DNA of 64,000 nucleotides from Alistipes ihumii AP11 (GCF_025144665.1 NZ_CP102294.1:62001-126000); one strand, 5' to 3'; numbered from the stretch's first letter, positions 1 through 64,000 are shown. Notes: generated by a model from the letters alone, not told the origin. A program made the numbers and translations.

Positions 1-60
1 GTCACATAAAAGAAAAATACATATATTTAAATCACTATTTACAACTCAATAACCCATATT

Positions 61-1047
61 ATGACTTATGCAATTTATTTCGGATTGGCTTTCATACTTT
101 TTTTAATTCAAAACTGGATTGGTAGTCGCTCATATTCAAAAGGATATGTGCGATTTTCATTACTTGACGAACAAGATGAAGCCATATCATTCAATTATGC
201 AGTTAAAGTCTTTGGGCCTTTAGTCTATTTGATTTTATGTGTAGCAATACTACAATATTTTCAATTAAACGAATATGTAAGTAATATCATATACGTAATA
301 TATTTTTATATAATACTACGTCTACTAATCATAATCTTATATGGTAGAGGACGCATCGTAAATTGGTGGATAATATCTATTTACTACTTATCAATTATTC
401 TAATAGCATACATATTTTGCCAAACATTTATTGATAAAGTAAATGATATTTTACCAGACTTTTCAGAATTAAAAAATGAGATATGGTTACTCATAATCAT
501 TTTTATATATCAAATTGGCAATAGCACCCAAGAATCTACACCTGCTAATCAAATATATGAACCAACATTAGCTTATCTCCCTGAATTGAAAAATCGAAAG
601 AAAAAATACATACTAAGGAATTATACAAAATTTAGTAAAAAATATTCTTCTTTATTACCAGACAATCCCAGCCTCCAAATTGTAATAATATCCATATTAA
701 TATTTGAAAACTTTAATAAGCCTCAATTTATAAGATTATTAGAAAGAATATGGGTTAGAGTTAGCAATAAACCAGCAACGCAAGGAATTATGCAAATTGC
801 GCATAGCAAGCCGTTATCAGATATCGAAAGTGTACGCATTGGATGTTCCAGTTTAAACCAGAAATATCTTGACAATAAAGACTCATATAAACCATTTCGC
901 CGCACAATAAAATATCATTGCCCTGATAGAAAATATATTCGTCAAATATTATTCATTTCAAAAGCTATTATTGATAATACCACAACTCAAAGGTCATTTA
1001 ATGATTTATATTCAGAAATAACTGACGAGTTCTCTTTATATGATTGA
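61..1047 (+). CDS. Hypothetical multi-pass membrane protein, element cargo
   Basis: I do not recognise a family. The 328-residue product has about five hydrophobic segments in its first half (roughly residues 3-20, 50-66, 74-98, 102-122 and 140-152). A basic, soluble C-terminal half of about 170 residues follows and is probably cytoplasmic. The gene and its surroundings are strongly AT-rich (many TAT, AAA and ATA codons), unlike the GC-rich genes after 1.5 kb. It is the last gene before a partial tRNA-Pro, which marks the end of an integrated element, so it is probably cargo of that element. The ATG at 61 follows an AT-rich leader without a clear ribosome binding site. No catalytic motif is visible. 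The reading frame is convincing; function is unknown. Confidence 0.75.
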   Translation: MTYAIYFGLAFILFLIQNWIGSRSYSKGYVRFSLLDEQDEAISFNYAVKVFGPLVYLILCVAILQYFQLNEYVSNIIYVIYFYIILRLLIIILYGRGRIVNWWIISIYYLSIILIAYIFCQTFIDKVNDILPDFSELKNEIWLLIIIFIYQIGNSTQESTPANQIYEPTLAYLPELKNRKKKYILRNYTKFSKKYSSLLPDNPSLQIVIISILIFENFNKPQFIRLLERIWVRVSNKPATQGIMQIAHSKPLSDIESVRIGCSSLNQKYLDNKDSYKPFRRTIKYHCPDRKYIRQILFISKAIIDNTTTQRSFNDLYSEITDEFSLYD

Positions 1048-1279
1048 TTTGGAGTTAAATTGCGTCGTATCTTAAAGAATAGGGAAAGAGGGCCGAAAAA
1101 ATGCGGCGTTTTCTTTTGACACCAGCAATACTGTACTAATTCACTTAATTATTAACCTGCATTGGGATTTCACAAATGTGTCAACCAATGTGTTAACCGA
1201 GAAATAACGGTAAAAGCGAAAAGAAGTCAATATGTGCGTTAGAATGTGTTTGAAAGGCGTTTTTATACAACACAAGCCA

Positions 1280-1334
1280 TTTAGCGTACCTGCTTTGGGT
1301 GCAGGGGGGCAGGTTCGAATCCTGGTACCCGACA
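1280..1334 (+). pseudogene. 3' fragment of tRNA-Pro(TGG); probable attachment site
   Basis: The sequence has a 5-bp anticodon stem (CCTGC/GCAGG) closing a 7-base loop with anticodon TGG, then a T arm with TTCGAAT and the acceptor 3' strand. The 5' half (acceptor 5' strand and D arm) is missing and replaced by AT-rich DNA. The T stem has a mismatch and the acceptor end lacks a base relative to the intact tRNA-Pro at 3135, so it cannot be a working tRNA. A 3' tRNA remnant at the border between AT-rich and GC-rich DNA is the usual scar of a tyrosine-integrase element. The intact copy and the integrase would lie to the left of this window. That last part is inference. Confidence 0.7.
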
Positions 1335-1378
1335 ACGGAGAAAAGCCTTTCAGACTACTCTGAAAGGCTTTTCTCCGT
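1335..1378 (+). terminator. Perfect 19-bp hairpin after the tRNA-Pro fragment
   Basis: Positions 1335-1353 and 1360-1378 are perfect reverse complements with a 6-base loop. The hairpin directly follows the tRNA-Pro fragment and most likely was that tRNA's terminator, although the T-run lies inside the stem instead of after it. The same hairpin could also act on the other strand. Confidence 0.65.
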
Positions 1379-1521
1379 GTGGATGTGACCGCCGCATATC
1401 GTCGTTTTTCGCTCGGGTTACACCTTTTTTGCCCGTTTGTGTAAACTGAGATTTACCGGATGAGAAAGTGTCGATAGGTGGCTTCGGGTAGCTTTTCCTG
1501 TACGGTCGGAGTATGCGACAG

Positions 1522-1546
1522 GGCCGGCAACGAAAAATTGCCGGCC
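1522..1546 (-). terminator. Terminator hairpin of the GH5-like gene
   Basis: A 9-bp GC-rich stem (1522-1530 with 1538-1546) and 7-base loop lie just downstream of the minus-strand glycosidase stop. There is no long T-run, so strength is uncertain. Confidence 0.5.
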
Positions 1547-1578
1547 TTGTTCGATAGTCATCCGTATCGTGTTTCTGC

Positions 1579-2850
1579 CTATTCTCCGTGCAGGGCCGCG
1601 TCTTTTTGCTTGTATTCGCGGATCAATTCAAAAATGTAAGGGCCGCGTTCGGTCGGCGTGCAGCTTTGCTCGATGTTGCCTCGCAGCGAGAAATTCCAAA
1701 ACAGGGAGAGTTGGACTCCGGCTTTGAGGAACGCTTCGAAGAACGGAACGTATTCCTCGCGCGATCCGCGGATCGCCCCGAACTCGCCCATTACGTATAC
1801 CTTGCCCAGCGATCGGGCCGTTTCGACGGCGATGGCGATCTGCTCGTCGAGGGAGACCTTGCCCAGATCGGCAAACTGGCGGCCGTGCTGGTATACGTGC
1901 TCCGAGACGGTTTCGATCGGTCCCGGATTCAGTATGCGGCTGATCTTGCGGTATTGTTTCGTGTCGTCGATTGTCATCCGGTCGCGGGTATACTGATTGT
2001 ACTGGGTTTCGCGCAGGATCGCGTTGCCCGAGAGCAGCATTCTGCGGTCGGGATCGAGCCGGCGGACGATGCGCGTGAACGTGCGGTAGGCGTAAAGGAT
2101 ATCCTTGCCCCTGATCCGCCAGTCCGGATCTTCCGTCCCGAAAACGTCACGCCAGTCGGGCGGGTCGGCCTGGGTATGGCGCTGGGCATATTGGGGCAGG
2201 TCGGCGTGCAGGTTGAACTCGTTGCCGAACTCCCATGCGAAGATGCTTTTGTATTCCCTCAGGGATGTGACGATGTCGGTCGTGTAGGCTTTCAGGAACT
2301 CTACCGTTTTGCTGCCCGGCCTGCCCCAGCTGCGGAGCGGCTCGCCGAAATATTCCGGCACGGCGGCATAATGCCACATCAGGCAGGGGATCAGTCCGAT
2401 TTCCAGTTCCTGCGCGCGGGCCGCGATCTGACGCAACGCATCGATATAGGCGTCCCGGTCGGTCATGTACGAGGCTCCGAGCTCGGCGCTGTAATAGATG
2501 CCGCAGTTGAAGCGGATGAGGCCGATCCCTTCTTTCTTGAGCAACTCGAGCGTTGCGAAAGAGTCCGACAGGTCGATCCGCAGTCCGTCATCTGTGAATT
2601 TGAGCGCGCAGTTGAACAGGTCGTAGCAGTTCATGCCGATGTCGCGGTACTTGTGCCCGGCAAGGAAAATGGTCGGCTCGCGGTTCGGGTCGTCTTTCGC
2701 CCGCTCGACATAGAGGCCCTTGCGCGCCCCGGAATCGTTCCAATAGGTTTGTACGGTTTCGTTCGCTCGCGAGGCGGAAGCCGCCGCGAGACAGGGACCC
2801 GCCATGGCCGCTATGGCCAGTACGGATCGGTAAAGCATTCGTTTGGTCAT
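1579..2850 (-). CDS. Exported family-5-like glycoside hydrolase
   Basis: This is probably a TIM-barrel beta-glycosidase of the GH5 (cellulase/mannanase) type, acting outside the cytoplasm. With the start at 2850 the protein is 423 residues. It opens with a basic stretch and a hydrophobic, Ala-rich signal sequence. The acid/base motif GNEFN lies near residue 210, after a WEFGNE context typical of GH5. The probable nucleophile is in MGEFGA near residue 360, and WNF follows on the last barrel strand. An upstream ATG at 2901 would add an unlikely non-signal N-terminus; 2856 is also possible. It stands alone, with no polysaccharide-utilisation genes beside it, so the substrate cannot be named. The family assignment rests on the two glutamate motifs and the barrel-like layout. 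Confidence 0.75.
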   Translation of the reverse strand: MTKRMLYRSVLAIAAMAGPCLAAASASRANETVQTYWNDSGARKGLYVERAKDDPNREPTIFLAGHKYRDIGMNCYDLFNCALKFTDDGLRIDLSDSFATLELLKKEGIGLIRFNCGIYYSAELGASYMTDRDAYIDALRQIAARAQELEIGLIPCLMWHYAAVPEYFGEPLRSWGRPGSKTVEFLKAYTTDIVTSLREYKSIFAWEFGNEFNLHADLPQYAQRHTQADPPDWRDVFGTEDPDWRIRGKDILYAYRTFTRIVRRLDPDRRMLLSGNAILRETQYNQYTRDRMTIDDTKQYRKISRILNPGPIETVSEHVYQHGRQFADLGKVSLDEQIAIAVETARSLGKVYVMGEFGAIRGSREEYVPFFEAFLKAGVQLSLFWNFSLRGNIEQSCTPTERGPYIFELIREYKQKDAALHGE

Positions 2851-3049
2851 TTCCATTTGGGTTTTCACAGCAAAAATAAGACACCCGGGCCGTAGGAGCA
2901 AGGCTGCGGCCGGCTTTTTCTTTGCCTTGACAGCGCTGCCGGGCGTTTCGTCAGGTGGTTTTATTGATTGTCTGAGGCTTATGCGATACGGGAAGCGCCT
3001 GCAACCGAACGGTTTCGGCGGATAGTCGAATAAATCTTTTCCCGAACAG

Positions 3050-3081
3050 TTGCATTTTTGACGTAAATTTTATTATCTTTG
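3050..3081 (+). promoter_or_regulatory. Promoter of tRNA-Pro(CGG)
   Basis: TTG at 3050-3052 is followed 21 bases later by TATCTTTG at 3074-3081. This matches the Bacteroidota primary-sigma consensus (TTTG/TTG, 19-21 bases, TAnnTTTG). It lies about 50 bases upstream of the tRNA. Confidence 0.75.
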
Positions 3082-3134
3082 CACCGCGTTTGAACGGAAG
3101 TGGCCCGAGGCCATGTTCGAACGCGGAACTCGTT

Positions 3135-3212
3135 CGGGGTGTAGCGCAGCCCGGTTAGCGCGCCAGCTTCGGGAGTTGGAGGTCCCGGGTTCGAATCCCG
3201 GTACCCCGACCA
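3135..3212 (+). tRNA. tRNA-Pro(CGG)
   Basis: The cloverleaf is complete: a 7-bp acceptor stem with one G-T pair at its base, D arm, anticodon stem CCAGC/GTTGG with loop TTCGGGA (anticodon CGG, reading CCG), T arm with a perfect CCGGG/CCCGG stem and TTCGAAT loop, discriminator A and an encoded CCA. It has its own promoter upstream and a strong terminator downstream. Confidence 0.95.
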
Positions 3213-3240
3213 AATTCAAATCCGCTTATTTAAGCATCGA

Positions 3241-3269
3241 GCCCTTGCATCCCGAGCAAGGGCTTTTTT
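3241..3269 (+). terminator. Rho-independent terminator of tRNA-Pro
   Basis: An 8-bp GC-rich stem (3241-3248 with 3256-3263) and 7-base loop are followed directly by six T residues. Confidence 0.9.
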
Positions 3270-3374
3270 GTTTTCAGTCTTTGTGCTTGCGAGGGCTGGG
3301 CCGGTACGTTTCCCTTGTCGAAATGCCTGAAAGAATCGGATGTATGCGGAATACCGGCTGGAATGTAAAAAGAT

Positions 3375-3408
3375 GGCGGCCGCCTGCCGTTGAGGATAGG
3401 CGGCCGCC
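3375..3408 (-). terminator. Terminator of the small membrane protein gene
   Basis: A perfect 10-bp GC stem (3375-3384 with 3399-3408) is followed on the minus strand by ATCTTTTT. It sits 16 bases after the stop of the 37-residue ORF, which supports that ORF being a real gene. Confidence 0.8.
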
Positions 3409-3424
3409 GGAGAGGGCGCTTCTT

Positions 3425-3538
3425 TTAGGCTGTGAGCGAGAAAAGGATGGTGCAGAGAATGGATACGACAAACAGAATGCTGAGCGTCAGCGTGGCCGTG
3501 TCCGCTTTTTCGAGTGCGGTCGATTGCTTTTTTTCCAT
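3425..3538 (-). CDS. Small single-pass membrane protein, 37 aa
   Basis: The product begins MEKKQSTALEKA and ends in one hydrophobic segment (about residues 17-35), a typical layout for a small inner-membrane protein with a cytoplasmic N-terminus. The ATG follows an A-rich leader, as is usual in this phylum, and a strong terminator comes 16 bases after the stop. A longer reading frame runs through it from 4420, but its upstream part is Arg/Ser/Pro-rich and looks like a shadow of noncoding DNA. No function can be assigned. Confidence 0.6.
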   Translation of the reverse strand: MEKKQSTALEKADTATLTLSILFVVSILCTILFSLTA

Positions 3539-4029
3539 AATCTTTTGTTTTTCGTTGATTGCTTCCTTGTGGGGGCTTGCTTTCCGTCCGTTGAAAGAGG
3601 TCCGGTAGGACGCGATGCAAAATCGGAGCCGTTTTGTCCGTTTCCCGCCGTTTGCAGGCTGCTCGTGCCGGCTTGCCGCCGTGCAGGGAAAGATTCCCAG
3701 CCGATTGCCCTGCGGAAAAATGTCCGTTTTTTTCCGTGCGGACTTCCGTTCCCCGGATGCAAAGCCTGTGGTATTGATCGAACGTCGGGCGGCTTCCGTG
3801 AGTAACGGGGCAACGGCCTGCCGTCGTCCGCTCCTGTCCCGAATCGGCTCGTAAGATACGCTCATCGAAGAATAGCGTTGGGCAGAGCGATTTCGGCGGT
3901 CCTTGACGCGAGCCGCTCGCGGGATTCCGGAGCGTATGGAAGTGGCTGCGGACTTTCCCGTCTCGGTCGAATCGGCTCTTCGTCCGGGCTGTTTTTGCTT
4001 TTGGGGGTACTTTGTTCCGATATATTCGC
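3539..4029. other. Intergenic region, no supported gene
   Basis: About 490 GC-rich bases lie between the small membrane protein (minus) and the cobalamin riboswitch (plus). Several open frames cross it, but all have shadow-like composition and no start context. I see no RNA gene or repeat. Confidence 0.55.
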
Positions 4030-4037
4030 TATCTTTG
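4030..4037 (+). promoter_or_regulatory. TAnnTTTG promoter element of the btuG-btuB operon
   Basis: TATCTTTG lies just before the start of the cobalamin aptamer, so transcription would begin at its 5' edge. A TTTG at 4011-4014 is the only upstream candidate and its spacing (15 bases) is short. Confidence 0.6.
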
Positions 4038-4044
4038 CGAACGT

Positions 4045-4245
4045 GTCGAGGCTCGATCCCGACGGGCGGACCGTCCGGGAGACGAATGAGGGAACGCCGT
4101 GCGAATCGGCGACAGTTACCGCTGCTGTATGTCTCGGCTTCTTTTCGGTCCGGGTGGCCGGCAGAAGCGAAACGTTCCGGAACGGATGCCACTGGCCTTT
4201 GGGCCGGGAAGGCTTCGGAGCGGAGACGAGTCAGAAGACCGGCCC
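4045..4245 (+). promoter_or_regulatory. Cobalamin riboswitch upstream of btuG-btuB
   Basis: The conserved features of the adenosylcobalamin aptamer are in order. The GGGAA core is at 4090, then GTGCGAATC (4099-4107), CGACAG, and the CCGCTGCTGT segment (4119-4128). The B12 box GCCACTG is at 4188-4194 and the closing GAGTCAGAAGACC element at 4228-4240. A GC-rich hairpin follows between the aptamer and the ATG at 4353 and may act as the expression platform, by terminating or by hiding the translation start. Aptamers of this family bind cobalamin and turn off uptake or synthesis genes. The aptamer is certain; which switch mechanism operates is not. Confidence 0.93.
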
Positions 4246-4352
4246 GGCACGTTTCGATTACAGCCTGCGGTGTATGGGCCGGTAATCCGTCCGGAGCTTC
4301 TCTGCGGACCGGTTTCCCCTGTGGCCGTGCTGTATGATAATGTACGGCGATT

Positions 4353-5426
4353 ATGAAAAGAAGAATCCTTGTCGCGCTATTGGCGTTGCTTCCGGCTTTC
4401 GGGATCGTGACGTCCTGCATGGACTACGGGGCTCGGGCTCCCGAAAAGATCGGTGCGGACGGCCGGGGGCTGTTCATTACCAACGAAGGAAATTTCATGT
4501 ACGGGAACGCTTCGTTGTCCTACTACGACATCGATTCGATGCGGGTGGAGAACGAGGTGTTCCGTCGCACGAATACGATCAAGCTGGGCGATGTGGCCCA
4601 GTCGATGGCGATTCGCAACGGGCTGGGGTATGTTGTCGTCAACAATTCGGGCATCATATTCGTCATCGATCTCGATACGTTCGAGCTCAAGGGAATGATC
4701 GAGGGACTGCTTTCGCCCCGCTACATCCATTTCCTGAGCGACGAAAAGGCCTATGTGACCGACTTGTACGCTTGGCACATCACGATCATCAATCCGAAAA
4801 CGTTCGAAATCACCGGCCGCATCGACGTGAAGATTCCGGGCAAGAATCAGCCGTCGACCGAGCAGATGGTGCAGTACGGCGACTTCGTTTTCACGAACTG
4901 CTGGTCGTACGATAACAAGATACTGGTCATCGACACGCGCACCGACAGCGTCGTCAAGTACATCGAGGTCGGCAAACAACCCACTTCGCTCGCGCTGGAC
5001 CGTTTCGGCAAGATATGGACCGTCACCGACGGCGGTTATCCCGGAAGTCCTTACGGACAGGAGGCGCCGGGGCTCTACCGGATCGACGCCGCCACCCAGC
5101 GGGTCGATAGGGCTTTCATGTTCCGGTTCGGCGACCGGGCGTCCGAGGTTTGTCTGAACGGCACGCGCGATACGCTGTATTTTATCAAGGATCATGTCTG
5201 GCGCATGGACGTCCGCTCCGAATCGCTGCCCGAAAAGCCGTTTCTGGAGAATATGACAGGCAACTACTGGTACGGGCTGACGGTCGATCCCCGGACTTCC
5301 GAGGTCTATCTGGCCGATGCGCTCGATTACGTGCAGCCCGGCTGGGTTTTCCGTTACTCGGCCCGGGGCGGGCTGCTCGACAGTTTTCAAGTCGGCATCA
5401 TCCCCGGGGCTTTCTGTTTTAAATGA
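4353..5426 (+). CDS. btuG: BtuG-like surface cobalamin-binding propeller lipoprotein
   Basis: The 357-residue protein has a lipoprotein signal peptide with the acylated Cys at residue 22. A YncE-like beta-propeller of repeated short strands follows, with recurrent phrases such as IDLDTFE, INPKTFE and IDTRTD that mark successive blades. Established knowledge: BtuG of Bacteroides is a surface seven-bladed propeller that binds B12 with very high affinity and hands it to the TonB-dependent receptor BtuB. The context fits exactly: a cobalamin riboswitch lies upstream and the stop codon overlaps the ATG of a BtuB-like receptor (ATGA at 5423). Cobalamin binding by this particular protein is inferred from family and context. 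It could be a related DUF5074/YncE protein with another partner ligand, but B12 control makes that less likely. Confidence 0.82.
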   Translation: MKRRILVALLALLPAFGIVTSCMDYGARAPEKIGADGRGLFITNEGNFMYGNASLSYYDIDSMRVENEVFRRTNTIKLGDVAQSMAIRNGLGYVVVNNSGIIFVIDLDTFELKGMIEGLLSPRYIHFLSDEKAYVTDLYAWHITIINPKTFEITGRIDVKIPGKNQPSTEQMVQYGDFVFTNCWSYDNKILVIDTRTDSVVKYIEVGKQPTSLALDRFGKIWTVTDGGYPGSPYGQEAPGLYRIDAATQRVDRAFMFRFGDRASEVCLNGTRDTLYFIKDHVWRMDVRSESLPEKPFLENMTGNYWYGLTVDPRTSEVYLADALDYVQPGWVFRYSARGGLLDSFQVGIIPGAFCFK

Positions 5427-7522
5427 CGATCGCTATGAACCGACTGTATAGGACCGCTCTGGCGGCCGCGCTGACGCTGACGACAGCCTCCCTGAGGGCG
5501 GCGAACGGGACCGTCTGCGAGTCTCCCGAGGCGTCCGAGCCTCTTTCCTCGCGCACGATTCGGCTGAAGGAGGCCGTTGTGACCGGGCGGCGTCTGGCCG
5601 ACATCGGAGTGACGAAGATGAATCTCGATTCGGTGGCGCTGCGGCAGAACGTGACCAACAGTTTGGGCGACCTGCTGTCGCAGAGCACGCCGGTATTCAT
5701 CAAGTCGTATGGCCGGGGAACGATGGCGACGGCTTCGTTCCGGGGCACGGCTCCCTCGCATACGCAGGTGACGTGGAACGGCATGAAAATCAATTCGCCC
5801 ATGCTCGGCATGGTCGACTTCTCGCTGATCCCTTCCTATTTCATCGACGAGGCGAGCCTCTATCACGGAGCCGGTTCGGTCGGGGTGTCCGGGGGCGGTT
5901 TGGGGGGGGCGATCACGCTGGGGACCAAACCGCTGGGCGAATCGGGAGCCGGCGTGCACTTCATTCAAGGCATCAGCAGTTTCGACACTTACGACGAGTT
6001 CCTGCGTTTCACCTACGGCACCCGGAAGTTCGAGTCCTCGACCCGCGTATGCTACGTGACCTCCGACAACGATTTCGAGTATCGCAATTACGATAAGTAC
6101 GAGCAGATCGACGGGCAATGGGTCTATCCGATGGAGCGGAACAAGAACTGCTCGTACCGCGATTTTCACTTGTTGCAGGAGTTTTACTATCAGCCCGACG
6201 AGCGGAATCGCTTCGGGCTGGCGGCCTGGGTCACCGATTCGCGGCGCGGCATCCCGATGCTGACGGTGGACTACAAGGAGGAGGGACAGGCCCGCTCGAC
6301 GCAGGACGAGACGACGCTGCGTGCGGTCGCCTCGTGGGACCGTCGCGGCGACGGGCTGAAAATGGGCGCCAAGGCCGGCTATATCTATTCCTACATCTTG
6401 TATCGTTACGACGGGAATCCCGATCCCGACAGCGGCGAGCTGCAGCAGATGATCCACTCGCACAGCCGGATCAACTCCGGCTACGGGCAGTTCTATGCCG
6501 AGTATTATCCTACGCCGAAGTGGGCGTTGACGGCCAATGCGTCGGTCAATGTCCATTCGGTGAGCAGCCTGGACGACCCCGATCTGGGCGGGGCGCAGCC
6601 CGAGGATACGATCCGGCTCGGCTATGACAAGGTAAGGGCCGAAGTGTCGCTGCTCGCTACGGTGAAGTACCGGCCTCATCCGCGTCTGGGGCTGGGTATC
6701 GACCTGCGCGGCGAGAGTTACGGACGGAACCTGACGCCGCTGATTCCGGCCGGGTTCGTCGATTATACGCTGTGGCCCCGGTTCGGCGTCGTGCTCAAGG
6801 CTTCCGTCGCTCGCAATTACCGCTATCCGTCGCTGAACGACCTTTATTTCAAGCCGGGCGGCAACGATTCGCTGAAAACCGAAAAGGGATATACCTACGA
6901 AGGGGGCATGGAGTTCCGCGTGAAGGAGGGAGCATTCGATTTCGGCGGCGAGGTTACCGTCTACAATTCGCATATACGCGACTGGATCGTCTGGCTGCCG
7001 ACATTCAAAGGATTCTGGACGCCGCTCAACGTCAAGAAGGTGCACAGCTACGGCGTCGAGCTCCGGGGCGACTTGTCCGTGAAGCTGGGACGCCGCTGGG
7101 CATTGAACCTGAACGCTTTCTGGGCCAAGACCCGCTCGATCAACTGGGGCGATCCGAAAGAGTGGTACGACCAGTCGATCGGCAAGCAGCTCGTTTATGT
7201 CCCCGAATATTCCTCGGGCGTTACCGGAAGGCTTTCGTGGCGCGGATACGAGCTGACCTACCGGTACAACTATTACAGCGAGCGCTATACGACATCGAGC
7301 AACGAGAAAGGATCCAGTCTCTATTTGCTCAATTCTTACTACATGAACGATCTGGGTCTTGGCAAGACGTTCCGTCTGAGCGTGGGCGAGCTGTCCGTCA
7401 AACTGTGGGTCTACAACCTGTTCGACGAGGAGTACGTTTCGGTGCTTTCCCGGCCGATGCCCGGCCGCAATTTCGGTCTGTTCATAGGCATCACGCCGCG
7501 CTGGGACAAGAAAAGGCGTTAG
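5423..7522 (+). CDS. btuB: BtuB-like TonB-dependent cobalamin receptor
   Basis: This 699-residue outer-membrane receptor has a signal peptide, a TonB-box-like stretch ending in KEAVVTGRR near residue 50, and a plug domain to about residue 180 (SFRGTAPSHTQVTWNG, then GGLGGAITLG). A 22-strand-type barrel follows, ending in an aromatic strand (NFGLFIGITPRW). It imports cobalamin across the outer membrane using TonB energy. It is translationally coupled to the BtuG-like gene by a 4-base overlap and is under the same riboswitch. It could start at 5435 instead (MNRLYRT), which gives a cleaner signal peptide. It lacks the N-terminal carboxypeptidase-like domain of SusC-type receptors, which also argues for a vitamin rather than a glycan receptor. 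Confidence 0.88.
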   Translation: MTIAMNRLYRTALAAALTLTTASLRAANGTVCESPEASEPLSSRTIRLKEAVVTGRRLADIGVTKMNLDSVALRQNVTNSLGDLLSQSTPVFIKSYGRGTMATASFRGTAPSHTQVTWNGMKINSPMLGMVDFSLIPSYFIDEASLYHGAGSVGVSGGGLGGAITLGTKPLGESGAGVHFIQGISSFDTYDEFLRFTYGTRKFESSTRVCYVTSDNDFEYRNYDKYEQIDGQWVYPMERNKNCSYRDFHLLQEFYYQPDERNRFGLAAWVTDSRRGIPMLTVDYKEEGQARSTQDETTLRAVASWDRRGDGLKMGAKAGYIYSYILYRYDGNPDPDSGELQQMIHSHSRINSGYGQFYAEYYPTPKWALTANASVNVHSVSSLDDPDLGGAQPEDTIRLGYDKVRAEVSLLATVKYRPHPRLGLGIDLRGESYGRNLTPLIPAGFVDYTLWPRFGVVLKASVARNYRYPSLNDLYFKPGGNDSLKTEKGYTYEGGMEFRVKEGAFDFGGEVTVYNSHIRDWIVWLPTFKGFWTPLNVKKVHSYGVELRGDLSVKLGRRWALNLNAFWAKTRSINWGDPKEWYDQSIGKQLVYVPEYSSGVTGRLSWRGYELTYRYNYYSERYTTSSNEKGSSLYLLNSYYMNDLGLGKTFRLSVGELSVKLWVYNLFDEEYVSVLSRPMPGRNFGLFIGITPRWDKKRR

Positions 7523-7656
7523 TCGGTCAGCCGTTTCCTTATTTCTTCGTGATTCTTCCGCCGGGGGAGGGCCCGGCGCTCGTCTTGCTGTGTCGTCGGT
7601 GGAGAACTTGGTTACGGACACGTTCGGATACCATCTCGGATATCGTGATATCAGAA

Positions 7657-7689
7657 AAAAACGTTCCGGCCGTCGGCCGGAACGTTTTT
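7657..7689. terminator. Bidirectional terminator between btuB and the LRR lipoprotein
   Basis: A perfect 15-bp stem (7657-7671 with 7675-7689) and 3-base loop has A-runs before and T-runs after it. It therefore works as a terminator for both converging transcripts. Confidence 0.9.
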
Positions 7690-7717
7690 CTCATAAACGG
7701 GCGCTCGTTCCGGTTTC

Positions 7718-9505
7718 CTATTTCTTGACCCAGTCCGTTTCCGCGTCTTTCGTGTAGCAGGGCAGCGTTCCGACTCCGCCCATGAAATAGGTCGCGTCCG
7801 GATCGAAGTCCTGCGGAACATAGATCGTTTCGAGCCGGTTGCCTTCGGATGCGATTCTCGTCAGCGAGAACGGCGACAGGTCCAGTTCTCCGCTCAGCCC
7901 GTTATTGGCGAAGCGCAGTTCCCACAGCCGCGTGCATCCGTCGAGCACGAGGCTTGTCAAGCTGTTGTCGCCGCACAGCACGCCGCCCACTTTCGAGCAA
8001 CCGGTCAGGTCGAGCGACGTCAGTCGGTTGCCGCTGATTTCCAGCCAATAGAGATATTTTTGTTTCGACAGGTCGATGTCCGTCAGCTGATTGTTGTTCA
8101 GATTGATATAGAGATAGGGCAGTCCTGCGTCCTCGTAGCCGCTTCCGGAAGGGCTCGGCGTGTCGAACGTCTTGTCGCCCATGTTGACCGAAGCGATCCG
8201 GTTGTCGGACGCCATCAGGTAGCCGATCTTCGTATTGCTCACGTCGAGCTTGTCGATCCGGTTGTTCTGACAGTTGATCCATACCAGCTCGGCGCTTTGT
8301 GTCAGGTCGAGCGTGCCGATTTCGTTGTAGGCGCAGTAGAGCGTGTCGATCTTCGGGCATTTCGTCACGTCGAGTGCCGACAGCGAGTTATGGCAGCAGT
8401 TGAGTGTCTTCAGTTCGGGATTCCGGCTCAGGTCGAGCGATCCGAGCTTCGGGTTTCCGTATGTGGTCAGCCGTTTGAGTTTCGGGTTGTTCGACACGTC
8501 GAGCTCGTCGAGGCCGAAGCCGGGATAGTTGCTGCTCGCGCAGTTCAGTTCCTCCAGTTCGGGATTACGGCTCAGATCGATATGCTCGATCGGAGTCAGG
8601 TCTCCCCAGCGCGTATGGCAGCACATGCCGAAATCGAGTTTCTTGAGACTCGGGTTGTTCGTCACGTCGAGTTCGCTGATATTCAGGTAGTAGACGCTGA
8701 GCGTTTCGAGCTTCGGATTGTTCGATACGTCGATTTTCGTAATGCCGTCGTCGTCGGTCATGGCGCCGTTGTTCATGCCGCACAGCAAGTGGACCAGTTC
8801 CGTGTTCTGCGATACGTCGAGCGACGTGAGGCGGTTGCTCTCGCAGTTGAGTATCTGCAGATCGCGTAGCGGAGTCACGTCGAGCGATACGATCTGGTTC
8901 GATTTGCACCAGAGGGCCCGGAGTTTCCGGTTGTTCGTCACGTCGAGCGACGTGAGCAGGTTGCTCGTGCAATTGAGACTTTCGAGCTCCGTAAAATATT
9001 CGATGCCCTGGAGCGATTTGATCGACTGGCCGCTCAGTTCCAGCTCGGTGACCAGCGCGGCTTCCCATGCCTGCAGTTTTCCGTCGTTGTTCTTGTCGTA
9101 ATACAGGGTAAGGGCTTGGAACTTGGAGTCCTCGAATTCGACTACTTCGTCGGGATCGTACTCGGCCGTTTCCTCGGAACCCGTTACCGTGCACGTCGCC
9201 TGGACGGCTTCGTTGCTGCGGAGCCGGACCGTGATGATGGCGTCGCCCGTGCTATGCGCCGTTACGTTGCCCGAGTCGTCGACGGTCGCCACTCCGGAAT
9301 CGGAGCTGCTCCATGCGAAGTCCGGCTTTTCCGTCGCGTTTTCGGGCATAACCGTGACGGTCAGTTGCACCGTCTGTCCGATCTGTACGGTTTTCGTCTC
9401 GGTGATCGAGATACCCGTGATCGGAACGTTCGCCCCGTCGTCTTTTGAACAGCCCGCGAGACCTGCCGCGAGCATGAGTGTCAATGCAGTAAGGATTTTA
9501 TTCAT
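7718..9505 (-). CDS. Surface lipoprotein with Ig-like, EF-hand and leucine-rich repeats
   Basis: The 595-residue product has a lipoprotein signal (Cys19 in LAAGLAGC) followed by SKDD, an acidic surface-export signature. A bacterial Ig-like (Big_2) domain spans about residues 28-110 and an EF-hand-like calcium loop residues 137-148 (DKNNDGKLQAWE). About twenty leucine-rich repeats follow, of the pattern LNCxxNxLTSLDVSxNxxL, with period near 21. It is the second gene of a unit headed by a cobalamin riboswitch at 11.45-11.65 kb, 54 bases behind the propeller lipoprotein. Leucine-rich repeats normally bind proteins, so a role in holding a B12-binding protein, host intrinsic factor or a partner receptor is possible, but this is inference. 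I do not know a characterised homologue. The start at 9505 is chosen because it gives the signal peptide directly. Confidence 0.8.
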   Translation of the reverse strand: MNKILTALTLMLAAGLAGCSKDDGANVPITGISITETKTVQIGQTVQLTVTVMPENATEKPDFAWSSSDSGVATVDDSGNVTAHSTGDAIITVRLRSNEAVQATCTVTGSEETAEYDPDEVVEFEDSKFQALTLYYDKNNDGKLQAWEAALVTELELSGQSIKSLQGIEYFTELESLNCTSNLLTSLDVTNNRKLRALWCKSNQIVSLDVTPLRDLQILNCESNRLTSLDVSQNTELVHLLCGMNNGAMTDDDGITKIDVSNNPKLETLSVYYLNISELDVTNNPSLKKLDFGMCCHTRWGDLTPIEHIDLSRNPELEELNCASSNYPGFGLDELDVSNNPKLKRLTTYGNPKLGSLDLSRNPELKTLNCCHNSLSALDVTKCPKIDTLYCAYNEIGTLDLTQSAELVWINCQNNRIDKLDVSNTKIGYLMASDNRIASVNMGDKTFDTPSPSGSGYEDAGLPYLYINLNNNQLTDIDLSKQKYLYWLEISGNRLTSLDLTGCSKVGGVLCGDNSLTSLVLDGCTRLWELRFANNGLSGELDLSPFSLTRIASEGNRLETIYVPQDFDPDATYFMGGVGTLPCYTKDAETDWVKK

Positions 9506-9559
9506 TATCGCAGTGTATTGCATGGTGTCGTTTGCCTTGTGAATGGATGTTCGGTTCCG

Positions 9560-11299
9560 TTATTCGGCGAAGGAGTAGGTCGAAACGATGCCGCCATCGC
9601 CTGCGACTTTGCCGATTCGGGACTCGACGCCGGTCATTCGGGTACCGTCGCTTATACGGTATACTTCCGTATAGACGTGATAGAAATCCGTCGTAGGAAC
9701 GTAGAGCAGGCCATCGGGAGTGGCGGTCATGTATTTGGCCAGCGATCGGCTCGTCGTGGCGAAAACGCTCGTTTTGCCTGTTTGGCAGTCGTACCGGTAA
9801 ATCTGGGTGGCCGAATATCCCTCTTGTTTGATGAACAGCTCGTCGCTTGTCGCCGAGGCGCATGCCATGCAGCCGTACAGGCCGTTGCCCACGCTGACCA
9901 TCGGAAGCCCCTCTATCGCCAACGTCCGCTCGGTCGTCGCATAGGTCTGCGGATCGATCGTCAGTACCGACGCGGAGGAAGTGGCTGTCGTTCCCCACAT
10001 CCAGAACGGATTTGCCGTCTTGTCGATTTTTCCCGCCACTACGGCGTAGAATTTGCCGTCGCGGCCCTTCACGACGTCGCAGACCTGACGGTCCTCGTCC
10101 ACGTCGATCGTCCGGATTACCTGGTCGGTTTCGGTGTCGATCACCGCGATCTTGTTACCGTTGCCGACCATGATGTATTTCCCGTTCTTGACCATGTGCG
10201 AGTAGCACGGGCCGTCGACGCCGACCGCACCGTATGTGGCGTCGATCGTCGTGAACGTATTCATTCCGTCCGGAGCGACCTTCAGCACGCCGATGCCGGT
10301 CTGGTTATTGGCGTTGCTTGAATTATACAGTACATAGAACTTGCTGGTGTCGATTACCTGCAGATTGTAGATTTCCGATGAGGACTGAAGCGTGGCGGGA
10401 TCGAAGCCCTCGGCCGTAATGATTTTTTCCTTCTTGAGCGTCTGGGCGTCGCAGGCGATGACGGCCGAACGGTTGGACTGGTTATTCGGAATCAGGATAT
10501 AGAGCTTGTTGTCGTAAATGCTCAGGTCGTTGATTCCGTTCGTGCTGCCCGTACTTTCGCCGTTGACGGTCGTATACAGGTTATCCTCGTAGAACGTTCC
10601 CTCGCCGCTCGGATCGAAAAAGCCCAGTCCGCCGGCAGTCGAGCCGAATATCCATAACCCGTTCTTGTAGGGACCGTTGAAATTGACCGTAAACGCCGAG
10701 TCTTCCGACGCGATCCCGTCCAGATTGACGGCCGAAACGGTAACGGCCAGCGATCCGCTCCGGTCGGAGACCGGAATGTCCAGCGTCGCGCCGGTAGCGG
10801 TCTCGACCGTGTCGCCGTCGATCGTCCATACGTAGCTCGCTACTTCGACGTTCGATACCTCGACGGTCAGCTTGACAGCCGTTCCCACGGCCACCTCGAC
10901 CGGGTCGCTCAGCGCTTCGTCGTTGCAGGAGATCGACGCGATGACGGGAGCCGGATCGACTACCTGCAACTCTCCGATCTGTTTGGTCGTGACTCCGCCG
11001 TCGGCGTTGTAAAGATTGACCGAAATATCGTACGTGCCGCGCTGCGCAGGCGTGAAGTCGAACCTAACGCTTTCGCTTTCGATTTTTTCGTTGACGATCC
11101 ATTCGTAGCGGTCGATCGCGACGTTTTCGCACTCGACCGAGAAGCCGACGGTCTGGCCCGTCGTGATTTTCATTTGGCCTTCGGTCGCGCCGATGATCTC
11201 GACCTTCGAGACTTCGGGCAGCGGCAGCGAGTCGTCCTTCGAGCACGACGTCAGCACGAGCGCTGCGGCCAGAAAACAGAACAGTAGCTTTTTCATCAT
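9560..11299 (-). CDS. PKD-like/propeller surface lipoprotein under B12 control
   Basis: The 579-residue product has a lipoprotein signal with Cys19 followed by SKDD, so it is probably displayed on the cell surface. Two PKD/Ig-like beta-sandwich domains occupy about residues 30-115 and 118-205. A YncE/DUF5074-type propeller follows (about 210-575), with blade phrases such as VIACDAQTL, VIDTETDQVI, LTIDPQTYAT and YDCQTGK. It is the first gene after the minus-strand cobalamin riboswitch. The propeller resembles the BtuG class, so it is a candidate second cobalamin-binding lipoprotein, longer by its two N-terminal sandwich domains. Direct binding is inference. MM at the N-terminus allows a start at 11299 or 11296. 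Confidence 0.78.
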   Translation of the reverse strand: MMKKLLFCFLAAALVLTSCSKDDSLPLPEVSKVEIIGATEGQMKITTGQTVGFSVECENVAIDRYEWIVNEKIESESVRFDFTPAQRGTYDISVNLYNADGGVTTKQIGELQVVDPAPVIASISCNDEALSDPVEVAVGTAVKLTVEVSNVEVASYVWTIDGDTVETATGATLDIPVSDRSGSLAVTVSAVNLDGIASEDSAFTVNFNGPYKNGLWIFGSTAGGLGFFDPSGEGTFYEDNLYTTVNGESTGSTNGINDLSIYDNKLYILIPNNQSNRSAVIACDAQTLKKEKIITAEGFDPATLQSSSEIYNLQVIDTSKFYVLYNSSNANNQTGIGVLKVAPDGMNTFTTIDATYGAVGVDGPCYSHMVKNGKYIMVGNGNKIAVIDTETDQVIRTIDVDEDRQVCDVVKGRDGKFYAVVAGKIDKTANPFWMWGTTATSSASVLTIDPQTYATTERTLAIEGLPMVSVGNGLYGCMACASATSDELFIKQEGYSATQIYRYDCQTGKTSVFATTSRSLAKYMTATPDGLLYVPTTDFYHVYTEVYRISDGTRMTGVESRIGKVAGDGGIVSTYSFAE

Positions 11300-11451
11300 T
11301 GCTGTAAATTTGGTTAAAAATGATATGGAGATTTTACAGCAAGCGATGTACGGGTGAGAAATACCCTCCGGAAAGATACGCGCCGGCCGGCGCGCGACAT
11401 CGAATGATTACCACCCATAAACCGCAGGCAAGTAAAATCCGTTCGCTCAGG

Positions 11452-11650
11452 CAGGTCTTCTGACTCGTCTCTGTTTTAAAGCCTTCCCGACGACAGCGGC
11501 GCCAGTGACATAAATTTTAAAACTTTTTGACCCTGCAGAAGACGCTTCTTCCGGCGCAGGGCAGAGACATACAGCAGCGGTTACTGTTGCCGATTCGCAC
11601 GGCATTCCCTATTAATTCCTGCTCGGCGAAGCGGAATTCGCCGTCTCGGA
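11452..11650 (-). promoter_or_regulatory. Second cobalamin riboswitch, upstream of the two lipoproteins
   Basis: Read on the minus strand, all landmarks of the cobalamin aptamer appear: GGGAAT core (11604-11609), GTGCGAATCGG, CAACAG, CCGCTGCTGTATGTC, B12 box GTCACTG (11503-11509) and the closing GAGTCAGAAGACC element (11454-11466). It lies about 150 bases upstream of the 11299 start. It is clearly related to the plus-strand copy at 4.1-4.2 kb but not identical, so it is not a recent duplicate. Confidence 0.93.
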
Positions 11651-11663
11651 AACCATTGCGAGG

Positions 11664-11671
11664 CAAAGATA
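11664..11671 (-). promoter_or_regulatory. TAnnTTTG promoter element for the minus riboswitch unit
   Basis: TATCTTTG on the minus strand lies directly upstream of the aptamer. I see no clear upstream TTTG at the expected spacing. Confidence 0.6.
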
Positions 11672-11996
11672 GTATTTTTTCGGAGATATTTCATTTTTAG
11701 TCCGATATATTCTTCTTTTTCGGACAACATGTGCGGCGGCATTCCGTTGCCGGACCGGTCTCGGACCGCTTGTTCGGAAAGGTGGTTTTTTCCCTTTCGG
11801 GTTGCGGAACGTTCGGCGACGGCTGCCCGTGCGATCCCCCTCTCGGCGGTTTCAGGCTTTTGCGCTATACGGAGAAGATTGCGTCCGCCTCGGCGGCAGA
11901 TTAGCACGGGATTTGTACGGAGCGTAGAGACGGCGGAGCCGCCGGTATGACCGGGTGAAAAGTTATCGCTTTCCGCCCGATTGAGCGGAAACGAAT

Positions 11997-12167
11997 ATGG
12001 GAAGACGCGAAGAACTCGAATACGAAATAGCCGAGATGCGCAAGCGGATCGACCGCGCGCCGGAGAATACTCCGGACGAGGTATTGGAACTGTGGCACCA
12101 GCAGCTCGACAGCGCATGGTTCGAACTGAACAACCTGTACGACGACTACGAAACGGAAACCGAGTGA
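11997..12167 (+). CDS. Small charged hypothetical protein, 56 aa
   Basis: The short frame from ATG 11997 encodes a Glu/Arg-rich, probably helical protein (it begins MGRREELEYEIAEMRKRID and ends YETETE) with no signal peptide or membrane segment. Composition is like a real protein rather than a shadow: a coiled-coil-like charge pattern with two Trp. It lies 77 bases before the peroxiredoxin start on the same strand and may be co-transcribed. I do not recognise it. Confidence 0.5.
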   Translation: MGRREELEYEIAEMRKRIDRAPENTPDEVLELWHQQLDSAWFELNNLYDDYETETE

Positions 12168-12244
12168 TTCGTCCGTTCCGTCGCAGCGTTTTTTGCAAGG
12201 ACCCTGTTCGCCCGCCGTCGGATACGATCATCAAAAAAGGAATT

Positions 12245-12949
12245 ATGGAAAATCAAACGCACTCCGTGCCGAGAATCGGGGAGAAAGCCCCCGCCTTCAC
12301 GGCTTCGACAACGCAGGGGCCGATCCGGTTCCCCGACGATTTCAAGGGCAAATGGGTCCTTCTTTTCAGCCATCCGGCCGATTTCACGCCGGTCTGCACG
12401 TCCGAGTTCATGACTTTCGGGGCGATGTCCCGCGATTTCGAAAGGCTCGGATGCCAATTGATCGGTTTGTCGGTCGACAGCCTCTCGAGCCATCTGGCAT
12501 GGCTTCATACGATTCGCGAGCGGATCGAGTTCAACGGCATGAAAAACGTCGACGTGCGCTTCCCGCTGATCGACGACGTTTCGATGCACGTCGCTACGCT
12601 GTACGGTATGATTCATCCCGGCGAGAGCGGGACGAAAGCCGTCCGTGCCGTATTCTTTATCGATCCCGACGCGGTCATCCGTGCGATCATCTATTATCCG
12701 CTGGCGCTCGGACGCAATTTCGACGAGCTCAGACGAGTGCTCGTCGGGCTTCAGACGATCGATCGTTTCCATGTTTCGCTGCCGGCCGACTGGCGGCCCG
12801 GCGACGAGGTCGTCGTACCGTCGCCCGGTACGATGGATGCTCTGGACCGTCAGGAAGAGCATCCGGCCGATGGCGTGACGTGCCACGACTGGTTCTTCTG
12901 TACGCGCAAGCTGACCGAGGAAGAGCAGCAGGAAATGGCGATCGGCTGA
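12245..12949 (+). CDS. 1-Cys (Prx6-type) peroxiredoxin
   Basis: The 234-residue thioredoxin-fold peroxidase reduces hydrogen peroxide and organic peroxides in the cytoplasm. The peroxidatic Cys lies in the motif PVCTSEF near residue 50, preceded by HPADFTP, and a Prx6-type C-terminal extension is present (FHVSLPADWRPGDEVVVPSP). A Cys also lies in the C-terminal DWFFC; whether it acts as a resolving Cys is unknown. The start at 12245 is preferred over upstream frames because the protein then begins just before the conserved domain. Confidence 0.92.
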   Translation: MENQTHSVPRIGEKAPAFTASTTQGPIRFPDDFKGKWVLLFSHPADFTPVCTSEFMTFGAMSRDFERLGCQLIGLSVDSLSSHLAWLHTIRERIEFNGMKNVDVRFPLIDDVSMHVATLYGMIHPGESGTKAVRAVFFIDPDAVIRAIIYYPLALGRNFDELRRVLVGLQTIDRFHVSLPADWRPGDEVVVPSPGTMDALDRQEEHPADGVTCHDWFFCTRKLTEEEQQEMAIG

Positions 12950-13275
12950 GCCGGCCGGCTTGGGGCGGAAGCCGTTCCGGGATCGGCTCGTTCCGACGAA
13001 CTTTCCCGTTCGGCGGGGAATGTCTTTCCCGAAGATTCTGTCCGTATCTTCTTATTTTGCCGCCTTGGGCCGCATCGGTCCGAACCCGGCGCATGGCTTA
13101 GTCCGTTTTATGCTCCGTTGCCTGCTCCCTCCCGGATTGGGGACAGTCCGGGCCCCGAGCTGCGTAACCGGTCTCTTCCGGTATGCGGGCGGTGCATCGT
13201 TCCGTACTCTCCGGGGACGGAAATGCCGAGCGGTGCGGGATCGGACGACTGCCGACCGATCGTCGTTTCTGGAGG
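12950..13275. other. Intergenic region, nothing identified
   Basis: About 326 GC-rich bases separate the peroxiredoxin (plus) and a convergent lipoprotein (minus). Open frames here are Arg/Pro/Ser-rich shadows. I found no clear terminator. Confidence 0.5.
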
Positions 13276-13782
13276 TCAGATCGGCTGGCCGGCCAGATCG
13301 TCGGGAAACATCATTCTCCGTTCCCAGTCCACGTTGGGCTTGACGATCAGATAGACCCTGACCCGCGTCGCTTTCGGCCTGCTTCCCTTGCGCTTGAACT
13401 CTATGCAATAGCGGACGCCCGGCTTGGCGCAGACGTTATCGAGGCGCAGGGCAGTGAAGTCGCCGGGCTCGAATTCGTATTCCGATATGCTGAACGGTCG
13501 GGGCGATCCGGCGGGCAGTTGCGGCTCGATCAGGTCGTAATCCAGTTCCGCTCCGGCGTTTTTCACTCCGTCGAACAGGAAGAGCTTCCAGTCGTCTTCG
13601 GCTATTATGCCGGGATTCCGGCAATCGTCGTATTTAGGGAAGATCAGCTTGAACGATTCGATTCTCCATGAGATTCCGAGAATGCCTTTTCTTTCTCGGT
13701 AAGGCTCCCGACAGCCTTTCGTACTGCCGTTGCATCCGGCCAGCAACAGCATGCCTGTGCATAGTGCTACCACTTTTTTCAT
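13276..13782 (-). CDS. Hypothetical lipoprotein
   Basis: The 168-residue product has a clear lipoprotein signal (MKKVVALCTGMLLLAGC, Cys17). Its body contains alternating hydrophobic and charged short strands, consistent with a small beta-sandwich. The motifs are not ones I recognise, and several Cys remain after the lipobox. It stands alone between the peroxiredoxin and tRNA-Met. The envelope location is well supported; function is unknown. Confidence 0.75.
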   Translation of the reverse strand: MKKVVALCTGMLLLAGCNGSTKGCREPYRERKGILGISWRIESFKLIFPKYDDCRNPGIIAEDDWKLFLFDGVKNAGAELDYDLIEPQLPAGSPRPFSISEYEFEPGDFTALRLDNVCAKPGVRYCIEFKRKGSRPKATRVRVYLIVKPNVDWERRMMFPDDLAGQPI

Positions 13783-14062
13783 AATTCACTGTTTTTGTCG
13801 GACCGACGGTCCGCATGGAAAGTGATTCCGTGTTGCCGGGTGAATGAGTCAGGCACCGTCGCCTGATCCGGTTTGTTGGGTTTGTTTGTCCTGCTAATAT
13901 AAGGAAATATATCGGAATGGAAAAGCCTGCCGGCGGATTTGGGTATTTCCGGCGATGTTTTCCGGCTTTATGGCTTGGGTCCCGCATTCGGAGGGCGTTG
14001 CGTCTGCGTTCGGGAGAAACGGTTTGTCCCGGCCGTCCGGGGAACGAGACCGATGAAGAAAA

Positions 14063-14096
14063 ACAGACACCGCCGAAATGCTTCGGCAGTGTCTGT
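14063..14096 (-). terminator. Terminator of tRNA-Met
   Basis: A 15-bp stem (14063-14077 with 14082-14096, one G-T pair) has a 4-base loop and is followed on the minus strand by TTTTTC. It starts three bases after the tRNA. Confidence 0.9.
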
Positions 14097-14098
14097 CG

Positions 14099-14172
<74 letters not shown>

Positions 14173-14295
14173 TTATGTGATTCGAGGCTTAAACTTGCCC
14201 TCCGACGGGCTCCGTGAAGCCGGCTTAAAACCTGTTCTTCCCGTTTGTCCGTAGAGGTTATTCCTCTCTTGCGGGCAGCCTCGCTTTTCCGCCGA

Positions 14296-14326
14296 CAAAG
14301 GTAAAATCTTTTCACGATTTTGCAAA
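14296..14326 (-). promoter_or_regulatory. Promoter of tRNA-Met
   Basis: On the minus strand TTTG (14323-14326), exactly 19 bases, then TACCTTTG (14296-14303). This is a textbook Bacteroidota promoter, leaving a leader of about 120 bases to the tRNA. Confidence 0.75.
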
Positions 14327-14411
14327 GCCTCTGCGATTTTCGACGGGGCCGTCCGGCCGGCCGCTGCCGCCGGTCGCCGGTGCGCGACGGTCTGTCGGAC
14401 GGTTCGAGGCG

Positions 14412-16640
14412 TCATTTCAGCGCCCGATAATTGAGCAGCCCTTCTTCCAGAAAATCGACGAACGCCTGCACATCGAGGTTGTAGCCCCGTCCCGGGACCA
14501 GCGGCCGCTCGTCGGGCCCGAGGATCAGGTAGTAGGGTTGCGAATTGATTCCGAACCGCTTGTGGGCCAGATAGGCATTGATCTTCCCGATGCTTTTGAG
14601 CGTCCGTCCGTCCGGCGTGGCGATCCACTCGCTTTCGGACAGGACCTTCTTATCATCGGAATACAGCGCGACGATCACGAAGTCGTCGCGCAGCAGTCGC
14701 AGCACCTGCGGGTCCGACCAAACCTTGGCCTCCATTTCCCGGCAGTTGACGCAGCCGTGTCCCGTATAGTCGACAAACAGGGGCTTCCCGACCTGACGAG
14801 CGTACTGTGCGGCCTCGTCCAGATCGAAAAAGCCCCGGAGACCGTGCGGCAGCTTCAGAAAGTCGCTGTGCTTCGGCTTGGGAAACGCGTCTTTGTCCGG
14901 TACGGCGGCCGAAGGCGACGGTACGGCAGGCACGAAGTCCTGAGTTTCGAGCGGCGGCAGGTAGCCCGATATGCCTTTCAGCGGAGCGCCCCACATGCCG
15001 GGGATCAGGTATACGACGAACGAGAACGTGACGACCGACAGCAGCAGCCGTGCGACGCCGATCGATTTCACCTCGCTGTCGTGTTTGAAACGCAGCTTGC
15101 CGAGCAGATAAAAGCCCAGCAGCGAGAAGATGACGATCCACAGCGCCAGATATACTTCCCGGTCGAGAATTCCCCAATGGTAGGTTTGGTCGGCGACGCT
15201 GAGGAACTTCAGTCCGAGCGCGAGCTCCAGAAATCCCAGTACGACCTTGACCGAATTGAGCCAGCCTCCGCTTTTGGGCAGGCGGTTCAGCAGCGAGGGG
15301 AACAGGGCGAACAGCGTGAAGGGCAGCGCGAACACGACCGAGAAGGCCAGCATCGTGAAAACGGGAGCCCATATCTCGCCCGAAGTCGACTTGATCAGTA
15401 CGGAACCCACGATCGGGCCCGTGCACGAGAACGAGACCAGCACGAGCGTCAGCGCCATGAAAAAGATACCTGTCAGGCCGCCCCGGTCCGCCCGTTCGTC
15501 GCTTCGGTTCACCAAACGGCTCGGCATCGTGATCTCGAACGCTCCGAAAAAGGAGGCGGCGAAAACCATGAAGACGAGGAAGAAGATCACGTTCGGAATC
15601 CAGTGCGTGGCCAGCCAGTTGAAAATGTCGGCCGTGACGGTTCCCTGTCCGAAGAGGTTGGTGATGACGATGATGATCGTGATAGGCAACGTGTAGAGTC
15701 CGACGATGCAAAGTCCGTAGGCCAGCGCTCTGAATCGGCCCCGCGTCCGGTTCTCGCTGCCTTTCATGAAAAACGACACGGTCATCGGAATCATCGGAAA
15801 GACGCAGGGTGTCAGCAGGGCCGCCAGTCCCCACAGCATGGCCTCGACGATGGCGGCCCACAGTGATCCTCCGGTCTCTTGGGCAGACGAGGCGGCAGGC
15901 CGGAGTGCGCTTTCCTGTCCGTCCGGTTCGGCGGAAGCGGCGGCTTCCGCCTTGTCTGTCCGATCCTCGGTCGGCGAGTCCGCTTTCGGGGACGGCTTGT
16001 CGCCGAAAGAAATTTTCGTCTGCGAGAGGGGACTCTGTCCGTCCGCCGCCTCGTTTGCCCGGCCTCGGGCTTCGGTCGTCTGCCGTATGTCCGGAGCAGG
16101 TTTCGTTTCCGCCTGCGCCGGTCTCTCGGTACCGGTTGCACCCGTGCCGCCCGCTGTCTGTCCTGCCGAGGCTCCGCGTATCGTGAACGTCAGAGTCCGC
16201 TCTTCGGGCGGCAGACAGCTGCCTTCGTCGCAGGCCATCCATTCGACGGTAGCCTTCAGCGTAATGTCGCCGGCCTTTTTGAGCCGTACCCGCTGGGTGA
16301 ACACGGCTTTCGAGGCATAGGTCCCGATTTCCATGCCGAACAGCTCGTCGCGGACCCGGCGGGGAGGCGCGGGTTCCGCGATGCCGCCGATCAGCTCCGC
16401 ATCCGGGTTCGATTCGAAAGAGATGGTCGTCGGGTTGGGGCCGCCTTCGTAAGGCCCCGTGTCGTATATGTGCCAGGGCGCTTCGATCCGGGCCTCGATC
16501 CGGAGCAGGTATACGTCTTCGCCCATGCTCTCGACGGAGGTTTCCCATGCGACCGGATCGGGTTTCTGGGCTTCGAGCCCGATGGCCGGCAACAGCAGCA
16601 GCGCCGACAACAGCAACTTGAACGGAAGGGTTCGGCTCAT
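14412..16640 (-). CDS. dsbD: DsbD-type thiol:disulfide interchange protein
   Basis: This inner-membrane protein of 742 residues carries reducing power from cytoplasmic thioredoxin to the periplasm. Order of parts: signal peptide; N-terminal DsbD-like beta-sandwich (about 25-150); a Pro/Ala/Lys-rich linker (about 155-250); the eight-helix DsbD/CcdA membrane domain (about 255-560) with conserved Cys in LLTPCVFPMIP and SFSCTGPIVGS; and a C-terminal thioredoxin domain with GHGCVNCREME (CxxC, near residue 632). It ends in a thioredoxin-like cis-Pro region (NSQPYYL). It lies 86 bases behind the amidophosphoribosyltransferase gene. No cytochrome c maturation gene is near, so its targets cannot be read from context. 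Confidence 0.92.
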   Translation of the reverse strand: MSRTLPFKLLLSALLLLPAIGLEAQKPDPVAWETSVESMGEDVYLLRIEARIEAPWHIYDTGPYEGGPNPTTISFESNPDAELIGGIAEPAPPRRVRDELFGMEIGTYASKAVFTQRVRLKKAGDITLKATVEWMACDEGSCLPPEERTLTFTIRGASAGQTAGGTGATGTERPAQAETKPAPDIRQTTEARGRANEAADGQSPLSQTKISFGDKPSPKADSPTEDRTDKAEAAASAEPDGQESALRPAASSAQETGGSLWAAIVEAMLWGLAALLTPCVFPMIPMTVSFFMKGSENRTRGRFRALAYGLCIVGLYTLPITIIIVITNLFGQGTVTADIFNWLATHWIPNVIFFLVFMVFAASFFGAFEITMPSRLVNRSDERADRGGLTGIFFMALTLVLVSFSCTGPIVGSVLIKSTSGEIWAPVFTMLAFSVVFALPFTLFALFPSLLNRLPKSGGWLNSVKVVLGFLELALGLKFLSVADQTYHWGILDREVYLALWIVIFSLLGFYLLGKLRFKHDSEVKSIGVARLLLSVVTFSFVVYLIPGMWGAPLKGISGYLPPLETQDFVPAVPSPSAAVPDKDAFPKPKHSDFLKLPHGLRGFFDLDEAAQYARQVGKPLFVDYTGHGCVNCREMEAKVWSDPQVLRLLRDDFVIVALYSDDKKVLSESEWIATPDGRTLKSIGKINAYLAHKRFGINSQPYYLILGPDERPLVPGRGYNLDVQAFVDFLEEGLLNYRALK

Positions 16641-16725
16641 AAGGTATTCGTATTCGTGGTTGAGACGGGAACGGGATTTCTTTCTCCGCCGTGTCGCTCG
16701 CTCGGTCCCGGACGGCCGTCTTGGT

Positions 16726-18627
16726 TTAATATGCTCTTTCGTTGCGTTTCTCGTAAAAGTTGACGAACGCCTGATCGGCGACCGCGTTGCCGCCCGGGGT
16801 AGGGTAGTCGCCGGTGAAGTACCAGTCGCCCCCGTGCGCGGGGATCGCCTCGTGCATGTTCGGCACGGTCTGGTAGATCACTTCGACCTGCGAGCGGATA
16901 TCCGGCGCCTTGATGATCTGCGCGATCTTAGCCGAAATCTGCTCGTCGGTGAACGGCTCGTAGATTCGTTTGACGCAGTTCGCGGCTTGGCTTCGCTCGC
17001 CTTGCAACTGCTCGAGACATTCGCGGTAGACGTCGTCGATGAGCGTCTGCCGTCCGCTTTCGCGCAGCAGTTCGACAGCGGCCCGGAAGGCGACGAAGTC
17101 GCCCAGTCGCGACATGTCGATCCCGTAGCAGTCCGGATAGCGGATCTGCGGGGCCGACGAGCAGACGACGATCTTGCGCGGCTCGAGCCGGTCGAGTATC
17201 CGGACGATGCTCTGCCGCAGCGTCGTGCCCCGCACGATCGAATCGTCGAGGATCACCAGATTGTCTTTTCCGGCACGTATCGTGCCGTAGGTGATGTCGT
17301 AGACGTGGGCCACCAGATCGTCGCGGTCGTTGTCCTGCGTGATGAACGTCCGCATCTTGACGTCCTTGATCGCCACTTTCTCGAAACGGGGCTTGAACCG
17401 CAGGATCTCCTTGAGCCGCTGTTCGGTGAGCGAGCCGTTCTCGCGGAGAATCCTTTCGGCGCGGATATGCTGGCAGTATTCGTCCAATCCTCCGACCAGT
17501 CCGAAAAAGGCGCTCTCGGCCGTATTGGGAATATAGGAGAAAACCGTATTTTCGATGTCGTGGTCGATGCTGCGCAGGATTTGCGGCACGAGCAGCGCGC
17601 CCAGCCGCTTGCGTTCGCGGTAGATGTCGCGGTCGCTTCCGCGCGAGAAGTAGATTCGTTCGAACGAGCAGGGGCGGATGGGCTGCGGCGCGGTGAACGG
17701 TTCGACCGAGAAGTCCCCGTCGCGGCGGACGAGCAGCACATGGCCCGGCTCCAGTTCCCGGACCTGCTCGTAGGGCTTGTTGAATACGGTCTGGATCACC
17801 GCGCGTTCCGAGGCGGCCACGACTACTTCGTCGTCGCGGTAGTAGAACGCCGGACGGATGCCGCAGGGGTCGCGCATGACGAACGCGTCGCCGTGCCCGA
17901 TCATGCCGGCCATCACGTAGCCGCCGTCCCAGCGACGGGCTGCCAGCGAGACGACCTCTTTCAGGTCGATATGCTTGGCCAGCAGGTCGGTAATCTGCTG
18001 CTTGGAGTATCCCTTATCTTTGAAATAGCGGTATTTGTCGTCGTTCTCGCGGTCGAGGAAATGTCCGATGCGTTCGAGGATCGTCACGGTGTCGGTTGTC
18101 GCCGGCGGGTACTGTCCCAGTTCGATCAGGCGCCGGAACAGCTCGTCGATGTTCGTCAGGTTGAAATTGCCGGCCAGTACCAGACTGCGCGTCATCCAGT
18201 TGTTCTCGCGCGAGACGGGATGCACGTTCTCGATGTTGTTCTTGCCGAACGTGCCGTAGCGCAGATGGCCGAGGAACACCTCGCCGGTGAATCCGACATG
18301 GCGCTTGAGCCACTGCGCGTCGCGGAGCCGCTCGGGGTTTTTCGCCGTCGCCTCCGCGATCCGCGACTCGATGCGCTGGAAAACGTCTTTGATAGGCGTG
18401 GCGGTGTTCGAGCGCTCGCGGTCGATGTAGACGCATCCGGGCTCGGGATAGAGCTTGATGTTGGCCAGTCCGGCTCCGTCCTGTCCCCGGTTGTGCTGCT
18501 TTTCCATCAGCAGGTGCATTTTGTTCAGCCCGTAAAAGGCCGAGCCGTATTTTTTTAGATAGAAATCGACGGGTTTCAGCAGGCGGATCATGGCGATGCC
18601 GCACTCGTGTTTGATCGAATCGCTCAT
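16726..18627 (-). CDS. Amidophosphoribosyltransferase-like class II glutamine amidotransferase
   Basis: The 633-residue product resembles PurF, which makes phosphoribosylamine from PRPP and glutamine in the first step of purine synthesis. The catalytic Cys is Cys9 (HECGIA), followed by the glutaminase domain with QHNRGQDGAGLA. The C-terminal phosphoribosyltransferase domain carries the PRPP loop VILDDSIVRGTT near residues 455-470. It is longer than the classic roughly 500-residue enzyme and does not begin with a processed MCGI. To my knowledge Bacteroidota carry such a longer paralogue, so it may be that form rather than the main PurF. The start at 18627 gives the conserved N-terminus; 18693 would only add a Pro-rich tail. 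Confidence 0.83.
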   Translation of the reverse strand: MSDSIKHECGIAMIRLLKPVDFYLKKYGSAFYGLNKMHLLMEKQHNRGQDGAGLANIKLYPEPGCVYIDRERSNTATPIKDVFQRIESRIAEATAKNPERLRDAQWLKRHVGFTGEVFLGHLRYGTFGKNNIENVHPVSRENNWMTRSLVLAGNFNLTNIDELFRRLIELGQYPPATTDTVTILERIGHFLDRENDDKYRYFKDKGYSKQQITDLLAKHIDLKEVVSLAARRWDGGYVMAGMIGHGDAFVMRDPCGIRPAFYYRDDEVVVAASERAVIQTVFNKPYEQVRELEPGHVLLVRRDGDFSVEPFTAPQPIRPCSFERIYFSRGSDRDIYRERKRLGALLVPQILRSIDHDIENTVFSYIPNTAESAFFGLVGGLDEYCQHIRAERILRENGSLTEQRLKEILRFKPRFEKVAIKDVKMRTFITQDNDRDDLVAHVYDITYGTIRAGKDNLVILDDSIVRGTTLRQSIVRILDRLEPRKIVVCSSAPQIRYPDCYGIDMSRLGDFVAFRAAVELLRESGRQTLIDDVYRECLEQLQGERSQAANCVKRIYEPFTDEQISAKIAQIIKAPDIRSQVEVIYQTVPNMHEAIPAHGGDWYFTGDYPTPGGNAVADQAFVNFYEKRNERAY

Positions 18628-18840
18628 AACAGTATTTGTAAGGTGCCCGTTCGGATTCGGAAAGGGTTTCCTATCGGCCGAAGCGCCTGCCAAAGATATC
18701 TATTTTTAATCGGCCGAGCAACATTTTCGGGGGGGAGACGGGGCCGTGCGGTTCGCGCCGCTTTTCCCGCGATAGTTCCGGCTTATGGCCTGATCGTATT
18801 TTATGATAGGCGGAAATGCGTCGTATTCGCGCATTTATCT

Positions 18841-18848
18841 TATCTTTG
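18841..18848 (+). promoter_or_regulatory. TAnnTTTG promoter element of rubrerythrin
   Basis: TATCTTTG lies 55 bases upstream of the rubrerythrin ATG. No clear upstream TTTG is seen. Confidence 0.6.
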
Positions 18849-18903
18849 CTTATGGAAAAAATACCGACGACCGGTGCCGGTGTCATTTAAAACTTAAAGC
18901 AAG

Positions 18904-19482
18904 ATGGGAAAAAGTATCAAAGGAACCAAGACCGAGCGGAATCTGCTCAAGGCGTTCGCCGGTGAATCGCAGGCGCGCACGCGCTACACGTTCTTCGCCA
19001 GCGTGGCCAAGAAGGAAGGTTTCGAACAGATCGCGGGCGTCTTTCTCGAGACGGCCGATCAGGAAAAGGAGCATGCCAAACGTTTCTTCAAGTTTCTGGA
19101 AGGCGGCATGGTCGAGATTACGGCCAGCTATCCGGCCGGCGTCATAGCGACGACGCGGGAGAACCTGGCGGCTGCGGCCGCGGGCGAGAACGAAGAGTGG
19201 ACCGAGCTCTACCCCGAGTTCGCGCGGGTGGCCGACGAGGAGGGATTCCCCGCCGTTGCCGCGACGTTCCGCTTCATCTCGAAAGTCGAGGCCGAGCATG
19301 AGGCCCGGTACCGGACTTTGCTCGCACGCGTCGAGGCGGACAAGGTGTTCGAGCGCGACGAGGAGATCGAATGGCAGTGCCGCAACTGCGGGTATGTGCA
19401 CAAGGGCAAGAACGCGCCCGAGATGTGCCCGTCGTGCAGCCATCCCAAGGCCTATTTCGAACCGAAGAAGAACAACTACTGA
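18904..19482 (+). CDS. rbr: Rubrerythrin
   Basis: This cytoplasmic peroxide reductase of anaerobes has 192 residues. The N-terminal four-helix diiron domain (about 1-140) has the Glu ligands in FAGESQARTRY, ETADQEKEHA and the second EAEHEARY motif. A C-terminal rubredoxin-like domain follows, with CRNCGY and CPSC (two CxxC) binding one iron. A single-gene unit with its own promoter and terminator is typical. With the peroxiredoxin at 12.2 kb it points to peroxide defence in an anaerobe. Confidence 0.96.
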   Translation: MGKSIKGTKTERNLLKAFAGESQARTRYTFFASVAKKEGFEQIAGVFLETADQEKEHAKRFFKFLEGGMVEITASYPAGVIATTRENLAAAAAGENEEWTELYPEFARVADEEGFPAVAATFRFISKVEAEHEARYRTLLARVEADKVFERDEEIEWQCRNCGYVHKGKNAPEMCPSCSHPKAYFEPKKNNY

Positions 19483-19526
19483 GCGAGGTGAAGCCTCCGA
19501 TTTGGGGGCTGCGTCGCGAACGCAGG

Positions 19527-19553
19527 GCGGAGGAGCGATCCTCCGCTTTTTTT
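19527..19553 (+). terminator. Rubrerythrin terminator
   Basis: An 8-bp stem (19527-19534 with 19539-19546) and GCGA tetraloop are followed by seven T. Confidence 0.9.
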
Positions 19554-19648
19554 CGTCGGGTCGGCGCTTTGCGGGGCGGCATCCCCGATACGAGCCGGGA
19601 GCGCCGCGCAAGGGAAGGCTTGCGGCAGGTCTCGGTCGATTCTTGGCC

Positions 19649-20533
19649 TCAGGACCGTCTGTATCGCATGGGGGACAGGCCCGTGTGCTGCTTGAAGTAT
19701 TTTCCGAAGAAGGACTGGTTGGCGAAGTGGAGTTCCTCGGAAATCTGGAGTATCGTCAGGTTGGTCGACTTGAGCAGGGTTTTGGCTTCGAGTACGACGT
19801 AGTCGTCGATCCACTGGCTGGCCGATTTTCCCGTCAGCTCCTTGATTACGTTCGACAGGTGCTTCGGCGTCAGGCAGAGCTTGTCGGCGTAGAACGCTAC
19901 GCTCCGTTGCTGCTTATAGTGCTCGCCGACCGTGCGTATGAACAGCTCGAAGAGCTCGTCCTTTCGAGTCTGGGGCTTTGGACAGACCGGCTGGTGCTGA
20001 TCGAATATGTGGGCTATGTCGAAGAAAAGCGCATGAAGCAGCGACAGGGCGATCTCACGCTGGTAACGGTGGCTTTTCTGCCTCATTTTCTGCCGGAGGA
20101 ACGAGTGGTACTCCAGTATCCGGACGATTTCGTCCGGATTCAGGCGCAGGCACGGATCGTCCTTGAGTCGCAGAAAAACGGGCAGGAACTGCTGGATTCC
20201 CAGCAGCGAGTTTTTGACGAAATCGGTCGATATGGCGAATGCGCAACCGGTAAAATCGTCGCTCTCGCCGTGTCGCTGGACGATTTGCCCGGGCATCAGA
20301 ATGAGCATGTCGTTGGTACGGAACGTGTATTCCTTGAGGTTGATGCTGGCGCTGGCCTCTCCGCTGAGACACAGGGAGAGCACGGCCAGATTGATCCGGC
20401 TCGGATATTCGAAAACCGGAACTCCGCCGAAGTCGTCGAACACGGCCAGATCGTGGCCGATCGTTTCGATGTTCTCCCGGGCTTCCGGATTGATCGTCGT
20501 CAGGTCGAGGCGCGGGATGTTGTGCTCTTTCAT
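19649..20533 (-). CDS. AraC-family transcriptional regulator
   Basis: The 294-residue protein has an N-terminal cupin-like sensing domain (about 25-190) and a C-terminal AraC double helix-turn-helix (about 195-292). Helix-turn-helix landmarks include FYADKLCLTPKHLSNVIKE and ISEELHFANQSFFGKYFK, ending GLSPMRYR. Proteins of this form activate nearby genes on binding a small ligand. The neighbours are rubrerythrin (convergent) and an outer-membrane phospholipase (divergent), so a target is not obvious. Confidence 0.9.
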   Translation of the reverse strand: MKEHNIPRLDLTTINPEARENIETIGHDLAVFDDFGGVPVFEYPSRINLAVLSLCLSGEASASINLKEYTFRTNDMLILMPGQIVQRHGESDDFTGCAFAISTDFVKNSLLGIQQFLPVFLRLKDDPCLRLNPDEIVRILEYHSFLRQKMRQKSHRYQREIALSLLHALFFDIAHIFDQHQPVCPKPQTRKDELFELFIRTVGEHYKQQRSVAFYADKLCLTPKHLSNVIKELTGKSASQWIDDYVVLEAKTLLKSTNLTILQISEELHFANQSFFGKYFKQHTGLSPMRYRRS

Positions 20534-20979
20534 GGCTATGACGTTGAGTTCAGGACAAACTTAACAAATAAGTTCCGGTTATCGGACGACAATCTGACGA
20601 ATCGGATATTTTTGCAGGAATATGGAACTGTCCGGAGGTTGTATATTCGCGGCTCTTTGTCCAAATTTGCATTCGATGCGGGGCGTTTTTTTTCTGCAAT
20701 AAAAGCCGGTTCCGCGTTCGGGAGTCCGGTGCTTTCCGAGGGACGGCCAAACCGAGATTCCGCGCATGGCCGAAATTCGTCGCGTAGGGAGGCGACCGCC
20801 GTTCCGGCCCGGGAATTGAACGTATGGTTCCGTGCAGGGCGACGCGGGGAATCAGTAGGGAACCGAGAACAGGTCGGAGCGGGATTCGCCGGGAGCTGCG
20901 GATTCCTGTCCGTTCCCGGACCGTTTTCGGTGCGTCGGAACAACGTGCCCGGCACCCATTAATTATATCGGATCGAAAC
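20534..20979. other. Divergent intergenic region with AraC promoter
   Basis: These 446 bases separate the AraC gene (minus) and the phospholipase (plus). On the minus strand TAAGTTTG (20556-20563) fits the TAnnTTTG element and lies about 23 bases before the AraC start. The rest contains only shadow frames. Confidence 0.45.
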
Positions 20980-21825
20980 ATGAGGAAAAAAATAGCGGCC
21001 CTTCTGCTGATCTTGTCGTGCCTCGGTTCGGCGGAAGCCCAGAAGCACCGGCGTCATCCCGATCCGGAGCGGTTTCCCGACACGGCCGAGGTCTACAGCC
21101 GGCTGGAGTCGGTTCCTCCGTTCGGAATTTACAAGGATAACTACTTCGTCACGGGCTCGAGCTTTTCGGGCGGGAAGCTGACCAAGAACAATTCCGACGC
21201 TAAGTTTCAGATCAGCATCCGTCACCGCCTGATCAAGGGCGTGCTTCCTTTTCATACTTACCTGTTCCTTACCTATACGCAGAAGTCCTTTTGGGATATA
21301 TACAAGAAATCGAAACCTTTCGCCGAGAGCAATTATAACCCGACGCTCGGGCTGGGCACTCCGATTACCCGCCGGGACAAGCTCGTGGGACTCGGGATGC
21401 TGCAGTTCGAGCATGAGTCGAACGGCCGGGGAGGCGATTCGTCGCGCAGCTGGAACCGGATTTCGCTGACGGGGATATTCGAGTTCAACCGGCGCTTCAG
21501 CGGGGAGCTCAAGCTCTGGATTCCGATGGGGCTTTCCGACAATCCCGACTATGTACGCTACGGAGGCTACGGCCAGGCAGCCGTCAATTACAAGAGCCTC
21601 GACGAGCGGGTCCGCCTCTCGCTGCTGGTCGTCAAACGCGGCGGCTGGAACCTGAACGCGAACCTGCGTCTTGAGGCGGGCTACCGGCTTTCGAGACGCA
21701 GCAATCAGTATCTTTTCCTGCAATATTACAATGGTTATGCCGAAAGCATGATCGAATACCGGCAGTTCCACAGCTACTGGCGGATCGGTTTTGCGATCAA
21801 GCCGCGCGGGTGGACGATTTTCTGA
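20980..21825 (+). CDS. pldA: Outer-membrane phospholipase A (OMPLA/PldA)
   Basis: This is a 281-residue outer-membrane barrel enzyme that hydrolyses phospholipid acyl chains. A signal peptide occupies the first 20 residues. The active-site segment HESNGRGGDSSRSWNR holds the catalytic His and Ser (H-x-S) and, 14 residues after the His, the supporting Asn, the same spacing as His142/Ser144/Asn156 in the Escherichia coli enzyme. Alternating aromatic strands follow to a C-terminal WTIF, a usual barrel end. The ATG at 20980 was preferred because it begins the signal peptide; the frame is open further upstream. It may help keep lipid asymmetry in the outer membrane. Confidence 0.92.
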   Translation: MRKKIAALLLILSCLGSAEAQKHRRHPDPERFPDTAEVYSRLESVPPFGIYKDNYFVTGSSFSGGKLTKNNSDAKFQISIRHRLIKGVLPFHTYLFLTYTQKSFWDIYKKSKPFAESNYNPTLGLGTPITRRDKLVGLGMLQFEHESNGRGGDSSRSWNRISLTGIFEFNRRFSGELKLWIPMGLSDNPDYVRYGGYGQAAVNYKSLDERVRLSLLVVKRGGWNLNANLRLEAGYRLSRRSNQYLFLQYYNGYAESMIEYRQFHSYWRIGFAIKPRGWTIF

Positions 21826-22076
21826 ATTACCGGCATGGCCGCATTCGCTCTGGTCCGGCATGCGAGTCTGCCTGTCGGACGAGTGCGGAGGTCCGAGGAA
21901 AGGCGAAACCTACATCCGGTTGATGCCCTGCCGCCCGTGGCCGCCCGTTTTTTCGGACCGATGCTCTCGGACGCTCGGCGGGACGGTTTGTCCGTTTCGG
22001 ACAAGGCTCGATAGGAGGACACCGGTGTTGTGCCGCCCAACGCGCGGTCCGATCCGCTCGTTTGCGCTTGGATGAC

Positions 22077-22664
22077 TCAGAACACGAGGGCGGCGCGGAC
22101 TCCGACGCATTCGCCGACCGGGCCGACCGGAACGACGGCGAGCGACGTCCGCCGTTTGCGGTAGGGCTTCGTAAACAGGTAACCGCAGCCCGCTCCCAAA
22201 GCCGCTCCGGCGAGCACGTCCCAAATGTCGTGTTTTCGCGCGCCGGCTCCGATGCGGCTCCAGCCGACATAGACGGCCAGCGCGTAGGCCGGAGCTCCGA
22301 ATTTCCAGCCGTAGCGTCGTTGGATGTACGATGCTCCGGCGAAGGCGACCGCCGAGTGAATGGACGGGAAGGCCGGCCCTTCGTGTCCTGCCGGCCGGGA
22401 TTTGCCGATCGCGTATTTCAACCCGTAGCCGACGGCCAGATCGGCGGCGCACGCCAGAGCCAGTTGCTTGACGCCTTGACGGTCTCCGACAGCCAGCGAG
22501 ACGATCAGTCCGGCAGCCGGGAGGGCGACCGCAGCGATATCGCCGGCGATTTCCGGCGTTTTCGGGCTTTTCTCGGACGTGCGGGCGGCCGCCGGATTCG
22601 GTGCCATGCACAACAAAGCCAGCGCGGCGATGATTCCGACTCGATATGGGCGTGAAACGTGCAT
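22077..22664 (-). CDS. PAP2-family membrane phosphatase
   Basis: The 195-residue product carries the three PAP2 (lipid phosphatase) motifs: KYAIGKSRP, PSIHSA and SRIGAGARKHDIWDVLAG, with the catalytic His in the last. It has an N-terminal signal-like segment and three or four further hydrophobic segments. PAP2 enzymes remove phosphate from lipid phosphates such as undecaprenyl pyrophosphate or phosphatidate in the envelope. Which substrate is used cannot be told. It ends convergently with the phospholipase, 251 bases away. Confidence 0.88.
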   Translation of the reverse strand: MHVSRPYRVGIIAALALLCMAPNPAAARTSEKSPKTPEIAGDIAAVALPAAGLIVSLAVGDRQGVKQLALACAADLAVGYGLKYAIGKSRPAGHEGPAFPSIHSAVAFAGASYIQRRYGWKFGAPAYALAVYVGWSRIGAGARKHDIWDVLAGAALGAGCGYLFTKPYRKRRTSLAVVPVGPVGECVGVRAALVF

Positions 22665-23000
22665 GGACGACTTTTAAAAACGGATGTTGCCTTACGGGCG
22701 CCGGTTCCTGTTCCGGGCTGCCGGCGGGGCTTCTCTTGCAAATTCCGGGCTAAAGCCGGTGGCGGACGGCTGTTTTCGGTTTCGCCGTCCCGTTTGCCCG
22801 TCGTCCGCGATTTCCGTTTCCTCGGCTGGCCGGACCGGGGAACCGGCGGGAGGTAAGCGTCGTTCTCGATATTTTTCATAACGGACGGAGCGGCTTGATC
22901 GAAAATTTGATAAATTTGTATGGCTGTCGTTCCGGGACGTGAATTCGGTGAAAGGGAATTCCGCCGGCGGTAGCCGACCTGAACTTAAACCTAAACTGTT
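22665..23000. other. Intergenic region with candidate promoter for the GH99-like gene
   Basis: TAAATTTG at 22911-22918 (plus) fits the TAnnTTTG element about 83 bases upstream of the ATG at 23001. The remaining 250 bases show no gene. Confidence 0.5.
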
Positions 23001-25079
23001 ATGAAAAAAAGAAGAACGATCGAACGCTGTGTCCGTTTGGGCGTGGCGATCGCCTGCGTCTCGGCGGCCACGGTTCTCCGTGCCGGAGATCGGGCCGAGG
23101 TCTCGGTTGCAGGGTCGGAGAGGGCCGATACGGCCTCCTTCCGCGACATTTATCCCGACACGTGGGTCGCCACCGATGCGGTGGGACGAACGATGCCGAC
23201 CGAGGAGGAGGTCGGCCTGCCGAAGAATGACCAGCGCCGCGTAGTGGGTATTTTCTACATTACCTGGCATACGCAGGGACTGCACAACCTGAAAAGTCCC
23301 TATACGGCGGATGTGACGAAGATTCTGGAACAGGACCCGTCCGCGCGTCTCGATGCGCATCATCCGCTCTGGAAGGAAGGCTCCTATCACTGGGGCGAGC
23401 CCGAGATGGGCTATTTTCTCAGTCAGGACGAGTGGGTGATTCGTAAGGACGTCTCGATGCTGGCCGATGCGGGCGTCGACGTGATGATCATGGACGTGAC
23501 CAACGCCGTCCGCTACTGGGACGAGTGGGACGTGATCTTCCGTACGATGCAACGGATGAAGGCCGAGGGAAACAAAGTGCCCAAGTTCTGTTTCTGGGCG
23601 TTCAACGGTCCGGTGATTACCGTCGTGCAGGATCTCTACGACCGCATATACAAGCCCGGTCTCTATTCCGACCTGTGGTTCGAGTGGGACGGCAAGCCGC
23701 TGCTGCTCTACAACAGCCGTCCGGGGATCGATGCCGCGGAGAGAAGCATTTCGAATACCAATCCGCACTACGATCCGGACGCGGTGACGAATCCTGCCAA
23801 TCCGCATTTCGGCGATCCGGACTATACGGAGAAGGTATACAAAGATTACACGTCCGAGGTGAAAGACTTTTTCACGCTGCGCACGATGTGGTGGGGCTAT
23901 TACGAGTGGGGAGGCGAGCGTTTCGTCGGCACGGAGGACAACTGGAGCTTCGGCTATAACATGGCCGATCCGAAGGTAGCCGCCCTGAAGCCCGAAGAGT
24001 TGCTTTCGACGCATAACGGTCGGCGCGAGCAGGCTGCCGTGACGCCGGCCCAGCATCCGGTGACGATGGGCGGGACCGAGCCGATCGGCGTCGGGAAATC
24101 GTGGTCGCGCGCATCGGGCGAGCCGCAGCTCGACGAGCACGACCTGCCCGTTCCGACCTATGTGCCCTGGCTCGGCAAGACGGTCGAGCATCCCGAGCAT
24201 TACGGCATTTACTTTCAGGAACGCTGGGACGAGGCGCTCGCGTGCGATCCCGAGTTCCTCTATATCAACGACTGGAACGAGTGGACGGCCGGCAAATACC
24301 AGCCCGGCGGCGAAGGTAAGACAGTGTCCTGGCTCCGCCGACAGAGTCCTTTCTTTTTCGTCGATCAGTACAACGCCGAGTTCAACCGCTGCATTCATCC
24401 TGTCAAGGGCGGCTATACCGATAACTATTACATGCAGATGGCCCAGAATCTGAGGCGTTATAAGGGCGCCCGTCCGATTCCGCGCCTCGAGGGCTATGCC
24501 GAGGCGAAAGCCGACGGCGATTTCGGCGAGTGGGATGCCGTGACGACCGAGTACCGCGATACGCGCGGCGACGTGTTCCACCGCGATGCGAAAGGCTACG
24601 CCGGGCTGCACTATGTCGATACTTCGGGCCGGAACGATATTCTGACCGCCAAGGTGGCTGTCGGACGGCGCGCGATCGGGTTTTATGCCGAAACGGCCGA
24701 TGCGCTGACGCCGAGCGACGGAAACAACTGGATGCTGCTGCTGATCGATGCCGACAACGATTCCTCGACCGGCTGGTACGGCTATGACTTCGTGATCAAC
24801 AAGAAAGTGAAGGACGGCCGGACGACGACGCTGATGCGCTACGATTCCGATTCGGAGCAATGGATCGAGGCGGCCGAGCTGCCTTACCGCTACGAGGGAA
24901 ACAGGCTGGAGGTCATCGTGCCTCGGAAGCTGCTGGGCCTGACCGGCGACGGGTTTACGTTCGACTTCAAGTGGAGCGACAACGCCTATGAACTGGAGGA
25001 CCCCATTTCGCTCTGCTTGCACGGGGACACGGCGCCGAACCGGCGTTTCAATTATCGTTGCATCTGGAATCGCCGATAA
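23001..25079 (+). CDS. Exported GH99-like glycoside hydrolase with C-terminal beta domain
   Basis: The 692-residue protein starts with a basic, hydrophobic signal sequence. A large TIM-barrel-like domain (about 60-480) resembles the GH71/GH99-like group of Bacteroidota: GIFYITWHTQG, DAGVDVMIMDVTN, FWAFNG, YFQERWDEALACDPEFLYINDWNEW. The WNEW motif near residue 430 holds the expected catalytic Glu. The last 190 residues form a beta-rich domain resembling CBM9/DOMON carbohydrate- or haem-binding modules (WMLLLIDADNDSSTGWYGYD). Family placement is by motif memory only. It is probably a periplasmic or surface enzyme on an unknown host or dietary glycan, and stands alone. Confidence 0.72.
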   Translation: MKKRRTIERCVRLGVAIACVSAATVLRAGDRAEVSVAGSERADTASFRDIYPDTWVATDAVGRTMPTEEEVGLPKNDQRRVVGIFYITWHTQGLHNLKSPYTADVTKILEQDPSARLDAHHPLWKEGSYHWGEPEMGYFLSQDEWVIRKDVSMLADAGVDVMIMDVTNAVRYWDEWDVIFRTMQRMKAEGNKVPKFCFWAFNGPVITVVQDLYDRIYKPGLYSDLWFEWDGKPLLLYNSRPGIDAAERSISNTNPHYDPDAVTNPANPHFGDPDYTEKVYKDYTSEVKDFFTLRTMWWGYYEWGGERFVGTEDNWSFGYNMADPKVAALKPEELLSTHNGRREQAAVTPAQHPVTMGGTEPIGVGKSWSRASGEPQLDEHDLPVPTYVPWLGKTVEHPEHYGIYFQERWDEALACDPEFLYINDWNEWTAGKYQPGGEGKTVSWLRRQSPFFFVDQYNAEFNRCIHPVKGGYTDNYYMQMAQNLRRYKGARPIPRLEGYAEAKADGDFGEWDAVTTEYRDTRGDVFHRDAKGYAGLHYVDTSGRNDILTAKVAVGRRAIGFYAETADALTPSDGNNWMLLLIDADNDSSTGWYGYDFVINKKVKDGRTTTLMRYDSDSEQWIEAAELPYRYEGNRLEVIVPRKLLGLTGDGFTFDFKWSDNAYELEDPISLCLHGDTAPNRRFNYRCIWNRR

Positions 25080-25136
25080 AATCGGCTCGGAGAGGTAAAA
25101 AATGGACCGCTTTCTTCTAATTTATTGGGGAATTGC

Positions 25137-25144
25137 TATATTTG
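25137..25144 (+). promoter_or_regulatory. TAnnTTTG promoter element of the histone H1-like gene
   Basis: TATATTTG lies about 95 bases upstream of the ATG at 25240. Confidence 0.6.
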
Positions 25145-25239
25145 CATGCGGCAACGAGGCTCCGGGTCGCGTATGCGAGGGTCGTATAATAAGGCCCGGG
25201 GAGTATGTCCGAATGTTTAATCTTTAAAAGAATATCGTT

Positions 25240-25416
25240 ATGAAAGAGTTAGTAGCTCAAATCAAGGAGCAGATCGCCGCATTCACCGAGAACGCCGATC
25301 TTCAGGTAGAGAAGAACAACAAGGCTGCCGGAACCCGTGCCCGCAAGGCTGCGCTGGAGTTGAGCAAGCTGCTGAAGGATTTCCGCAAGGTGTCGGTAGA
25401 AGAGGCTAAGAAATAG
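25240..25416 (+). CDS. Histone H1-like protein, 58 aa
   Basis: The short Lys/Ala-rich protein (starts MKELVAQIKEQIAAFTE, ends EEAKK) matches the form of the small histone H1-like proteins found throughout Bacteroidales. It carries the hallmark NNKAAGTRARKAALEL core. It is expected to bind DNA non-specifically and shape the nucleoid. It has its own promoter and strong terminator, as expected for an abundant protein. Confidence 0.88.
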   Translation: MKELVAQIKEQIAAFTENADLQVEKNNKAAGTRARKAALELSKLLKDFRKVSVEEAKK

Positions 25417-25436
25417 GCTCTGAGCCGTTGAGTCGA

Positions 25437-25471
25437 GCGGAGCTGTCCCTGAGGGGCGGCTCCGCTTTTTT
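25437..25471 (+). terminator. Terminator of the histone H1-like gene
   Basis: A 7-bp GC stem (25437-25443 with 25459-25465), extended loop, and six T residues. Confidence 0.85.
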
Positions 25472-25537
25472 GCATCCGTGTCGAGCCTTCCGAAGAGGAC
25501 CATGGCGAGTCCGATATCGGCTTTTGGAAAGCGGCTT

Positions 25538-25846
25538 TTACTCGGTCTCCGGATTCCAGCGGCTGCGCCGCATGTCGACATGGCCGTTGGACCTGAAGGC
25601 TACGTCTTCGTTTTCCAACAGGATTTTTTGTTCGGGCCAGGCGGGAACCGTCCGTCCCTGACTGTTCACCACCCTGTGGCAAGGCAGGCGGGACGATGCC
25701 GGAGCCCGATGCAGCGCCTGTCCTACCATGCGCGAGCACAGCGGCCTGCCAGCCAGCGAGGCGATCTGCCCGTAGGTTGCGACGCGGCCGGGCGGAATAG
25801 CCCTCACGATGTCGTATATTTCTCGGTAAAATTGTTCGCGATCCAT
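25538..25846 (-). CDS. Short MGMT-family DNA repair protein
   Basis: The 102-residue protein consists only of the DNA-binding/active-site domain of O6-alkylguanine-DNA alkyltransferases: GRVATYGQIASLAG, then the active-site PCHRV near residue 56. Short family members are often alkyltransferase-like proteins with Trp in place of Cys (PWHR); here the Cys is kept, so alkyl transfer is possible. The full-length N-terminal domain is absent. It ends convergently with the histone H1-like unit. Confidence 0.85.
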   Translation of the reverse strand: MDREQFYREIYDIVRAIPPGRVATYGQIASLAGRPLCSRMVGQALHRAPASSRLPCHRVVNSQGRTVPAWPEQKILLENEDVAFRSNGHVDMRRSRWNPETE

Positions 25847-26086
25847 CGATTTCGTCGTCCGGTTCGGTTCGTTTGCCGGCGGAATCCTCTGAGCCTATGT
25901 ATCGGAGCCCGTTTCCCGCGATGCGGTTATGGCTTCCGGTCAAGGCCGGTGCATGACGATCCGCATTCGAGTTCAGGGCTCAGGGGCTGCGGCGGACCGT
26001 TCCGCAAAATATCCGTTCTCTATCGCCGTTCGGTCGCGCGGCAAGCCCCGGAATATCCTGTTTCGCTCGCATGGCCGGGCAGGACC

Positions 26087-26815
26087 TTACAAGCCGTTTC
26101 CTCCGATGCTGGAGGACTGTTGCTGCCCGGCGGTCTGTTCGAAATATTTCCACAGGTTATCCTGCGGCGGTACCGGCGCCGTGATGAGGACCGGACTGCG
26201 GCGGACCGGATGGACGAACTCGATCGAGCGGGCATGCAGCGAGATGCTGCCGTCGCGGTTCGAGCGCGGGGCTCCGTACTTCAGATCGCCGCGGATCGGG
26301 CATCCTATCTTCGACAATTGGGCTCGTATTTGGTGGTGTCTTCCGGTGAGCAGCTCGATTTCGAGCAGCCGGTAACGATCGCTTTCAGCCAGTAGCCGGT
26401 AGTCGAGCCGGGCTTCCTTGGCGTCGGGGACCGGACGGTCGTAGGCCTTCGTACGGTTCGTCCGCCCGTCGCGCATGAGGAAATGCCTGAGACTTCCCGA
26501 TTCGGGCGAGGGACGGTTCTCAGTAATAGCCCAATAGATTTTGCGGATACGTCTGTTTTTGACCGTCTCGTTCATGCGCGCGAGCGCCTTGCTCGTTTTG
26601 GCGAACAGGACCGCTCCGCTGACCGGGCGGTCGATCCGGTGTACGACGCCCAGAAAGACGGCTCCGGGCTTGCCGTCGCGGACGCGGATCATCTCCTTGA
26701 CTTCGTCCTCGAGAGCCGGATCGCCCGTCGGATCGGGCTGGACCAGCTCGCCGGAGCGCTTGTTCACGACGATCAGATGGTTGTCTTCGTATAGTATTCG
26801 TTCGGGTTCAAACAT
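26087..26815 (-). CDS. RluA-family pseudouridine synthase
   Basis: The 242-residue cytoplasmic enzyme isomerises uridine in ribosomal or transfer RNA. The catalytic Asp lies in HRIDRPVSGA near residue 60. The other RluA landmarks follow: KIYWA, LLTGRHHQIRAQLS and LHARSIEFVHP. It lacks an N-terminal S4 domain, so it is nearer the short RluA/TruC-like type than RluC/RluD. The exact target base is not predictable. Confidence 0.92.
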   Translation of the reverse strand: MFEPERILYEDNHLIVVNKRSGELVQPDPTGDPALEDEVKEMIRVRDGKPGAVFLGVVHRIDRPVSGAVLFAKTSKALARMNETVKNRRIRKIYWAITENRPSPESGSLRHFLMRDGRTNRTKAYDRPVPDAKEARLDYRLLAESDRYRLLEIELLTGRHHQIRAQLSKIGCPIRGDLKYGAPRSNRDGSISLHARSIEFVHPVRRSPVLITAPVPPQDNLWKYFEQTAGQQQSSSIGGNGL

Positions 26816-27244
26816 ATGCGGTCGTTTCGGGTATTCATGCGGCGCCTGCGCGTTTGTGCCAAAGACGGCATGTTCGGTTTCGAATTGGCTGAAGGCGGAG
26901 GACGGTTATCTCGCCCGTATCGGTTTCTGTATATCCGTAGAAACGGTTCGTCCGTGAAAAACGAGCCTTTCGTCGGCCGGCGGGGCCGAATCCCGTTCCG
27001 TTTTCTGCAAGCCCGGAGGGATTTTCGCAGACGGACGCGGGCCGTTTGCGTCGTTCTTTCTGCCCGTGCCGGTCGAAAACGGCGATGTCTCGGGTGCATG
27101 GTGCGATCCGCGTAGCCGGGACGGCTTTCGGGAGAACGGCCGGACAGAAGACGGCTCTTTTCCGTTCGGCTGTTCGGGAAGAAAAAGAGAGCGCCCGGGT
27201 TACGGGTTCGGCAGCTGCGGTCGTTTTTTTGCTTGTCATGGGAT
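26816..27244. other. Intergenic region, nothing identified
   Basis: About 430 GC-rich bases lie between two minus-strand genes. All frames are Arg/Ala/Pro-rich shadows; no RNA gene, repeat or terminator stands out. Confidence 0.5.
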
Positions 27245-27709
27245 TCATTCGAGCTCGAACGTGAAAGGCAGCAAGGCGCGCGCGGATTCTACGACCGTCG
27301 CGCTGCAGGCGCCGCACAGGATCAGCCGGATCGGAGCGCCCTGCCTCTTTTCGGTGTCGGCGATCACCTGCCGGCATGCTCCGCAGGGCGAACATTCCCG
27401 CGAAGCGGGCAGCGAGGCGATTGCCAGCGCGCGGACTTTCCGTCCGCTCCGGTTCGACTGCACGTAGTAAAGCAGGCTGCGTTCGGCGCACATGCCCGAG
27501 GGAAAGACCTCGCTTTCCTGATTGGCTGCCGACACGATTTCCCCGTCATCGAGCAACGCGGCTGCGCCGACCCGGAAGTCCGAATAGGGCGCATACGACT
27601 TCGAGCAAGCCTCGGCGGCACAATTCGCCAGCCGCCGCTCCGCCTCGGGCAGGTCCTCCAGCGGAGCGTACCGCAGGTATTCGAAAGAGTATAGCCGTTT
27701 TTCCTTCAT
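27245..27709 (-). CDS. cdd: Cytidine deaminase
   Basis: The 154-residue enzyme deaminates cytidine and deoxycytidine in pyrimidine salvage. Zinc site motifs are MCAERSLLYY (Cys as ligand and the catalytic Glu, as in the homotetrameric class) and PCGACRQV. SDFRVGAAALLDDGE near residue 45 is the substrate-binding strand. The ATG at 27709 is preferred: the frame is open further upstream to 28045, but that part is Arg/Gly-rich noncoding sequence. Confidence 0.93.
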   Translation of the reverse strand: MKEKRLYSFEYLRYAPLEDLPEAERRLANCAAEACSKSYAPYSDFRVGAAALLDDGEIVSAANQESEVFPSGMCAERSLLYYVQSNRSGRKVRALAIASLPASRECSPCGACRQVIADTEKRQGAPIRLILCGACSATVVESARALLPFTFELE

Positions 27710-27864
27710 AACGGTTGTCGTTGTTAGCGCATGGTCCGCTCTTGCCCGATTGCCGTGCGGACGGGTTACGGTCCGGCCGGTTCCGTCCGAGTTCCCGAAG
27801 CATGAGCGGGTTGCTGCAATCGCTTTGTCCTGTCCTTTGGGTCGTTCCGGACGCTTCCGGGGAT

Positions 27865-28515
27865 TTATCCGACCGGTCTGACGGCCCGCACCATATGCCT
27901 TTTGCCGAGGGCTCCGGGCAGGCGCTTCACGTCGAATCCCGCCTCGCGCAGATTGCGCTTGACCGCACCCTTGGCCGAATAGGTGACCAGCAGCCCTCCT
28001 TCGCTCAGGATGTCGAATATCCGGCGGAAAACGTCCGCCGTCCACAGTTCCGGTTGCGTGTCCGGAGCGAAAGCGTCGAAGTAAACCAAATCAAAGGTAG
28101 TGTCAAATTCGTAATCCTGCAAGGAAGTTTCGACCTTTCGGATGCGGAATCGCTCGGTAATTCGCGCCGGAACGTTCCACGGAGCCTCGTGCAGGGCCAT
28201 GAACAGCCGGTCGGCTCCGTAGCTGAGTTGCGCGGCGGTTCGCGGATCGACGGGATAGGGCTCCAAGGCCGTATAAGCCACCGTGCGGTTCATAAAGAAA
28301 GCGGCCCGCGCCGTAAGCCATGCGTTCAGGCCGCTGCCGAACCCGACTTCGAGCAGCCTGACATGGGGCAGGCCGCTTGCCGCGAACCCTTGCCGTATGT
28401 AGACGTGCATCGACTCTCCCGTCGCTCCGCGCGTAGAGTGGTACGTATCGCCGAAGACGGGATGCCTCAGCGTGGGCGTCCCGTCTTCAGTTAGCTCTAT
28501 GGTCGGCCGGATCAT
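27865..28515 (-). CDS. mnmD: MnmD-type tRNA wobble uridine methyltransferase
   Basis: The 216-residue SAM-dependent methyltransferase corresponds to the N-terminal half of MnmC, which methylates 5-aminomethyl-2-thiouridine at tRNA position 34. Motifs are HPVFGDTYHSTRGATGESMHVYI at the start, the SAM loop LLEVGFGSGLNA near residue 60, the acidic TALEP strand, and the family signature DLVYFDAFAPDTQPELWT near residue 140. It lacks the oxidoreductase half, as in other stand-alone MnmD proteins. Confidence 0.9.
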   Translation of the reverse strand: MIRPTIELTEDGTPTLRHPVFGDTYHSTRGATGESMHVYIRQGFAASGLPHVRLLEVGFGSGLNAWLTARAAFFMNRTVAYTALEPYPVDPRTAAQLSYGADRLFMALHEAPWNVPARITERFRIRKVETSLQDYEFDTTFDLVYFDAFAPDTQPELWTADVFRRIFDILSEGGLLVTYSAKGAVKRNLREAGFDVKRLPGALGKRHMVRAVRPVG

Positions 28516-28526
28516 GTCCGTTCCGC

Positions 28527-29228
28527 TTAGTTCAGCAGAAAGCGGACCGTGACCGAGTGCTCGATCCTGATTTTTTCGAATTCCAGATTCGGAGCCGCTT
28601 CCGCCGTGCCGGCCGCATCGGCGACGGCGGCGCTTTTGGCCATCAGCATCACGTTCGCATAGCGGGGCGTGTTGTAGCCGTAGTCCTGAATATAGACGGC
28701 CGGACCGGCCGTTTGGCCTACGGCTTCGGCCAGCACCTCGGCGTTCTTGCGGGCCGCCTTGGCCGCATCGGCGCGTACTTGCTGGCGCAGCTCGTCCATG
28801 TTCGACACGTCGGTGCGCTCGATGTTCACGTCGGCGATCCCTGCCGCCTGCAGAGCTTCGAACGCTTGTCCGAGCTGCGCGGCGCTGGAGACTTTCAGTT
28901 GGTAGGTTTTCGTCGAGAGAATGGCGTTCTTACGCAGGAAATAGGTTTGCAGGTCGCTCGTCATGTCCTGCACGACCAGATCCTTCTCGATGTCGATGTG
29001 CGCGGCTTTCAGACGGCGGAACATCTCTTTTTCCTGTTGCTCGACCGAGACTTTCCCCTTGTTGTCCTTTTCGTTGATGACGATCCGCACGTAGATTTCG
29101 TCCGGTGTCACCTCCATGTCGGCTTTGCCCGTCACTTCGATATAGGGTTTGTCGAGAAAATTCTTTTCCTGAGCCGAGGCGCCGGCGGCTATCAGCAGCG
29201 CGGCGGCGAGTACGATCGTCTTTTTCAT
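28527..29228 (-). CDS. Exported SIMPL-domain (DUF541) protein
   Basis: The 233-residue product has a signal peptide ending near residue 19 (AGASAQE) and a SIMPL domain over the remainder (IEVTGKADMEVTPDEIYVRI at the start and EHSVTVRFLL at the end). Members are periplasmic or envelope proteins that form large ring-like oligomers; their role is poorly known and has been linked to oxidative-stress tolerance. It follows mnmD by 11 bases in gene order but is transcribed before it, so the two probably form an operon. Confidence 0.88.
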   Translation of the reverse strand: MKKTIVLAAALLIAAGASAQEKNFLDKPYIEVTGKADMEVTPDEIYVRIVINEKDNKGKVSVEQQEKEMFRRLKAAHIDIEKDLVVQDMTSDLQTYFLRKNAILSTKTYQLKVSSAAQLGQAFEALQAAGIADVNIERTDVSNMDELRQQVRADAAKAARKNAEVLAEAVGQTAGPAVYIQDYGYNTPRYANVMLMAKSAAVADAAGTAEAAPNLEFEKIRIEHSVTVRFLLN

Positions 29229-29361
29229 CTTGTTTCGAGTTTAAAGGTTCTCTTTTCGTATGGATGTTCTGTATTATTCAGATGCTTCCCGCTTCCGGAA
29301 TGTTGCATTTTGGTCTGGGGAAGCGTTGTAAATTTGCATGTTGCGTGAGACGTAAAAGATG

Positions 29362-30108
29362 TCATTCCGCCGCAGACCGGTCGAATAGCATCCGGCTCAA
29401 CGCGTTGACGAATGCCGTTTGTTCTTCGGTCTGGCAACAGCTGTGCCATGCTTGGGAAAATGTTCTTGTATCGGTGCAGTCGCGTAAAATCGGAGCGGAG
29501 AAAAGGGTGATCGCCTGCCAACCTACGGGATTGAGGCGAATCAATCGGTACAGATATTTTCCGATCAGATTGTTTCTCGGACGTCCTTTATTCTCGATTT
29601 CCGTCGGGTCGGTTGCAAGTTCTTTTGCCCGTGTCTGGCAAAATCCGGCCAACGAAACCTCCCGAATCTCGCCCGAGTCGGCCAAATGAGTTGCCAAATA
29701 GTCTGCGTGACAACAAGCATAGGACGGGTCGAATTTTTCGAAGAATGCACCGCTTAATTCCAACAGGTAATCTGATGCCGCTTCGCATAAACATTCGGGT
29801 ATCCATTTTAGGGCATCTGTTTGCGGATAACAATCCATGACAACGTGGCTCAATTCATGGCTCAGTTGGTAAATAATTTGGGACCAGTATTTTGTTGAGG
29901 CGTTGAGGTAGATTCGGAATTTTTCTGTTTGTCCCGGATTCATGCGCTGCGGTGCAGTCAGAGGATAGTCCCTGTCCCATTTGACTACGGCGATGCGATC
30001 TCGTTGCAAGTGCCGTTGCGGAAACAGAATACAAAACGTCTCGAAGATGTGGAGGATGATTCTTCGGTCTAATTCGCAATAATAGTTGTCAATGATAAAT
30101 CGTTCCAT
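29362..30108 (-). CDS. Metallopeptidase-like protein with HExxH motif
   Basis: The 248-residue protein has a zinc-peptidase-like motif HELSH near residue 87, with a candidate third ligand Glu about 19-24 residues later (WIPECLCEAASDYLLE). That is gluzincin-like spacing. No signal peptide is seen, so it is probably cytoplasmic. Several Cys follow. The base composition is poorer in GC than its neighbours, which suggests acquisition. It starts 10 bases after the RlmD stop and may be co-transcribed. I do not recognise the family. A start further upstream at 30225 would overlap rlmD and is unlikely. Confidence 0.7.
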   Translation of the reverse strand: MERFIIDNYYCELDRRIILHIFETFCILFPQRHLQRDRIAVVKWDRDYPLTAPQRMNPGQTEKFRIYLNASTKYWSQIIYQLSHELSHVVMDCYPQTDALKWIPECLCEAASDYLLELSGAFFEKFDPSYACCHADYLATHLADSGEIREVSLAGFCQTRAKELATDPTEIENKGRPRNNLIGKYLYRLIRLNPVGWQAITLFSAPILRDCTDTRTFSQAWHSCCQTEEQTAFVNALSRMLFDRSAAE

Positions 30109-30118
30109 GAGTACGGAT

Positions 30119-31543
30119 TCATATCCTTTGTTCGTTTCTCCGGACCAGCAGCACGACGTTTTCGACGTGGTGGGTGTGCGGGAACATATCCACCGGCTGA
30201 ATGCGGAGCACGCGATAGTCGGCATCGAGCAACGCCAAGTCGCGGGCCTGCGTGGCCGGGTTGCAGCTGACGTAGACGATCCGTCCGGGCGCTGCGCCGA
30301 GGATCGTGCGCGCGACGTCCTCGTGGATACCTGCCCGGGGCGGGTCCAGAATCACGACGTCGGGCCGACCGTTGCGCTCGACGAACGCCTCGTCGAGCAC
30401 GTCCTTCATGTCTCCCGCGTAGAACGTCGTATTGTCGATGCCGTTGAGGCGCGAATTGGTCCGGGCGTCCTCGATCGCTTCGGGCACGTACTCGACGCCG
30501 ATCACTCGCGACGCCCGGGCGGCGACGAAGTTGGCTATCGTGCCCGTGCCCGTGTACAGGTCGTAGACGGTTTCCTGTCCGGTCAGCGCGGCGAACTCGC
30601 GGACTATCTTGTACAGTTCGTAAGCTTGGGACGAGTTGGTTTGGTAGAACGATTTCGGCCCGACCTTGAAACGCAGGCTTTCCATCTCTTCGAAAATATG
30701 GTCGCGCCCGCTGTGCAGGCGGATTTCCAGATCGCCGATCGTGTCGTTGAGTTTCGTGTTGACGACCCACATCAGCGATGCCAGTCCGGGAAAGCGCTCT
30801 CTCGTGTGGCTCAGCAGCGCGTCGATGCGCTCGCGGTCGTCTTCCCCGAACACGACGATCGCCATCACCTCGCCCGTCGACGCGGTGCGCACGATCAGGT
30901 TGCGCATCAGTCCCCGATGCTCGCGGATATCGTAGAACGAGTAGCCCCGGTCGATGCAGAATGCGCGGACTTCCTGCCGGATCGCGTTCGACGGATCGGG
31001 CTGCAGCCAGCATTTGCGGATGTCGAGCACCTTGTCGAACAGTCCCGGAATATGGAAGCCGAGGGCCGGTTCCCGCGCCGGCTCGTCCTGCGCGGCGATC
31101 TCCTCGGGCGTCAGCCAGCGCCGGTCGCTGAAAGTGAATTCCAGTTTGTTGCGGTAGAACAGCGTCTGCCGCGAGCCCCTGATCGGGCCGATCTCGGGCA
31201 GCTCGATTCCTCCTATGCGTTTCAGTTGCTCGGCGACCTGCTCCTGCTTGAAGCGGAGCTGTTCGTCGTAAGGCATGTTCTGCCACTTGCATCCGCCGCA
31301 GACGCCGAAATGCTCGCAGACCGGCTCGACGCGCAGCGGCGAGCGGCGGACGAAACGGACGATACGGCCCTCCATGTATCTCCGGCGTTTGCAACACACC
31401 TGTACGTCGACCACGTCGCCCGGCACGGCCATCGGAACGAACACGACGATGTCGTTCCATCGCCCGAGCGCCTTGCCCTCGGCGGCTACGGCGACGATTT
31501 CGAGCGACTCGATCAGCGGATGATTCGCTTTTTTTCTTCCCAC
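30119..31543 (-). CDS. rlmD: RlmD/RumA-type 23S rRNA (uracil-5-)-methyltransferase
   Basis: The 474-residue enzyme methylates C5 of a uridine in 23S rRNA (or tRNA) with SAM. Order: N-terminal TRAM domain (about 10-70); iron-sulphur cluster Cys in CEHFGVCGGCKWQNM (about 76-90) with a further Cys later; central domain; SAM motif VYDLYTGTGTIANF near residue 335; DPPRAGIHEDV; and the catalytic Cys in VSCNPATQARDL near residue 430. The family includes RlmD, RlmCD and TrmA; the iron-sulphur motif argues for the RlmD/RlmCD side. Confidence 0.92.
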   Translation of the reverse strand: MGRKKANHPLIESLEIVAVAAEGKALGRWNDIVVFVPMAVPGDVVDVQVCCKRRRYMEGRIVRFVRRSPLRVEPVCEHFGVCGGCKWQNMPYDEQLRFKQEQVAEQLKRIGGIELPEIGPIRGSRQTLFYRNKLEFTFSDRRWLTPEEIAAQDEPAREPALGFHIPGLFDKVLDIRKCWLQPDPSNAIRQEVRAFCIDRGYSFYDIREHRGLMRNLIVRTASTGEVMAIVVFGEDDRERIDALLSHTRERFPGLASLMWVVNTKLNDTIGDLEIRLHSGRDHIFEEMESLRFKVGPKSFYQTNSSQAYELYKIVREFAALTGQETVYDLYTGTGTIANFVAARASRVIGVEYVPEAIEDARTNSRLNGIDNTTFYAGDMKDVLDEAFVERNGRPDVVILDPPRAGIHEDVARTILGAAPGRIVYVSCNPATQARDLALLDADYRVLRIQPVDMFPHTHHVENVVLLVRRNEQRI

Positions 31544-31584
31544 TTATTTTCCCGTTTTGTTTTTTACCACAGTAACTAATCGCT

Positions 31585-31592
31585 ATCTTTGT
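31585..31592 (+). promoter_or_regulatory. TAnnTTTG promoter element of the MBL-FkbM-trmD operon
   Basis: TATCTTTG lies 32 bases upstream of the ATG at 31625. Confidence 0.65.
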
Positions 31593-31624
31593 CTGCGATT
31601 GCGGCGTAAATATAGGACAAATAT

Positions 31625-32290
31625 ATGATAAAGACCGGAGTTATCGTTTCCAATCCGTTTCAGGAGAATACGATCGTGCTGTCGGATTCTACGGGCGAGT
31701 GCATCATCGTCGATGCGGGCGGATACACCCCGCAGGAGAACGCGGCGCTGTCGAAATACATCGAGCAGAACGGGCTGCGCCCCGTCATGGCCGTCAATAC
31801 GCACGGTCATGTGGACCATATGCTCGGCGTGAATTACGTGAAGGACACCTACGGCGTTCCGTTCGCGATCGACGGGCGCGATGCCTTTCTGATCGAGTCG
31901 GCGCCGACTCACGGCGCGATCTACGGGTTCCGGGTCGATTCGGTGCCGGGCATCGACGTCGACCTGCAGGGGCAGAAGGAGATTCGTTTCGGCCATACGA
32001 CGATGCGGATCATCGAGACGCCGGGCCATACGCCGGGTCACATCGCGCTGTACAATCCCGAGCAGAAACTGCTGCTGACGGGCGACACGCTGTTCCGCGA
32101 GAGCATCGGCCGGACGGACCTGCCGGGCGGCGACTACAGCTGGATCATGCGGAGCATACTCGACAAGCTGATGCCGTTGGGAGACGACGTGCATTTCTAT
32201 CCCGGTCACGGGCAGGACAGCACGATCGGCCACGAGGCGCTCTACAATCCGTTCGTGACCGAGGTGCTCGGAGGAGAGGTGAATTGTTGA
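31625..32290 (+). CDS. MBL-fold metallohydrolase (GloB-like)
   Basis: The 221-residue protein has the metallo-beta-lactamase motif THGHVDHMLG near residue 58, GHTPGHI near 135, the Asp ligand in LLTGDTLF and a final HGQDSTIGHE. This is the layout of hydroxyacylglutathione-hydrolase-like enzymes. The true thiolester substrate is unknown, since these bacteria usually lack glutathione. It is the first gene of a tight operon: its TGA overlaps the TTG start of the next gene, and that gene overlaps trmD. Confidence 0.9.
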   Translation: MIKTGVIVSNPFQENTIVLSDSTGECIIVDAGGYTPQENAALSKYIEQNGLRPVMAVNTHGHVDHMLGVNYVKDTYGVPFAIDGRDAFLIESAPTHGAIYGFRVDSVPGIDVDLQGQKEIRFGHTTMRIIETPGHTPGHIALYNPEQKLLLTGDTLFRESIGRTDLPGGDYSWIMRSILDKLMPLGDDVHFYPGHGQDSTIGHEALYNPFVTEVLGGEVNC

Positions 32291-33087
32291 ATCTTAAAAG
32301 AGCGAGCGAAGTGGGCGCTGTGGGACATGCGGTCCGCCGGGCCATGTACCGGACTCTGTCGCTGGACCGTTATCTGAAGACGCTGAGCGGAATGTACCTG
32401 CTCGGCTACCGCACGGGGATCGGCCGCTCGGCCGCCTACGAGTATCCCCGTTTCCTGAAAAATCTCGTGTCGGAGGGCGATACGGCGATCGACATCGGGG
32501 CCAACCTTGGCTATTACTCCTATGCGCTGGCCTCGTTGGTCGGGCCGCAGGGACGTGTCCGGGCCGTCGAGCCGGTCGAGCCGATCCGCCGCGTGCTGCG
32601 GCACAATCTGCGCCGTTTCCGCCATGTCGAGGTTCTCGCCTGCGCGCTCGGCGACGCGGACCGGACGATTCGCATGGGCAACGCGACGGTGGACCGCGAC
32701 GGCTATTTCGGCACGGGGCAGAACTTCGTGCTCGACAAGCCGGCGGCGGGGTTGGCGCTCGTCGAATTCGAGGCCGAGATGAGGCGCGGCAGCGAGCTGT
32801 TCGCGTCGCTCGACCGGATCGATCTGATCAAGTGCGATATCGAGGGCTACGAGCTTGTCGTGATGACCGAGATGCGTCCGCTGCTCGAGCGGCATCACCC
32901 GACCGTGCTGATCGAGACCGGGGGAGATAACCGTCCGCGAATCGTCGCGCTGTTCGGCTCGATCGGTTACGACGGCTATGTGCTGAGCGAGGGGACGATG
33001 AGGCCGCTCGCCGACGGCGATACGAAAGACATCGTTTTCGTTCACCGCAGCAGGCGGGAGCGCTACCAGAAACTGATCCGGCCATGA
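32287..33087 (+). CDS. FkbM-family SAM methyltransferase
   Basis: The protein contains the FkbM domain: SAM-binding [14 protein letters not shown] near residue 70, VRAVEPVEP on the second strand, and [11 protein letters not shown] near residue 180. I start it at TTG 32287, which overlaps the preceding TGA (TTGA) and suggests coupling. ATG 32344 ([10 protein letters not shown]) is the conservative alternative and would shorten it by 19 residues. FkbM enzymes O-methylate sugars or small molecules; the substrate is unknown. The stop overlaps the trmD start (ATGA). Confidence 0.82.
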
Positions 33088-33758
33088 GAATAGACATTCT
33101 GACCGTCGTACCCGAGTTGTTGCAGAGCCCGCTGAACGAGTCGATACTCAAGCGCGCCCAGCAGAAGGGGCTCGTCGAAATCTGCGTGCACAACCTGCGC
33201 GATTACGCGTTCGACAAACACCGTCAGGTCGATGACTACCCGTTTGGAGGCGAGGCGGGCATGGTGATGAAGGCCGAGCCTATTTTTTTGTGCATCGAGG
33301 AGTTGCAGCGGCAGCGCAGCTACGACGAGATCATCTATACTTCGCCCGATGGCCGGCGCTACGACCAGCACGAGGCCAACCGGCTCTCGACGCTCGGGAA
33401 CATCATCATCCTGTGCGGTCACTACAAGGGAGTGGACTACCGGGTGCGCGAACATCTGATCACGAGCGAGCTGTCGATCGGCGATTACGTGCTGACCGGA
33501 GGCGAGCTGGCCGCCGCGATTATAGCCGACAGCGTTGTGCGCATTCTGCCCGGTGCGATCGGCGACGGGAGTTCGGCGCTGACCGACTGTTTTCAGGATA
33601 ACCTGCTGGCGCCGCCGGTCTATACGCGTCCGGCCGATTTTCGCGGCTGGAAGGTGCCGGACGTGCTCTTGTCGGGCAACTTCGCCGAGATCGAGAAGTG
33701 GCAGGAGCAGCAGGCGTTCGAGCGTACCGAGCGGTTGCGGCCCGATCTGTTGAGGTAA
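33084..33758 (+). CDS. trmD: tRNA (guanine-37-N1)-methyltransferase
   Basis: The 224-residue enzyme methylates G37 of tRNAs reading CUN, CCN and CGG and prevents frameshifting. Diagnostic segments: [11 protein letters not shown] start, [18 protein letters not shown], the trefoil-knot SAM site [14 protein letters not shown] and [16 protein letters not shown], and the C-terminal [12 protein letters not shown]. It overlaps the upstream FkbM gene by four bases. Placement outside the usual rpsP-rimM-trmD-rplS operon is common in Bacteroidota. Confidence 0.97.
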
Positions 33759-34141
33759 CGGGCCGTGTCGGGGTTGCCCCCGGATTTTTGCCCGGGCATC
33801 GGGAAAAGACCGGACGGCAATCGGTCGGGACTTGGCCAAGGCTGCGAACCGCTCGGCGCGGATTCGCAGGGTGAGCCGGAAGATTCGAAGGACGGGTTGA
33901 AAACGTCCGGGCGGCTGTCTCGGCCGCTCGTGCGGGAGCAGCCGGCCGTCGGACAGCAAGCGCGTCCGTACGATGGAGGGGCCGGGCGAAAACCGTTTCG
34001 CCGGGTTCTTACGGGTATACGATAGAATGAAGGGCCGGCGCGTCTCGGAAACGGAGCGTATGCCGGGAATACGGCATCCCTGTTTTCGTGCGGAAGAGTA
34101 GCCGGAGTCGGCAGGTAAATATTTATGCAAACCGAGTCGTT
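33759..34141 (+). other. Intergenic leader between trmD and lpxB
   Basis: About 380 GC-rich bases without a supported gene. I found no clear promoter or terminator, only shadow frames. Confidence 0.5.
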
Positions 34142-35278
34142 ATGAAATACTATCTGATAGCCGGCGAGGCTTCGGGCGACCTGCACGGGTCGAACCTGAT
34201 GAAGGGCATACTGAAGGCCGATCCCGGAGCCCGCTTCCGCTTTTGGGGCGGCGACAAGATGGCCGCCGTAGGCGGAGCGGAGAATCTGGCGATGCACTAC
34301 GAGAAAGCGTCGTTCATGGGATTTACCGAAGTGCTGAAGAATCTGCGGACGATCTTCGGCCAGATCGAACAGTGCAAGCGCGACGTGGCGGCCTACGCTC
34401 CCGACGTGCTCGTGCTGATCGACTATGCCGGTTTCAACCTTCGTCTGGCCCGTTTCGGCCGCGAGCGCGGCATACCGACCTATTACTACATCGCGCCGAA
34501 AGTCTGGGCATGGAAGGAGTCGCGCGTGAAAAAAATCCGGCGTTGGGTCGACCGGCTGTTCGTCATCTTTCCGTTCGAGGTCGAGTATTTCCGTCGCCGG
34601 GGTATCGAGGCGATCTATGAGGGCAATCCGCTGATGGACGCGATCGATGCGCGCCGTGCCGCGCTCGGCTCGAAAGAGGAGTTCCGGGCCGTGCACGGGC
34701 TCGACGGACGTCCGGTCGTGGCATGCCTGGCCGGCAGCCGGCGCTCGGAGATCGGCTACAATCTGCCGTTCATGGTCGAGTTGTCGGGGCGATTTCCGCA
34801 GTATCAGTTCGTCGTGGCGGGCGTGCCGTGGCTTGACCGCTCGGTCTACGAGCCGCTGATCGCGGGCTCGCCCGTGCGCTACGTCTGCGACGCGACTTAC
34901 GAGTTACTGGCCCACAGCGAGGCGGCCGTCGTCACGTCGGGGACTGCGACGCTCGAGACGGCTCTGCTCGGCACGCCCGAGATGGTATGCTATCGCCGCG
35001 ACTGGCCGTCGATGCTGATCGGCAAGATGTTTCTCAAGACGAAATACGTCTCGCTCGTCAACCTCGTACTCGGCCGCGAGTGCGTGCGCGAGCTGCTGCA
35101 ACACCATATGACGATGGCCAATGCGACGGCCGAGCTGCAGGCCGTTCTGCCCGGAGGGGCCAAGCACGAGCGGATAAAGACCGATTACGCCGAGTTGCGC
35201 TCGCTGATCGGCCGCAGCGGGGTGTCGGACCGTGTAGGGAGCCGGATGGTCGAACTGCTCAAAAGCGACATGAAATGA
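34142..35278 (+). CDS. lpxB: Lipid-A-disaccharide synthase
   Basis: The 378-residue glycosyltransferase joins UDP-2,3-diacylglucosamine and lipid X into the lipid A disaccharide at the inner membrane. Family segments: MKYYLIAGEASGDLHGSNL at the start, SFMGFTEVL, VLIDYAGFNLRLAR, YYIAPKVWAWKESRVKKI, YEGNPLMD and CLAGSRRSEI. The C-terminal SGTATLETALLGTPEMVCYR is the UDP-binding part. The start at 34142 matches the conserved N-terminus. The next gene begins inside its stop codon, so the two are coupled. Confidence 0.97.
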   Translation: MKYYLIAGEASGDLHGSNLMKGILKADPGARFRFWGGDKMAAVGGAENLAMHYEKASFMGFTEVLKNLRTIFGQIEQCKRDVAAYAPDVLVLIDYAGFNLRLARFGRERGIPTYYYIAPKVWAWKESRVKKIRRWVDRLFVIFPFEVEYFRRRGIEAIYEGNPLMDAIDARRAALGSKEEFRAVHGLDGRPVVACLAGSRRSEIGYNLPFMVELSGRFPQYQFVVAGVPWLDRSVYEPLIAGSPVRYVCDATYELLAHSEAAVVTSGTATLETALLGTPEMVCYRRDWPSMLIGKMFLKTKYVSLVNLVLGRECVRELLQHHMTMANATAELQAVLPGGAKHERIKTDYAELRSLIGRSGVSDRVGSRMVELLKSDMK

Positions 35279-35898
35279 AAATCATCTGCATCGGCCGCAA
35301 TTATGCGGAACATATCGAGGAACTGGACGGCCGCCGCGACATTCCGTCCGCGCCGGTCTTTTTCTGCAAGCCCGACACGGCGCTGCTGCGCAACAACGAT
35401 CCGTTCTATGTGCCCGCTTTCAGCCGCGAGGTGCATTACGAGACCGAGCTGGTCGTGCGGATCGGCCGCGTGGCGCGTGCGATCGACGAGCGTTTCGCGT
35501 CCCGTTGCTACGACGAGGTGGGGCTCGGCATCGACTTTACGGCGCGGGACCTGCAGCGCGACTGCATCGTCCGGGGGCTGCCGTGGGAAATCTGCAAGGG
35601 GTTCGACTATTCGGCCGCCGTGTCGCCGCAGTTCGTACCGCTCGCCGAGTTGGGCGGCGACGTGCAGCGGTTACGTTTCGAGATGCGGCTCAACGGCGAG
35701 CTACGGCAGCGGGGCGATACGGCGCAGATGATCTTCGGCGTCGATAGGATCGTATCCTACCTCTCGCATTTCATCACGCTGAAGATCGGCGATCTGATTT
35801 TCACCGGCACGCCTGTCGGCGTCGGTCCGGTCCGTCCGGGCGACCGCTTGCAGGCATGGCTCGAGGGACGGATGATGTTCGACTTCGATATCAAATGA
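35275..35898 (+). CDS. Fumarylacetoacetate hydrolase family protein
   Basis: The 207-residue FAH-fold protein starts at ATG 35275, overlapping the lpxB TGA. Motifs: CIGRNYAEHI, PVFFCKPDTAL, HYETELVVRIGR (metal Glu), GLGIDFTARDLQ and a C-terminal IFTGTPVGVGPVRPGD. Members hydrolyse or decarboxylate 2-keto acids such as acylpyruvates or oxaloacetate with a divalent metal. The short form fits acylpyruvase/oxaloacetate-tautomerase-like proteins. Confidence 0.9.
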   Translation: MKIICIGRNYAEHIEELDGRRDIPSAPVFFCKPDTALLRNNDPFYVPAFSREVHYETELVVRIGRVARAIDERFASRCYDEVGLGIDFTARDLQRDCIVRGLPWEICKGFDYSAAVSPQFVPLAELGGDVQRLRFEMRLNGELRQRGDTAQMIFGVDRIVSYLSHFITLKIGDLIFTGTPVGVGPVRPGDRLQAWLEGRMMFDFDIK

Positions 35899-36043
35899 CC
35901 GGATGCGGACGCTTGTGTCCCGGCCGCTTGCGGTTCCCAGCGGATCGCTCTCGGAGCGAAACCCGTTCCGCGAACGGAGAGAACGGTGCCGGAGGAGGCC
36001 GCACACGCCGCTCGACGGACTGAATCGCACTGATTATTTTTGA

Positions 36044-36658
36044 ATGGCAAAAAACGATCAAACCATGTTGCTCGCAGAAAAGTTGAAAGCCTACCGGCTG
36101 ATTCTCGCCAGCGCCTCTCCCCGGCGCAGGCAGTTGCTCGTCGGATGCGGACTGCCTTTCGTGCAGGCCGAGCCTTACGACGTGAGCGAGACCTATCCGG
36201 CGGGTATGCCGGCCGGCGAGGTTCCCGTTTACCTGGCGCGGCTCAAGTCCGACGCCTATCCGTTACCGCTCGCCTCGTTCGACATTCTGGTGACGGCCGA
36301 TACGGTCGTCGCCGTCGACGATCATATTCTCGGCAAGCCCGCCGACCGCGGTGCCGCGGTCGCGATGCTGCGTGCGCTTTCGGGCCGCAGGCACCGGGTC
36401 GTCACCGGCGTGACGATCCGCACGGCCGACCGCGCGGTTTCGTTTTCCTCGTCGACCGACGTTTTTCTCCGGTCTCTGTCCGACGAGGAAATCGGACATT
36501 ATGTCGACACGTACGCTCCCTATGACAAGGCTGGCTCGTACGGCATTCAGGAGTGGATCGGCTATGTCGGGATCGAGCGTATCGAAGGATCGTTCTACAA
36601 CGTGATGGGGCTGCCCGTGCAGCGGCTGTACGTCGAGCTGGACGAACTGATAGGGTAG
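36044..36658 (+). CDS. maf: Maf-family nucleotide pyrophosphatase
   Basis: The 204-residue protein hydrolyses non-canonical or modified nucleoside triphosphates (dTTP, UTP or m7GTP, depending on subgroup). Motifs: LILASASPRRRQLLVGCG near residue 20, YLARLKSDAY, the catalytic ILVTADTVVAVDDHILGKP near 85, and DKAGSYGIQEWIG near 165 with the final GLPVQRLYVEL. ATG 36065 is an alternative start that would remove seven residues. Confidence 0.93.
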   Translation: MAKNDQTMLLAEKLKAYRLILASASPRRRQLLVGCGLPFVQAEPYDVSETYPAGMPAGEVPVYLARLKSDAYPLPLASFDILVTADTVVAVDDHILGKPADRGAAVAMLRALSGRRHRVVTGVTIRTADRAVSFSSSTDVFLRSLSDEEIGHYVDTYAPYDKAGSYGIQEWIGYVGIERIEGSFYNVMGLPVQRLYVELDELIG

Positions 36659-36698
36659 AATCTGCCGCAATTTGCATATCGACCTTTTGGAAAAATCT

Positions 36699-38792
36699 AT
36701 GATGAAGAAATCTTTTATCGCGCTGCTGGCCGCCCTGATGCTGGCCCCGGCGCTGCGGGCCGACCGGGGCATGTGGCTTCCGGCGCTGATAGGCACGCGG
36801 ATCAAAGACATGCGCTCGAAGGGGTTCCGCCTTTCGGCCGAGGATATTTACAGCGTCAACAAGGCTTCGCTGAAGGATGCCGTCGTGCTGTTCAACGGCG
36901 GATGCACCGGCGAACTGGTTTCCGGCGAGGGGCTGTTGCTGACGAACCATCACTGCGGCTACGGCGCGATCCAGTCGCACAGCAGCGTACGGCACGATTA
37001 CCTGACCGACGGGTTTTGGGCCATGAATCGGAGCGAAGAATTGCCCAACCCCGGCCTGTACGTGTCGTTTCTGGTCCGCATGGAGGACGTGACCGCGCAG
37101 GTGCTCGACGGGGTGCGGGACGATCTGCCCGAGGCGCGCCGCGACTCGCTGATCCGGTTCAATGCGGCCCGGGTGGCCGACGCGGCGGTTCGGGGGACCG
37201 ACTGCCGGGCCGATGTCGAGCCGTTCTTTTACGGCAATCAGTATTTCCTGTTCGTATACCGCAACTACACCGACGTCCGTCTCGTGGCAGCTCCGCCTTC
37301 GTCGATCGGCAAGTTCGGCGGCGATACCGACAACTGGATGTGGCCGCGCCATACGGGCGACTTTTCGCTGTTCCGCATCTATGCGGGGCCCGACAATGCT
37401 CCGGCCGACTACTCGGAAGATAACGTGCCTTTCCGTCCGCGTCGCTCGCTCGCGATTTCGACGCGCGGACTGCGCGAGGGCGACTTTACGTTCATATACG
37501 GGTTTCCGGGGCAGACCCAGCAATACGTTTTGTCCGATGCGGTCGACTATCTGCTGAATCGAGGCAACCCGCACAAGATCGCGCTGAGGACGATGCGTCT
37601 CGACATCATGAGCGAGGAGCAGGCCAAGGATGCCGATACGCGCATCCGCTACGCGTCGAAGCATGCCTCGGTGGCCAACGCGTGGAAAAAGTGGCAGGGC
37701 GAGAGCCGGGGGTTGGAACGTCTGGGCACGCTCGGCAAGAAGCGCGAGCAGGAGAGCCGCTTCGACCGATGGGCGGCCTCGCATCCCCAGTACACCGGTC
37801 TGCTCGGCTGGATGAAGGCCCTGTATGCCGAGCTGGAACCTTACGCCTTCGCGCGCGATTACTATAACGAGGCTTACTGGGCCGTCGAGCTCTCGCGTTT
37901 CGCGTCGGCTGTCCGCCGGATGCCGGTGTCGAAACGGGCCGCTGCCGCCAGAGCGTTCTACAAGGATTACAGTCCCTCGATCGACCGCCGGATCGCCGAG
38001 CGGATGCTCGGACAGTATCTGGAGAATGTGCCGCAGGAGTTCCGTCCCGAGGCTTTCGTCCGGACGGTCGATTCGCTGGGAGGCGTGCGGGAATTCGTCG
38101 ACGATCTGTTCGGGAACAGCCTTTTTACTGCACCCGAGCGATTCGAGCGGATGACGGCAGGCGATTCGGCGACCGCGCAGGCTGCGATCGAGGCCGATCC
38201 GGCCGTTCGGCTGGCCGATGCCTTCGACGCGGTGTACCGGGATCGTATATTCGGTCGTTACCGCGATCTGAGCGCATCGATCGCTTCGCTCTATCGTATC
38301 TATATGCGCGGACTGATGGAAATGGAGCCCGATGCCGTTTTCTATCCCGACGCGAATCTGACGCTGCGCGTCAGCTATGGCCGCATGGAGGGCTACAAGC
38401 CGCTCGACGGCGTGTACTATACGCCTCAGACGACGCTCGAAGGAATCATGGAAAAGGACGACCCGACCGTGTACGACTACAATATTCCCCAACGCCTGCG
38501 CGATCTGTACGCTTCGAAGGACTATGGCCGCTGGGCTGTCGACGGGACGGTTCCGGTCGCTTTCCTCGCGACGAACCATACGACGGGCGGCAACTCGGGC
38601 AGCCCGGTGCTCAACGGCCGGGGCGAACTGGTCGGCCTGAACTTCGACCGCACGTGGGAAAGCACGATGAGCGACATCGAGTTCGACCCGTCCAAGTGCC
38701 GTAATATCGCCGTCGACATCCGCTACGTGCTTTTCCTGATCGACAAGGTCGGCGGGGCGGGCTATCTGCTCGACGAGATGGACATACGATAG
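36699..38792 (+). CDS. S46-family dipeptidyl peptidase, DPP11-like
   Basis: The 697-residue serine exopeptidase has a signal peptide and acts in the periplasm, removing dipeptides from peptide N-termini; asaccharolytic Bacteroidales live on such peptides. The catalytic triad is visible: His85 (LTNHHCGY), the Asp in DNWMWPRHTGDF, and Ser633 (GGNSGSPV). Eighteen residues after that Ser lies Arg651 (NFDRTWE). In Porphyromonas DPP11 the Arg at the same distance (Ser655/Arg673) selects Asp/Glu at P1, so acidic specificity is inferred. ATG 36699 or 36702 may be used. It lies 40 bases after maf, possibly in the same transcript, and has a strong terminator. Confidence 0.92.
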   Translation: MMKKSFIALLAALMLAPALRADRGMWLPALIGTRIKDMRSKGFRLSAEDIYSVNKASLKDAVVLFNGGCTGELVSGEGLLLTNHHCGYGAIQSHSSVRHDYLTDGFWAMNRSEELPNPGLYVSFLVRMEDVTAQVLDGVRDDLPEARRDSLIRFNAARVADAAVRGTDCRADVEPFFYGNQYFLFVYRNYTDVRLVAAPPSSIGKFGGDTDNWMWPRHTGDFSLFRIYAGPDNAPADYSEDNVPFRPRRSLAISTRGLREGDFTFIYGFPGQTQQYVLSDAVDYLLNRGNPHKIALRTMRLDIMSEEQAKDADTRIRYASKHASVANAWKKWQGESRGLERLGTLGKKREQESRFDRWAASHPQYTGLLGWMKALYAELEPYAFARDYYNEAYWAVELSRFASAVRRMPVSKRAAAARAFYKDYSPSIDRRIAERMLGQYLENVPQEFRPEAFVRTVDSLGGVREFVDDLFGNSLFTAPERFERMTAGDSATAQAAIEADPAVRLADAFDAVYRDRIFGRYRDLSASIASLYRIYMRGLMEMEPDAVFYPDANLTLRVSYGRMEGYKPLDGVYYTPQTTLEGIMEKDDPTVYDYNIPQRLRDLYASKDYGRWAVDGTVPVAFLATNHTTGGNSGSPVLNGRGELVGLNFDRTWESTMSDIEFDPSKCRNIAVDIRYVLFLIDKVGGAGYLLDEMDIR

Positions 38793-38820
38793 GAGCGGTG
38801 TAGAAAACCGTCTCCGAGAG

Positions 38821-38861
38821 GCCTTTCCCGCGACGCGGCTATGTCTCGGGAAAGGCTTTTT
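38821..38861 (+). terminator. Terminator of the S46 peptidase
   Basis: A perfect 10-bp stem (38821-38830 with 38847-38856), 16-base loop and five T. Confidence 0.85.
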
Positions 38862-39552
38862 CGCGTTCGGTCCGCTCGTTCGGGAGGAGGACGTTCCCGT
38901 TGCCGGGTCGTTTACCGGCCGGCATTCCGGAATATGGGGCAGCTGTTCCGGCCGCGCGCATTCCGGGTGGCGTTTCCGCTTTCGCGCGCCGAGTATTCGG
39001 GAGGTCGATTTTGCGTTTTGCCGCGCAGCGGCGCGAGGCTTCTTTTCAAGGAAAGCGTGGAGAGCGGCGAGTCGTCTCGACAGGGGACGACGGTCCGGGA
39101 CGCGCTGCGTCCGAATCGTGCGGTCGTTTCCGTAAGGCGGCACATGTTTTCGTGTGCCGGTTTGACGTAGCAGGATTCCTGCGGATTCCGGCCTGACGGG
39201 CCCGTTCTTTCGCCGGCTTTTGAGAATATGAGGATTGTGAGGGCGATTATGTTTTTTAACGTACCGAATAATGTTTGCACATGGGATTTTGCATCCGCCG
39301 GTTGCGGCTCGCAGTCGCAGGCCGCGTATCCGGTTCGGACCTTGCCCCCGAATCCTGGCCGCCGGAGGAGGGCTCGTGCAGGGAGCCGAGCGCGTCGAAG
39401 ATTCGACGGTCGGCACAGAGAAAGTTAATGAGGTTCGGGAAGTACGGCGGACGTGTCGGGCGGCGGGTACCGGGATGTGACTGATCGCTTTTGTGGCGAT
39501 TGGGCCATGTGTTGACTGCGCTTTTTTATTTCTGCGCGGCTCGACTCGCCGC
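38862..39552. other. Intergenic region between convergent genes, nothing identified
   Basis: These 690 bases hold no supported gene. Frames on both strands are Arg/Gly/Ser-rich shadows. I looked for structural RNA signatures (tmRNA, RNase P, SRP) and saw none. Confidence 0.5.
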
Positions 39553-40386
39553 TTATTTCAGCGTAATCCGTTCCTTTTCGAGTATGACGATTCCCTGCTT
39601 GAACAGTCGGCCTGCGCTGCGCTTGAACGTTTTCTTGCTCATGCCGGTGTGCTTGTGTATCGCGTCGGGGGCGCTGTCGTCGCCGAGCGGGAGCGTGCCT
39701 CCGGCTTTGCGCAGCAGTTCCAGCAATCGCTCGGCCGACTCCTTCACCTCGTCGTATCCCTGCTTCTGCAGGCTCAGGTCGATCCGGTTGTCTTCGGTGA
39801 TTCGCGTGACATAGGCTTTCATCCGGTCGCCTACGTGTACGGGACGGAAAATCTGATTGCGGTAGATCATGCCCCAGTGGCGGTCGTTGACTACGACGCG
39901 GAAACCGATCGGGCTTTCGAGCGCGACCAGAATGTCCGTTTCGTCGCGGGGAGCGACGCTCGGTTCCGCATTGTCGACGAACGATTTCAGGTAGGTCGTT
40001 GCGACGGCCCGGCCGGTGATGTTGTCCGAGTAGACGTAGACGACGTATTTCTTGCCGATCTCGATGCGTCCCTGCTGGTTGCGGTTCGGCAGGAACAGGT
40101 GCTTGGCCGGAATCCCCCAGTCGAGAAAGGCCCCGTGCACGGTCTTGTCGACCGCTTCCAGAAAGGCGGCCTGTCCGACCGTCGCCAGCGGCCGCTCGGT
40201 CGTGGCGACGAGCCGGTCCTCCGAGTCGTGGTAGACGAACACTTCCTTGCGGTCTCCGATCCGGTCGGAGAGCGAGACGAAGCGGTTCGGGAGAAGCACC
40301 TCGTCCCCCTCCTCGTTGCCCAGATAAAGCCCGTGGTCCGAAATTCGGCGGACGGTCAGCGTATGGTAGTGTCCTGCGGTCAGCAT
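39553..40386 (-). CDS. CvfB-like S1 RNA-binding protein
   Basis: The 277-residue protein is built from tandem S1-type OB folds followed by a C-terminal winged-helix-like region (KHTGMSKKTFKRSAGRLFKQG near residue 250), the layout of CvfB/YitL. S1 strands are seen in RRISDHGLYLGNEEGDEVLLP, VGQAAFLEAVDK and GFRVVVNDRHWGMIYRNQIF. Such proteins bind RNA and influence expression of virulence or stress genes in Firmicutes; the role in Bacteroidota is unknown. The ATG at 40386 begins the first fold; the longer frame to 40536 is noncoding-like. Confidence 0.85.
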   Translation of the reverse strand: MLTAGHYHTLTVRRISDHGLYLGNEEGDEVLLPNRFVSLSDRIGDRKEVFVYHDSEDRLVATTERPLATVGQAAFLEAVDKTVHGAFLDWGIPAKHLFLPNRNQQGRIEIGKKYVVYVYSDNITGRAVATTYLKSFVDNAEPSVAPRDETDILVALESPIGFRVVVNDRHWGMIYRNQIFRPVHVGDRMKAYVTRITEDNRIDLSLQKQGYDEVKESAERLLELLRKAGGTLPLGDDSAPDAIHKHTGMSKKTFKRSAGRLFKQGIVILEKERITLK

Positions 40387-40401
40387 AAGCGCGATTTTTT
40401 G

Positions 40402-40409
40402 CAAAGCTA
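40402..40409 (-). promoter_or_regulatory. TAnnTTTG promoter element of the S1 protein gene
   Basis: TAGCTTTG on the minus strand lies 16 bases upstream of the ATG at 40386. Confidence 0.55.
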
Positions 40410-40658
40410 CGTTATTTCGGCCGATTATTCCTCTTCCGGCCGAATATTCTCTCGGGAAAAGTGCCCGACGGCTTGCCGGAGCGGTTCGTGATAAACGGTT
40501 GTCCCGAGCCGGCGGTCGCGGGGTTCGGCACGACAAGGATGCGGCGCTTTATGCGGAACCGGCTCCGTCTCGTTTGATGGACTGGCGGTCCGCCGGACGA
40601 ACGGGGCCGTCCGTCCGGCTAAGGATCGGAGCGACTCCGAAAAAGGGAATAATTTTCG

Positions 40659-40666
40659 TATCTTTG
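40659..40666 (+). promoter_or_regulatory. TAnnTTTG promoter element of the lytic transglycosylase
   Basis: TATCTTTG lies 23 bases upstream of the ATG at 40690. Confidence 0.65.
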
Positions 40667-40689
40667 TACGCTTGATCTTAAAGTAACGC

Positions 40690-41601
40690 ATGAATATGAA
40701 ATACCTGTTTTGCTCGCTGCTCGTACTGGCCTCCGTTTCGGCCTGCGCGCAGCCTTCCGGCGCTCCGGCTCCTTCGTCCGTTACGTTGGCCCCTGTCGTC
40801 GTGCCCGCGTTGCCGCAGAGTCTGGAGTTTGCCGGCGAGGCGGTGCCTTTGGACAACTACGATACGCGCGAGAGCCTGTTGCGCGAGCTGATGAGCTGCA
40901 TGTACCTCCACTCGCGCACGACGCTGACGCTGCTCGCCACGACGCGCTATTTTCCGGTCATCGAGCCGATCATGAAAAAATACGGGATTCCGGACGACTT
41001 CAAGTATCTCTGCATGGCCGAGAGCGGGCTCGACCCTAACGTCCGCTCGGGAGCCGGCGCAGCCGGCCTGTGGCAGTTGATGCCGGTCTATGCGAAGTCG
41101 GTCGGGTTGCTCGTAGGCGGGGACGTCGACGAGCGCTACGATGTGACGAAGGCGACCGAGGCGGCTTGCCGCTATTTGGCCGACGCTTACGAGCGGCTGG
41201 GCAGTTGGACGTTGGCCGCCGCTTCGTACAACGTCGGCATAGGGGGCGTGTCGCGACGGCTTGCGAAGCAGGGCGTCGATTCCTATTACGATCTGTTTCT
41301 GCCCGCCGAGACGCTGCGCTATGTCTTTCGCGTGCTCGCTTTCAAGCTCATCGCGCCCGATCCGGCCGCCTACGGGTTCCGTATCGACCCCGACGATTAT
41401 TACAAGCCGCTGACGGACTACCACGAGGCGACGGTCGAAGGCCGGCCGATCGATTGGGCCGCCGTCGCGCGCAGTCACGGGACGAACTACAAGATGCTCC
41501 GCGAGCTGAACCATTGGATCAGAGACTACGACTACGATAATAAAGCCGGCCGTTCGTTCGTTATCAAGGTTCCGAACCGGGATTTCCGTCGCGCACGGTA
41601 G
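40690..41601 (+). CDS. Exported lytic transglycosylase (SLT, MltD-like)
   Basis: The 303-residue envelope enzyme cleaves peptidoglycan glycan strands non-hydrolytically. A signal sequence occupies about the first 20 residues, with a Cys in SACAQP that may be a lipobox. The SLT domain (about 95-230) has the catalytic Glu in [25 protein letters not shown] and the [12 protein letters not shown] motif. A C-terminal DYKP-like tail with FVIKVPN resembles the start of a LysM-type segment, but no full LysM is present, so it is shorter than MltD. uvrA follows by 27 bases. Confidence 0.9.
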
Positions 41602-41628
41602 TCCGGGGAAAGGTTTGAAATTTGACTT

Positions 41629-44454
41629 ATGTCCGAAGATAAGACGATAAGAGTATACGGGGCGAGAGTGCACAACCTCAAGAACGTCGACGTCGAGATT
41701 CCGCGCGATAAACTGACCGTCATCACCGGTCTGTCGGGTTCCGGCAAGTCGTCGCTCGCTTTCGACACGATCTATGCCGAGGGGCAGCGACGCTATATGG
41801 AGACGCTTTCCACCTACGCTCGCCAGTTCGTCGGCACGATGGAGCGTCCCGACGTCGACAAGATCACGGGGCTCAGTCCGGTCATCTCGATCGAGCAGAA
41901 AACGACGAACAAGAATCCCCGTTCGACGGTAGGTACCGTTACGGAGATCAACGACTTTCTGCGCCTGCTTTTCGCCCGTGCTTCGGAAGCCTATTCGCCC
42001 GTTACGGGCGAGGTGATGGTGCATCATACCGACGAACAGATCGTCGATCTGATCCTTCGCGACTTTCCCGGAAAAAAGATCGCGCTTCTGGCTCCGCTGG
42101 TGCGCGGCCGCAAGGGGCACTATCGGGAGCTGTTCGAGAGTTTGGCCAAGAAAGGTTATCTGTATGCCCGCGTGGACGGCGAGATTCAGGAAATTCATGC
42201 CGGCCAGCGGCTCGACCGCTATAAGATTCACCATATCGAGCTGGTCGTCGACCGCCTGGTCGTGAAGCCCGATGTCCGGGCGCGGATGCTCAAGAGCCTG
42301 CAGGAGACCATGCGGCAGGGCAAGGGAACGATGATGGTCTACGACTACGATACGAACAACGTGCGTTTTTACAGCCGTCACCTGATGTGTCCGACGAGCG
42401 GCATCGCGTTCAACGAGCCGGCTCCGCATACTTTCTCGTTCAATTCGCCTCAGGGTGCCTGCCCGCATTGCAACGGGCTGGGCGAGGAAGCCGTTTTCGA
42501 CCTGAAGCGGATCGTGCCCGACGGCGGGCGCTCGATCCGCGAGGGAGGCATCGAGCCGCTCGGCCGCTATCGCAACAATCTGCTGTTCGCCGAAATGGAG
42601 GCTTTGGGGCGCAGGTACGGCTTTTCGATCGACGACCCGATCGAGTCGCTCGACGAGGAAGCTCTCGGCGCCGTGTTGTACGGTGCGAGCGAACCGCTGC
42701 GCATCGACGCCCGCGAGCTGGGCGGCACGGGCAATTACATGGTGTCGTGGGAAGGGTTGGCCGACTACATCGAGAAACAGCGGGAGGACTCCTCCTCCGC
42801 CCGGGGCGACAAGTGGAAAGAGCAGTTCGTCGTCCGCAAGGTGTGCAGCGTGTGCGGCGGATCGCGTCTGAAAAAAGAGGCCCTGCAATTCCGCATCGAC
42901 GGCAAGAACATCGCCGAGCTGTCGGCCATGAGCATCGAGGAGCTGGCCCGTTGGATGGAGGGTCTCGAGGACCGTCTCTCCCCGAAGCAGCGGCAGATCG
43001 CCCGGGAGCTGCTCAAGGAAATTCGCGAGAGGCTGCGCTTCCTGCTCGACGTAGGGCTCGGCTATCTGTCGCTCAGCCGCAGCTCGCGCTCGCTGTCGGG
43101 CGGCGAGAGCCAGCGTATCCGGCTCGCTACGCAGATCGGATCGAAGCTCGTCAACGTGCTCTACATTCTCGACGAGCCGAGCATCGGGCTTCACCAGCGC
43201 GACAACGTCAAGCTGATCGCCAGCCTGAAGGCTTTGCGCGACGCGGGCAATTCGGTGATCGTCGTCGAGCACGACGAGGATATGATGCGTCAGGCCGACT
43301 GGATCGTCGATGTCGGCCCGCGCGCCGGCGTTCGCGGCGGAGAGATCGTAGCCGAGGGACCTTTGTCGAAAGTGATGGCTTCGGGCGGCATGACGGCCGA
43401 CTTTTTGTGCGGCCGCCGTCGGATCGAAGTCCCGGCCGTGCGCCGTGAGGGCAGCGGGCAGAGTCTGTTCGTTCGCGGCGCGAGGGGTAACAACCTGAAG
43501 AACATCGACGTCGAGTTCCCGCTGGGGCGGATGATCTGCGTGACGGGCGTCAGCGGCAGCGGCAAGTCGTCGCTGGTCGACGCGACGCTGCGCCGGGCGC
43601 TGAGCTGCGAACTGTACCGCTCCTACGAGCGGCCGCTCGAATACGACCGCATCGAAGGCATCGAGCATATCGACAAGCTGATCGTCGTCGATCAGTCGCC
43701 GATCGGCCGGACGCCGCGCAGCAATCCGGCCACTTATTCCAACGTGTTCGGCGACATCCGCAAACTGTTCGAGTCGACGCCCGACGCGCAGATTCGCGGG
43801 TTCAAGGCGGGCCGCTTCTCGTTCAACGTGAAGGGGGGGCGCTGCGAAGCGTGCAAAGGAGCCGGCGTGCAGACGATCGAAATGAATTTCCTGCCCGACG
43901 TTTATGTCAAGTGCAACGTCTGCAACGGGCACCGGTACAACCGCGAGACGCTGGAGGTCAAATATAAGGGCAAGAACATCGACGACGTGCTGAACATGAC
44001 GGTCAATCAGGCGGTCGAGTTTTTCGAGGCGATTCCGTCGATTCACATGAAACTCAAGTCGATTCAGGACGTGGGGCTCGGCTATCTGACGCTCGGACAG
44101 CCCTGTACGACGTTGTCGGGCGGCGAGAGCCAGCGGATCAAGCTGTCGACCGAACTGGCCAAACGCGATACGGGCCGGACGCTCTATATACTCGACGAGC
44201 CGACGACCGGCCTGCATTTCGAGGATGTCCGCGTGCTGCTCGACGTGCTCGGAAAACTGGTCGACAAGGGCAATACGGTGATCGTGATCGAGCACAATCT
44301 GGACGTGATCAAGGTGGCGGACTACCTGATCGACATCGGTCCCGAGGGTGGGCGCGACGGAGGCCGTCTGGTGGCGGCCGGGACTCCCGAGCAGGTCGCT
44401 CGCGTCGAGGAAAGCTATACGGGACAATTTCTCAAGCCCTTGCTCGGCAAGTAA
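41629..44454 (+). CDS. uvrA: UvrABC excinuclease subunit A
   Basis: The 941-residue protein recognises bulky DNA lesions in nucleotide excision repair together with UvrB. It has two ABC ATPase halves. First Walker [15 protein letters not shown] near residue 35 and signature [12 protein letters not shown] near 490; second Walker [15 protein letters not shown] near 645 and signature [12 protein letters not shown] near 828. Zinc-finger Cys pairs occur in [16 protein letters not shown] and [16 protein letters not shown]. Length is normal. It may be co-transcribed with the transglycosylase upstream. Confidence 0.98.
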
Positions 44455-45048
44455 GCCTTTGCTGCATTTTCATCGGCAGGCAATCTGTTCCCGGAAATAT
44501 GCGACGATCGGGCGTTTCGTCCGCCGAATGGAGGGACCGGATCGTTTCCGAAAATGTGCGGCGACCGGACCTTTCGTCCGCAGAGTCCGAAGAGAGACAG
44601 AGCCGAGTCTTGGTGTGCCCCTTTCCGATTTCCCTGATCTTCTTGTGTGTATTCCGGAGCCGTCCCGCTGAAATGTGGATAACCGGGCCGAATCGTGTTG
44701 ATAAATAGTCTTCGGTCTGTCGACAAGTCTGTTTATATCTCTTCGCTTTTTGTTGGTGGTAAGAATCTCTTGATTGTTGACGGAGGCACTGGATTGTATC
44801 GGGAATGGCTTCAGCGGTATTCATTCCTGAATCGGCCCCAAAACCATTTCGTTTTTCTTGATGTGTGTCGTGTGTCTGTATCTGTTCGGTTATAACTACA
44901 AAAAGAGACCGTTCGCCTTTTGCTACGGATACATAACTTTCCCCGGGCCGATTGATGCTTGGATTCCATGCAAGAGCGCGCACGGCGACTGAAGGACGTT
45001 GCTGCAAATCCGCCGTGCCCGCTCCTGCTCGTGATGGTTGCGGAACGG
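44455..45048. other. Intergenic region with AT-richer patch and degenerate repeat
   Basis: No supported gene in 594 bases. Two related segments, 44492-44528 and 44548-44585, repeat imperfectly with a period near 57 (both contain TTTCGTCCGC). One perfect DnaA-box-like TGTGGATAA lies at 44674-44682. Positions 44690-44930 are clearly AT-richer than the surroundings. Frames crossing the region look like shadows. Confidence 0.45.
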
Positions 45049-45861
45049 TTATTTCAGGGGCGAATCGGGCTCTTTGGCCATGTGGCTGTAGTACAGCCGG
45101 TCAAGCAATCCCGGCGCGAACTTTTTGATCAGCACGGTGGCGCGCCCGTTGAAGTCCATGGCGAGCGTACGCTTGCGCCGGACGACCCCGCGCGCGATGC
45201 GGCGGGCCACTTCGGCGGCGCTCATCATCTTCTCCTCCTTGCGTGGCGACTCGCCCTGAGCCGATCCGTCGGCGGTCAGGGCTGAGAAACGTACGTTCGA
45301 CGCCGTGAAACCCGGAGCCGCGATCATTACGTGCACTCCCTTTTTCAGGTTCTCGATGCGGACCGTCTCCAAAAATCCGGTCATCGCGTATTTCGAGGCC
45401 GAATAGCCCGTGCGGCCGGGCAGGCCGTGAAATCCGGCTACCGACGACACGCCGACGATCGATCCGCGCGAGGCCTGAATATACGGCAACGCGTATTTCG
45501 TGCAGTAGACCGTTCCCCAGAAGTTGACATCCATCAGTCTTTTGAGCACGCCGAGATCGACCTCGTCGAACAGCGCGCGCATCGAGATGCCCGCGTTGCA
45601 GATCAGCACGTCGATTCGGCCGAAGCTCGAGACCGCCTTTTCTACCAGCCGGCGGCAATCCTCTTCGCGCGTGACGTCCGTCGGTTCGTAGACGGCTTGC
45701 GTCCCTCGGGCAGCCAGATCTTCGGCGATGGAGCGGAGCTTGTCTTCCGACCGGGCGCCCATGACGATCCGGGCCCCTCGCGAAGCGAACTCGTACGCCA
45801 GCGCGTAACCGATTCCGGACGATGCTCCGGTAATGACGATTGTTTTGTCCTTGAAGTTCAT
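45049..45861 (-). CDS. Short-chain dehydrogenase/reductase
   Basis: The 270-residue NAD(P)-dependent oxidoreductase has the classical SDR motifs: TGASSGIG near residue 12, the NAG strand (ICNAGIS) near 90, the catalytic Ser in VSSVAGF near 140, and YSASKYA (Tyr/Lys) near 155. The C-terminal extension with basic residues (RRKRTLAMDF, then LLDRLYYSHM) suggests contact with membrane, as in lipid-active SDRs. Substrate unknown. ATG 45861 gives the conserved start; the longer frame is noncoding-like. Confidence 0.93.
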   Translation of the reverse strand: MNFKDKTIVITGASSGIGYALAYEFASRGARIVMGARSEDKLRSIAEDLAARGTQAVYEPTDVTREEDCRRLVEKAVSSFGRIDVLICNAGISMRALFDEVDLGVLKRLMDVNFWGTVYCTKYALPYIQASRGSIVGVSSVAGFHGLPGRTGYSASKYAMTGFLETVRIENLKKGVHVMIAAPGFTASNVRFSALTADGSAQGESPRKEEKMMSAAEVARRIARGVVRRKRTLAMDFNGRATVLIKKFAPGLLDRLYYSHMAKEPDSPLK

Positions 45862-46090
45862 GCTTTCGTATCTTTTGACTGCGTTTCGGGCGCAGCGGTT
45901 ATTCGTTCTTCCTTGCGCTTTCGCGTCGGAGCCGGCCGGGCGGGGCCGTTCTCCTCGTTTGTTTCCGGGCCGCCGAGTGTTCCGATGCGAAATCCTCGGT
46001 GCGCAGCGACCGTGACTCTGTTTGCCGTGCAAGCGCCTTTGCAGCGGCTTATTTCGGGGGGCGGCCCGTCCCACAGGGCTTTCCGGAAAT

Positions 46091-48202
46091 TCATATCTGC
46101 AGCAGGCCGAGCGGCCGCATCAGGTCCCATTTTTTCGACAGGTAGAAAGCCACGAAAGACTCCTCGCTGTAATGCCGGAACAGCTCGGCTGCCTCGCCGA
46201 ACGTGAACTTGCGCGACAGATCGGAGGCGGTTTGCATCAGGCACAGCAGAAATTCGGTCTCATGCGGCTTGAATTTCAGTTTCCTTGCAGACGAGGCGCC
46301 GTGCAGCACGAGGCCGTCCTCTTGCCGAACGGGAGGAGGACCGATCCACACGACCCTTGCGTTTTCGTCGAACAGACGCGATGCGTCGGGCCGGATCATC
46401 TGATCGGCTATGAGCGAGGCGTCCACTGTCGTGCGTGGCGTTTTCCCGGCGAACCACTTGTGAACCGGACGGTCGAGCCCGTCGCCGGCCATGTAGTGTC
46501 TGAGCGCCTCGTCGAGTCCTTCCCCGACCAGACGGATATCGTATCCCCGGTTCTCGACGAATGCCACTTCGTTGTTGGCGAACGCGTGCACATGGGCATT
46601 CCGGCGACGGACGCCGAACGCTTCCGGGTCGGTTCCGCTCGGGCTGTGAACCGTCATCGCGTACCGGTGCCAAAAGGCCGAATCGATCAGTCCGGCCCGG
46701 AACATCTGGCGCACCGCCTCGAGCGAGTCGACGCTTTCTTGCAACGTTTGGGTAGGAAAGCCGTACATCAGGTAGGCATGGACCATGATGCCCGCATAGC
46801 TGAAGTTACGCATGGCGAGCGCGGCTTGCGCTATATCGACGCCCTTGTTCATTTTCTTCAGCAGCCGGTCCGAGGCCACTTCCAGCCCGCCCGACACGGC
46901 GATACATCCGGCCGCGGCCATCAGCAGGCACAGGTCGCCCGTGTAACGGCTCTCGAAGCGGACGTTCGTCCACCAGCTGACGCACAGTCCGCGGCGGAGT
47001 ATCTCGAGCGATATTTCCTTGAGCAGCTTGGGCGGGGCCGCCTCGTCGGTGAAGTGGAAACTGCGGCTGCCCGTTTGGCGGATCACCTCTTCCATCCAGT
47101 CTACGAACGTGGCGGCCGGAACGCTCTCGTACCGCCGGATATAGTCGAGCGACGTATCGCAGAAGGCGCACTTGGCCCAGTAGCAGCCGTGCGCGATCGT
47201 CATCTTGTTCCAGCGTCCGTCGGTCCACAGCCGGTGCATCGGATTGGTCGTCTCGAGCAGCGAGAGATACCGGTCGAAAAGCAGCCCCGTGAAGTCCGGA
47301 CAGCCTCTTTCCCTGTGGGTCACGTTCCCCTCGCCTTCGTGATAGCCGTCGCGCGTGTAGGTCCGCACGAGCTCTCCGTCCAAAAGAATCCGCTCCAGCG
47401 GCAGCTCCCCATCGTCGAGTATCAGGTAGTCGATGTAGCGGAAGATGCCCCGGTCGCTCATCGTCCGAAGCTCGGTCGACGGATATCCGCCTCCCGCGGC
47501 GATCCGGATGTCGGGATGGCGCTCCTTGAGGTATTGAGCGCACCGCAGCGCGGCGAGCAGGCATCCCGGGAAGGGGATCGTGAAGCCGACGACCGTCGGC
47601 CGCTCGGCCGTGATTTTCCGTTCGAGCAGCTCGCACATTCTTTCTTCGATCGGGTTCCTCGGCTCGGCCAGTACGGTCTCGATCTCGGCGAACGACCCGA
47701 TCGCCATGGCCAGGCGCTCGCCGTAGCGGACGATCTCGAAGTGCTCGGTCACCGTCGCGCGGATCAGATCGCTCAGATCCTGCAGATAGAGCGTGCAGAG
47801 GAATTTGGCGCATTCCGCCGTGCCGAGGGTGCCGAACAGGTCGCTCAGCTCCCCGATCGTCTCGAACCTTCCCGCCTGCGGCAGAAACTCGCCCGTGCAG
47901 ATCAGCTGGGCGAGGCCCGGGTCCCGTCCGCGCAGAAAATCGACGACGGCGTCGATCGTGGCCGTATAGCGCGTCCGCATGGCATGGATGCGCTCCAGAT
48001 TCTCGTCTTCGTCCGGAATCCGCAGCTCGAAAACCCGCTCGAGAAAGTCCCGCGAGAACACGGCTCCGATCAGTTCGACCGACAGGTCGGCCTGAGCGAC
48101 GTCGAATCCCCTGTGCCGGAGGTAGCCGCTCAGGTAAGCGGTGGCCGGGTAGGGACAGTTGACCTGAACGAACGGAGGCGTGACGAGCAGCAGCTTTTCC
48201 AC
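46091..48202 (-). CDS. B12-binding-type radical SAM protein
   Basis: The 703-residue protein has an N-terminal cobalamin-binding-like Rossmann region (MEKLLLVTPPFVQVNCPYPATAYLSGYLRHRG onward, and VVGFTIPFPGCLLAA near residue 205). A radical SAM barrel starts near residue 340 with the cluster motif GCYWAKCAFC. The cluster Cys spacing is CX4CX2C, not the usual CX3CX2C; similar spacing occurs in some B12-type radical SAM groups. A C-terminal domain of about 120 residues follows. The reaction is unknown: methylation or peptide modification are options. It begins 1 base after the stop of the MBL gene, so the two form an operon. Confidence 0.83.
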   Translation of the reverse strand: MEKLLLVTPPFVQVNCPYPATAYLSGYLRHRGFDVAQADLSVELIGAVFSRDFLERVFELRIPDEDENLERIHAMRTRYTATIDAVVDFLRGRDPGLAQLICTGEFLPQAGRFETIGELSDLFGTLGTAECAKFLCTLYLQDLSDLIRATVTEHFEIVRYGERLAMAIGSFAEIETVLAEPRNPIEERMCELLERKITAERPTVVGFTIPFPGCLLAALRCAQYLKERHPDIRIAAGGGYPSTELRTMSDRGIFRYIDYLILDDGELPLERILLDGELVRTYTRDGYHEGEGNVTHRERGCPDFTGLLFDRYLSLLETTNPMHRLWTDGRWNKMTIAHGCYWAKCAFCDTSLDYIRRYESVPAATFVDWMEEVIRQTGSRSFHFTDEAAPPKLLKEISLEILRRGLCVSWWTNVRFESRYTGDLCLLMAAAGCIAVSGGLEVASDRLLKKMNKGVDIAQAALAMRNFSYAGIMVHAYLMYGFPTQTLQESVDSLEAVRQMFRAGLIDSAFWHRYAMTVHSPSGTDPEAFGVRRRNAHVHAFANNEVAFVENRGYDIRLVGEGLDEALRHYMAGDGLDRPVHKWFAGKTPRTTVDASLIADQMIRPDASRLFDENARVVWIGPPPVRQEDGLVLHGASSARKLKFKPHETEFLLCLMQTASDLSRKFTFGEAAELFRHYSEESFVAFYLSKKWDLMRPLGLLQI

Positions 48203-48203
48203 G

Positions 48204-48977
48204 TTATTCGGGAATTTCGACGGTCAGGCCGTCGTATGCGAAATAGACGCCCTCCGGCAGCGCGGCCTGTTCCTCCGCGTGGCGTCCCATCTGGTGCGAT
48301 ACGTGCGTCAGGTAGGTGACGTTAGAAGAGACGGCGCGGCTGATCCGCAGCGCTTCGTCGAGCGTGAAGTGCGACAGGTGAGGTTCCTTGCGCAAGGCGT
48401 TGATGACCAGCGTGTCTACGCCCCGTATTTTGTCGATTTCCCGCTCGTCGATCTGGTTCATGTCGGTCAGGTAGGCCAGCGGTCCTATCCGGAAGCCGAG
48501 GACCGGCAGCTTGTAGTGGATGCCCCGGATCGGGACGATCCTCGTCTGTCCGATGGAGAAAGGCTCGTCGGGGCGAATCGTATGCAGGTCGATTTCCGGA
48601 ACGCCGGGGTAGGGATGCTCCGAGAACGCATAGTCGAAGTCCTGCCTTACCCGCTTCTGGACCCGTTCCTCGGCATAGAGCTTCACCGGAGCGCCGGAAG
48701 TGTAGTTGAATGCCCGCACGTCGTCCAGTCCGCTGATATGGTCCTTATGCTCGTGGGTCAGCAGAATTCCGTCGAGTCTTTCCACGCCCGCCCGCAGCAT
48801 TTGTTGCCGGAAATCCGGGCCCGCGTCGATCAGGATCGTTTCGCGGCCCGTCTCGATCAGGGCCGACGTTCGCAGCCGCTTGTCCCGCTCGTCCGGCGAC
48901 AGGCAGACCCTGCAATGGCAGGAGATGACCGGTACCCCCTGCGACGTCCCGGTTCCCAGAAAAGTCAGTTTAGCCAT
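48204..48977 (-). CDS. PhnP/RNase Z-like MBL-fold hydrolase
   Basis: The 257-residue protein starts MAKLTFLGTGTSQGVPV, with the Cys-rich insertion CHCRVC typical of the PhnP-like branch. The zinc site is THEHKDHISGLDD near residue 75. The C-terminal half has IRGIHYKLPVLGF and a final THVSHQMGRHAE with the last His ligands. PhnP-like proteins cleave cyclic phosphodiesters; here the phn pathway is absent and the partner is a radical SAM gene, so the substrate is open. First gene of the operon. Confidence 0.88.
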   Translation of the reverse strand: MAKLTFLGTGTSQGVPVISCHCRVCLSPDERDKRLRTSALIETGRETILIDAGPDFRQQMLRAGVERLDGILLTHEHKDHISGLDDVRAFNYTSGAPVKLYAEERVQKRVRQDFDYAFSEHPYPGVPEIDLHTIRPDEPFSIGQTRIVPIRGIHYKLPVLGFRIGPLAYLTDMNQIDEREIDKIRGVDTLVINALRKEPHLSHFTLDEALRISRAVSSNVTYLTHVSHQMGRHAEEQAALPEGVYFAYDGLTVEIPE

Positions 48978-49000
48978 GCGGAATGATAGTTTGCAGGTCC

Positions 49001-49008
49001 CAAAGGTA
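49001..49008 (-). promoter_or_regulatory. TAnnTTTG promoter element of the MBL-radical SAM operon
   Basis: TACCTTTG on the minus strand lies 24 bases upstream of the ATG at 48977. Confidence 0.6.
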
Positions 49009-49235
49009 GCAAAAAAAAACGATTCGCCGGGCCGCTCGGAGACTGCCTGTCGCGCTGCCGAGGAAGGTTCTTCCGAACCGGCCTGATTCCCGATTTTTTC
49101 GGGAGACGGTGAAAACCGGGCGGATTCAGGTCCGCCGTGCGGCGGATTTCCCGGACGACCGATCGGGAAACCATGCCGGATTTATTTTGCCCGAAGTTTG
49201 CTGTAATCGGTTCGGCGCCTGTGTACGGAGCCGGA

Positions 49236-49886
49236 ATGATCATAGCGGATTCCATGGTAGTTGCCTATTTGAGAGTGAGCACTGGGAAGCAGAATCTGGC
49301 GAACCAGCAGGACGAAATCAGGCGGTTCGCCGCCGCCGGAGGCATCGTGGTCGACCGTTGGGTGACCGAGGTGGTCAGCGGCCGCAAGAACGAGAAGGAG
49401 AGAAAGCTGGGCCCGTTGCTCGGGAAAATGCGGTCGGGCGATACGTTGATCGTGACGGAGCTGTCGCGGCTGAGTCGCACGCTGACCGACATCATGGCGA
49501 TCATGGGGCGCTGCCTCGAGCACAGGATCGTCCTTTACAGTATCAAGGAGGGCTATGCCTTCGACGACAGCATCAATAGCAAGGTGCTCTGCTTCGCCTT
49601 CGGGCTGGCGGCCGAGATCGAACGGAACCTGATCTCGATGCGAACGAAAGAGGCGCTGGCCCTGTGTCGGGCCGAGGGCGTGAAACTCGGCCGTCGCAAA
49701 GGGAGCTACACGAAATTGCGGATACTGATCGATAACCGTCGGGAGATCGTACGGATGCTGCGCTGCCGCAAGTCGATCGCCGACGTATGCAGGCGTTACG
49801 AGGTTTCCCGGGAAACGTTCAACGCACTACGGAGGCGGTACGGTTCGGTCGCCCGCGCAGCCGAGTCGCGCCGAAAACCCGGATAG
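49236..49886 (+). CDS. Serine recombinase (resolvase/invertase family)
   Basis: The 216-residue recombinase has the catalytic Ser in VVAYLRVSTGKQNLANQ (about residue 15) and the supporting Arg residues in ELSRLSRTLTDI near 75. A long E-helix (FGLAAEIERNLISMRTKEAL) follows, then a C-terminal helix-turn-helix (SIADVCRRYEVSRETFNALRR). Size and layout match Bacteroidota master DNA invertases such as Mpi, or element resolvases. It borders an AT-rich island on its right, so it may be that element's recombinase. ATG 49236 follows a GGAG-like site; ATG 49254 is the other option. Confidence 0.92.
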   Translation: MIIADSMVVAYLRVSTGKQNLANQQDEIRRFAAAGGIVVDRWVTEVVSGRKNEKERKLGPLLGKMRSGDTLIVTELSRLSRTLTDIMAIMGRCLEHRIVLYSIKEGYAFDDSINSKVLCFAFGLAAEIERNLISMRTKEALALCRAEGVKLGRRKGSYTKLRILIDNRREIVRMLRCRKSIADVCRRYEVSRETFNALRRRYGSVARAAESRRKPG

Positions 49887-49955
49887 ATTTCTGGAAATTT
49901 CCCTTTGGGGGTGTTTTCATAACGTCATAAACAGTCGTTTTTTATGAAAACTTTC

Positions 49956-49963
49956 TATTTTTG
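49956..49963 (+). promoter_or_regulatory. Candidate promoter of the AT-rich operon
   Basis: TATTTTTG fits TAnnTTTG. It is flanked upstream by a 9-bp inverted repeat (49913-49921 with 49943-49951). Transcription from here would include the long hairpin at 50.04-50.16 kb in the leader. Confidence 0.5.
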
Positions 49964-50040
49964 TAAAAAATACAATTTTTGGCCTATGAGATAAAACGAG
50001 CTGTTTACTGACCATACATAAAAAGCGTTAGCTTTTATTC

Positions 50041-50161
50041 TTGCTTTCTGAAACTTCGACAATTTCACAAAGTACAACAAGAGTAAAGCGTAAACGCTCA
50101 CGTCCCGACGTGGGCTTTACTCTGTTTGTTGTACAAGGTAGTCGAAGACCTCAGAAAGCAA
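50041..50161 (+). ncRNA. Long structured leader, four-segment hairpin
   Basis: Reverse-complement segments nest in order: 50041-50051 with 50151-50161 (11 bp), 50054-50060 with 50141-50147 (7 bp), 50072-50080 with 50126-50134 (9 bp), and 50080-50089 with 50114-50123 (10 bp, sharing base 50080). They are capped by a small 5-bp hairpin (99-103 with 108-112) and separated by short asymmetric internal loops. An outer TTATT/AATAA pair may extend it. In total about 40 bp of nested pairing occurs in 121 bases, far more than chance. It lies between a candidate promoter and the first gene of the AT-rich operon, so it is probably a 5' leader RNA. A single-strand DNA recombination or transfer site is the alternative. 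I do not recognise the family. Confidence 0.7.
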
Positions 50162-50245
50162 ATAAGGGTTTAGTCCCACGTTTTTTATGTGCTTACATTT
50201 CATTTTGACTGCCATGGGACTTGGCGAACTAACACATGGATAGTT

Positions 50246-50509
50246 ATGGCTTCAGACATTTCTCAATTCACTCAGAGCGTACTGAACGAATTTACGGAAC
50301 GACTGACAGATCAGGTCTTTCTGTTTATCGAAAACGACCGCGAATTGCTGGGACAATACCTTCACACCGTTGAAGGAAAAGAGCTTGATACGGTAAACGC
50401 CCATATCGCACAAGCAATCAAACGGCATTTCGGCTTGGAAAGCAAAGGTGAAAAATGCAATACTCCTAACAGTAAATTGATACAGGGATATGAAAAGTTT
50501 ACCATATAA
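50246..50509 (+). CDS. Small conserved-type hypothetical protein of mobile regions
   Basis: The 87-residue product starts MASDISQFTQSVLNEF and is mostly helical and charged, without a signal or membrane segment. Its form reminds me of small hypothetical proteins found near integrated elements in Bacteroides, but I cannot name a family. It is the first gene after the structured leader; the next gene starts inside its last codons (20-base overlap), so translation is coupled. ATG 50246 was chosen because the upstream extension to 50189 lies in leader sequence. Confidence 0.7.
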   Translation: MASDISQFTQSVLNEFTERLTDQVFLFIENDRELLGQYLHTVEGKELDTVNAHIAQAIKRHFGLESKGEKCNTPNSKLIQGYEKFTI

Positions 50510-51011
50510 ATCAATTGCAAATCGTTGGCGAAACGTTGTTTTGCTTTTGATTGTAACCGTTTTGTCCGCATCCGAACCGCTTTGGGGACAAAATTCTTTT
50601 GACGCGGATTCAAATTCAACACTCTTTTTTCCTGCGTATAAAATAGAATTACAATACATAGGAACCGGAAACGTAATACGACCGGATACGCTAACGGGAA
50701 TAGATGGATTATATTATGATTCATCACAAGGTAATACAATTCTAAGCCTTATTGCCAGAGGTCATTTGCAAAAACAATTTTTTTTGCAAAAAGTATTGGC
50801 GGAAACAGATTCTAAATGCGAAATGCTATGCGTAATAAGGGAGGAATTTGAGGAAAAATACCATATGGCTATAGTGGTAATGTCAACTTTCTATGTCGAT
50901 AACGAACTGAAATATCGTTTTGATATTCTTATGGATTTAGATGACGATTTGCGAAATTTTAAAGGAGATATGGGTTATGTTTGTTTATGCCATAGTCCTT
51001 TGCGATTATAA
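50490..51011 (+). CDS. Hypothetical exported protein
   Basis: The 173-residue product has a basic N-terminus and a hydrophobic signal segment (about residues 16-32, ending LWGQN), so it should be exported to the periplasm. The rest alternates short beta strands and charged turns (AIVVMSTFYVDNELKYRFDI) and resembles no family I know. The gene is AT-rich, overlaps the previous gene by 20 bases with a GGGAT site before its ATG, and precedes two zinc-ribbon membrane proteins. Confidence 0.7.
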   Translation: MKSLPYKSIANRWRNVVLLLIVTVLSASEPLWGQNSFDADSNSTLFFPAYKIELQYIGTGNVIRPDTLTGIDGLYYDSSQGNTILSLIARGHLQKQFFLQKVLAETDSKCEMLCVIREEFEEKYHMAIVVMSTFYVDNELKYRFDILMDLDDDLRNFKGDMGYVCLCHSPLRL

Positions 51012-51022
51012 TCTTCCGAGTT

Positions 51023-51595
51023 GTGCAATCACGGATTAGTTACTGTACATATTGCGGCAAAGAGCTCGGGTGGCGGGTACATAAGTGCCCCCATTGCGGG
51101 CATTTGGTAGCTGCGGATACGATTCGCACTGATTTACCGACCGTTCGACCTAATCGACCGTATGAACCGCATTCAGATCGGAAAAGTCGGTCGAATCGTT
51201 CTAAATCGGTATTTTACGGTGTGTTGTGGGTGATTGTTGCTTTCGTGGGTATTTTATTATTGGGGTATGCGATAGAATCGATCGAAAACGTAATAAACAG
51301 CGATACGGAGGCGGGGTATACTATTGATATTTTTCGTTCGGATAAAGATCAGATTAACGAAATGGCAAAACCAACATTGCAAGAAATTCTCAATGAAGAG
51401 TTTCCTGCTGCCGGAATAGAGGTTTTAGAGACCAGTGTCGTAAAAAAAGATCGTTCGAGTAATGAATATGATGGGATCGCACTTATTCGGATCAATAGGG
51501 ATGAGATATACATCGGGTTTAACGTGATTTTTGACGGAGAGGATGCCATTATATCCGTTCCCCCTGAAGAGGTACTGCGATTACGATTTTTTTGA
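51023..51595 (+). CDS. Zinc-ribbon single-pass membrane protein
   Basis: The 190-residue product begins with a zinc ribbon (CTYCGKELGWRVHKCPHCGH: two CxxC pairs, residues about 8-27). A basic linker and one transmembrane helix (about 63-82) follow, then an acidic, folded C-terminal domain of about 100 residues that would lie outside the cytoplasm. The start is GTG 51023, 11 bases after the preceding stop; no ATG is available before the ribbon. Function unknown. The next gene encodes another zinc ribbon joined to membrane helices. Confidence 0.72.
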   Translation: MQSRISYCTYCGKELGWRVHKCPHCGHLVAADTIRTDLPTVRPNRPYEPHSDRKSRSNRSKSVFYGVLWVIVAFVGILLLGYAIESIENVINSDTEAGYTIDIFRSDKDQINEMAKPTLQEILNEEFPAAGIEVLETSVVKKDRSSNEYDGIALIRINRDEIYIGFNVIFDGEDAIISVPPEEVLRLRFF

Positions 51596-51615
51596 TTTTT
51601 AATATTGTTAAAATT

Positions 51616-52149
51616 ATGGGAGTCGATTATAAATACTGTCCGTATTGCGGGCAGGAAACATATGAACAGGATGCCCGATATTGTCCCTCTTGCGGTAAAG
51701 CATATCCGAATGTGAATATATCCCCGGATAATCGGAATGAGAATAGTTATTCTAATGAGGTAATGCCGGAACGCCCGTTGAAGTTGTTAAAATTCAACTG
51801 GGGAGCGTTTTGCTTTTCATGGTTATGGGCTGTTTTCAATGGGATGCCGTGGATGATACTGTGGGGGATGCTGTGGATATTCGGTGGAATTATGGTATCC
51901 GTCATTGGGGGCCCTTCGCTTATTCTAAAATGGTTTATCCTTGTGAGGGTTATTTGTGTGCTTACACTGTCTGTTATTTTCGGTATCTTCGGTAACCGGT
52001 GGGCATGGAAATATAAAAAGTGGAAAAGCGTACAGCATTTTGAATTTGTTCAGAAAAATTGGAAACAGGCAGGATTCATTATTGTTATAGGACCTTTCCT
52101 ATTAGGTATTATATTGCTTATTGTCTTATTGGTTATACATGAGTTCTAG
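51616..52149 (+). CDS. Zinc-ribbon DUF2628-like membrane protein
   Basis: The 177-residue product has an N-terminal zinc ribbon (CPYCGQETYEQDARYCPSCGK, two CxxC pairs, residues 7-27). The membrane part follows with the DUF2628-like signature FNWGAFCFSWLWAVFNGM near residue 65 and three to four hydrophobic segments. DUF2628 proteins are inner-membrane proteins of unknown role, and a fused zinc ribbon is common in them. ATG 51616 was chosen over the TTG at 51592. It is the last gene of the AT-rich operon, followed by a terminator. Confidence 0.8.
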   Translation: MGVDYKYCPYCGQETYEQDARYCPSCGKAYPNVNISPDNRNENSYSNEVMPERPLKLLKFNWGAFCFSWLWAVFNGMPWMILWGMLWIFGGIMVSVIGGPSLILKWFILVRVICVLTLSVIFGIFGNRWAWKYKKWKSVQHFEFVQKNWKQAGFIIVIGPFLLGIILLIVLLVIHEF

Positions 52150-52251
52150 CGGTTATTTAGATCAACCCGTTACTTTGTTTGAGAGAACATGCATTGGGAA
52201 TATCATGCGGTTGCGGTTTTATTGCGCCTTATTGTGTTCCGCCAAAAACGA

Positions 52252-52288
52252 ATCGGCCACCTACTTTTATGTGAGTGGCTGATTTTTT
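52252..52288 (+). terminator. Terminator of the AT-rich operon
   Basis: A 9-bp stem (52252-52260 with 52275-52283, one G-T pair), 14-base loop and a run of six T starting at 52283. Confidence 0.8.
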
Positions 52289-52400
52289 AGCGTCGGGGCG
52301 GCCGGATTCGCACCGGCGGCGACACGTCTCGCTCGTGAGCGCACATTCGGCGACATGGCCGTTTCGCGCGTTGTTTTCGAGGTATCGATTGCCCGAGGCA

Positions 52401-52432
52401 TTGGAAACAATCCGATACTTTCCGTATCTTTA
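52401..52432 (+). promoter_or_regulatory. Promoter of the DEAD-box helicase gene
   Basis: TTG (52401-52403), 21 bases, then TATCTTTA (52425-52432), one base from the TAnnTTTG consensus, 25 bases upstream of the ATG. Confidence 0.65.
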
Positions 52433-52457
52433 CGCCCGGAAATCAACAAGCAAGATT

Positions 52458-53816
52458 ATGAAATTCGAAGAATTGGGGCTTCATGAAGATATTCTGGAAG
52501 GAATCCGGCCGATGAATTTCGACCAGATGACTCCCGTGCAGGAACAGACCATACCGGTGATTATGGAGGGGCGCGACCTGATCGGCTGCGCCCAGACGGG
52601 AACGGGCAAGACGGCGGCCTATACGCTCCCGCTGCTCGAGCGGCTGTTGCGGGAGGGCAATCCCGACAACGTGGTCAAGTCGCTGATCGTCGTGCCCACG
52701 CGCGAACTCGCGCAGCAGATCGACGTCCAGTTTCAGGGATTTTCCTACTTCCTGCCGCTTTCGACTACGGTCGTGTACGGCGGCGGCGACGGGTTCGGGT
52801 GGAGCGAGCAGAAGCAGGGCATGCTGATGGGAACCGATATCGTGATCGCCACGCCGGGCCGGCTGATCGCGCATATCCAGAACAGCGGAATCGACCTTTC
52901 CCATGTCGAATACTTCGTGCTCGACGAGGCCGACCGGATGCTCGACATGGGCTTTTTCGACGACATCATGCGGATCGTGTCCCAGCTGCCTTCCGAGCGT
53001 CAGACGATCATGTTCTCGGCCACTCTGCCGCCCAAGATACGCAAGCTGGCCAAGGAGATCATGCACGATCCGGCCGAGGTCAATATCGCCGTGTCGAAGC
53101 CCAACGAGGCGATCGAGCAGTCGGCCTACGTCTGCTACGAGAACCAGAAGATGGGTATCGTCCGCGAGTTGTTCTCGAAGCCTACGGGAACGAAGACGAT
53201 CATTTTCTCCTCCTCGAAGCAGAAGGTCAAGGAGCTCGCTTTTTCGCTCAAGCGCATGAAGCTGAACGTCGCACCGATGCACTCCGACCTGAAGCAGGAG
53301 CAGCGCGAAGAGGTCATGCTCGACTTCAAAAACGGCAAGATCGACGTGCTGGTGGCTACGGACATCGTGGCGCGCGGGATCGACATCGAGGACATCGGCA
53401 CGGTAATTAATTTCGACGTTCCGCACGACCCCGAGGACTACATTCACCGCATCGGCCGGACGGCCCGGGCCGCGGCGACCGGCACGGCCATTACGTTTGT
53501 CAACGAGAAGGAGCAGGGCAAGTTCCACCGAATCGAGACCTTCATCGAGCGGGAAATTCCCAAGGCCGCGCTGCCGGAGCAGCTGGGGTCGGGTCCCGCC
53601 TACGACCCCGGTGCCGGAGAACGTCGCGGGGGACGCGGCGGTCGGAACGCCTCGGGCCGGGGAGGCCGCAACCGGGGCCGGGACCGTGGCGGAGACTCCC
53701 GTCCCGCACTCGAGTCGCGTCCGGACCAAGGCGGCGGTTCCGCCGGACGTTCCCGAGGGCGCCGTCATGGCCGGGGACCCCGCAGGGAGGAGAGAAAGAA
53801 AGACGCCGAAAGTTAG
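52458..53816 (+). CDS. DEAD-box RNA helicase, RhlE-like
   Basis: The 452-residue ATP-dependent RNA helicase shows all motifs in order: Q motif (MTPVQEQTIP), AQTGTGKT (motif I), PTRELAQQ, TPGRL, VLDEADRMLDMG (DEAD, motif II), SAT (FSATLPPK), the second RecA domain with ATDIVARGID and HRIGRTARA (motif VI). A Gly/Arg-rich tail (about 385-452, RGG-like repeats) probably binds RNA. Such helicases act in ribosome assembly and cold adaptation. The upstream frame from 52275 is noncoding. Confidence 0.95.
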   Translation: MKFEELGLHEDILEGIRPMNFDQMTPVQEQTIPVIMEGRDLIGCAQTGTGKTAAYTLPLLERLLREGNPDNVVKSLIVVPTRELAQQIDVQFQGFSYFLPLSTTVVYGGGDGFGWSEQKQGMLMGTDIVIATPGRLIAHIQNSGIDLSHVEYFVLDEADRMLDMGFFDDIMRIVSQLPSERQTIMFSATLPPKIRKLAKEIMHDPAEVNIAVSKPNEAIEQSAYVCYENQKMGIVRELFSKPTGTKTIIFSSSKQKVKELAFSLKRMKLNVAPMHSDLKQEQREEVMLDFKNGKIDVLVATDIVARGIDIEDIGTVINFDVPHDPEDYIHRIGRTARAAATGTAITFVNEKEQGKFHRIETFIEREIPKAALPEQLGSGPAYDPGAGERRGGRGGRNASGRGGRNRGRDRGGDSRPALESRPDQGGGSAGRSRGRRHGRGPRREERKKDAES

Positions 53817-54061
53817 TCTTCAGGGGCGGATCGGCACGCGGTATGCCGTTTCCCGTCGGATGTCTGCCGGATGTTGCGTCGGTGCGGGGAAAGCGTCTTC
53901 GCGCGGAATCCTATGAGCCGACAGCGGGTTTCGGTCCTCCGTTTATAGCGGCTTCCGGTTCGACCTCGGAGGAGCGGGTCGGAAACGGGTTGCGCTTCGT
54001 GGTTCCGGATTTCGGCGGCATGCGGTTGATTCGCGAGGATTGAGATTGATATAATATCGTT

Positions 54062-54922
54062 ATGGAAGTATCTTTGAGCATAGACGACGCGACCTGTATC
54101 CGGTGCGGCCGATGCGTGCGGGTGTGTCCGTCGGTCATTTTCACGCAAGCCGCCCCGAAGCGGCCGATCGGCGTGCAGCACCCGAACACCTGCATCGTCT
54201 GCGGACATTGCGTCGCGGCTTGTCCGACCGGCTCGGTCCGGCACGGCGACTTTCCCGAGGAAAAAGTGCATCCCGTGGATCGCGGCGGGCTTCCCTCGCC
54301 CGAGCAGATGCTGGCGCTGTGCCGCTCCCGGCGCTCGAACCGCGCGTTCACATCGTCTCCCGTTCCCGAGCGGGCGCTCGGGATGATCGTCGAGGCGGCC
54401 CACCGCGCGCCGACGGCCAGCAATCTGCAACAGGTGGCGTTTACGCTGGTCACCGATCCGGATACGCTGAGGCGCATCACCGCCTTTACGGTCGAGACTT
54501 TCGCTTCGGTGGTCCGCAAGCTCGAGAATCCGCTGCTGAAGCCTTTGTTGAAAGTTTTTGTCGGCGGAGCTTACAGGTACCTGCCTAACTTTCACCGGCT
54601 GATCGGCGAGTACGGCGAGGGGCGCGATCTGATTCTGCGCGGTGCTACGGCGGTGCTGCTGATCCATACGCCCGACGGCTCGCGCTTCGGCTGTCAGGAT
54701 TCGAATCTGGCCTATCAGAACGCTTCGCTCATGGCCGAGAGCTTAGGGGTCAGCCAGTTCTACACGGGCTTCGTCTGCTCGGCCGCCGGACAGGCCGGAC
54801 ACGGTCTCGAGAAGCTGCTCGGAATCGACGGGAAGATCCATGCCGGCATGGCGATGGGCATGCCGGCTTTCCGGTTCCCCAACTACGTCGATCGCCGCGA
54901 GGTCGAGCTGCGCAGACTGTAA
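54062..54922 (+). CDS. Ferredoxin-nitroreductase fusion
   Basis: The 286-residue protein has two 4Fe-4S cluster motifs in the first 55 residues (CIRCGRCVRVCP and CIVCGHCVAACP). A nitroreductase (FMN) domain follows from about residue 80, with SRRSNRAFTSSPVP, EAAHRAPTASNLQ and a C-terminal GMAMGMPAFRFPNY. It probably moves electrons from ferredoxin-type clusters to FMN and then to a nitro- or quinone-like substrate. Such fusions are common in anaerobes. The substrate is unknown. Confidence 0.92.
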   Translation: MEVSLSIDDATCIRCGRCVRVCPSVIFTQAAPKRPIGVQHPNTCIVCGHCVAACPTGSVRHGDFPEEKVHPVDRGGLPSPEQMLALCRSRRSNRAFTSSPVPERALGMIVEAAHRAPTASNLQQVAFTLVTDPDTLRRITAFTVETFASVVRKLENPLLKPLLKVFVGGAYRYLPNFHRLIGEYGEGRDLILRGATAVLLIHTPDGSRFGCQDSNLAYQNASLMAESLGVSQFYTGFVCSAAGQAGHGLEKLLGIDGKIHAGMAMGMPAFRFPNYVDRREVELRRL

Positions 54923-55024
54923 GTTTGCCTGTGTCCGAGATCTTTTTGTTCGGGACATGCGTCCCCCGACGGCTTGCGGGCTATCGGTGGCGTGCGATGC
55001 TTATGCTATTAGAAATAAGTGTAT

Positions 55025-56598
55025 TTAATTATCTTTTAATAGAATTTCAACGATGTATTGTTTAGTAAGTTCTGTGGCTTTACGGCCAAACCAGAAATTT
55101 CTGTTATTCTCGTTACCCATCAATTTGGCTCTTCTCTTTATTTCATCAACGAATTCATCGGTGAATACCTCGGTCAATGGAGCGGCTTGCGGTTCATTGT
55201 CCAATGGATGCAAAAATAAATAGCCGTCAAAATTGTCTGCATAACTGCCGGTCATTATATTGTATTTGATTTCATGGATCCCGTCAAAGGGTTCATCACC
55301 GAAAGGAGAATTTTCCAGTTCGAATCCAATCGGACGGTTTCCATTTAGTTCGAAGGCTTTGTCAAAAATACCTCCTCGAAGCAAAGATTTGTTATTGCCA
55401 TTGTTATCACTGGAAAGAACATGTTGAAAAACACAGAAAACATTCTTATCTCCCAGTATTTTCGCAAGTTGTGCTCCTGCGGATTCGAAAGCGGTTTTGT
55501 TATGAGCAGAAGAACCGATTCCCTTTTGTTCGGATTTGTATGCATGTCCACAACCGACAAGGAATAAATTGCCACGATGATCATCCGATGAAAGGATCGT
55601 CTTGGATATGATATGAGCCATATGTGCGTTTCTGTCTTCCTGTTCTTTCCATTCTTCAGACTTTGTTAATTTAGAGTACGGCAACTGATAATCGGCCAAT
55701 ATGACTTTAATCTTTTTAGTCGCCGGCAGATTCATATTGATACGCCGTAAATCACAGATAAATTCAAATTCTCCTTTATCCCACCATCCGAGAGGCTGTT
55801 CTTCTCTGAATATTTCCAGAATTATTTCTTGCTTAAGCGTTTCAGATGCCATAAATTCATCCATTTTGGACTGACACCACGAAGGAAGTTCCAAAAATAC
55901 TGTTCCCACTTTATGTGCAAAATCAGGCATTGCAATAAGCCGCTTGAGCATATCCCATGAAACCTTTCTTCTGTGATACTCACCATTTATCACGAGTTTG
56001 TGAGATTCGAGTTGGTGGAGAAGAAACTCTTCGGGAGACTGCCTGATTGCAGATATAAAGTCATAGAATGGCTTGACATTGGATGGCTTTTGTTTAATCA
56101 GAGCTATACGGGGAATATTGGCATATTGGATGGGTAAGTCTTTTATAACTATATCCAAAACCTCATCTTCGGTAGATGCCAGATTTTGACCGCCATTTAC
56201 CCATTTCCCATCTTCAATCCAGCAGTAATTGATAAAAAACAGATTATCCGATTCATTGTATGAGATAACCGATGCTGCGGAATCACAATAAGTTATAATG
56301 CCTTTGATCTGTTCGTTTAAGATATATTGTTTGGTATGATCGCTAATGTCCTCGTCTGGACGGTTTTGTGAAAGGTTAAATTGAAAGGTTGAAATGGCTG
56401 ATCAGTATTTTGGTTTGCCGTTAATGCGAATCCAAGTCCTTGATAAATAGTTATTAAGCGGGCTGGACAGATTTATAGAGTCTAGCTTGAAGTCCTTGAT
56501 GCTTTTATTTATTTTTACTATCGCAAAACCGGCCGGGAGTTGACAGTAGATCGGAATCGTAAAGACCCCTAATAATAAAGAAAGAAGGATTTTTTCAT
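55025..56598 (-). pseudogene. Broken gene for an exported TraB/ChaN/EreA-like protein
   Basis: The intact frame (55025-56158, 377 codons if TTG is read as start) is only the C-terminal part. In the same frame coding potential continues upstream to a TGA at 56402-56404, and beyond it to a signal-peptide-like start. Around the TGA the reading is KPKY-stop-SAIST, where a TGG to TGA change is likely. The ATG at 56598 (MKK) is one base out of frame with the signal sequence ILLSLLLGVFTIPIYC because the A-run holds six A; seven would restore it. Restored length is about 524 residues. NGEYHRR and LVGCGHAYKS resemble the metal-binding motifs of the TraB/ChaN/erythromycin-esterase superfamily; this is a weak assignment. 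The gene is AT-rich, foreign to its surroundings. Confidence 0.72.
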
Positions 56599-57421
56599 AT
56601 TTTGAAAACAGATATTACCCGTTGGCGTTCTCCGTATGCACGACCTGTATGCAATATTCAAAAATATCTCGATACCTGCAAACGGATTTGCAGGTAATTT
56701 GGTCAATGAGCGAGGAAATTTATCCCGGTTGGGTGTCCTCCCCGGATTTTCTGCGTCGGAAGCGGCACTCTCGGTATGGCTTCCGAATCTATGGGCATTG
56801 ATAGACTGTTCAATTGCGAGAGTATCAGTCTGAGATTCTTCGTTTGATATCTCGTCGGCAATATAATTGACGGACGAAAATTCACGGCATTTCTTTGTGC
56901 TGCCATTCGCAAAAAGATAGCAGAAAATACGGATGGTGGTGAAGATTACTTCCGTACTAATAGAAATCGGTCGCCCTGTTCGCGCCGCAATTTTCTCTTG
57001 CGTCCGGAGGCATGGAAAGCGCCGGAAGATGCCGTCGCTGTCATTTCCGTCGTCGGAGACCGGTACGATGCCGGGCAGCAGCGGCAGGCTGCTAAAGAAT
57101 CTGTAAAAAGGGTAGTATTATCCGGAATCGGTCTACCGTCCGGACGGAATGCGCCCTTATCTTTGCATAGAAGAAAATAGCGGAAGGTATTGCGTTATCG
57201 CCGCATGATGCCGGTGTCGGCCGCGCCGGCTTCTGTCGGTCGGACGATCGGGGGCGGATGGGTGTTGTGTGGCATTGCAAAAGCGCGACCCTTGTGCGAG
57301 GTTGGCGGAACGGACGATGACTGCGCTCGAATGTGTGTCTGTGCGGGGACGATTCGTACCGGCTGAAACTGAAAATGCGGGGCGAAGGATATTGTATGAA
57401 TAATGTTTAAATAGGATAACT
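56599..57421. other. Intergenic region, 823 bases, with palindrome and candidate promoter
   Basis: The left half (to about 56990) is AT-richer and may be gene debris, but I could not identify a protein. A 10-bp perfect palindrome arm pair (56673-56682 with 56687-56696, loop CGGA) could be a hairpin or an operator. The right half is GC-rich. TATCTTTG at 57158-57165 is a candidate promoter for the hydrolase gene, leaving a 250-base leader. Confidence 0.45.
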
Positions 57422-58483
57422 ATGAGGATACAAGCAATCGTCATGCTGACATTACTGACCTTGACGCATGTCGCGGCGCAAGAAACAACTGTTAAATCGA
57501 CGGATATGGAGGCATTGGAATTGACGCGGGAGTGGGACAAGACATTTCCGCAGAGCGATCGGGTGGAGCATTCGAAAGTCACGTTCCACAATCGCTACGG
57601 CATTACGCTTGCCGCAGACCTTTATAAGCCGAAAAACGGACGGGAGCCTTTGGCTGCCGTCGCTGTCAGCGGTCCTTACGGGGCGGTGAAAGAGCAGGTG
57701 TCGGGCCGCTATGCCCAGACTCTTGCCGAGCAGGGCTTTCTGACCATCGCTTTCGATCCTTCCTATTATGGCGAAAGCGGCGGTACGCCGCGTTATCTCA
57801 CGTCGCCCGAAATCAGTACGGAGGATTTCAGCGCGGCGGTCGACTATCTCTCGACCCGTGAGGACGTCGATCCGGAACGTATCGGAATCTTAGGCATCTG
57901 CGGCTGGGGCGGGTTCGCGCTCAATGCCGCGGCCAACGATCCGCGCGTCAAAGCTACCGTAACCTCTACCATGTACGACATGAGCCGCGTGAATGCCGAC
58001 GGATATTTCGACGCCATGAGCGCCGATGACCGTTACGAGCTGCGCGAACGGCTCAACGCTCAGCGCACAGAAGACTACCGCAACGGCAGTTACAAACTCA
58101 ACGGCGGCGTAGTCGATCCGGTTCCCGAGGACGCTCCGCTTTTCGTGCGTCAGTATCACGACTATTACAAGACTGCGAGAGGCTATCACCGCCGCTCTCC
58201 GAACTCCAACGGAGGAATCACCGAAACCAGCGCCCTGTCGTTCATCAACATGCCGATTCTTTCCTATATCGGGGAGATCCGCAGCCCCGTGCTGCTGGTT
58301 CACGGCGAGAAGGCTCACTCCCGATATTTCAGCGAGGATGCGTACAAGAGGCTGACCGGAGACAACAAGGAACTGCTGATTGTTCCCGGAGCCAACCATG
58401 TCGATCTGTACGACAATCCGGATGCGATACCGTTCGACAGGATAGACGAATTTTTCCGGAAATATTTAATGGATAAGAGATAA
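57422..58483 (+). CDS. Exported alpha/beta hydrolase, dienelactone-hydrolase-like
   Basis: The 353-residue product has a signal peptide (about 19 residues, ending VAAQE) and an alpha/beta hydrolase fold. The nucleophile elbow GICGWGG has Cys in place of Ser, as in dienelactone-hydrolase and YcjY-like proteins. YGESGGTPRY lies before it, the Asp is expected near LLVHGEKAHS, and the His lies in GANHVDLYD near residue 325. It is the first gene of the redox cluster running to the window end. Substrate unknown; lactones or esters are likely. Confidence 0.88.
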   Translation: MRIQAIVMLTLLTLTHVAAQETTVKSTDMEALELTREWDKTFPQSDRVEHSKVTFHNRYGITLAADLYKPKNGREPLAAVAVSGPYGAVKEQVSGRYAQTLAEQGFLTIAFDPSYYGESGGTPRYLTSPEISTEDFSAAVDYLSTREDVDPERIGILGICGWGGFALNAAANDPRVKATVTSTMYDMSRVNADGYFDAMSADDRYELRERLNAQRTEDYRNGSYKLNGGVVDPVPEDAPLFVRQYHDYYKTARGYHRRSPNSNGGITETSALSFINMPILSYIGEIRSPVLLVHGEKAHSRYFSEDAYKRLTGDNKELLIVPGANHVDLYDNPDAIPFDRIDEFFRKYLMDKR

Positions 58484-58493
58484 ACCGTCGCAC

Positions 58494-58954
58494 ATGGATC
58501 GCAGAAACTTTCTGAAAACGGCATCGGATTTCGGCCGCCTGCCGCCGAATACGAAAGAGTCGTTTCGACTGCCGATCAGCTCGAAGTAGCATTCCCAAGT
58601 CCGGCAGACCGAGGCGGTGCGGGTCGCGATACAGATGGAGGCGTAGAGACCTTTGGCCGAGGAACGGATTGTTTGCGGACGAAACGTTGACAGGAATCGG
58701 TCGGTAAATACGGACCGGTCGACGGCGCAGGTCGTGCTGCGATGGCATTGGCGGCGCGGAGTCGTCGCCATTCCCAAGACGGTGTATCGGCGGCGAATAG
58801 GGGAGAACTTCGGAATAGGGGATTTTACGCTTGCGGCAGAGATATGGCTGCTATCGCGGCGATGGACGCCGGCCGTAGCTTGATCCTCGATCGGCGTGTC
58901 TCCTCTGAGGTGGAACGATTGTATGATGTTGAATGTAAAATGGATGACCGATGA
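58494..58954 (+). pseudogene. Aldo/keto reductase pseudogene
   Basis: The remnant starts with a twin-arginine-like N-terminus (MDRRNFLKTA) that stops at 58587-58589. AKR sequence follows in pieces: QLEV (58577-58588), then HSQVRQTEAVRVAIQMEA in another frame after one extra base near 58589. A TAG at 58644-58646 stands where Trp is usual (QMEA-stop-RPLAEE). Then comes [18 protein letters not shown], the AKR C-terminal signature, and a further one-base loss near 58840 before [14 protein letters not shown]. The central NADPH-barrel part is deleted. Family identity is clear from the C-terminus; the gene cannot make a working enzyme. Its last frame ends at the ATGA of the next gene. Confidence 0.85.
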
Positions 58955-60003
58955 AAAAGTTATTGTGGATTCCGCTGTTGTCGGTTGCTCTGCTGTCTAT
59001 GGCGGCCTGCGGCGGAGATGGCGGCGAGCCGTTTGCGCCGGGACAGTCCGGAGCGTCCGAACGACCGGACGAAGAAAACGGCGATAAACCCGATACGCCG
59101 GCACTCGGCGATAGCGGACGCTATTTGGTGCTTTATGCCTCGCGCACGGGCAACACCGAACGTGTGGCGCAACGGATTCAGGCGACACTCGATTGCGATA
59201 TGCTTGAAGTGGAGCCGCAGGAGCCTTACGATAACGATTATAACGCTATGCTGGAACGAGCGCAGGAAGAGCTGGCGGCTATCCGTCAGGGCAATTTTCC
59301 GCCTGTCAAAACCTCGATGGAGAATTTTGACGATTACGACATCGTATTCGTCGGTTATCCGATCTGGTACGGCAGCATGGCGACACCGATGCAGACGTTC
59401 CTGCACACCCATGCCTCGAAACTTGCCGGAAAACGAATCGCATTGTTCGCCACCAGCGGCAGCAGCGGCATTTCCGCTTCGGTCAGCGAGGCCCGCAGTC
59501 TTTGCCCCGATGCGACGATCATCGACCGAACCCTGTTGCTGACTTCTGAGAGTCTGTCGCAAATGGCGACACGTGTTCCGGTATGGCTCGACGAAATCGG
59601 GGTGAGCCGGGAAGAACCGGAAGAACCCGATACTCCGGCCGCAACCTCCCTGAAAGTGAACATCACGGTCGGCGACCGCACGATTACCGCCACGCTGGAA
59701 GATAATGTCGCCACGCGGGATTTCCTTTCCCGTCTTCCGTTGGAGGCCACGCTGGAAGGTTACAACAATACGACCGAGAAAATCTTCTATCCTTCTCCGG
59801 CCCTTCCGACTGAAGGCGTAACGCGCGGTTGCGCCCCTATGCCCGGAGACATCACGATCTATGCGCCGTGGGGCAACGTGGCGATTTTCTGCAAGAACTG
59901 GTCATACAGTAACGATCTGATTAAAATAGGCCGTATCGACGGCGACGGTATCGAGGTCCTGAATGTCGGTGGCGACATCCGAGTGAAATTTGAAAGAGAG
60001 TAA
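58951..60003 (+). CDS. Flavodoxin/cyclophilin-like domain lipoprotein
   Basis: The 350-residue protein has a signal sequence with a likely lipobox Cys (LLSMAAC, Cys20) and a Gly/Pro/Asp-rich linker. A flavodoxin domain (about 55-215) follows with the FMN phosphate loop ASRTGNTERVAQRI and the aromatic isoalloxazine loop YPIWYGSMATPMQTFL. The last 115 residues form a cyclophilin-like (DUF369-type) domain, with GCAPMPGDITIYAPWGNVAIF. Flavodoxins are normally cytoplasmic; here the protein should sit in the periplasm or on a membrane. It overlaps the end of the AKR pseudogene. Function is inferred as extracytoplasmic electron transfer. Confidence 0.88.
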   Translation: MKKLLWIPLLSVALLSMAACGGDGGEPFAPGQSGASERPDEENGDKPDTPALGDSGRYLVLYASRTGNTERVAQRIQATLDCDMLEVEPQEPYDNDYNAMLERAQEELAAIRQGNFPPVKTSMENFDDYDIVFVGYPIWYGSMATPMQTFLHTHASKLAGKRIALFATSGSSGISASVSEARSLCPDATIIDRTLLLTSESLSQMATRVPVWLDEIGVSREEPEEPDTPAATSLKVNITVGDRTITATLEDNVATRDFLSRLPLEATLEGYNNTTEKIFYPSPALPTEGVTRGCAPMPGDITIYAPWGNVAIFCKNWSYSNDLIKIGRIDGDGIEVLNVGGDIRVKFERE

Positions 60004-60004
60004 T

Positions 60005-60577
60005 ATGACGACAAAAGATTTCAAAGAATACGTGAAGACGGGGCAAGCTCTCGACACGGAGGAAATCCATCGTTTTATGGACGAAATGAGCGACGAGGCG
60101 CGTCGTATTACGTTCCGGTTGAATACGGCTTATCGTACGCCAGACGAAGTGCGCGAATTGCTTTCCGAGTTGTTCGGTTATGAAGTACCGCAATCGCTTC
60201 GCGTTTTCCCTCCGCTTTATGCGGATTTCGGGAAAAACATCGCCGTAGGCGAGCATGTATTCATCAATGCCTGCTGCCATTTTCAGGATCACGGCGGAGT
60301 CACGATAGGCGACGGTTGCCAGATCGGGCATAATGTGGTCTTTGCCACGCTCAATCACGGGCTTGCACCCGAAGAACGCAGCCATACTTATCCCGCACCC
60401 ATCGTGCTGGGCGAGAACGTATGGGTAGGCTCGAACGCGACCATTCTGCAAGGCGTGACCATCGGTGACAATGCCGTTGTTGCGGCAGGAGCGGTCGTAA
60501 CGAAAGATGTGATGGCAAATACTGTCGTCGGAGGCGTTCCGGCAAAGTTTATCAAAAATATCGACGACAAGAAATAA
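60005..60577 (+). CDS. Hexapeptide-repeat (maltose/galactoside-type) O-acetyltransferase
   Basis: The 190-residue protein has the maltose-acetyltransferase-type N-terminal helices and a left-handed beta-helix of hexapeptide repeats: VFINACCHFQDHGGVTIGDGCQIGHNVVFATLNHG (catalytic His in LNHG near residue 120), then VWVGSNATILQGVTIGDNAVVAAGAVVTKDV. It transfers acetyl from acetyl-CoA to a sugar or similar hydroxyl in the cytoplasm. ATG 60005 overlaps nothing and lies one base after the previous stop; the TTG at 59990 would overlap. Confidence 0.92.
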   Translation: MTTKDFKEYVKTGQALDTEEIHRFMDEMSDEARRITFRLNTAYRTPDEVRELLSELFGYEVPQSLRVFPPLYADFGKNIAVGEHVFINACCHFQDHGGVTIGDGCQIGHNVVFATLNHGLAPEERSHTYPAPIVLGENVWVGSNATILQGVTIGDNAVVAAGAVVTKDVMANTVVGGVPAKFIKNIDDKK

Positions 60578-60596
60578 CTTTAAAACGAATTGATAT

Positions 60597-61763
60597 ATGT
60601 TAGGCGATTTCACTTTTCACAACCCTACGAAACTATACTTCGGGGAAAATTCATTGGAGAATTTGAGTAAAGAACTGGGCAAGTACGGAGAAAAAGTCAT
60701 GCTGGTGTACGGCGGCGGTTCCATCCGCAAAAACGGTATTTACGATGCGGTACAGGCGGAACTCCGCAAAGCGGGAAAACAGACGGTCGAATTGTCGGGC
60801 GTCATGCCCAATCCCACGATCGAAAAGGTCATGGAGGGCGTGGCACTTGCCAGGAAAGAGGCGGTGGATTTTATCCTTGCCGTCGGCGGCGGTTCCGTCT
60901 GCGACTATGGCAAGGCGGTAGCCGGTTCCGCCTACTGCGAACAGGACCCGTGGGAGTATTATTTCAACAATTTCGGAGAAATGACCTGTCGCTGGATTCC
61001 TGTCGGCTGCGTGCTCACGATGGCGGGAACGGGATCGGAAATGGACAGTTGTTCCGTCATCTCCAAGCACAGCGAGAACCGGAAGAAGTTCTATTACTTC
61101 CGCAATCCCGATTTCTCCATTCTCAACCCCGTTTACACCTATACCGTTCCCAAGCATCATACGGTGGCCGGTATTTACGACATCATGTCGCATATTCAGG
61201 AACAATACCTTTCGGGGACGGACGACAATACGACCGACTACATCGCCGAAGGGCTGATACGCTCCCTTGTTGTCAGTTCCCGGAAAGTGCTCGGCAATCC
61301 GGAGGATTACGAAGCGCGCAGCAACATCATGTGGACCGCGACATGGGCTTTGAACGGGCTTCTCGCCTGCGGGAAGCCCACCGACTGGATGGTACACATG
61401 CTGGGGCAGGCTGTTGCCGCCTATACCGACGCAACGCACGGACACACGCTCTCGGCTGTCAGCGGGGCTTATTACCGTCTGCTCATCGAGCGTTCCGAAG
61501 ATGCGGCGAAAAAATTCCGCCGACTGGCAACCTCCGTGTGGGATATTGTTCCCGCCGGAAAGACGGACAAGGAAATCGCATCGGAAGGGCTCGCACGGAT
61601 GGAGGACTGGATGCGGGAACTGGGACTGGCAATGGACATCACGGCCTGCGGTGCCGATCCGTCGCAACTCGAAGGTATGGCCGATGCATGCCCTATCAAC
61701 GAAACCGGTTATGTTGTCCTTACTCGTGAGGATGTGATCGATGTGTTACGTCAAAGTCTTTAA
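60597..61763 (+). CDS. Iron-containing alcohol dehydrogenase (YqhD/BDH-like)
   Basis: The 388-residue enzyme reduces aldehydes to alcohols with NAD(P)H. Landmarks: FHNPTKLYFGEN at the start, VYGGGSIRKNGIYD, the nucleotide loop AVGGGSVCDYGKA near residue 100, CVLTMAGTGSEMD near 140, and metal ligands Asp/His in GIYDIMSHIQEQY near 200 with later His in WMVHMLGQ and ATHGHTLS. It is the butanol-dehydrogenase/YqhD branch. It has no signal peptide, unlike most of its cluster neighbours. Confidence 0.94.
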   Translation: MLGDFTFHNPTKLYFGENSLENLSKELGKYGEKVMLVYGGGSIRKNGIYDAVQAELRKAGKQTVELSGVMPNPTIEKVMEGVALARKEAVDFILAVGGGSVCDYGKAVAGSAYCEQDPWEYYFNNFGEMTCRWIPVGCVLTMAGTGSEMDSCSVISKHSENRKKFYYFRNPDFSILNPVYTYTVPKHHTVAGIYDIMSHIQEQYLSGTDDNTTDYIAEGLIRSLVVSSRKVLGNPEDYEARSNIMWTATWALNGLLACGKPTDWMVHMLGQAVAAYTDATHGHTLSAVSGAYYRLLIERSEDAAKKFRRLATSVWDIVPAGKTDKEIASEGLARMEDWMRELGLAMDITACGADPSQLEGMADACPINETGYVVLTREDVIDVLRQSL

Positions 61764-61776
61764 TACAATTTTGAGG

Positions 61777-62772
61777 ATGAGAAAATCGATATCGACCATC
61801 TTGTCCCTCTCTCTTTTATTGTCGTGCAATACGCAACCGGCAAAGGAGATAAACAAACAAAACGGCACGGAAATGGGAAAGAAAAATATCGGAAGCCTGC
61901 TTGCTCTCTATCCCAAACCGATGACGGTCGTCGGTGCGGAGGTCGAGGGCAAGGTGAACTGGCTCGTCGTGGGGCATACGGGCATTATCGGTCACGACCG
62001 GATTCTCGTGAGCATGAGCAAAAACCATTATACCAATCAAGGGATAAAAGATTCCAAAAAACTTTCTATCAACCTTGTCGGTCGAGAAATGCTGCCGAAA
62101 GCCGACTATGTGGGCAGCGTGAGCGGCGCATCGGTCGATAAATCAAACATATTCGAATACCATTGGGGCGAGAACGGCACGCCCGTAATCGACGCGTCGC
62201 CGCTGACGATGGAATGCGATGTGGTGGATATTTACGAAACGGACGGATTCGACAATTTCATCTGCTCCGTTGCCAACACCTATGCCGCTCCCGAAGTGCT
62301 CGACAGTGCCGGCAGACTCGACTATACGCGGTTGAAACCCGTGCTGTTCGAGTTTCCGACTTATTCTTACCTCGCTACGGGAGAGGTGATCGGCAAATGT
62401 CTGAATCTGGGCAAGGCGCCGGGCATGTGCGTCAAAGAATCCATGACGGCCGACGGTATCGTGCGCCTGTCGAAAATCGAGGTTTATCCGCAGCATCTCG
62501 ACGAGTACATGAAATACGCAACCGAGGTGGGCGAAGTCTCCCTGCGTACCGAACCGGGCGTATTGACAATGTACGCAGTCAGTGAAAAGGAAAACCCTTG
62601 CAAGGTAACCATTCTTGAGACCTATGCGAGCCGTGAAGCATACGAGAAGCACATCGCCTCGGAGCATTTCCAAAAATACAAACAGGGGACGCTGCACATG
62701 GTCAAGTCATTGGTGCTGTCCGACCAGACGCCGCTCAACCCCGCAAACCGAATCAATAATTTCATTCAGTAA
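61777..62772 (+). CDS. Lipoprotein with flavin-reductase-like and ABM domains
   Basis: The 331-residue product begins MRKSISTILSLSLLLSC, a lipobox (Cys17). A flavin-reductase-like FMN-binding split barrel follows (about 35-215), with YPKPMTVVGAEVEGKVNWLVV and SKNHYTNQGIKDSKKLSINLVG. The C-terminal 90 residues are an antibiotic-biosynthesis-monooxygenase (ABM) type ferredoxin-like domain (RLSKIEVYPQHLDEYMKYA ... ILETYASREAYEKHI). ATG 61777 was preferred over 61741, which would overlap the dehydrogenase. FMN binding outside the cytoplasm is unusual and matches the other exported members here. Confidence 0.86.
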   Translation: MRKSISTILSLSLLLSCNTQPAKEINKQNGTEMGKKNIGSLLALYPKPMTVVGAEVEGKVNWLVVGHTGIIGHDRILVSMSKNHYTNQGIKDSKKLSINLVGREMLPKADYVGSVSGASVDKSNIFEYHWGENGTPVIDASPLTMECDVVDIYETDGFDNFICSVANTYAAPEVLDSAGRLDYTRLKPVLFEFPTYSYLATGEVIGKCLNLGKAPGMCVKESMTADGIVRLSKIEVYPQHLDEYMKYATEVGEVSLRTEPGVLTMYAVSEKENPCKVTILETYASREAYEKHIASEHFQKYKQGTLHMVKSLVLSDQTPLNPANRINNFIQ

Positions 62773-62778
62773 GGAATA

Positions 62779-63597
62779 ATGAACCGAATCATTTTAATCT
62801 CAATATTCAGCATTCTGACATTCAATGTTATGGCACAGGAAAAGATAGTACAGACAGCAGGGCGCGACCAATTAGGCGAGTTCGCTCCCAAGTTTGCGGA
62901 ACTCAACGACGACGTTCTTTTCGGCGAGGTATGGAGCCGCACCGACAAGCTCGGTCTTCGCGACCGCAGCTTGGTAACGATTACCTCTCTTATCAGTCAA
63001 GGTATCACAGACAACTCGCTAATATATCATTTGCAGTCGGCGAAGAACAACGGCATCACCCGCACCGAAATCGCCGAAATCATCACGCATATCGGTTTTT
63101 ACGCGGGTTGGCCGAAGGCATGGGCGGCATTCCGTCTGGCCAAAGACGTATGGGCGGAAGAGACGACCGGCGAGGATGCCAAGGCGGCATTCCAACGTGA
63201 AATGATTTTCCCCATCGGCGAACCCAACACGGCGTATGCCAAGTATTTCACCGGCAACAGTTACCTCGCACCGGTTTCGCGTGAGCAGGTGAATATTTCC
63301 AACGTGACTTTCGAGCCTCGCTGCCGCAACAACTGGCATATTCATAAAGCCGCGAAAGGCGGCGGGCAGATGCTTATCGGTGTGGCCGGGCGCGGCTGGT
63401 ATCAGGAAGAGGGCAAACCGGCGGTAGAGATTCTCCCCGGCACGGTCATCCACATTCCTGCCGGCGTAAAGCACTGGCACGGTGCGGCAGCCGACAGCTG
63501 GTTCGCGCATCTCGCATTCGAGATTGCAGGCGAGAACGCTTCCAACGAGTGGCTGGAGCCGGTTACGGATGAGGAATACGATCGGCTTCAAAAATGA
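62779..63597 (+). CDS. Exported carboxymuconolactone-decarboxylase/cupin fusion
   Basis: The 272-residue protein has a signal peptide (about 19 residues, ending VMAQE). A CMD/AhpD-like domain (about 30-130) has no CxxC active pair, so it is not an AhpD-type disulphide reductase. A cupin domain (about 155-265) follows with the metal His pattern NNWHIHKAAKGGG and VKHWHGAAADSWF. The gene starts six bases after the preceding stop, and its own stop overlaps the ATG of the next flavodoxin (ATGA). Its reaction is unknown. Confidence 0.9.
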   Translation: MNRIILISIFSILTFNVMAQEKIVQTAGRDQLGEFAPKFAELNDDVLFGEVWSRTDKLGLRDRSLVTITSLISQGITDNSLIYHLQSAKNNGITRTEIAEIITHIGFYAGWPKAWAAFRLAKDVWAEETTGEDAKAAFQREMIFPIGEPNTAYAKYFTGNSYLAPVSREQVNISNVTFEPRCRNNWHIHKAAKGGGQMLIGVAGRGWYQEEGKPAVEILPGTVIHIPAGVKHWHGAAADSWFAHLAFEIAGENASNEWLEPVTDEEYDRLQK

Positions 63598-64000
63598 AAA
63601 TAGGTTTTCTTATGCATAAGGTCATTCTCGCATTATTGGCAATGGTAGGAGCGGCTGCGACGTCATATGCGCAGCAGGAACAGGACATGAGTGGAGGGTA
63701 TCCGAACCATAGAGTCCTGGTCGCCTATTTCTCGGCGACGGGAACGACGGCCCGCGTGGCCGGCAAAGTGGCACAGGCGACGGGCGGAGAGCTCTATGCG
63801 ATTACGCCCGCAGAGTCTTATACGAGCGCAGACCTCGATTGGAACGACAAGCAGTCGCGCAGTTCGGTAGAGATGAGCGATCCGGCGTCGCGTCCGGCAA
63901 TCGGCGGCGAGGCATTGAACGCGGACGGCTACGACGTGATTTTTCTCGGTTATCCCGTTTGGTGGAATCTTGCGCCGCGTATCGTCAATACGTTCGTCGA
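63594..64000 (+). CDS. Exported flavodoxin, cut by the window end
   Basis: About 135 codons are visible from ATG 63594, which overlaps the preceding TGA; ATG 63612 is the other option. A signal peptide (HKVILALLAMVGAAATSYAQQE) precedes a flavodoxin fold with the FMN loop FSATGTTARVAGKVA and the aromatic loop YPVWWNLAPRIVNTF at the window edge. It is the second exported flavodoxin in this cluster. The C-terminus is outside the window. Confidence 0.85.
   Translation, partial: MKIGFLMHKVILALLAMVGAAATSYAQQEQDMSGGYPNHRVLVAYFSATGTTARVAGKVAQATGGELYAITPAESYTSADLDWNDKQSRSSVEMSDPASRPAIGGEALNADGYDVIFLGYPVWWNLAPRIVNTFV

Follow-up and report, generated by a model that had tools for sequence, protein, structure and literature searches.

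The locus described here, in Alistipes ihumii AP11, is a B12 scavenging locus of a known kind; its two convergent riboswitch units are a new form, and an LRR lipoprotein is its new element. Four open reading frames lie between two facing cobalamin riboswitches, two on each strand and converging. The window is the whole 64,000-nucleotide stretch of DNA that was analyzed (GCF_025144665.1 NZ_CP102294.1:62001-126000), and positions are counted from its first nucleotide. We hold it to be quite probable that in this member of the Rikenellaceae the locus serves Bacteroidota BtuBG-type scavenging of B12 (corrinoids) through two convergent cobalamin-repressed units, the minus-strand unit adding two surface lipoproteins. 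BtuG, as the lid, and BtuB, as the channel, would come from the plus unit; the minus unit would contribute two extra lipoproteins that are presumably exposed on the surface, and cobalamin would be expected to turn both units off. Judging from their leaders, the two arms are likely to switch together with cobalamin.

Facing riboswitches and the BtuG-BtuB pair

The main features of the locus are as follows.

4030 to 4037, plus strand: TATCTTTG, candidate -7 box of the Bacteroidota type (TAnnTTTG) for the btuGB arm, by inspection
4031 to 4261, plus strand: cobalamin riboswitch aptamer in the btuG leader (RF00174, 66.1 bits)
4353 to 5426, plus strand: btuG orthologue, surface lipoprotein with a DUF5074/YncE-type propeller (PF16819, 93 bits; 8bmx_D, E 5e-135)
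5423 to 7522, plus strand: btuB orthologue, TonB-dependent B12 receptor (plug and barrel; 8bmx_C, E 4e-205)
7657 to 7689, both strands: two-way intrinsic terminator hairpin with a 15-bp stem, from stem and folding
7718 to 9505, minus strand: lipoprotein with Big_2, an EF-hand-like loop and internalin-type LRRs, C-SKDD, from domain, sequence and model searches
9560 to 11299, minus strand: PKD-PKD-DUF5074 propeller lipoprotein, C-SKDD, of the BtuG/BtuK type (PF16819, 105 bits; PKD_3, 41 bits)
11433 to 11672, minus strand: cobalamin riboswitch aptamer in the lipoprotein arm (RF00174, 68.0 bits)
11664 to 11671, minus strand: TATCTTTG, candidate -7 box of the lipoprotein arm, by inspection, mostly conserved in aligned leaders

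A sequence-only reading of this DNA had proposed two complete cobalamin aptamers facing each other, and the Rfam covariance model bore this out: both leaders scored above the RF00174 gathering score of 31.5 bits, and both matches spanned the full model (1-189). By inspection, L5 of the btuG leader (ACCGC, 4118-4122) was complementary to L13 (GCGGT, 4267-4271), and its P13 was formed by GATTAC (4256-4261) with GTAATC (4282-4287). The minus leader likewise had complementary L5 (ACCGC, 11577-11581) and L13 (GCGGT, 11421-11425), the latter just beyond the Rfam match. By covariance score, both leaders are cobalamin riboswitches, each with a predicted L5-L13 kissing loop. The candidate -7 box of the plus arm was conserved as TAnCTTTG in all 7 aligned plus leaders; a promoter/terminator scan yielded no promoters above chance.

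The two-way terminator was missed by the same scan, since the A/T flanks of this hairpin fall within its stem. The stem is 15 bp long and perfect, with runs of A/T to either side, and its folding energy was -26 kcal/mol on one strand and -29.5 kcal/mol on the other (z of -6.3 and -7.7 compared to shuffles). Together with the strands of the reading frames, these values agree with the earlier proposal that the four genes converge on a shared terminator. Such a terminator is not universal, as no long perfect hairpin was found between the facing stop codons in three related loci (L069, L070, and L073).

The plus arm had been described as a BtuG-BtuB-like pair, and Pfam domains and matches to PDB 8bmx identify its products as the orthologues BtuG (4353-5426) and BtuB (5423-7522). 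The btuG gene encodes a lipobox, adjoins btuB, and has the riboswitch upstream. Its product retains 4 of the 5 aromatic residues named for the BtuG2 pocket (PMC10404256), the fifth, W272, being replaced by R.

The B12 loci of Bacteroides thetaiotaomicron (BtuH, BtuJ, BtuK, BtuL; PMC6143338, PMC8941943, PMC10404256, PMC12751083) are alike in cobalamin riboswitch control, in the BtuG-BtuB pair, and in having additional lipoproteins on the surface that carry PKD and propeller domains. In contrast, the A. ihumii locus is built of two convergent units with facing riboswitches, includes an LRR lipoprotein, and has no DUF4465 protein (BtuJ); no match to DUF4465 (PF14717, BtuJ type) was found anywhere in the genome. 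BtuF- and BtuD-like genes are present here in a separate operon with a riboswitch of its own. That riboswitch is one of four found elsewhere in the genome, the others preceding an anaerobic ribonucleotide reductase-like gene, a biotin carboxylase/carboxyltransferase cluster, and, in a weak case (35.9 bits), a ThrE-like gene; these downstream genes were named by reading their translations.

The two lipoproteins of the minus arm

Both minus-arm translations carry CSKDD after the lipobox, as previously noted. Neither protein had been regarded as a known B12 protein, a description that held for the LRR protein, which no paper in the literature searched links to B12, and failed for the product of 9560-11299. 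The view that neither lipoprotein is related to B12 proteins was rejected on account of the DUF5074 domain and propeller fold of the latter. Its DUF5074 score of 105 bits compares with a cut-off of 27.2 for PF16819, and only two DUF5074 proteins occur in the genome, both within this locus.

An AlphaFold2 model was built from seven orthologues (mean pLDDT 79.5). The best Foldseek match was BtuK2 (BT1487, 4r5o; E 4e-14), with one PKD and the propeller aligned. When the propeller was realigned, it was nearest to BtuG2 and BtuG3 (8bmy, 8okv), with a Z of about 28 and about 20% identity, followed by BtuG1 (Z 25) and, further down among other propellers, BtuK1 (Z 23.3) and BtuK2 (Z 23.1, spanning 382 residues with one PKD included). 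The protein thus resembles BtuG2 and BtuG3 in bearing a DUF5074-type propeller on a surface lipoprotein; however, it has two PKD domains in front and is encoded opposite to btuB. The named pocket residues of BtuG2 did not align with it, the positions of W194 and Y239 being unmatched in a profile alignment that was weak and of low confidence. With BtuK2 and BtuK1 (9s6c) it shares the PKD and propeller fold and the place of first gene in a riboswitch operon, but it has one PKD more than the part aligned to BtuK2, and a sequence-profile link to BtuK1 or BtuK2 was not found. The profile search reached BtuG (E 2e-4) and BtuH2, the latter within its PKD part; neither BtuK1 nor BtuK2 appeared up to E 1. 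Assignment to BtuH was rejected: the sequence match to 7biz was confined to the PKD part, and the C-terminal half is a propeller.

On these grounds, we place the protein in the B12 propeller family, as one of the BtuG/BtuK type, and it is most likely a second corrinoid-handling protein. Cobalamin binding itself may be absent, because residues of the BtuG2 pocket had no counterparts in that low-confidence alignment and because BtuK2, whose two-domain fold is the nearest, does not, unlike BtuK1, bind cobalamin in B. thetaiotaomicron (PMC12751083). These same observations are what could be expected if the minus arm, instead of capturing B12 on the cell surface, served vesicle release or B12 traffic via extracellular vesicles, with the propeller and LRR proteins as cargo that binds no corrinoid. 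BtuL and BtuJ of B. thetaiotaomicron have a proposed vesicle role; BtuL promotes vesicle release without binding, and BtuK2, although non-binding, is strongly enriched in vesicles (PMC12751083). The failure to find the pocket residues in the minus-arm propeller (by the weak profile alignment) is consistent with this scenario, but the genome has no BtuJ-type DUF4465 protein, and we give the vesicle scenario little credence next to corrinoid handling.

The start of the second gene was set at 9505 on account of the lipoprotein signal. Internalin J was the best PDB sequence match of the LRR domain, and the model, a confident one (mean pLDDT 88.1), showed LRRs of the internalin/YopM-like type. Listeria internalins (InlJ, 3bz5, and InlA) thus share the LRR fold, InlJ being the best match both by sequence and by Foldseek. 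In contrast to these, the product of 7718-9505 has an N-terminal lipid anchor, a Big_2 domain in front, and an EF-hand-like loop; LPxTG is absent from its C terminus, and a lipobox is found at the N terminus instead. The loop, DKNNDGKLQAWE, occupies residues 137-148 and is spaced like an EF-hand calcium site; the residues D, N, D, G, and E in it do not vary among the LRR orthologues.

The literature searched, which covered few subscription papers, contained no report of an LRR protein in any B12 locus and nothing useful on Alistipes B12 loci. Conserved position and shared regulation are the sole apparent ties of this protein to B12. Most likely it would be a protein-binding accessory that docks the other proteins of the locus or holds a corrinoid-carrying partner. 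A bolder proposal, that it represents a new B12-acquisition class, a surface receptor for a corrinoid-bearing protein whose cargo is passed to the propeller and then to BtuBG, seems unlikely to us. If it were true, the partner could be a host B12 carrier, or a B12-binding lipoprotein or vesicle from another bacterium.

Recurrence of the minus arm in related genomes

Full-length LRR orthologues were found in 8 of 268 Rikenellaceae genomes, representing 5 of 22 genera, as well as in one MAG from a termite gut (L087), which is labelled Prevotellaceae. These orthologues were 44-60% identical to the window protein. A sample of 295 genomes across the order, searched at E 1e-60, gave only two partial LRR matches besides the window's own. 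The propeller gene was directly upstream of the LRR gene in 8 of the 9 genomes, and in the ninth (G134) the two were at the ends of two different contigs. All 9 operons with an LRR orthologue were located behind a cobalamin riboswitch.

The convergent layout with both riboswitches was present in 7 genomes (the window, G028, G057, G067, G098, G018, and L087), and G134 matched it, divided between two contigs. Recurrence in 6 further genomes and in this split one excludes a one-off arrangement, and the conservation of both the layout and the two switches bears out the earlier view that the second arm is part of the same B12 system. The minus arm is nonetheless found in few relatives (8/268 for the LRR orthologue), and it is therefore dispensable.

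The possibility was considered that the LRR protein is a passenger, a surface adhesin whose gene came by chance to follow the propeller gene and which B12 regulates only via the shared promoter. Rikenellaceae have many LRR lipoproteins of broadly this type, and a fold alone shows no function. Against this, the LRR proteins of these loci form a distinct orthologue group; in five genera its genes are aligned with the propeller gene and have a cobalamin riboswitch in front. With 44-60% identity to the window protein, a passenger would hardly have been kept in place over such divergence. Furthermore, 73 loci of non-orthologous LRR genes (1.14 Mb) contained no matches to a riboswitch pattern that recovered 34 of 38 known sites, and 6 of these 73 loci, when searched by Rfam, had no cobalamin riboswitch. 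No riboswitch lay near 20 other LRR loci either, but with flanks of only 1.5 kb these say little about genes far down an operon, for which the 73 loci and the 6 searched by Rfam are the better control. The idea that any LRR protein here would adjoin a riboswitch was ruled out by the 0 of 73. A chance passenger is thus improbable in our estimation, and an accessory role in the B12 system remains the preferred reading for the LRR protein.

A less remote scenario, though still a doubtful one, is that two independent B12 units are merely placed tail to tail and form no joint apparatus. In one genome (G058), no btuGB adjoins the minus operon and its switch (L071), and btuB is about 14 kb away. Propeller genes without an LRR gene were found behind cobalamin riboswitches at six loci (L077, L078, L015, L016, L019, and L021), with L077 and L078 having the propeller gene alone, and a genome of the same genus that has no LRR gene (G049) has kept btuB. 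However, 7 genomes from several genera keep the convergent layout despite differing gene content beyond it, which argues against independent units.

A predicted switch at the start codon

The elements of the leaders between aptamer and start codon are listed below.

11432 to 11439, minus strand: element A, GATTTTAC, immediately following the aptamer core, overlapping P13 and complementary to B
11330 to 11342, minus strand: element B, TTGCTGTAAAATC, able to pair with A or C but not with both
11299 to 11308, minus strand: element C, TTTACAGCAA, with its end at the start codon, pairing with B in a helix that covaries among relatives
4324 to 4348, plus strand: candidate expression platform, a hairpin GCCGTGC/GTACGGC just upstream of the btuG start codon (helix p 0.20, switch p 0.08)

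In the leaders of propeller genes, the order after the aptamer was GATTTTAC (A), GCTGT[A/G]AAATC (B), and TTTTACAGC up to the start codon (C); the registers of the elements were chosen manually, and there is some relatedness among the leaders. Across 11 leaders, 88% of the B:C pairs were kept, 5 pairs were changed on both sides (as high in 1 of 500 shuffles, and above slid controls), and 9 cells had changes on both sides (0 of 500 shuffles), L071 and L019 showing this clearly. The A:B pairs were present in 98% of cells and nearly invariant, without covariation; covariation therefore speaks neither for nor against A:B. With shuffles made for each leader, the A-B-C switch was significant at p <= 0.01 in 8 of 10 propeller leaders. 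A motif of A plus P13 had 8 matches in the 268 Rikenellaceae genomes, all with the coordinates of propeller-gene leaders, and its reversed control had none; the motif was derived from the same leaders, and so these counts show specificity and are not an independent test. Among the btuG leaders, the switch score was significant in the termite-gut locus L087 (p 0.007), borderline in the window, and not significant in L069, L070, and L072, the last of which is without element B. A switch at the start codon is thus well supported by sequence comparison in the minus arm and weakly so in the plus arm of the window.

In the minus leader without cobalamin, A would pair with B and leave the start codon free. 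When cobalamin is bound, the L5-L13 contact would form and P13 would be fixed, taking part of A. Because P13 overlaps A, bound cobalamin should release B, and B could then form a helix with C that covers the start codon, so that translation would stop. These data suggest that cobalamin shuts off translation in the propeller-gene leaders. Transcription termination has been proposed for the riboswitches of B. thetaiotaomicron (PMC12751083); for the minus arm, translational control seems more likely than termination. The model lends itself to testing, as every helix in it can be disrupted and rebuilt.

Competition for B12 among gut Bacteroidota involves a shifting set of surface lipoproteins, few of which have a known role. 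The locus described here extends this set by one LRR protein with a clear genomic signature, and it offers a second PKD-propeller protein that can be tested for corrinoid binding.

Borders and minus-strand arm of the locus

The cobalamin locus is flanked by two tRNA genes:
window 3135-3212: tRNA-Pro, approximately 0.8 kb from the locus
window 14098-14172: tRNA-Met, approximately 2.4 kb from the locus

The leucine-rich repeat (LRR) lipoprotein of the minus-strand arm carries an EF-hand-like loop at residues 137-148 (window 9062-9097, minus strand), ahead of the first LRR, and the key residues of this loop were unchanged across all orthologues. The form of the loop and this invariance suggest that it binds calcium. 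The leader of the same arm contains, after the riboswitch and ahead of the start codon, a GC-rich 18-base palindrome, CGCGCGCCGGCCGGCGCG (window 11379-11396), which was not found in the aligned relatives.

Other RNAs in the genome and at related loci

Two further RNAs were observed in the genome from which the window comes. A strong cobalamin riboswitch (105.7 bits; extracted locus L080, 8984-9180) is upstream of a biotin carboxylase/carboxyltransferase cluster, its genes named from translation only; such a cluster would be an unusual target. An RT-7 RNA (RF03028; 125.5 bits) is located outside the window (L082, 11966-12149, minus strand).

In genome G067 (locus L072), the propeller gene is preceded by a tandem pair of cobalamin riboswitches (10706-10936 and 11114-11326, minus strand), of which the one nearer the gene lacks both the usual L13, the loop complementary to aptamer L5, and element B, the leader segment able to pair with element A or start-codon element C. 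A termite-gut MAG (L087) has a third cobalamin riboswitch (662-865, minus strand), oriented divergently from the propeller operon.

PKD-bearing proteins of the Rikenellaceae

Further PKD-bearing proteins of the family were found near cobalamin riboswitches at five loci (L025, L026, L029, L032, and L036). Their match to the propeller protein was limited to its PKD half, and these proteins may be BtuH-like.
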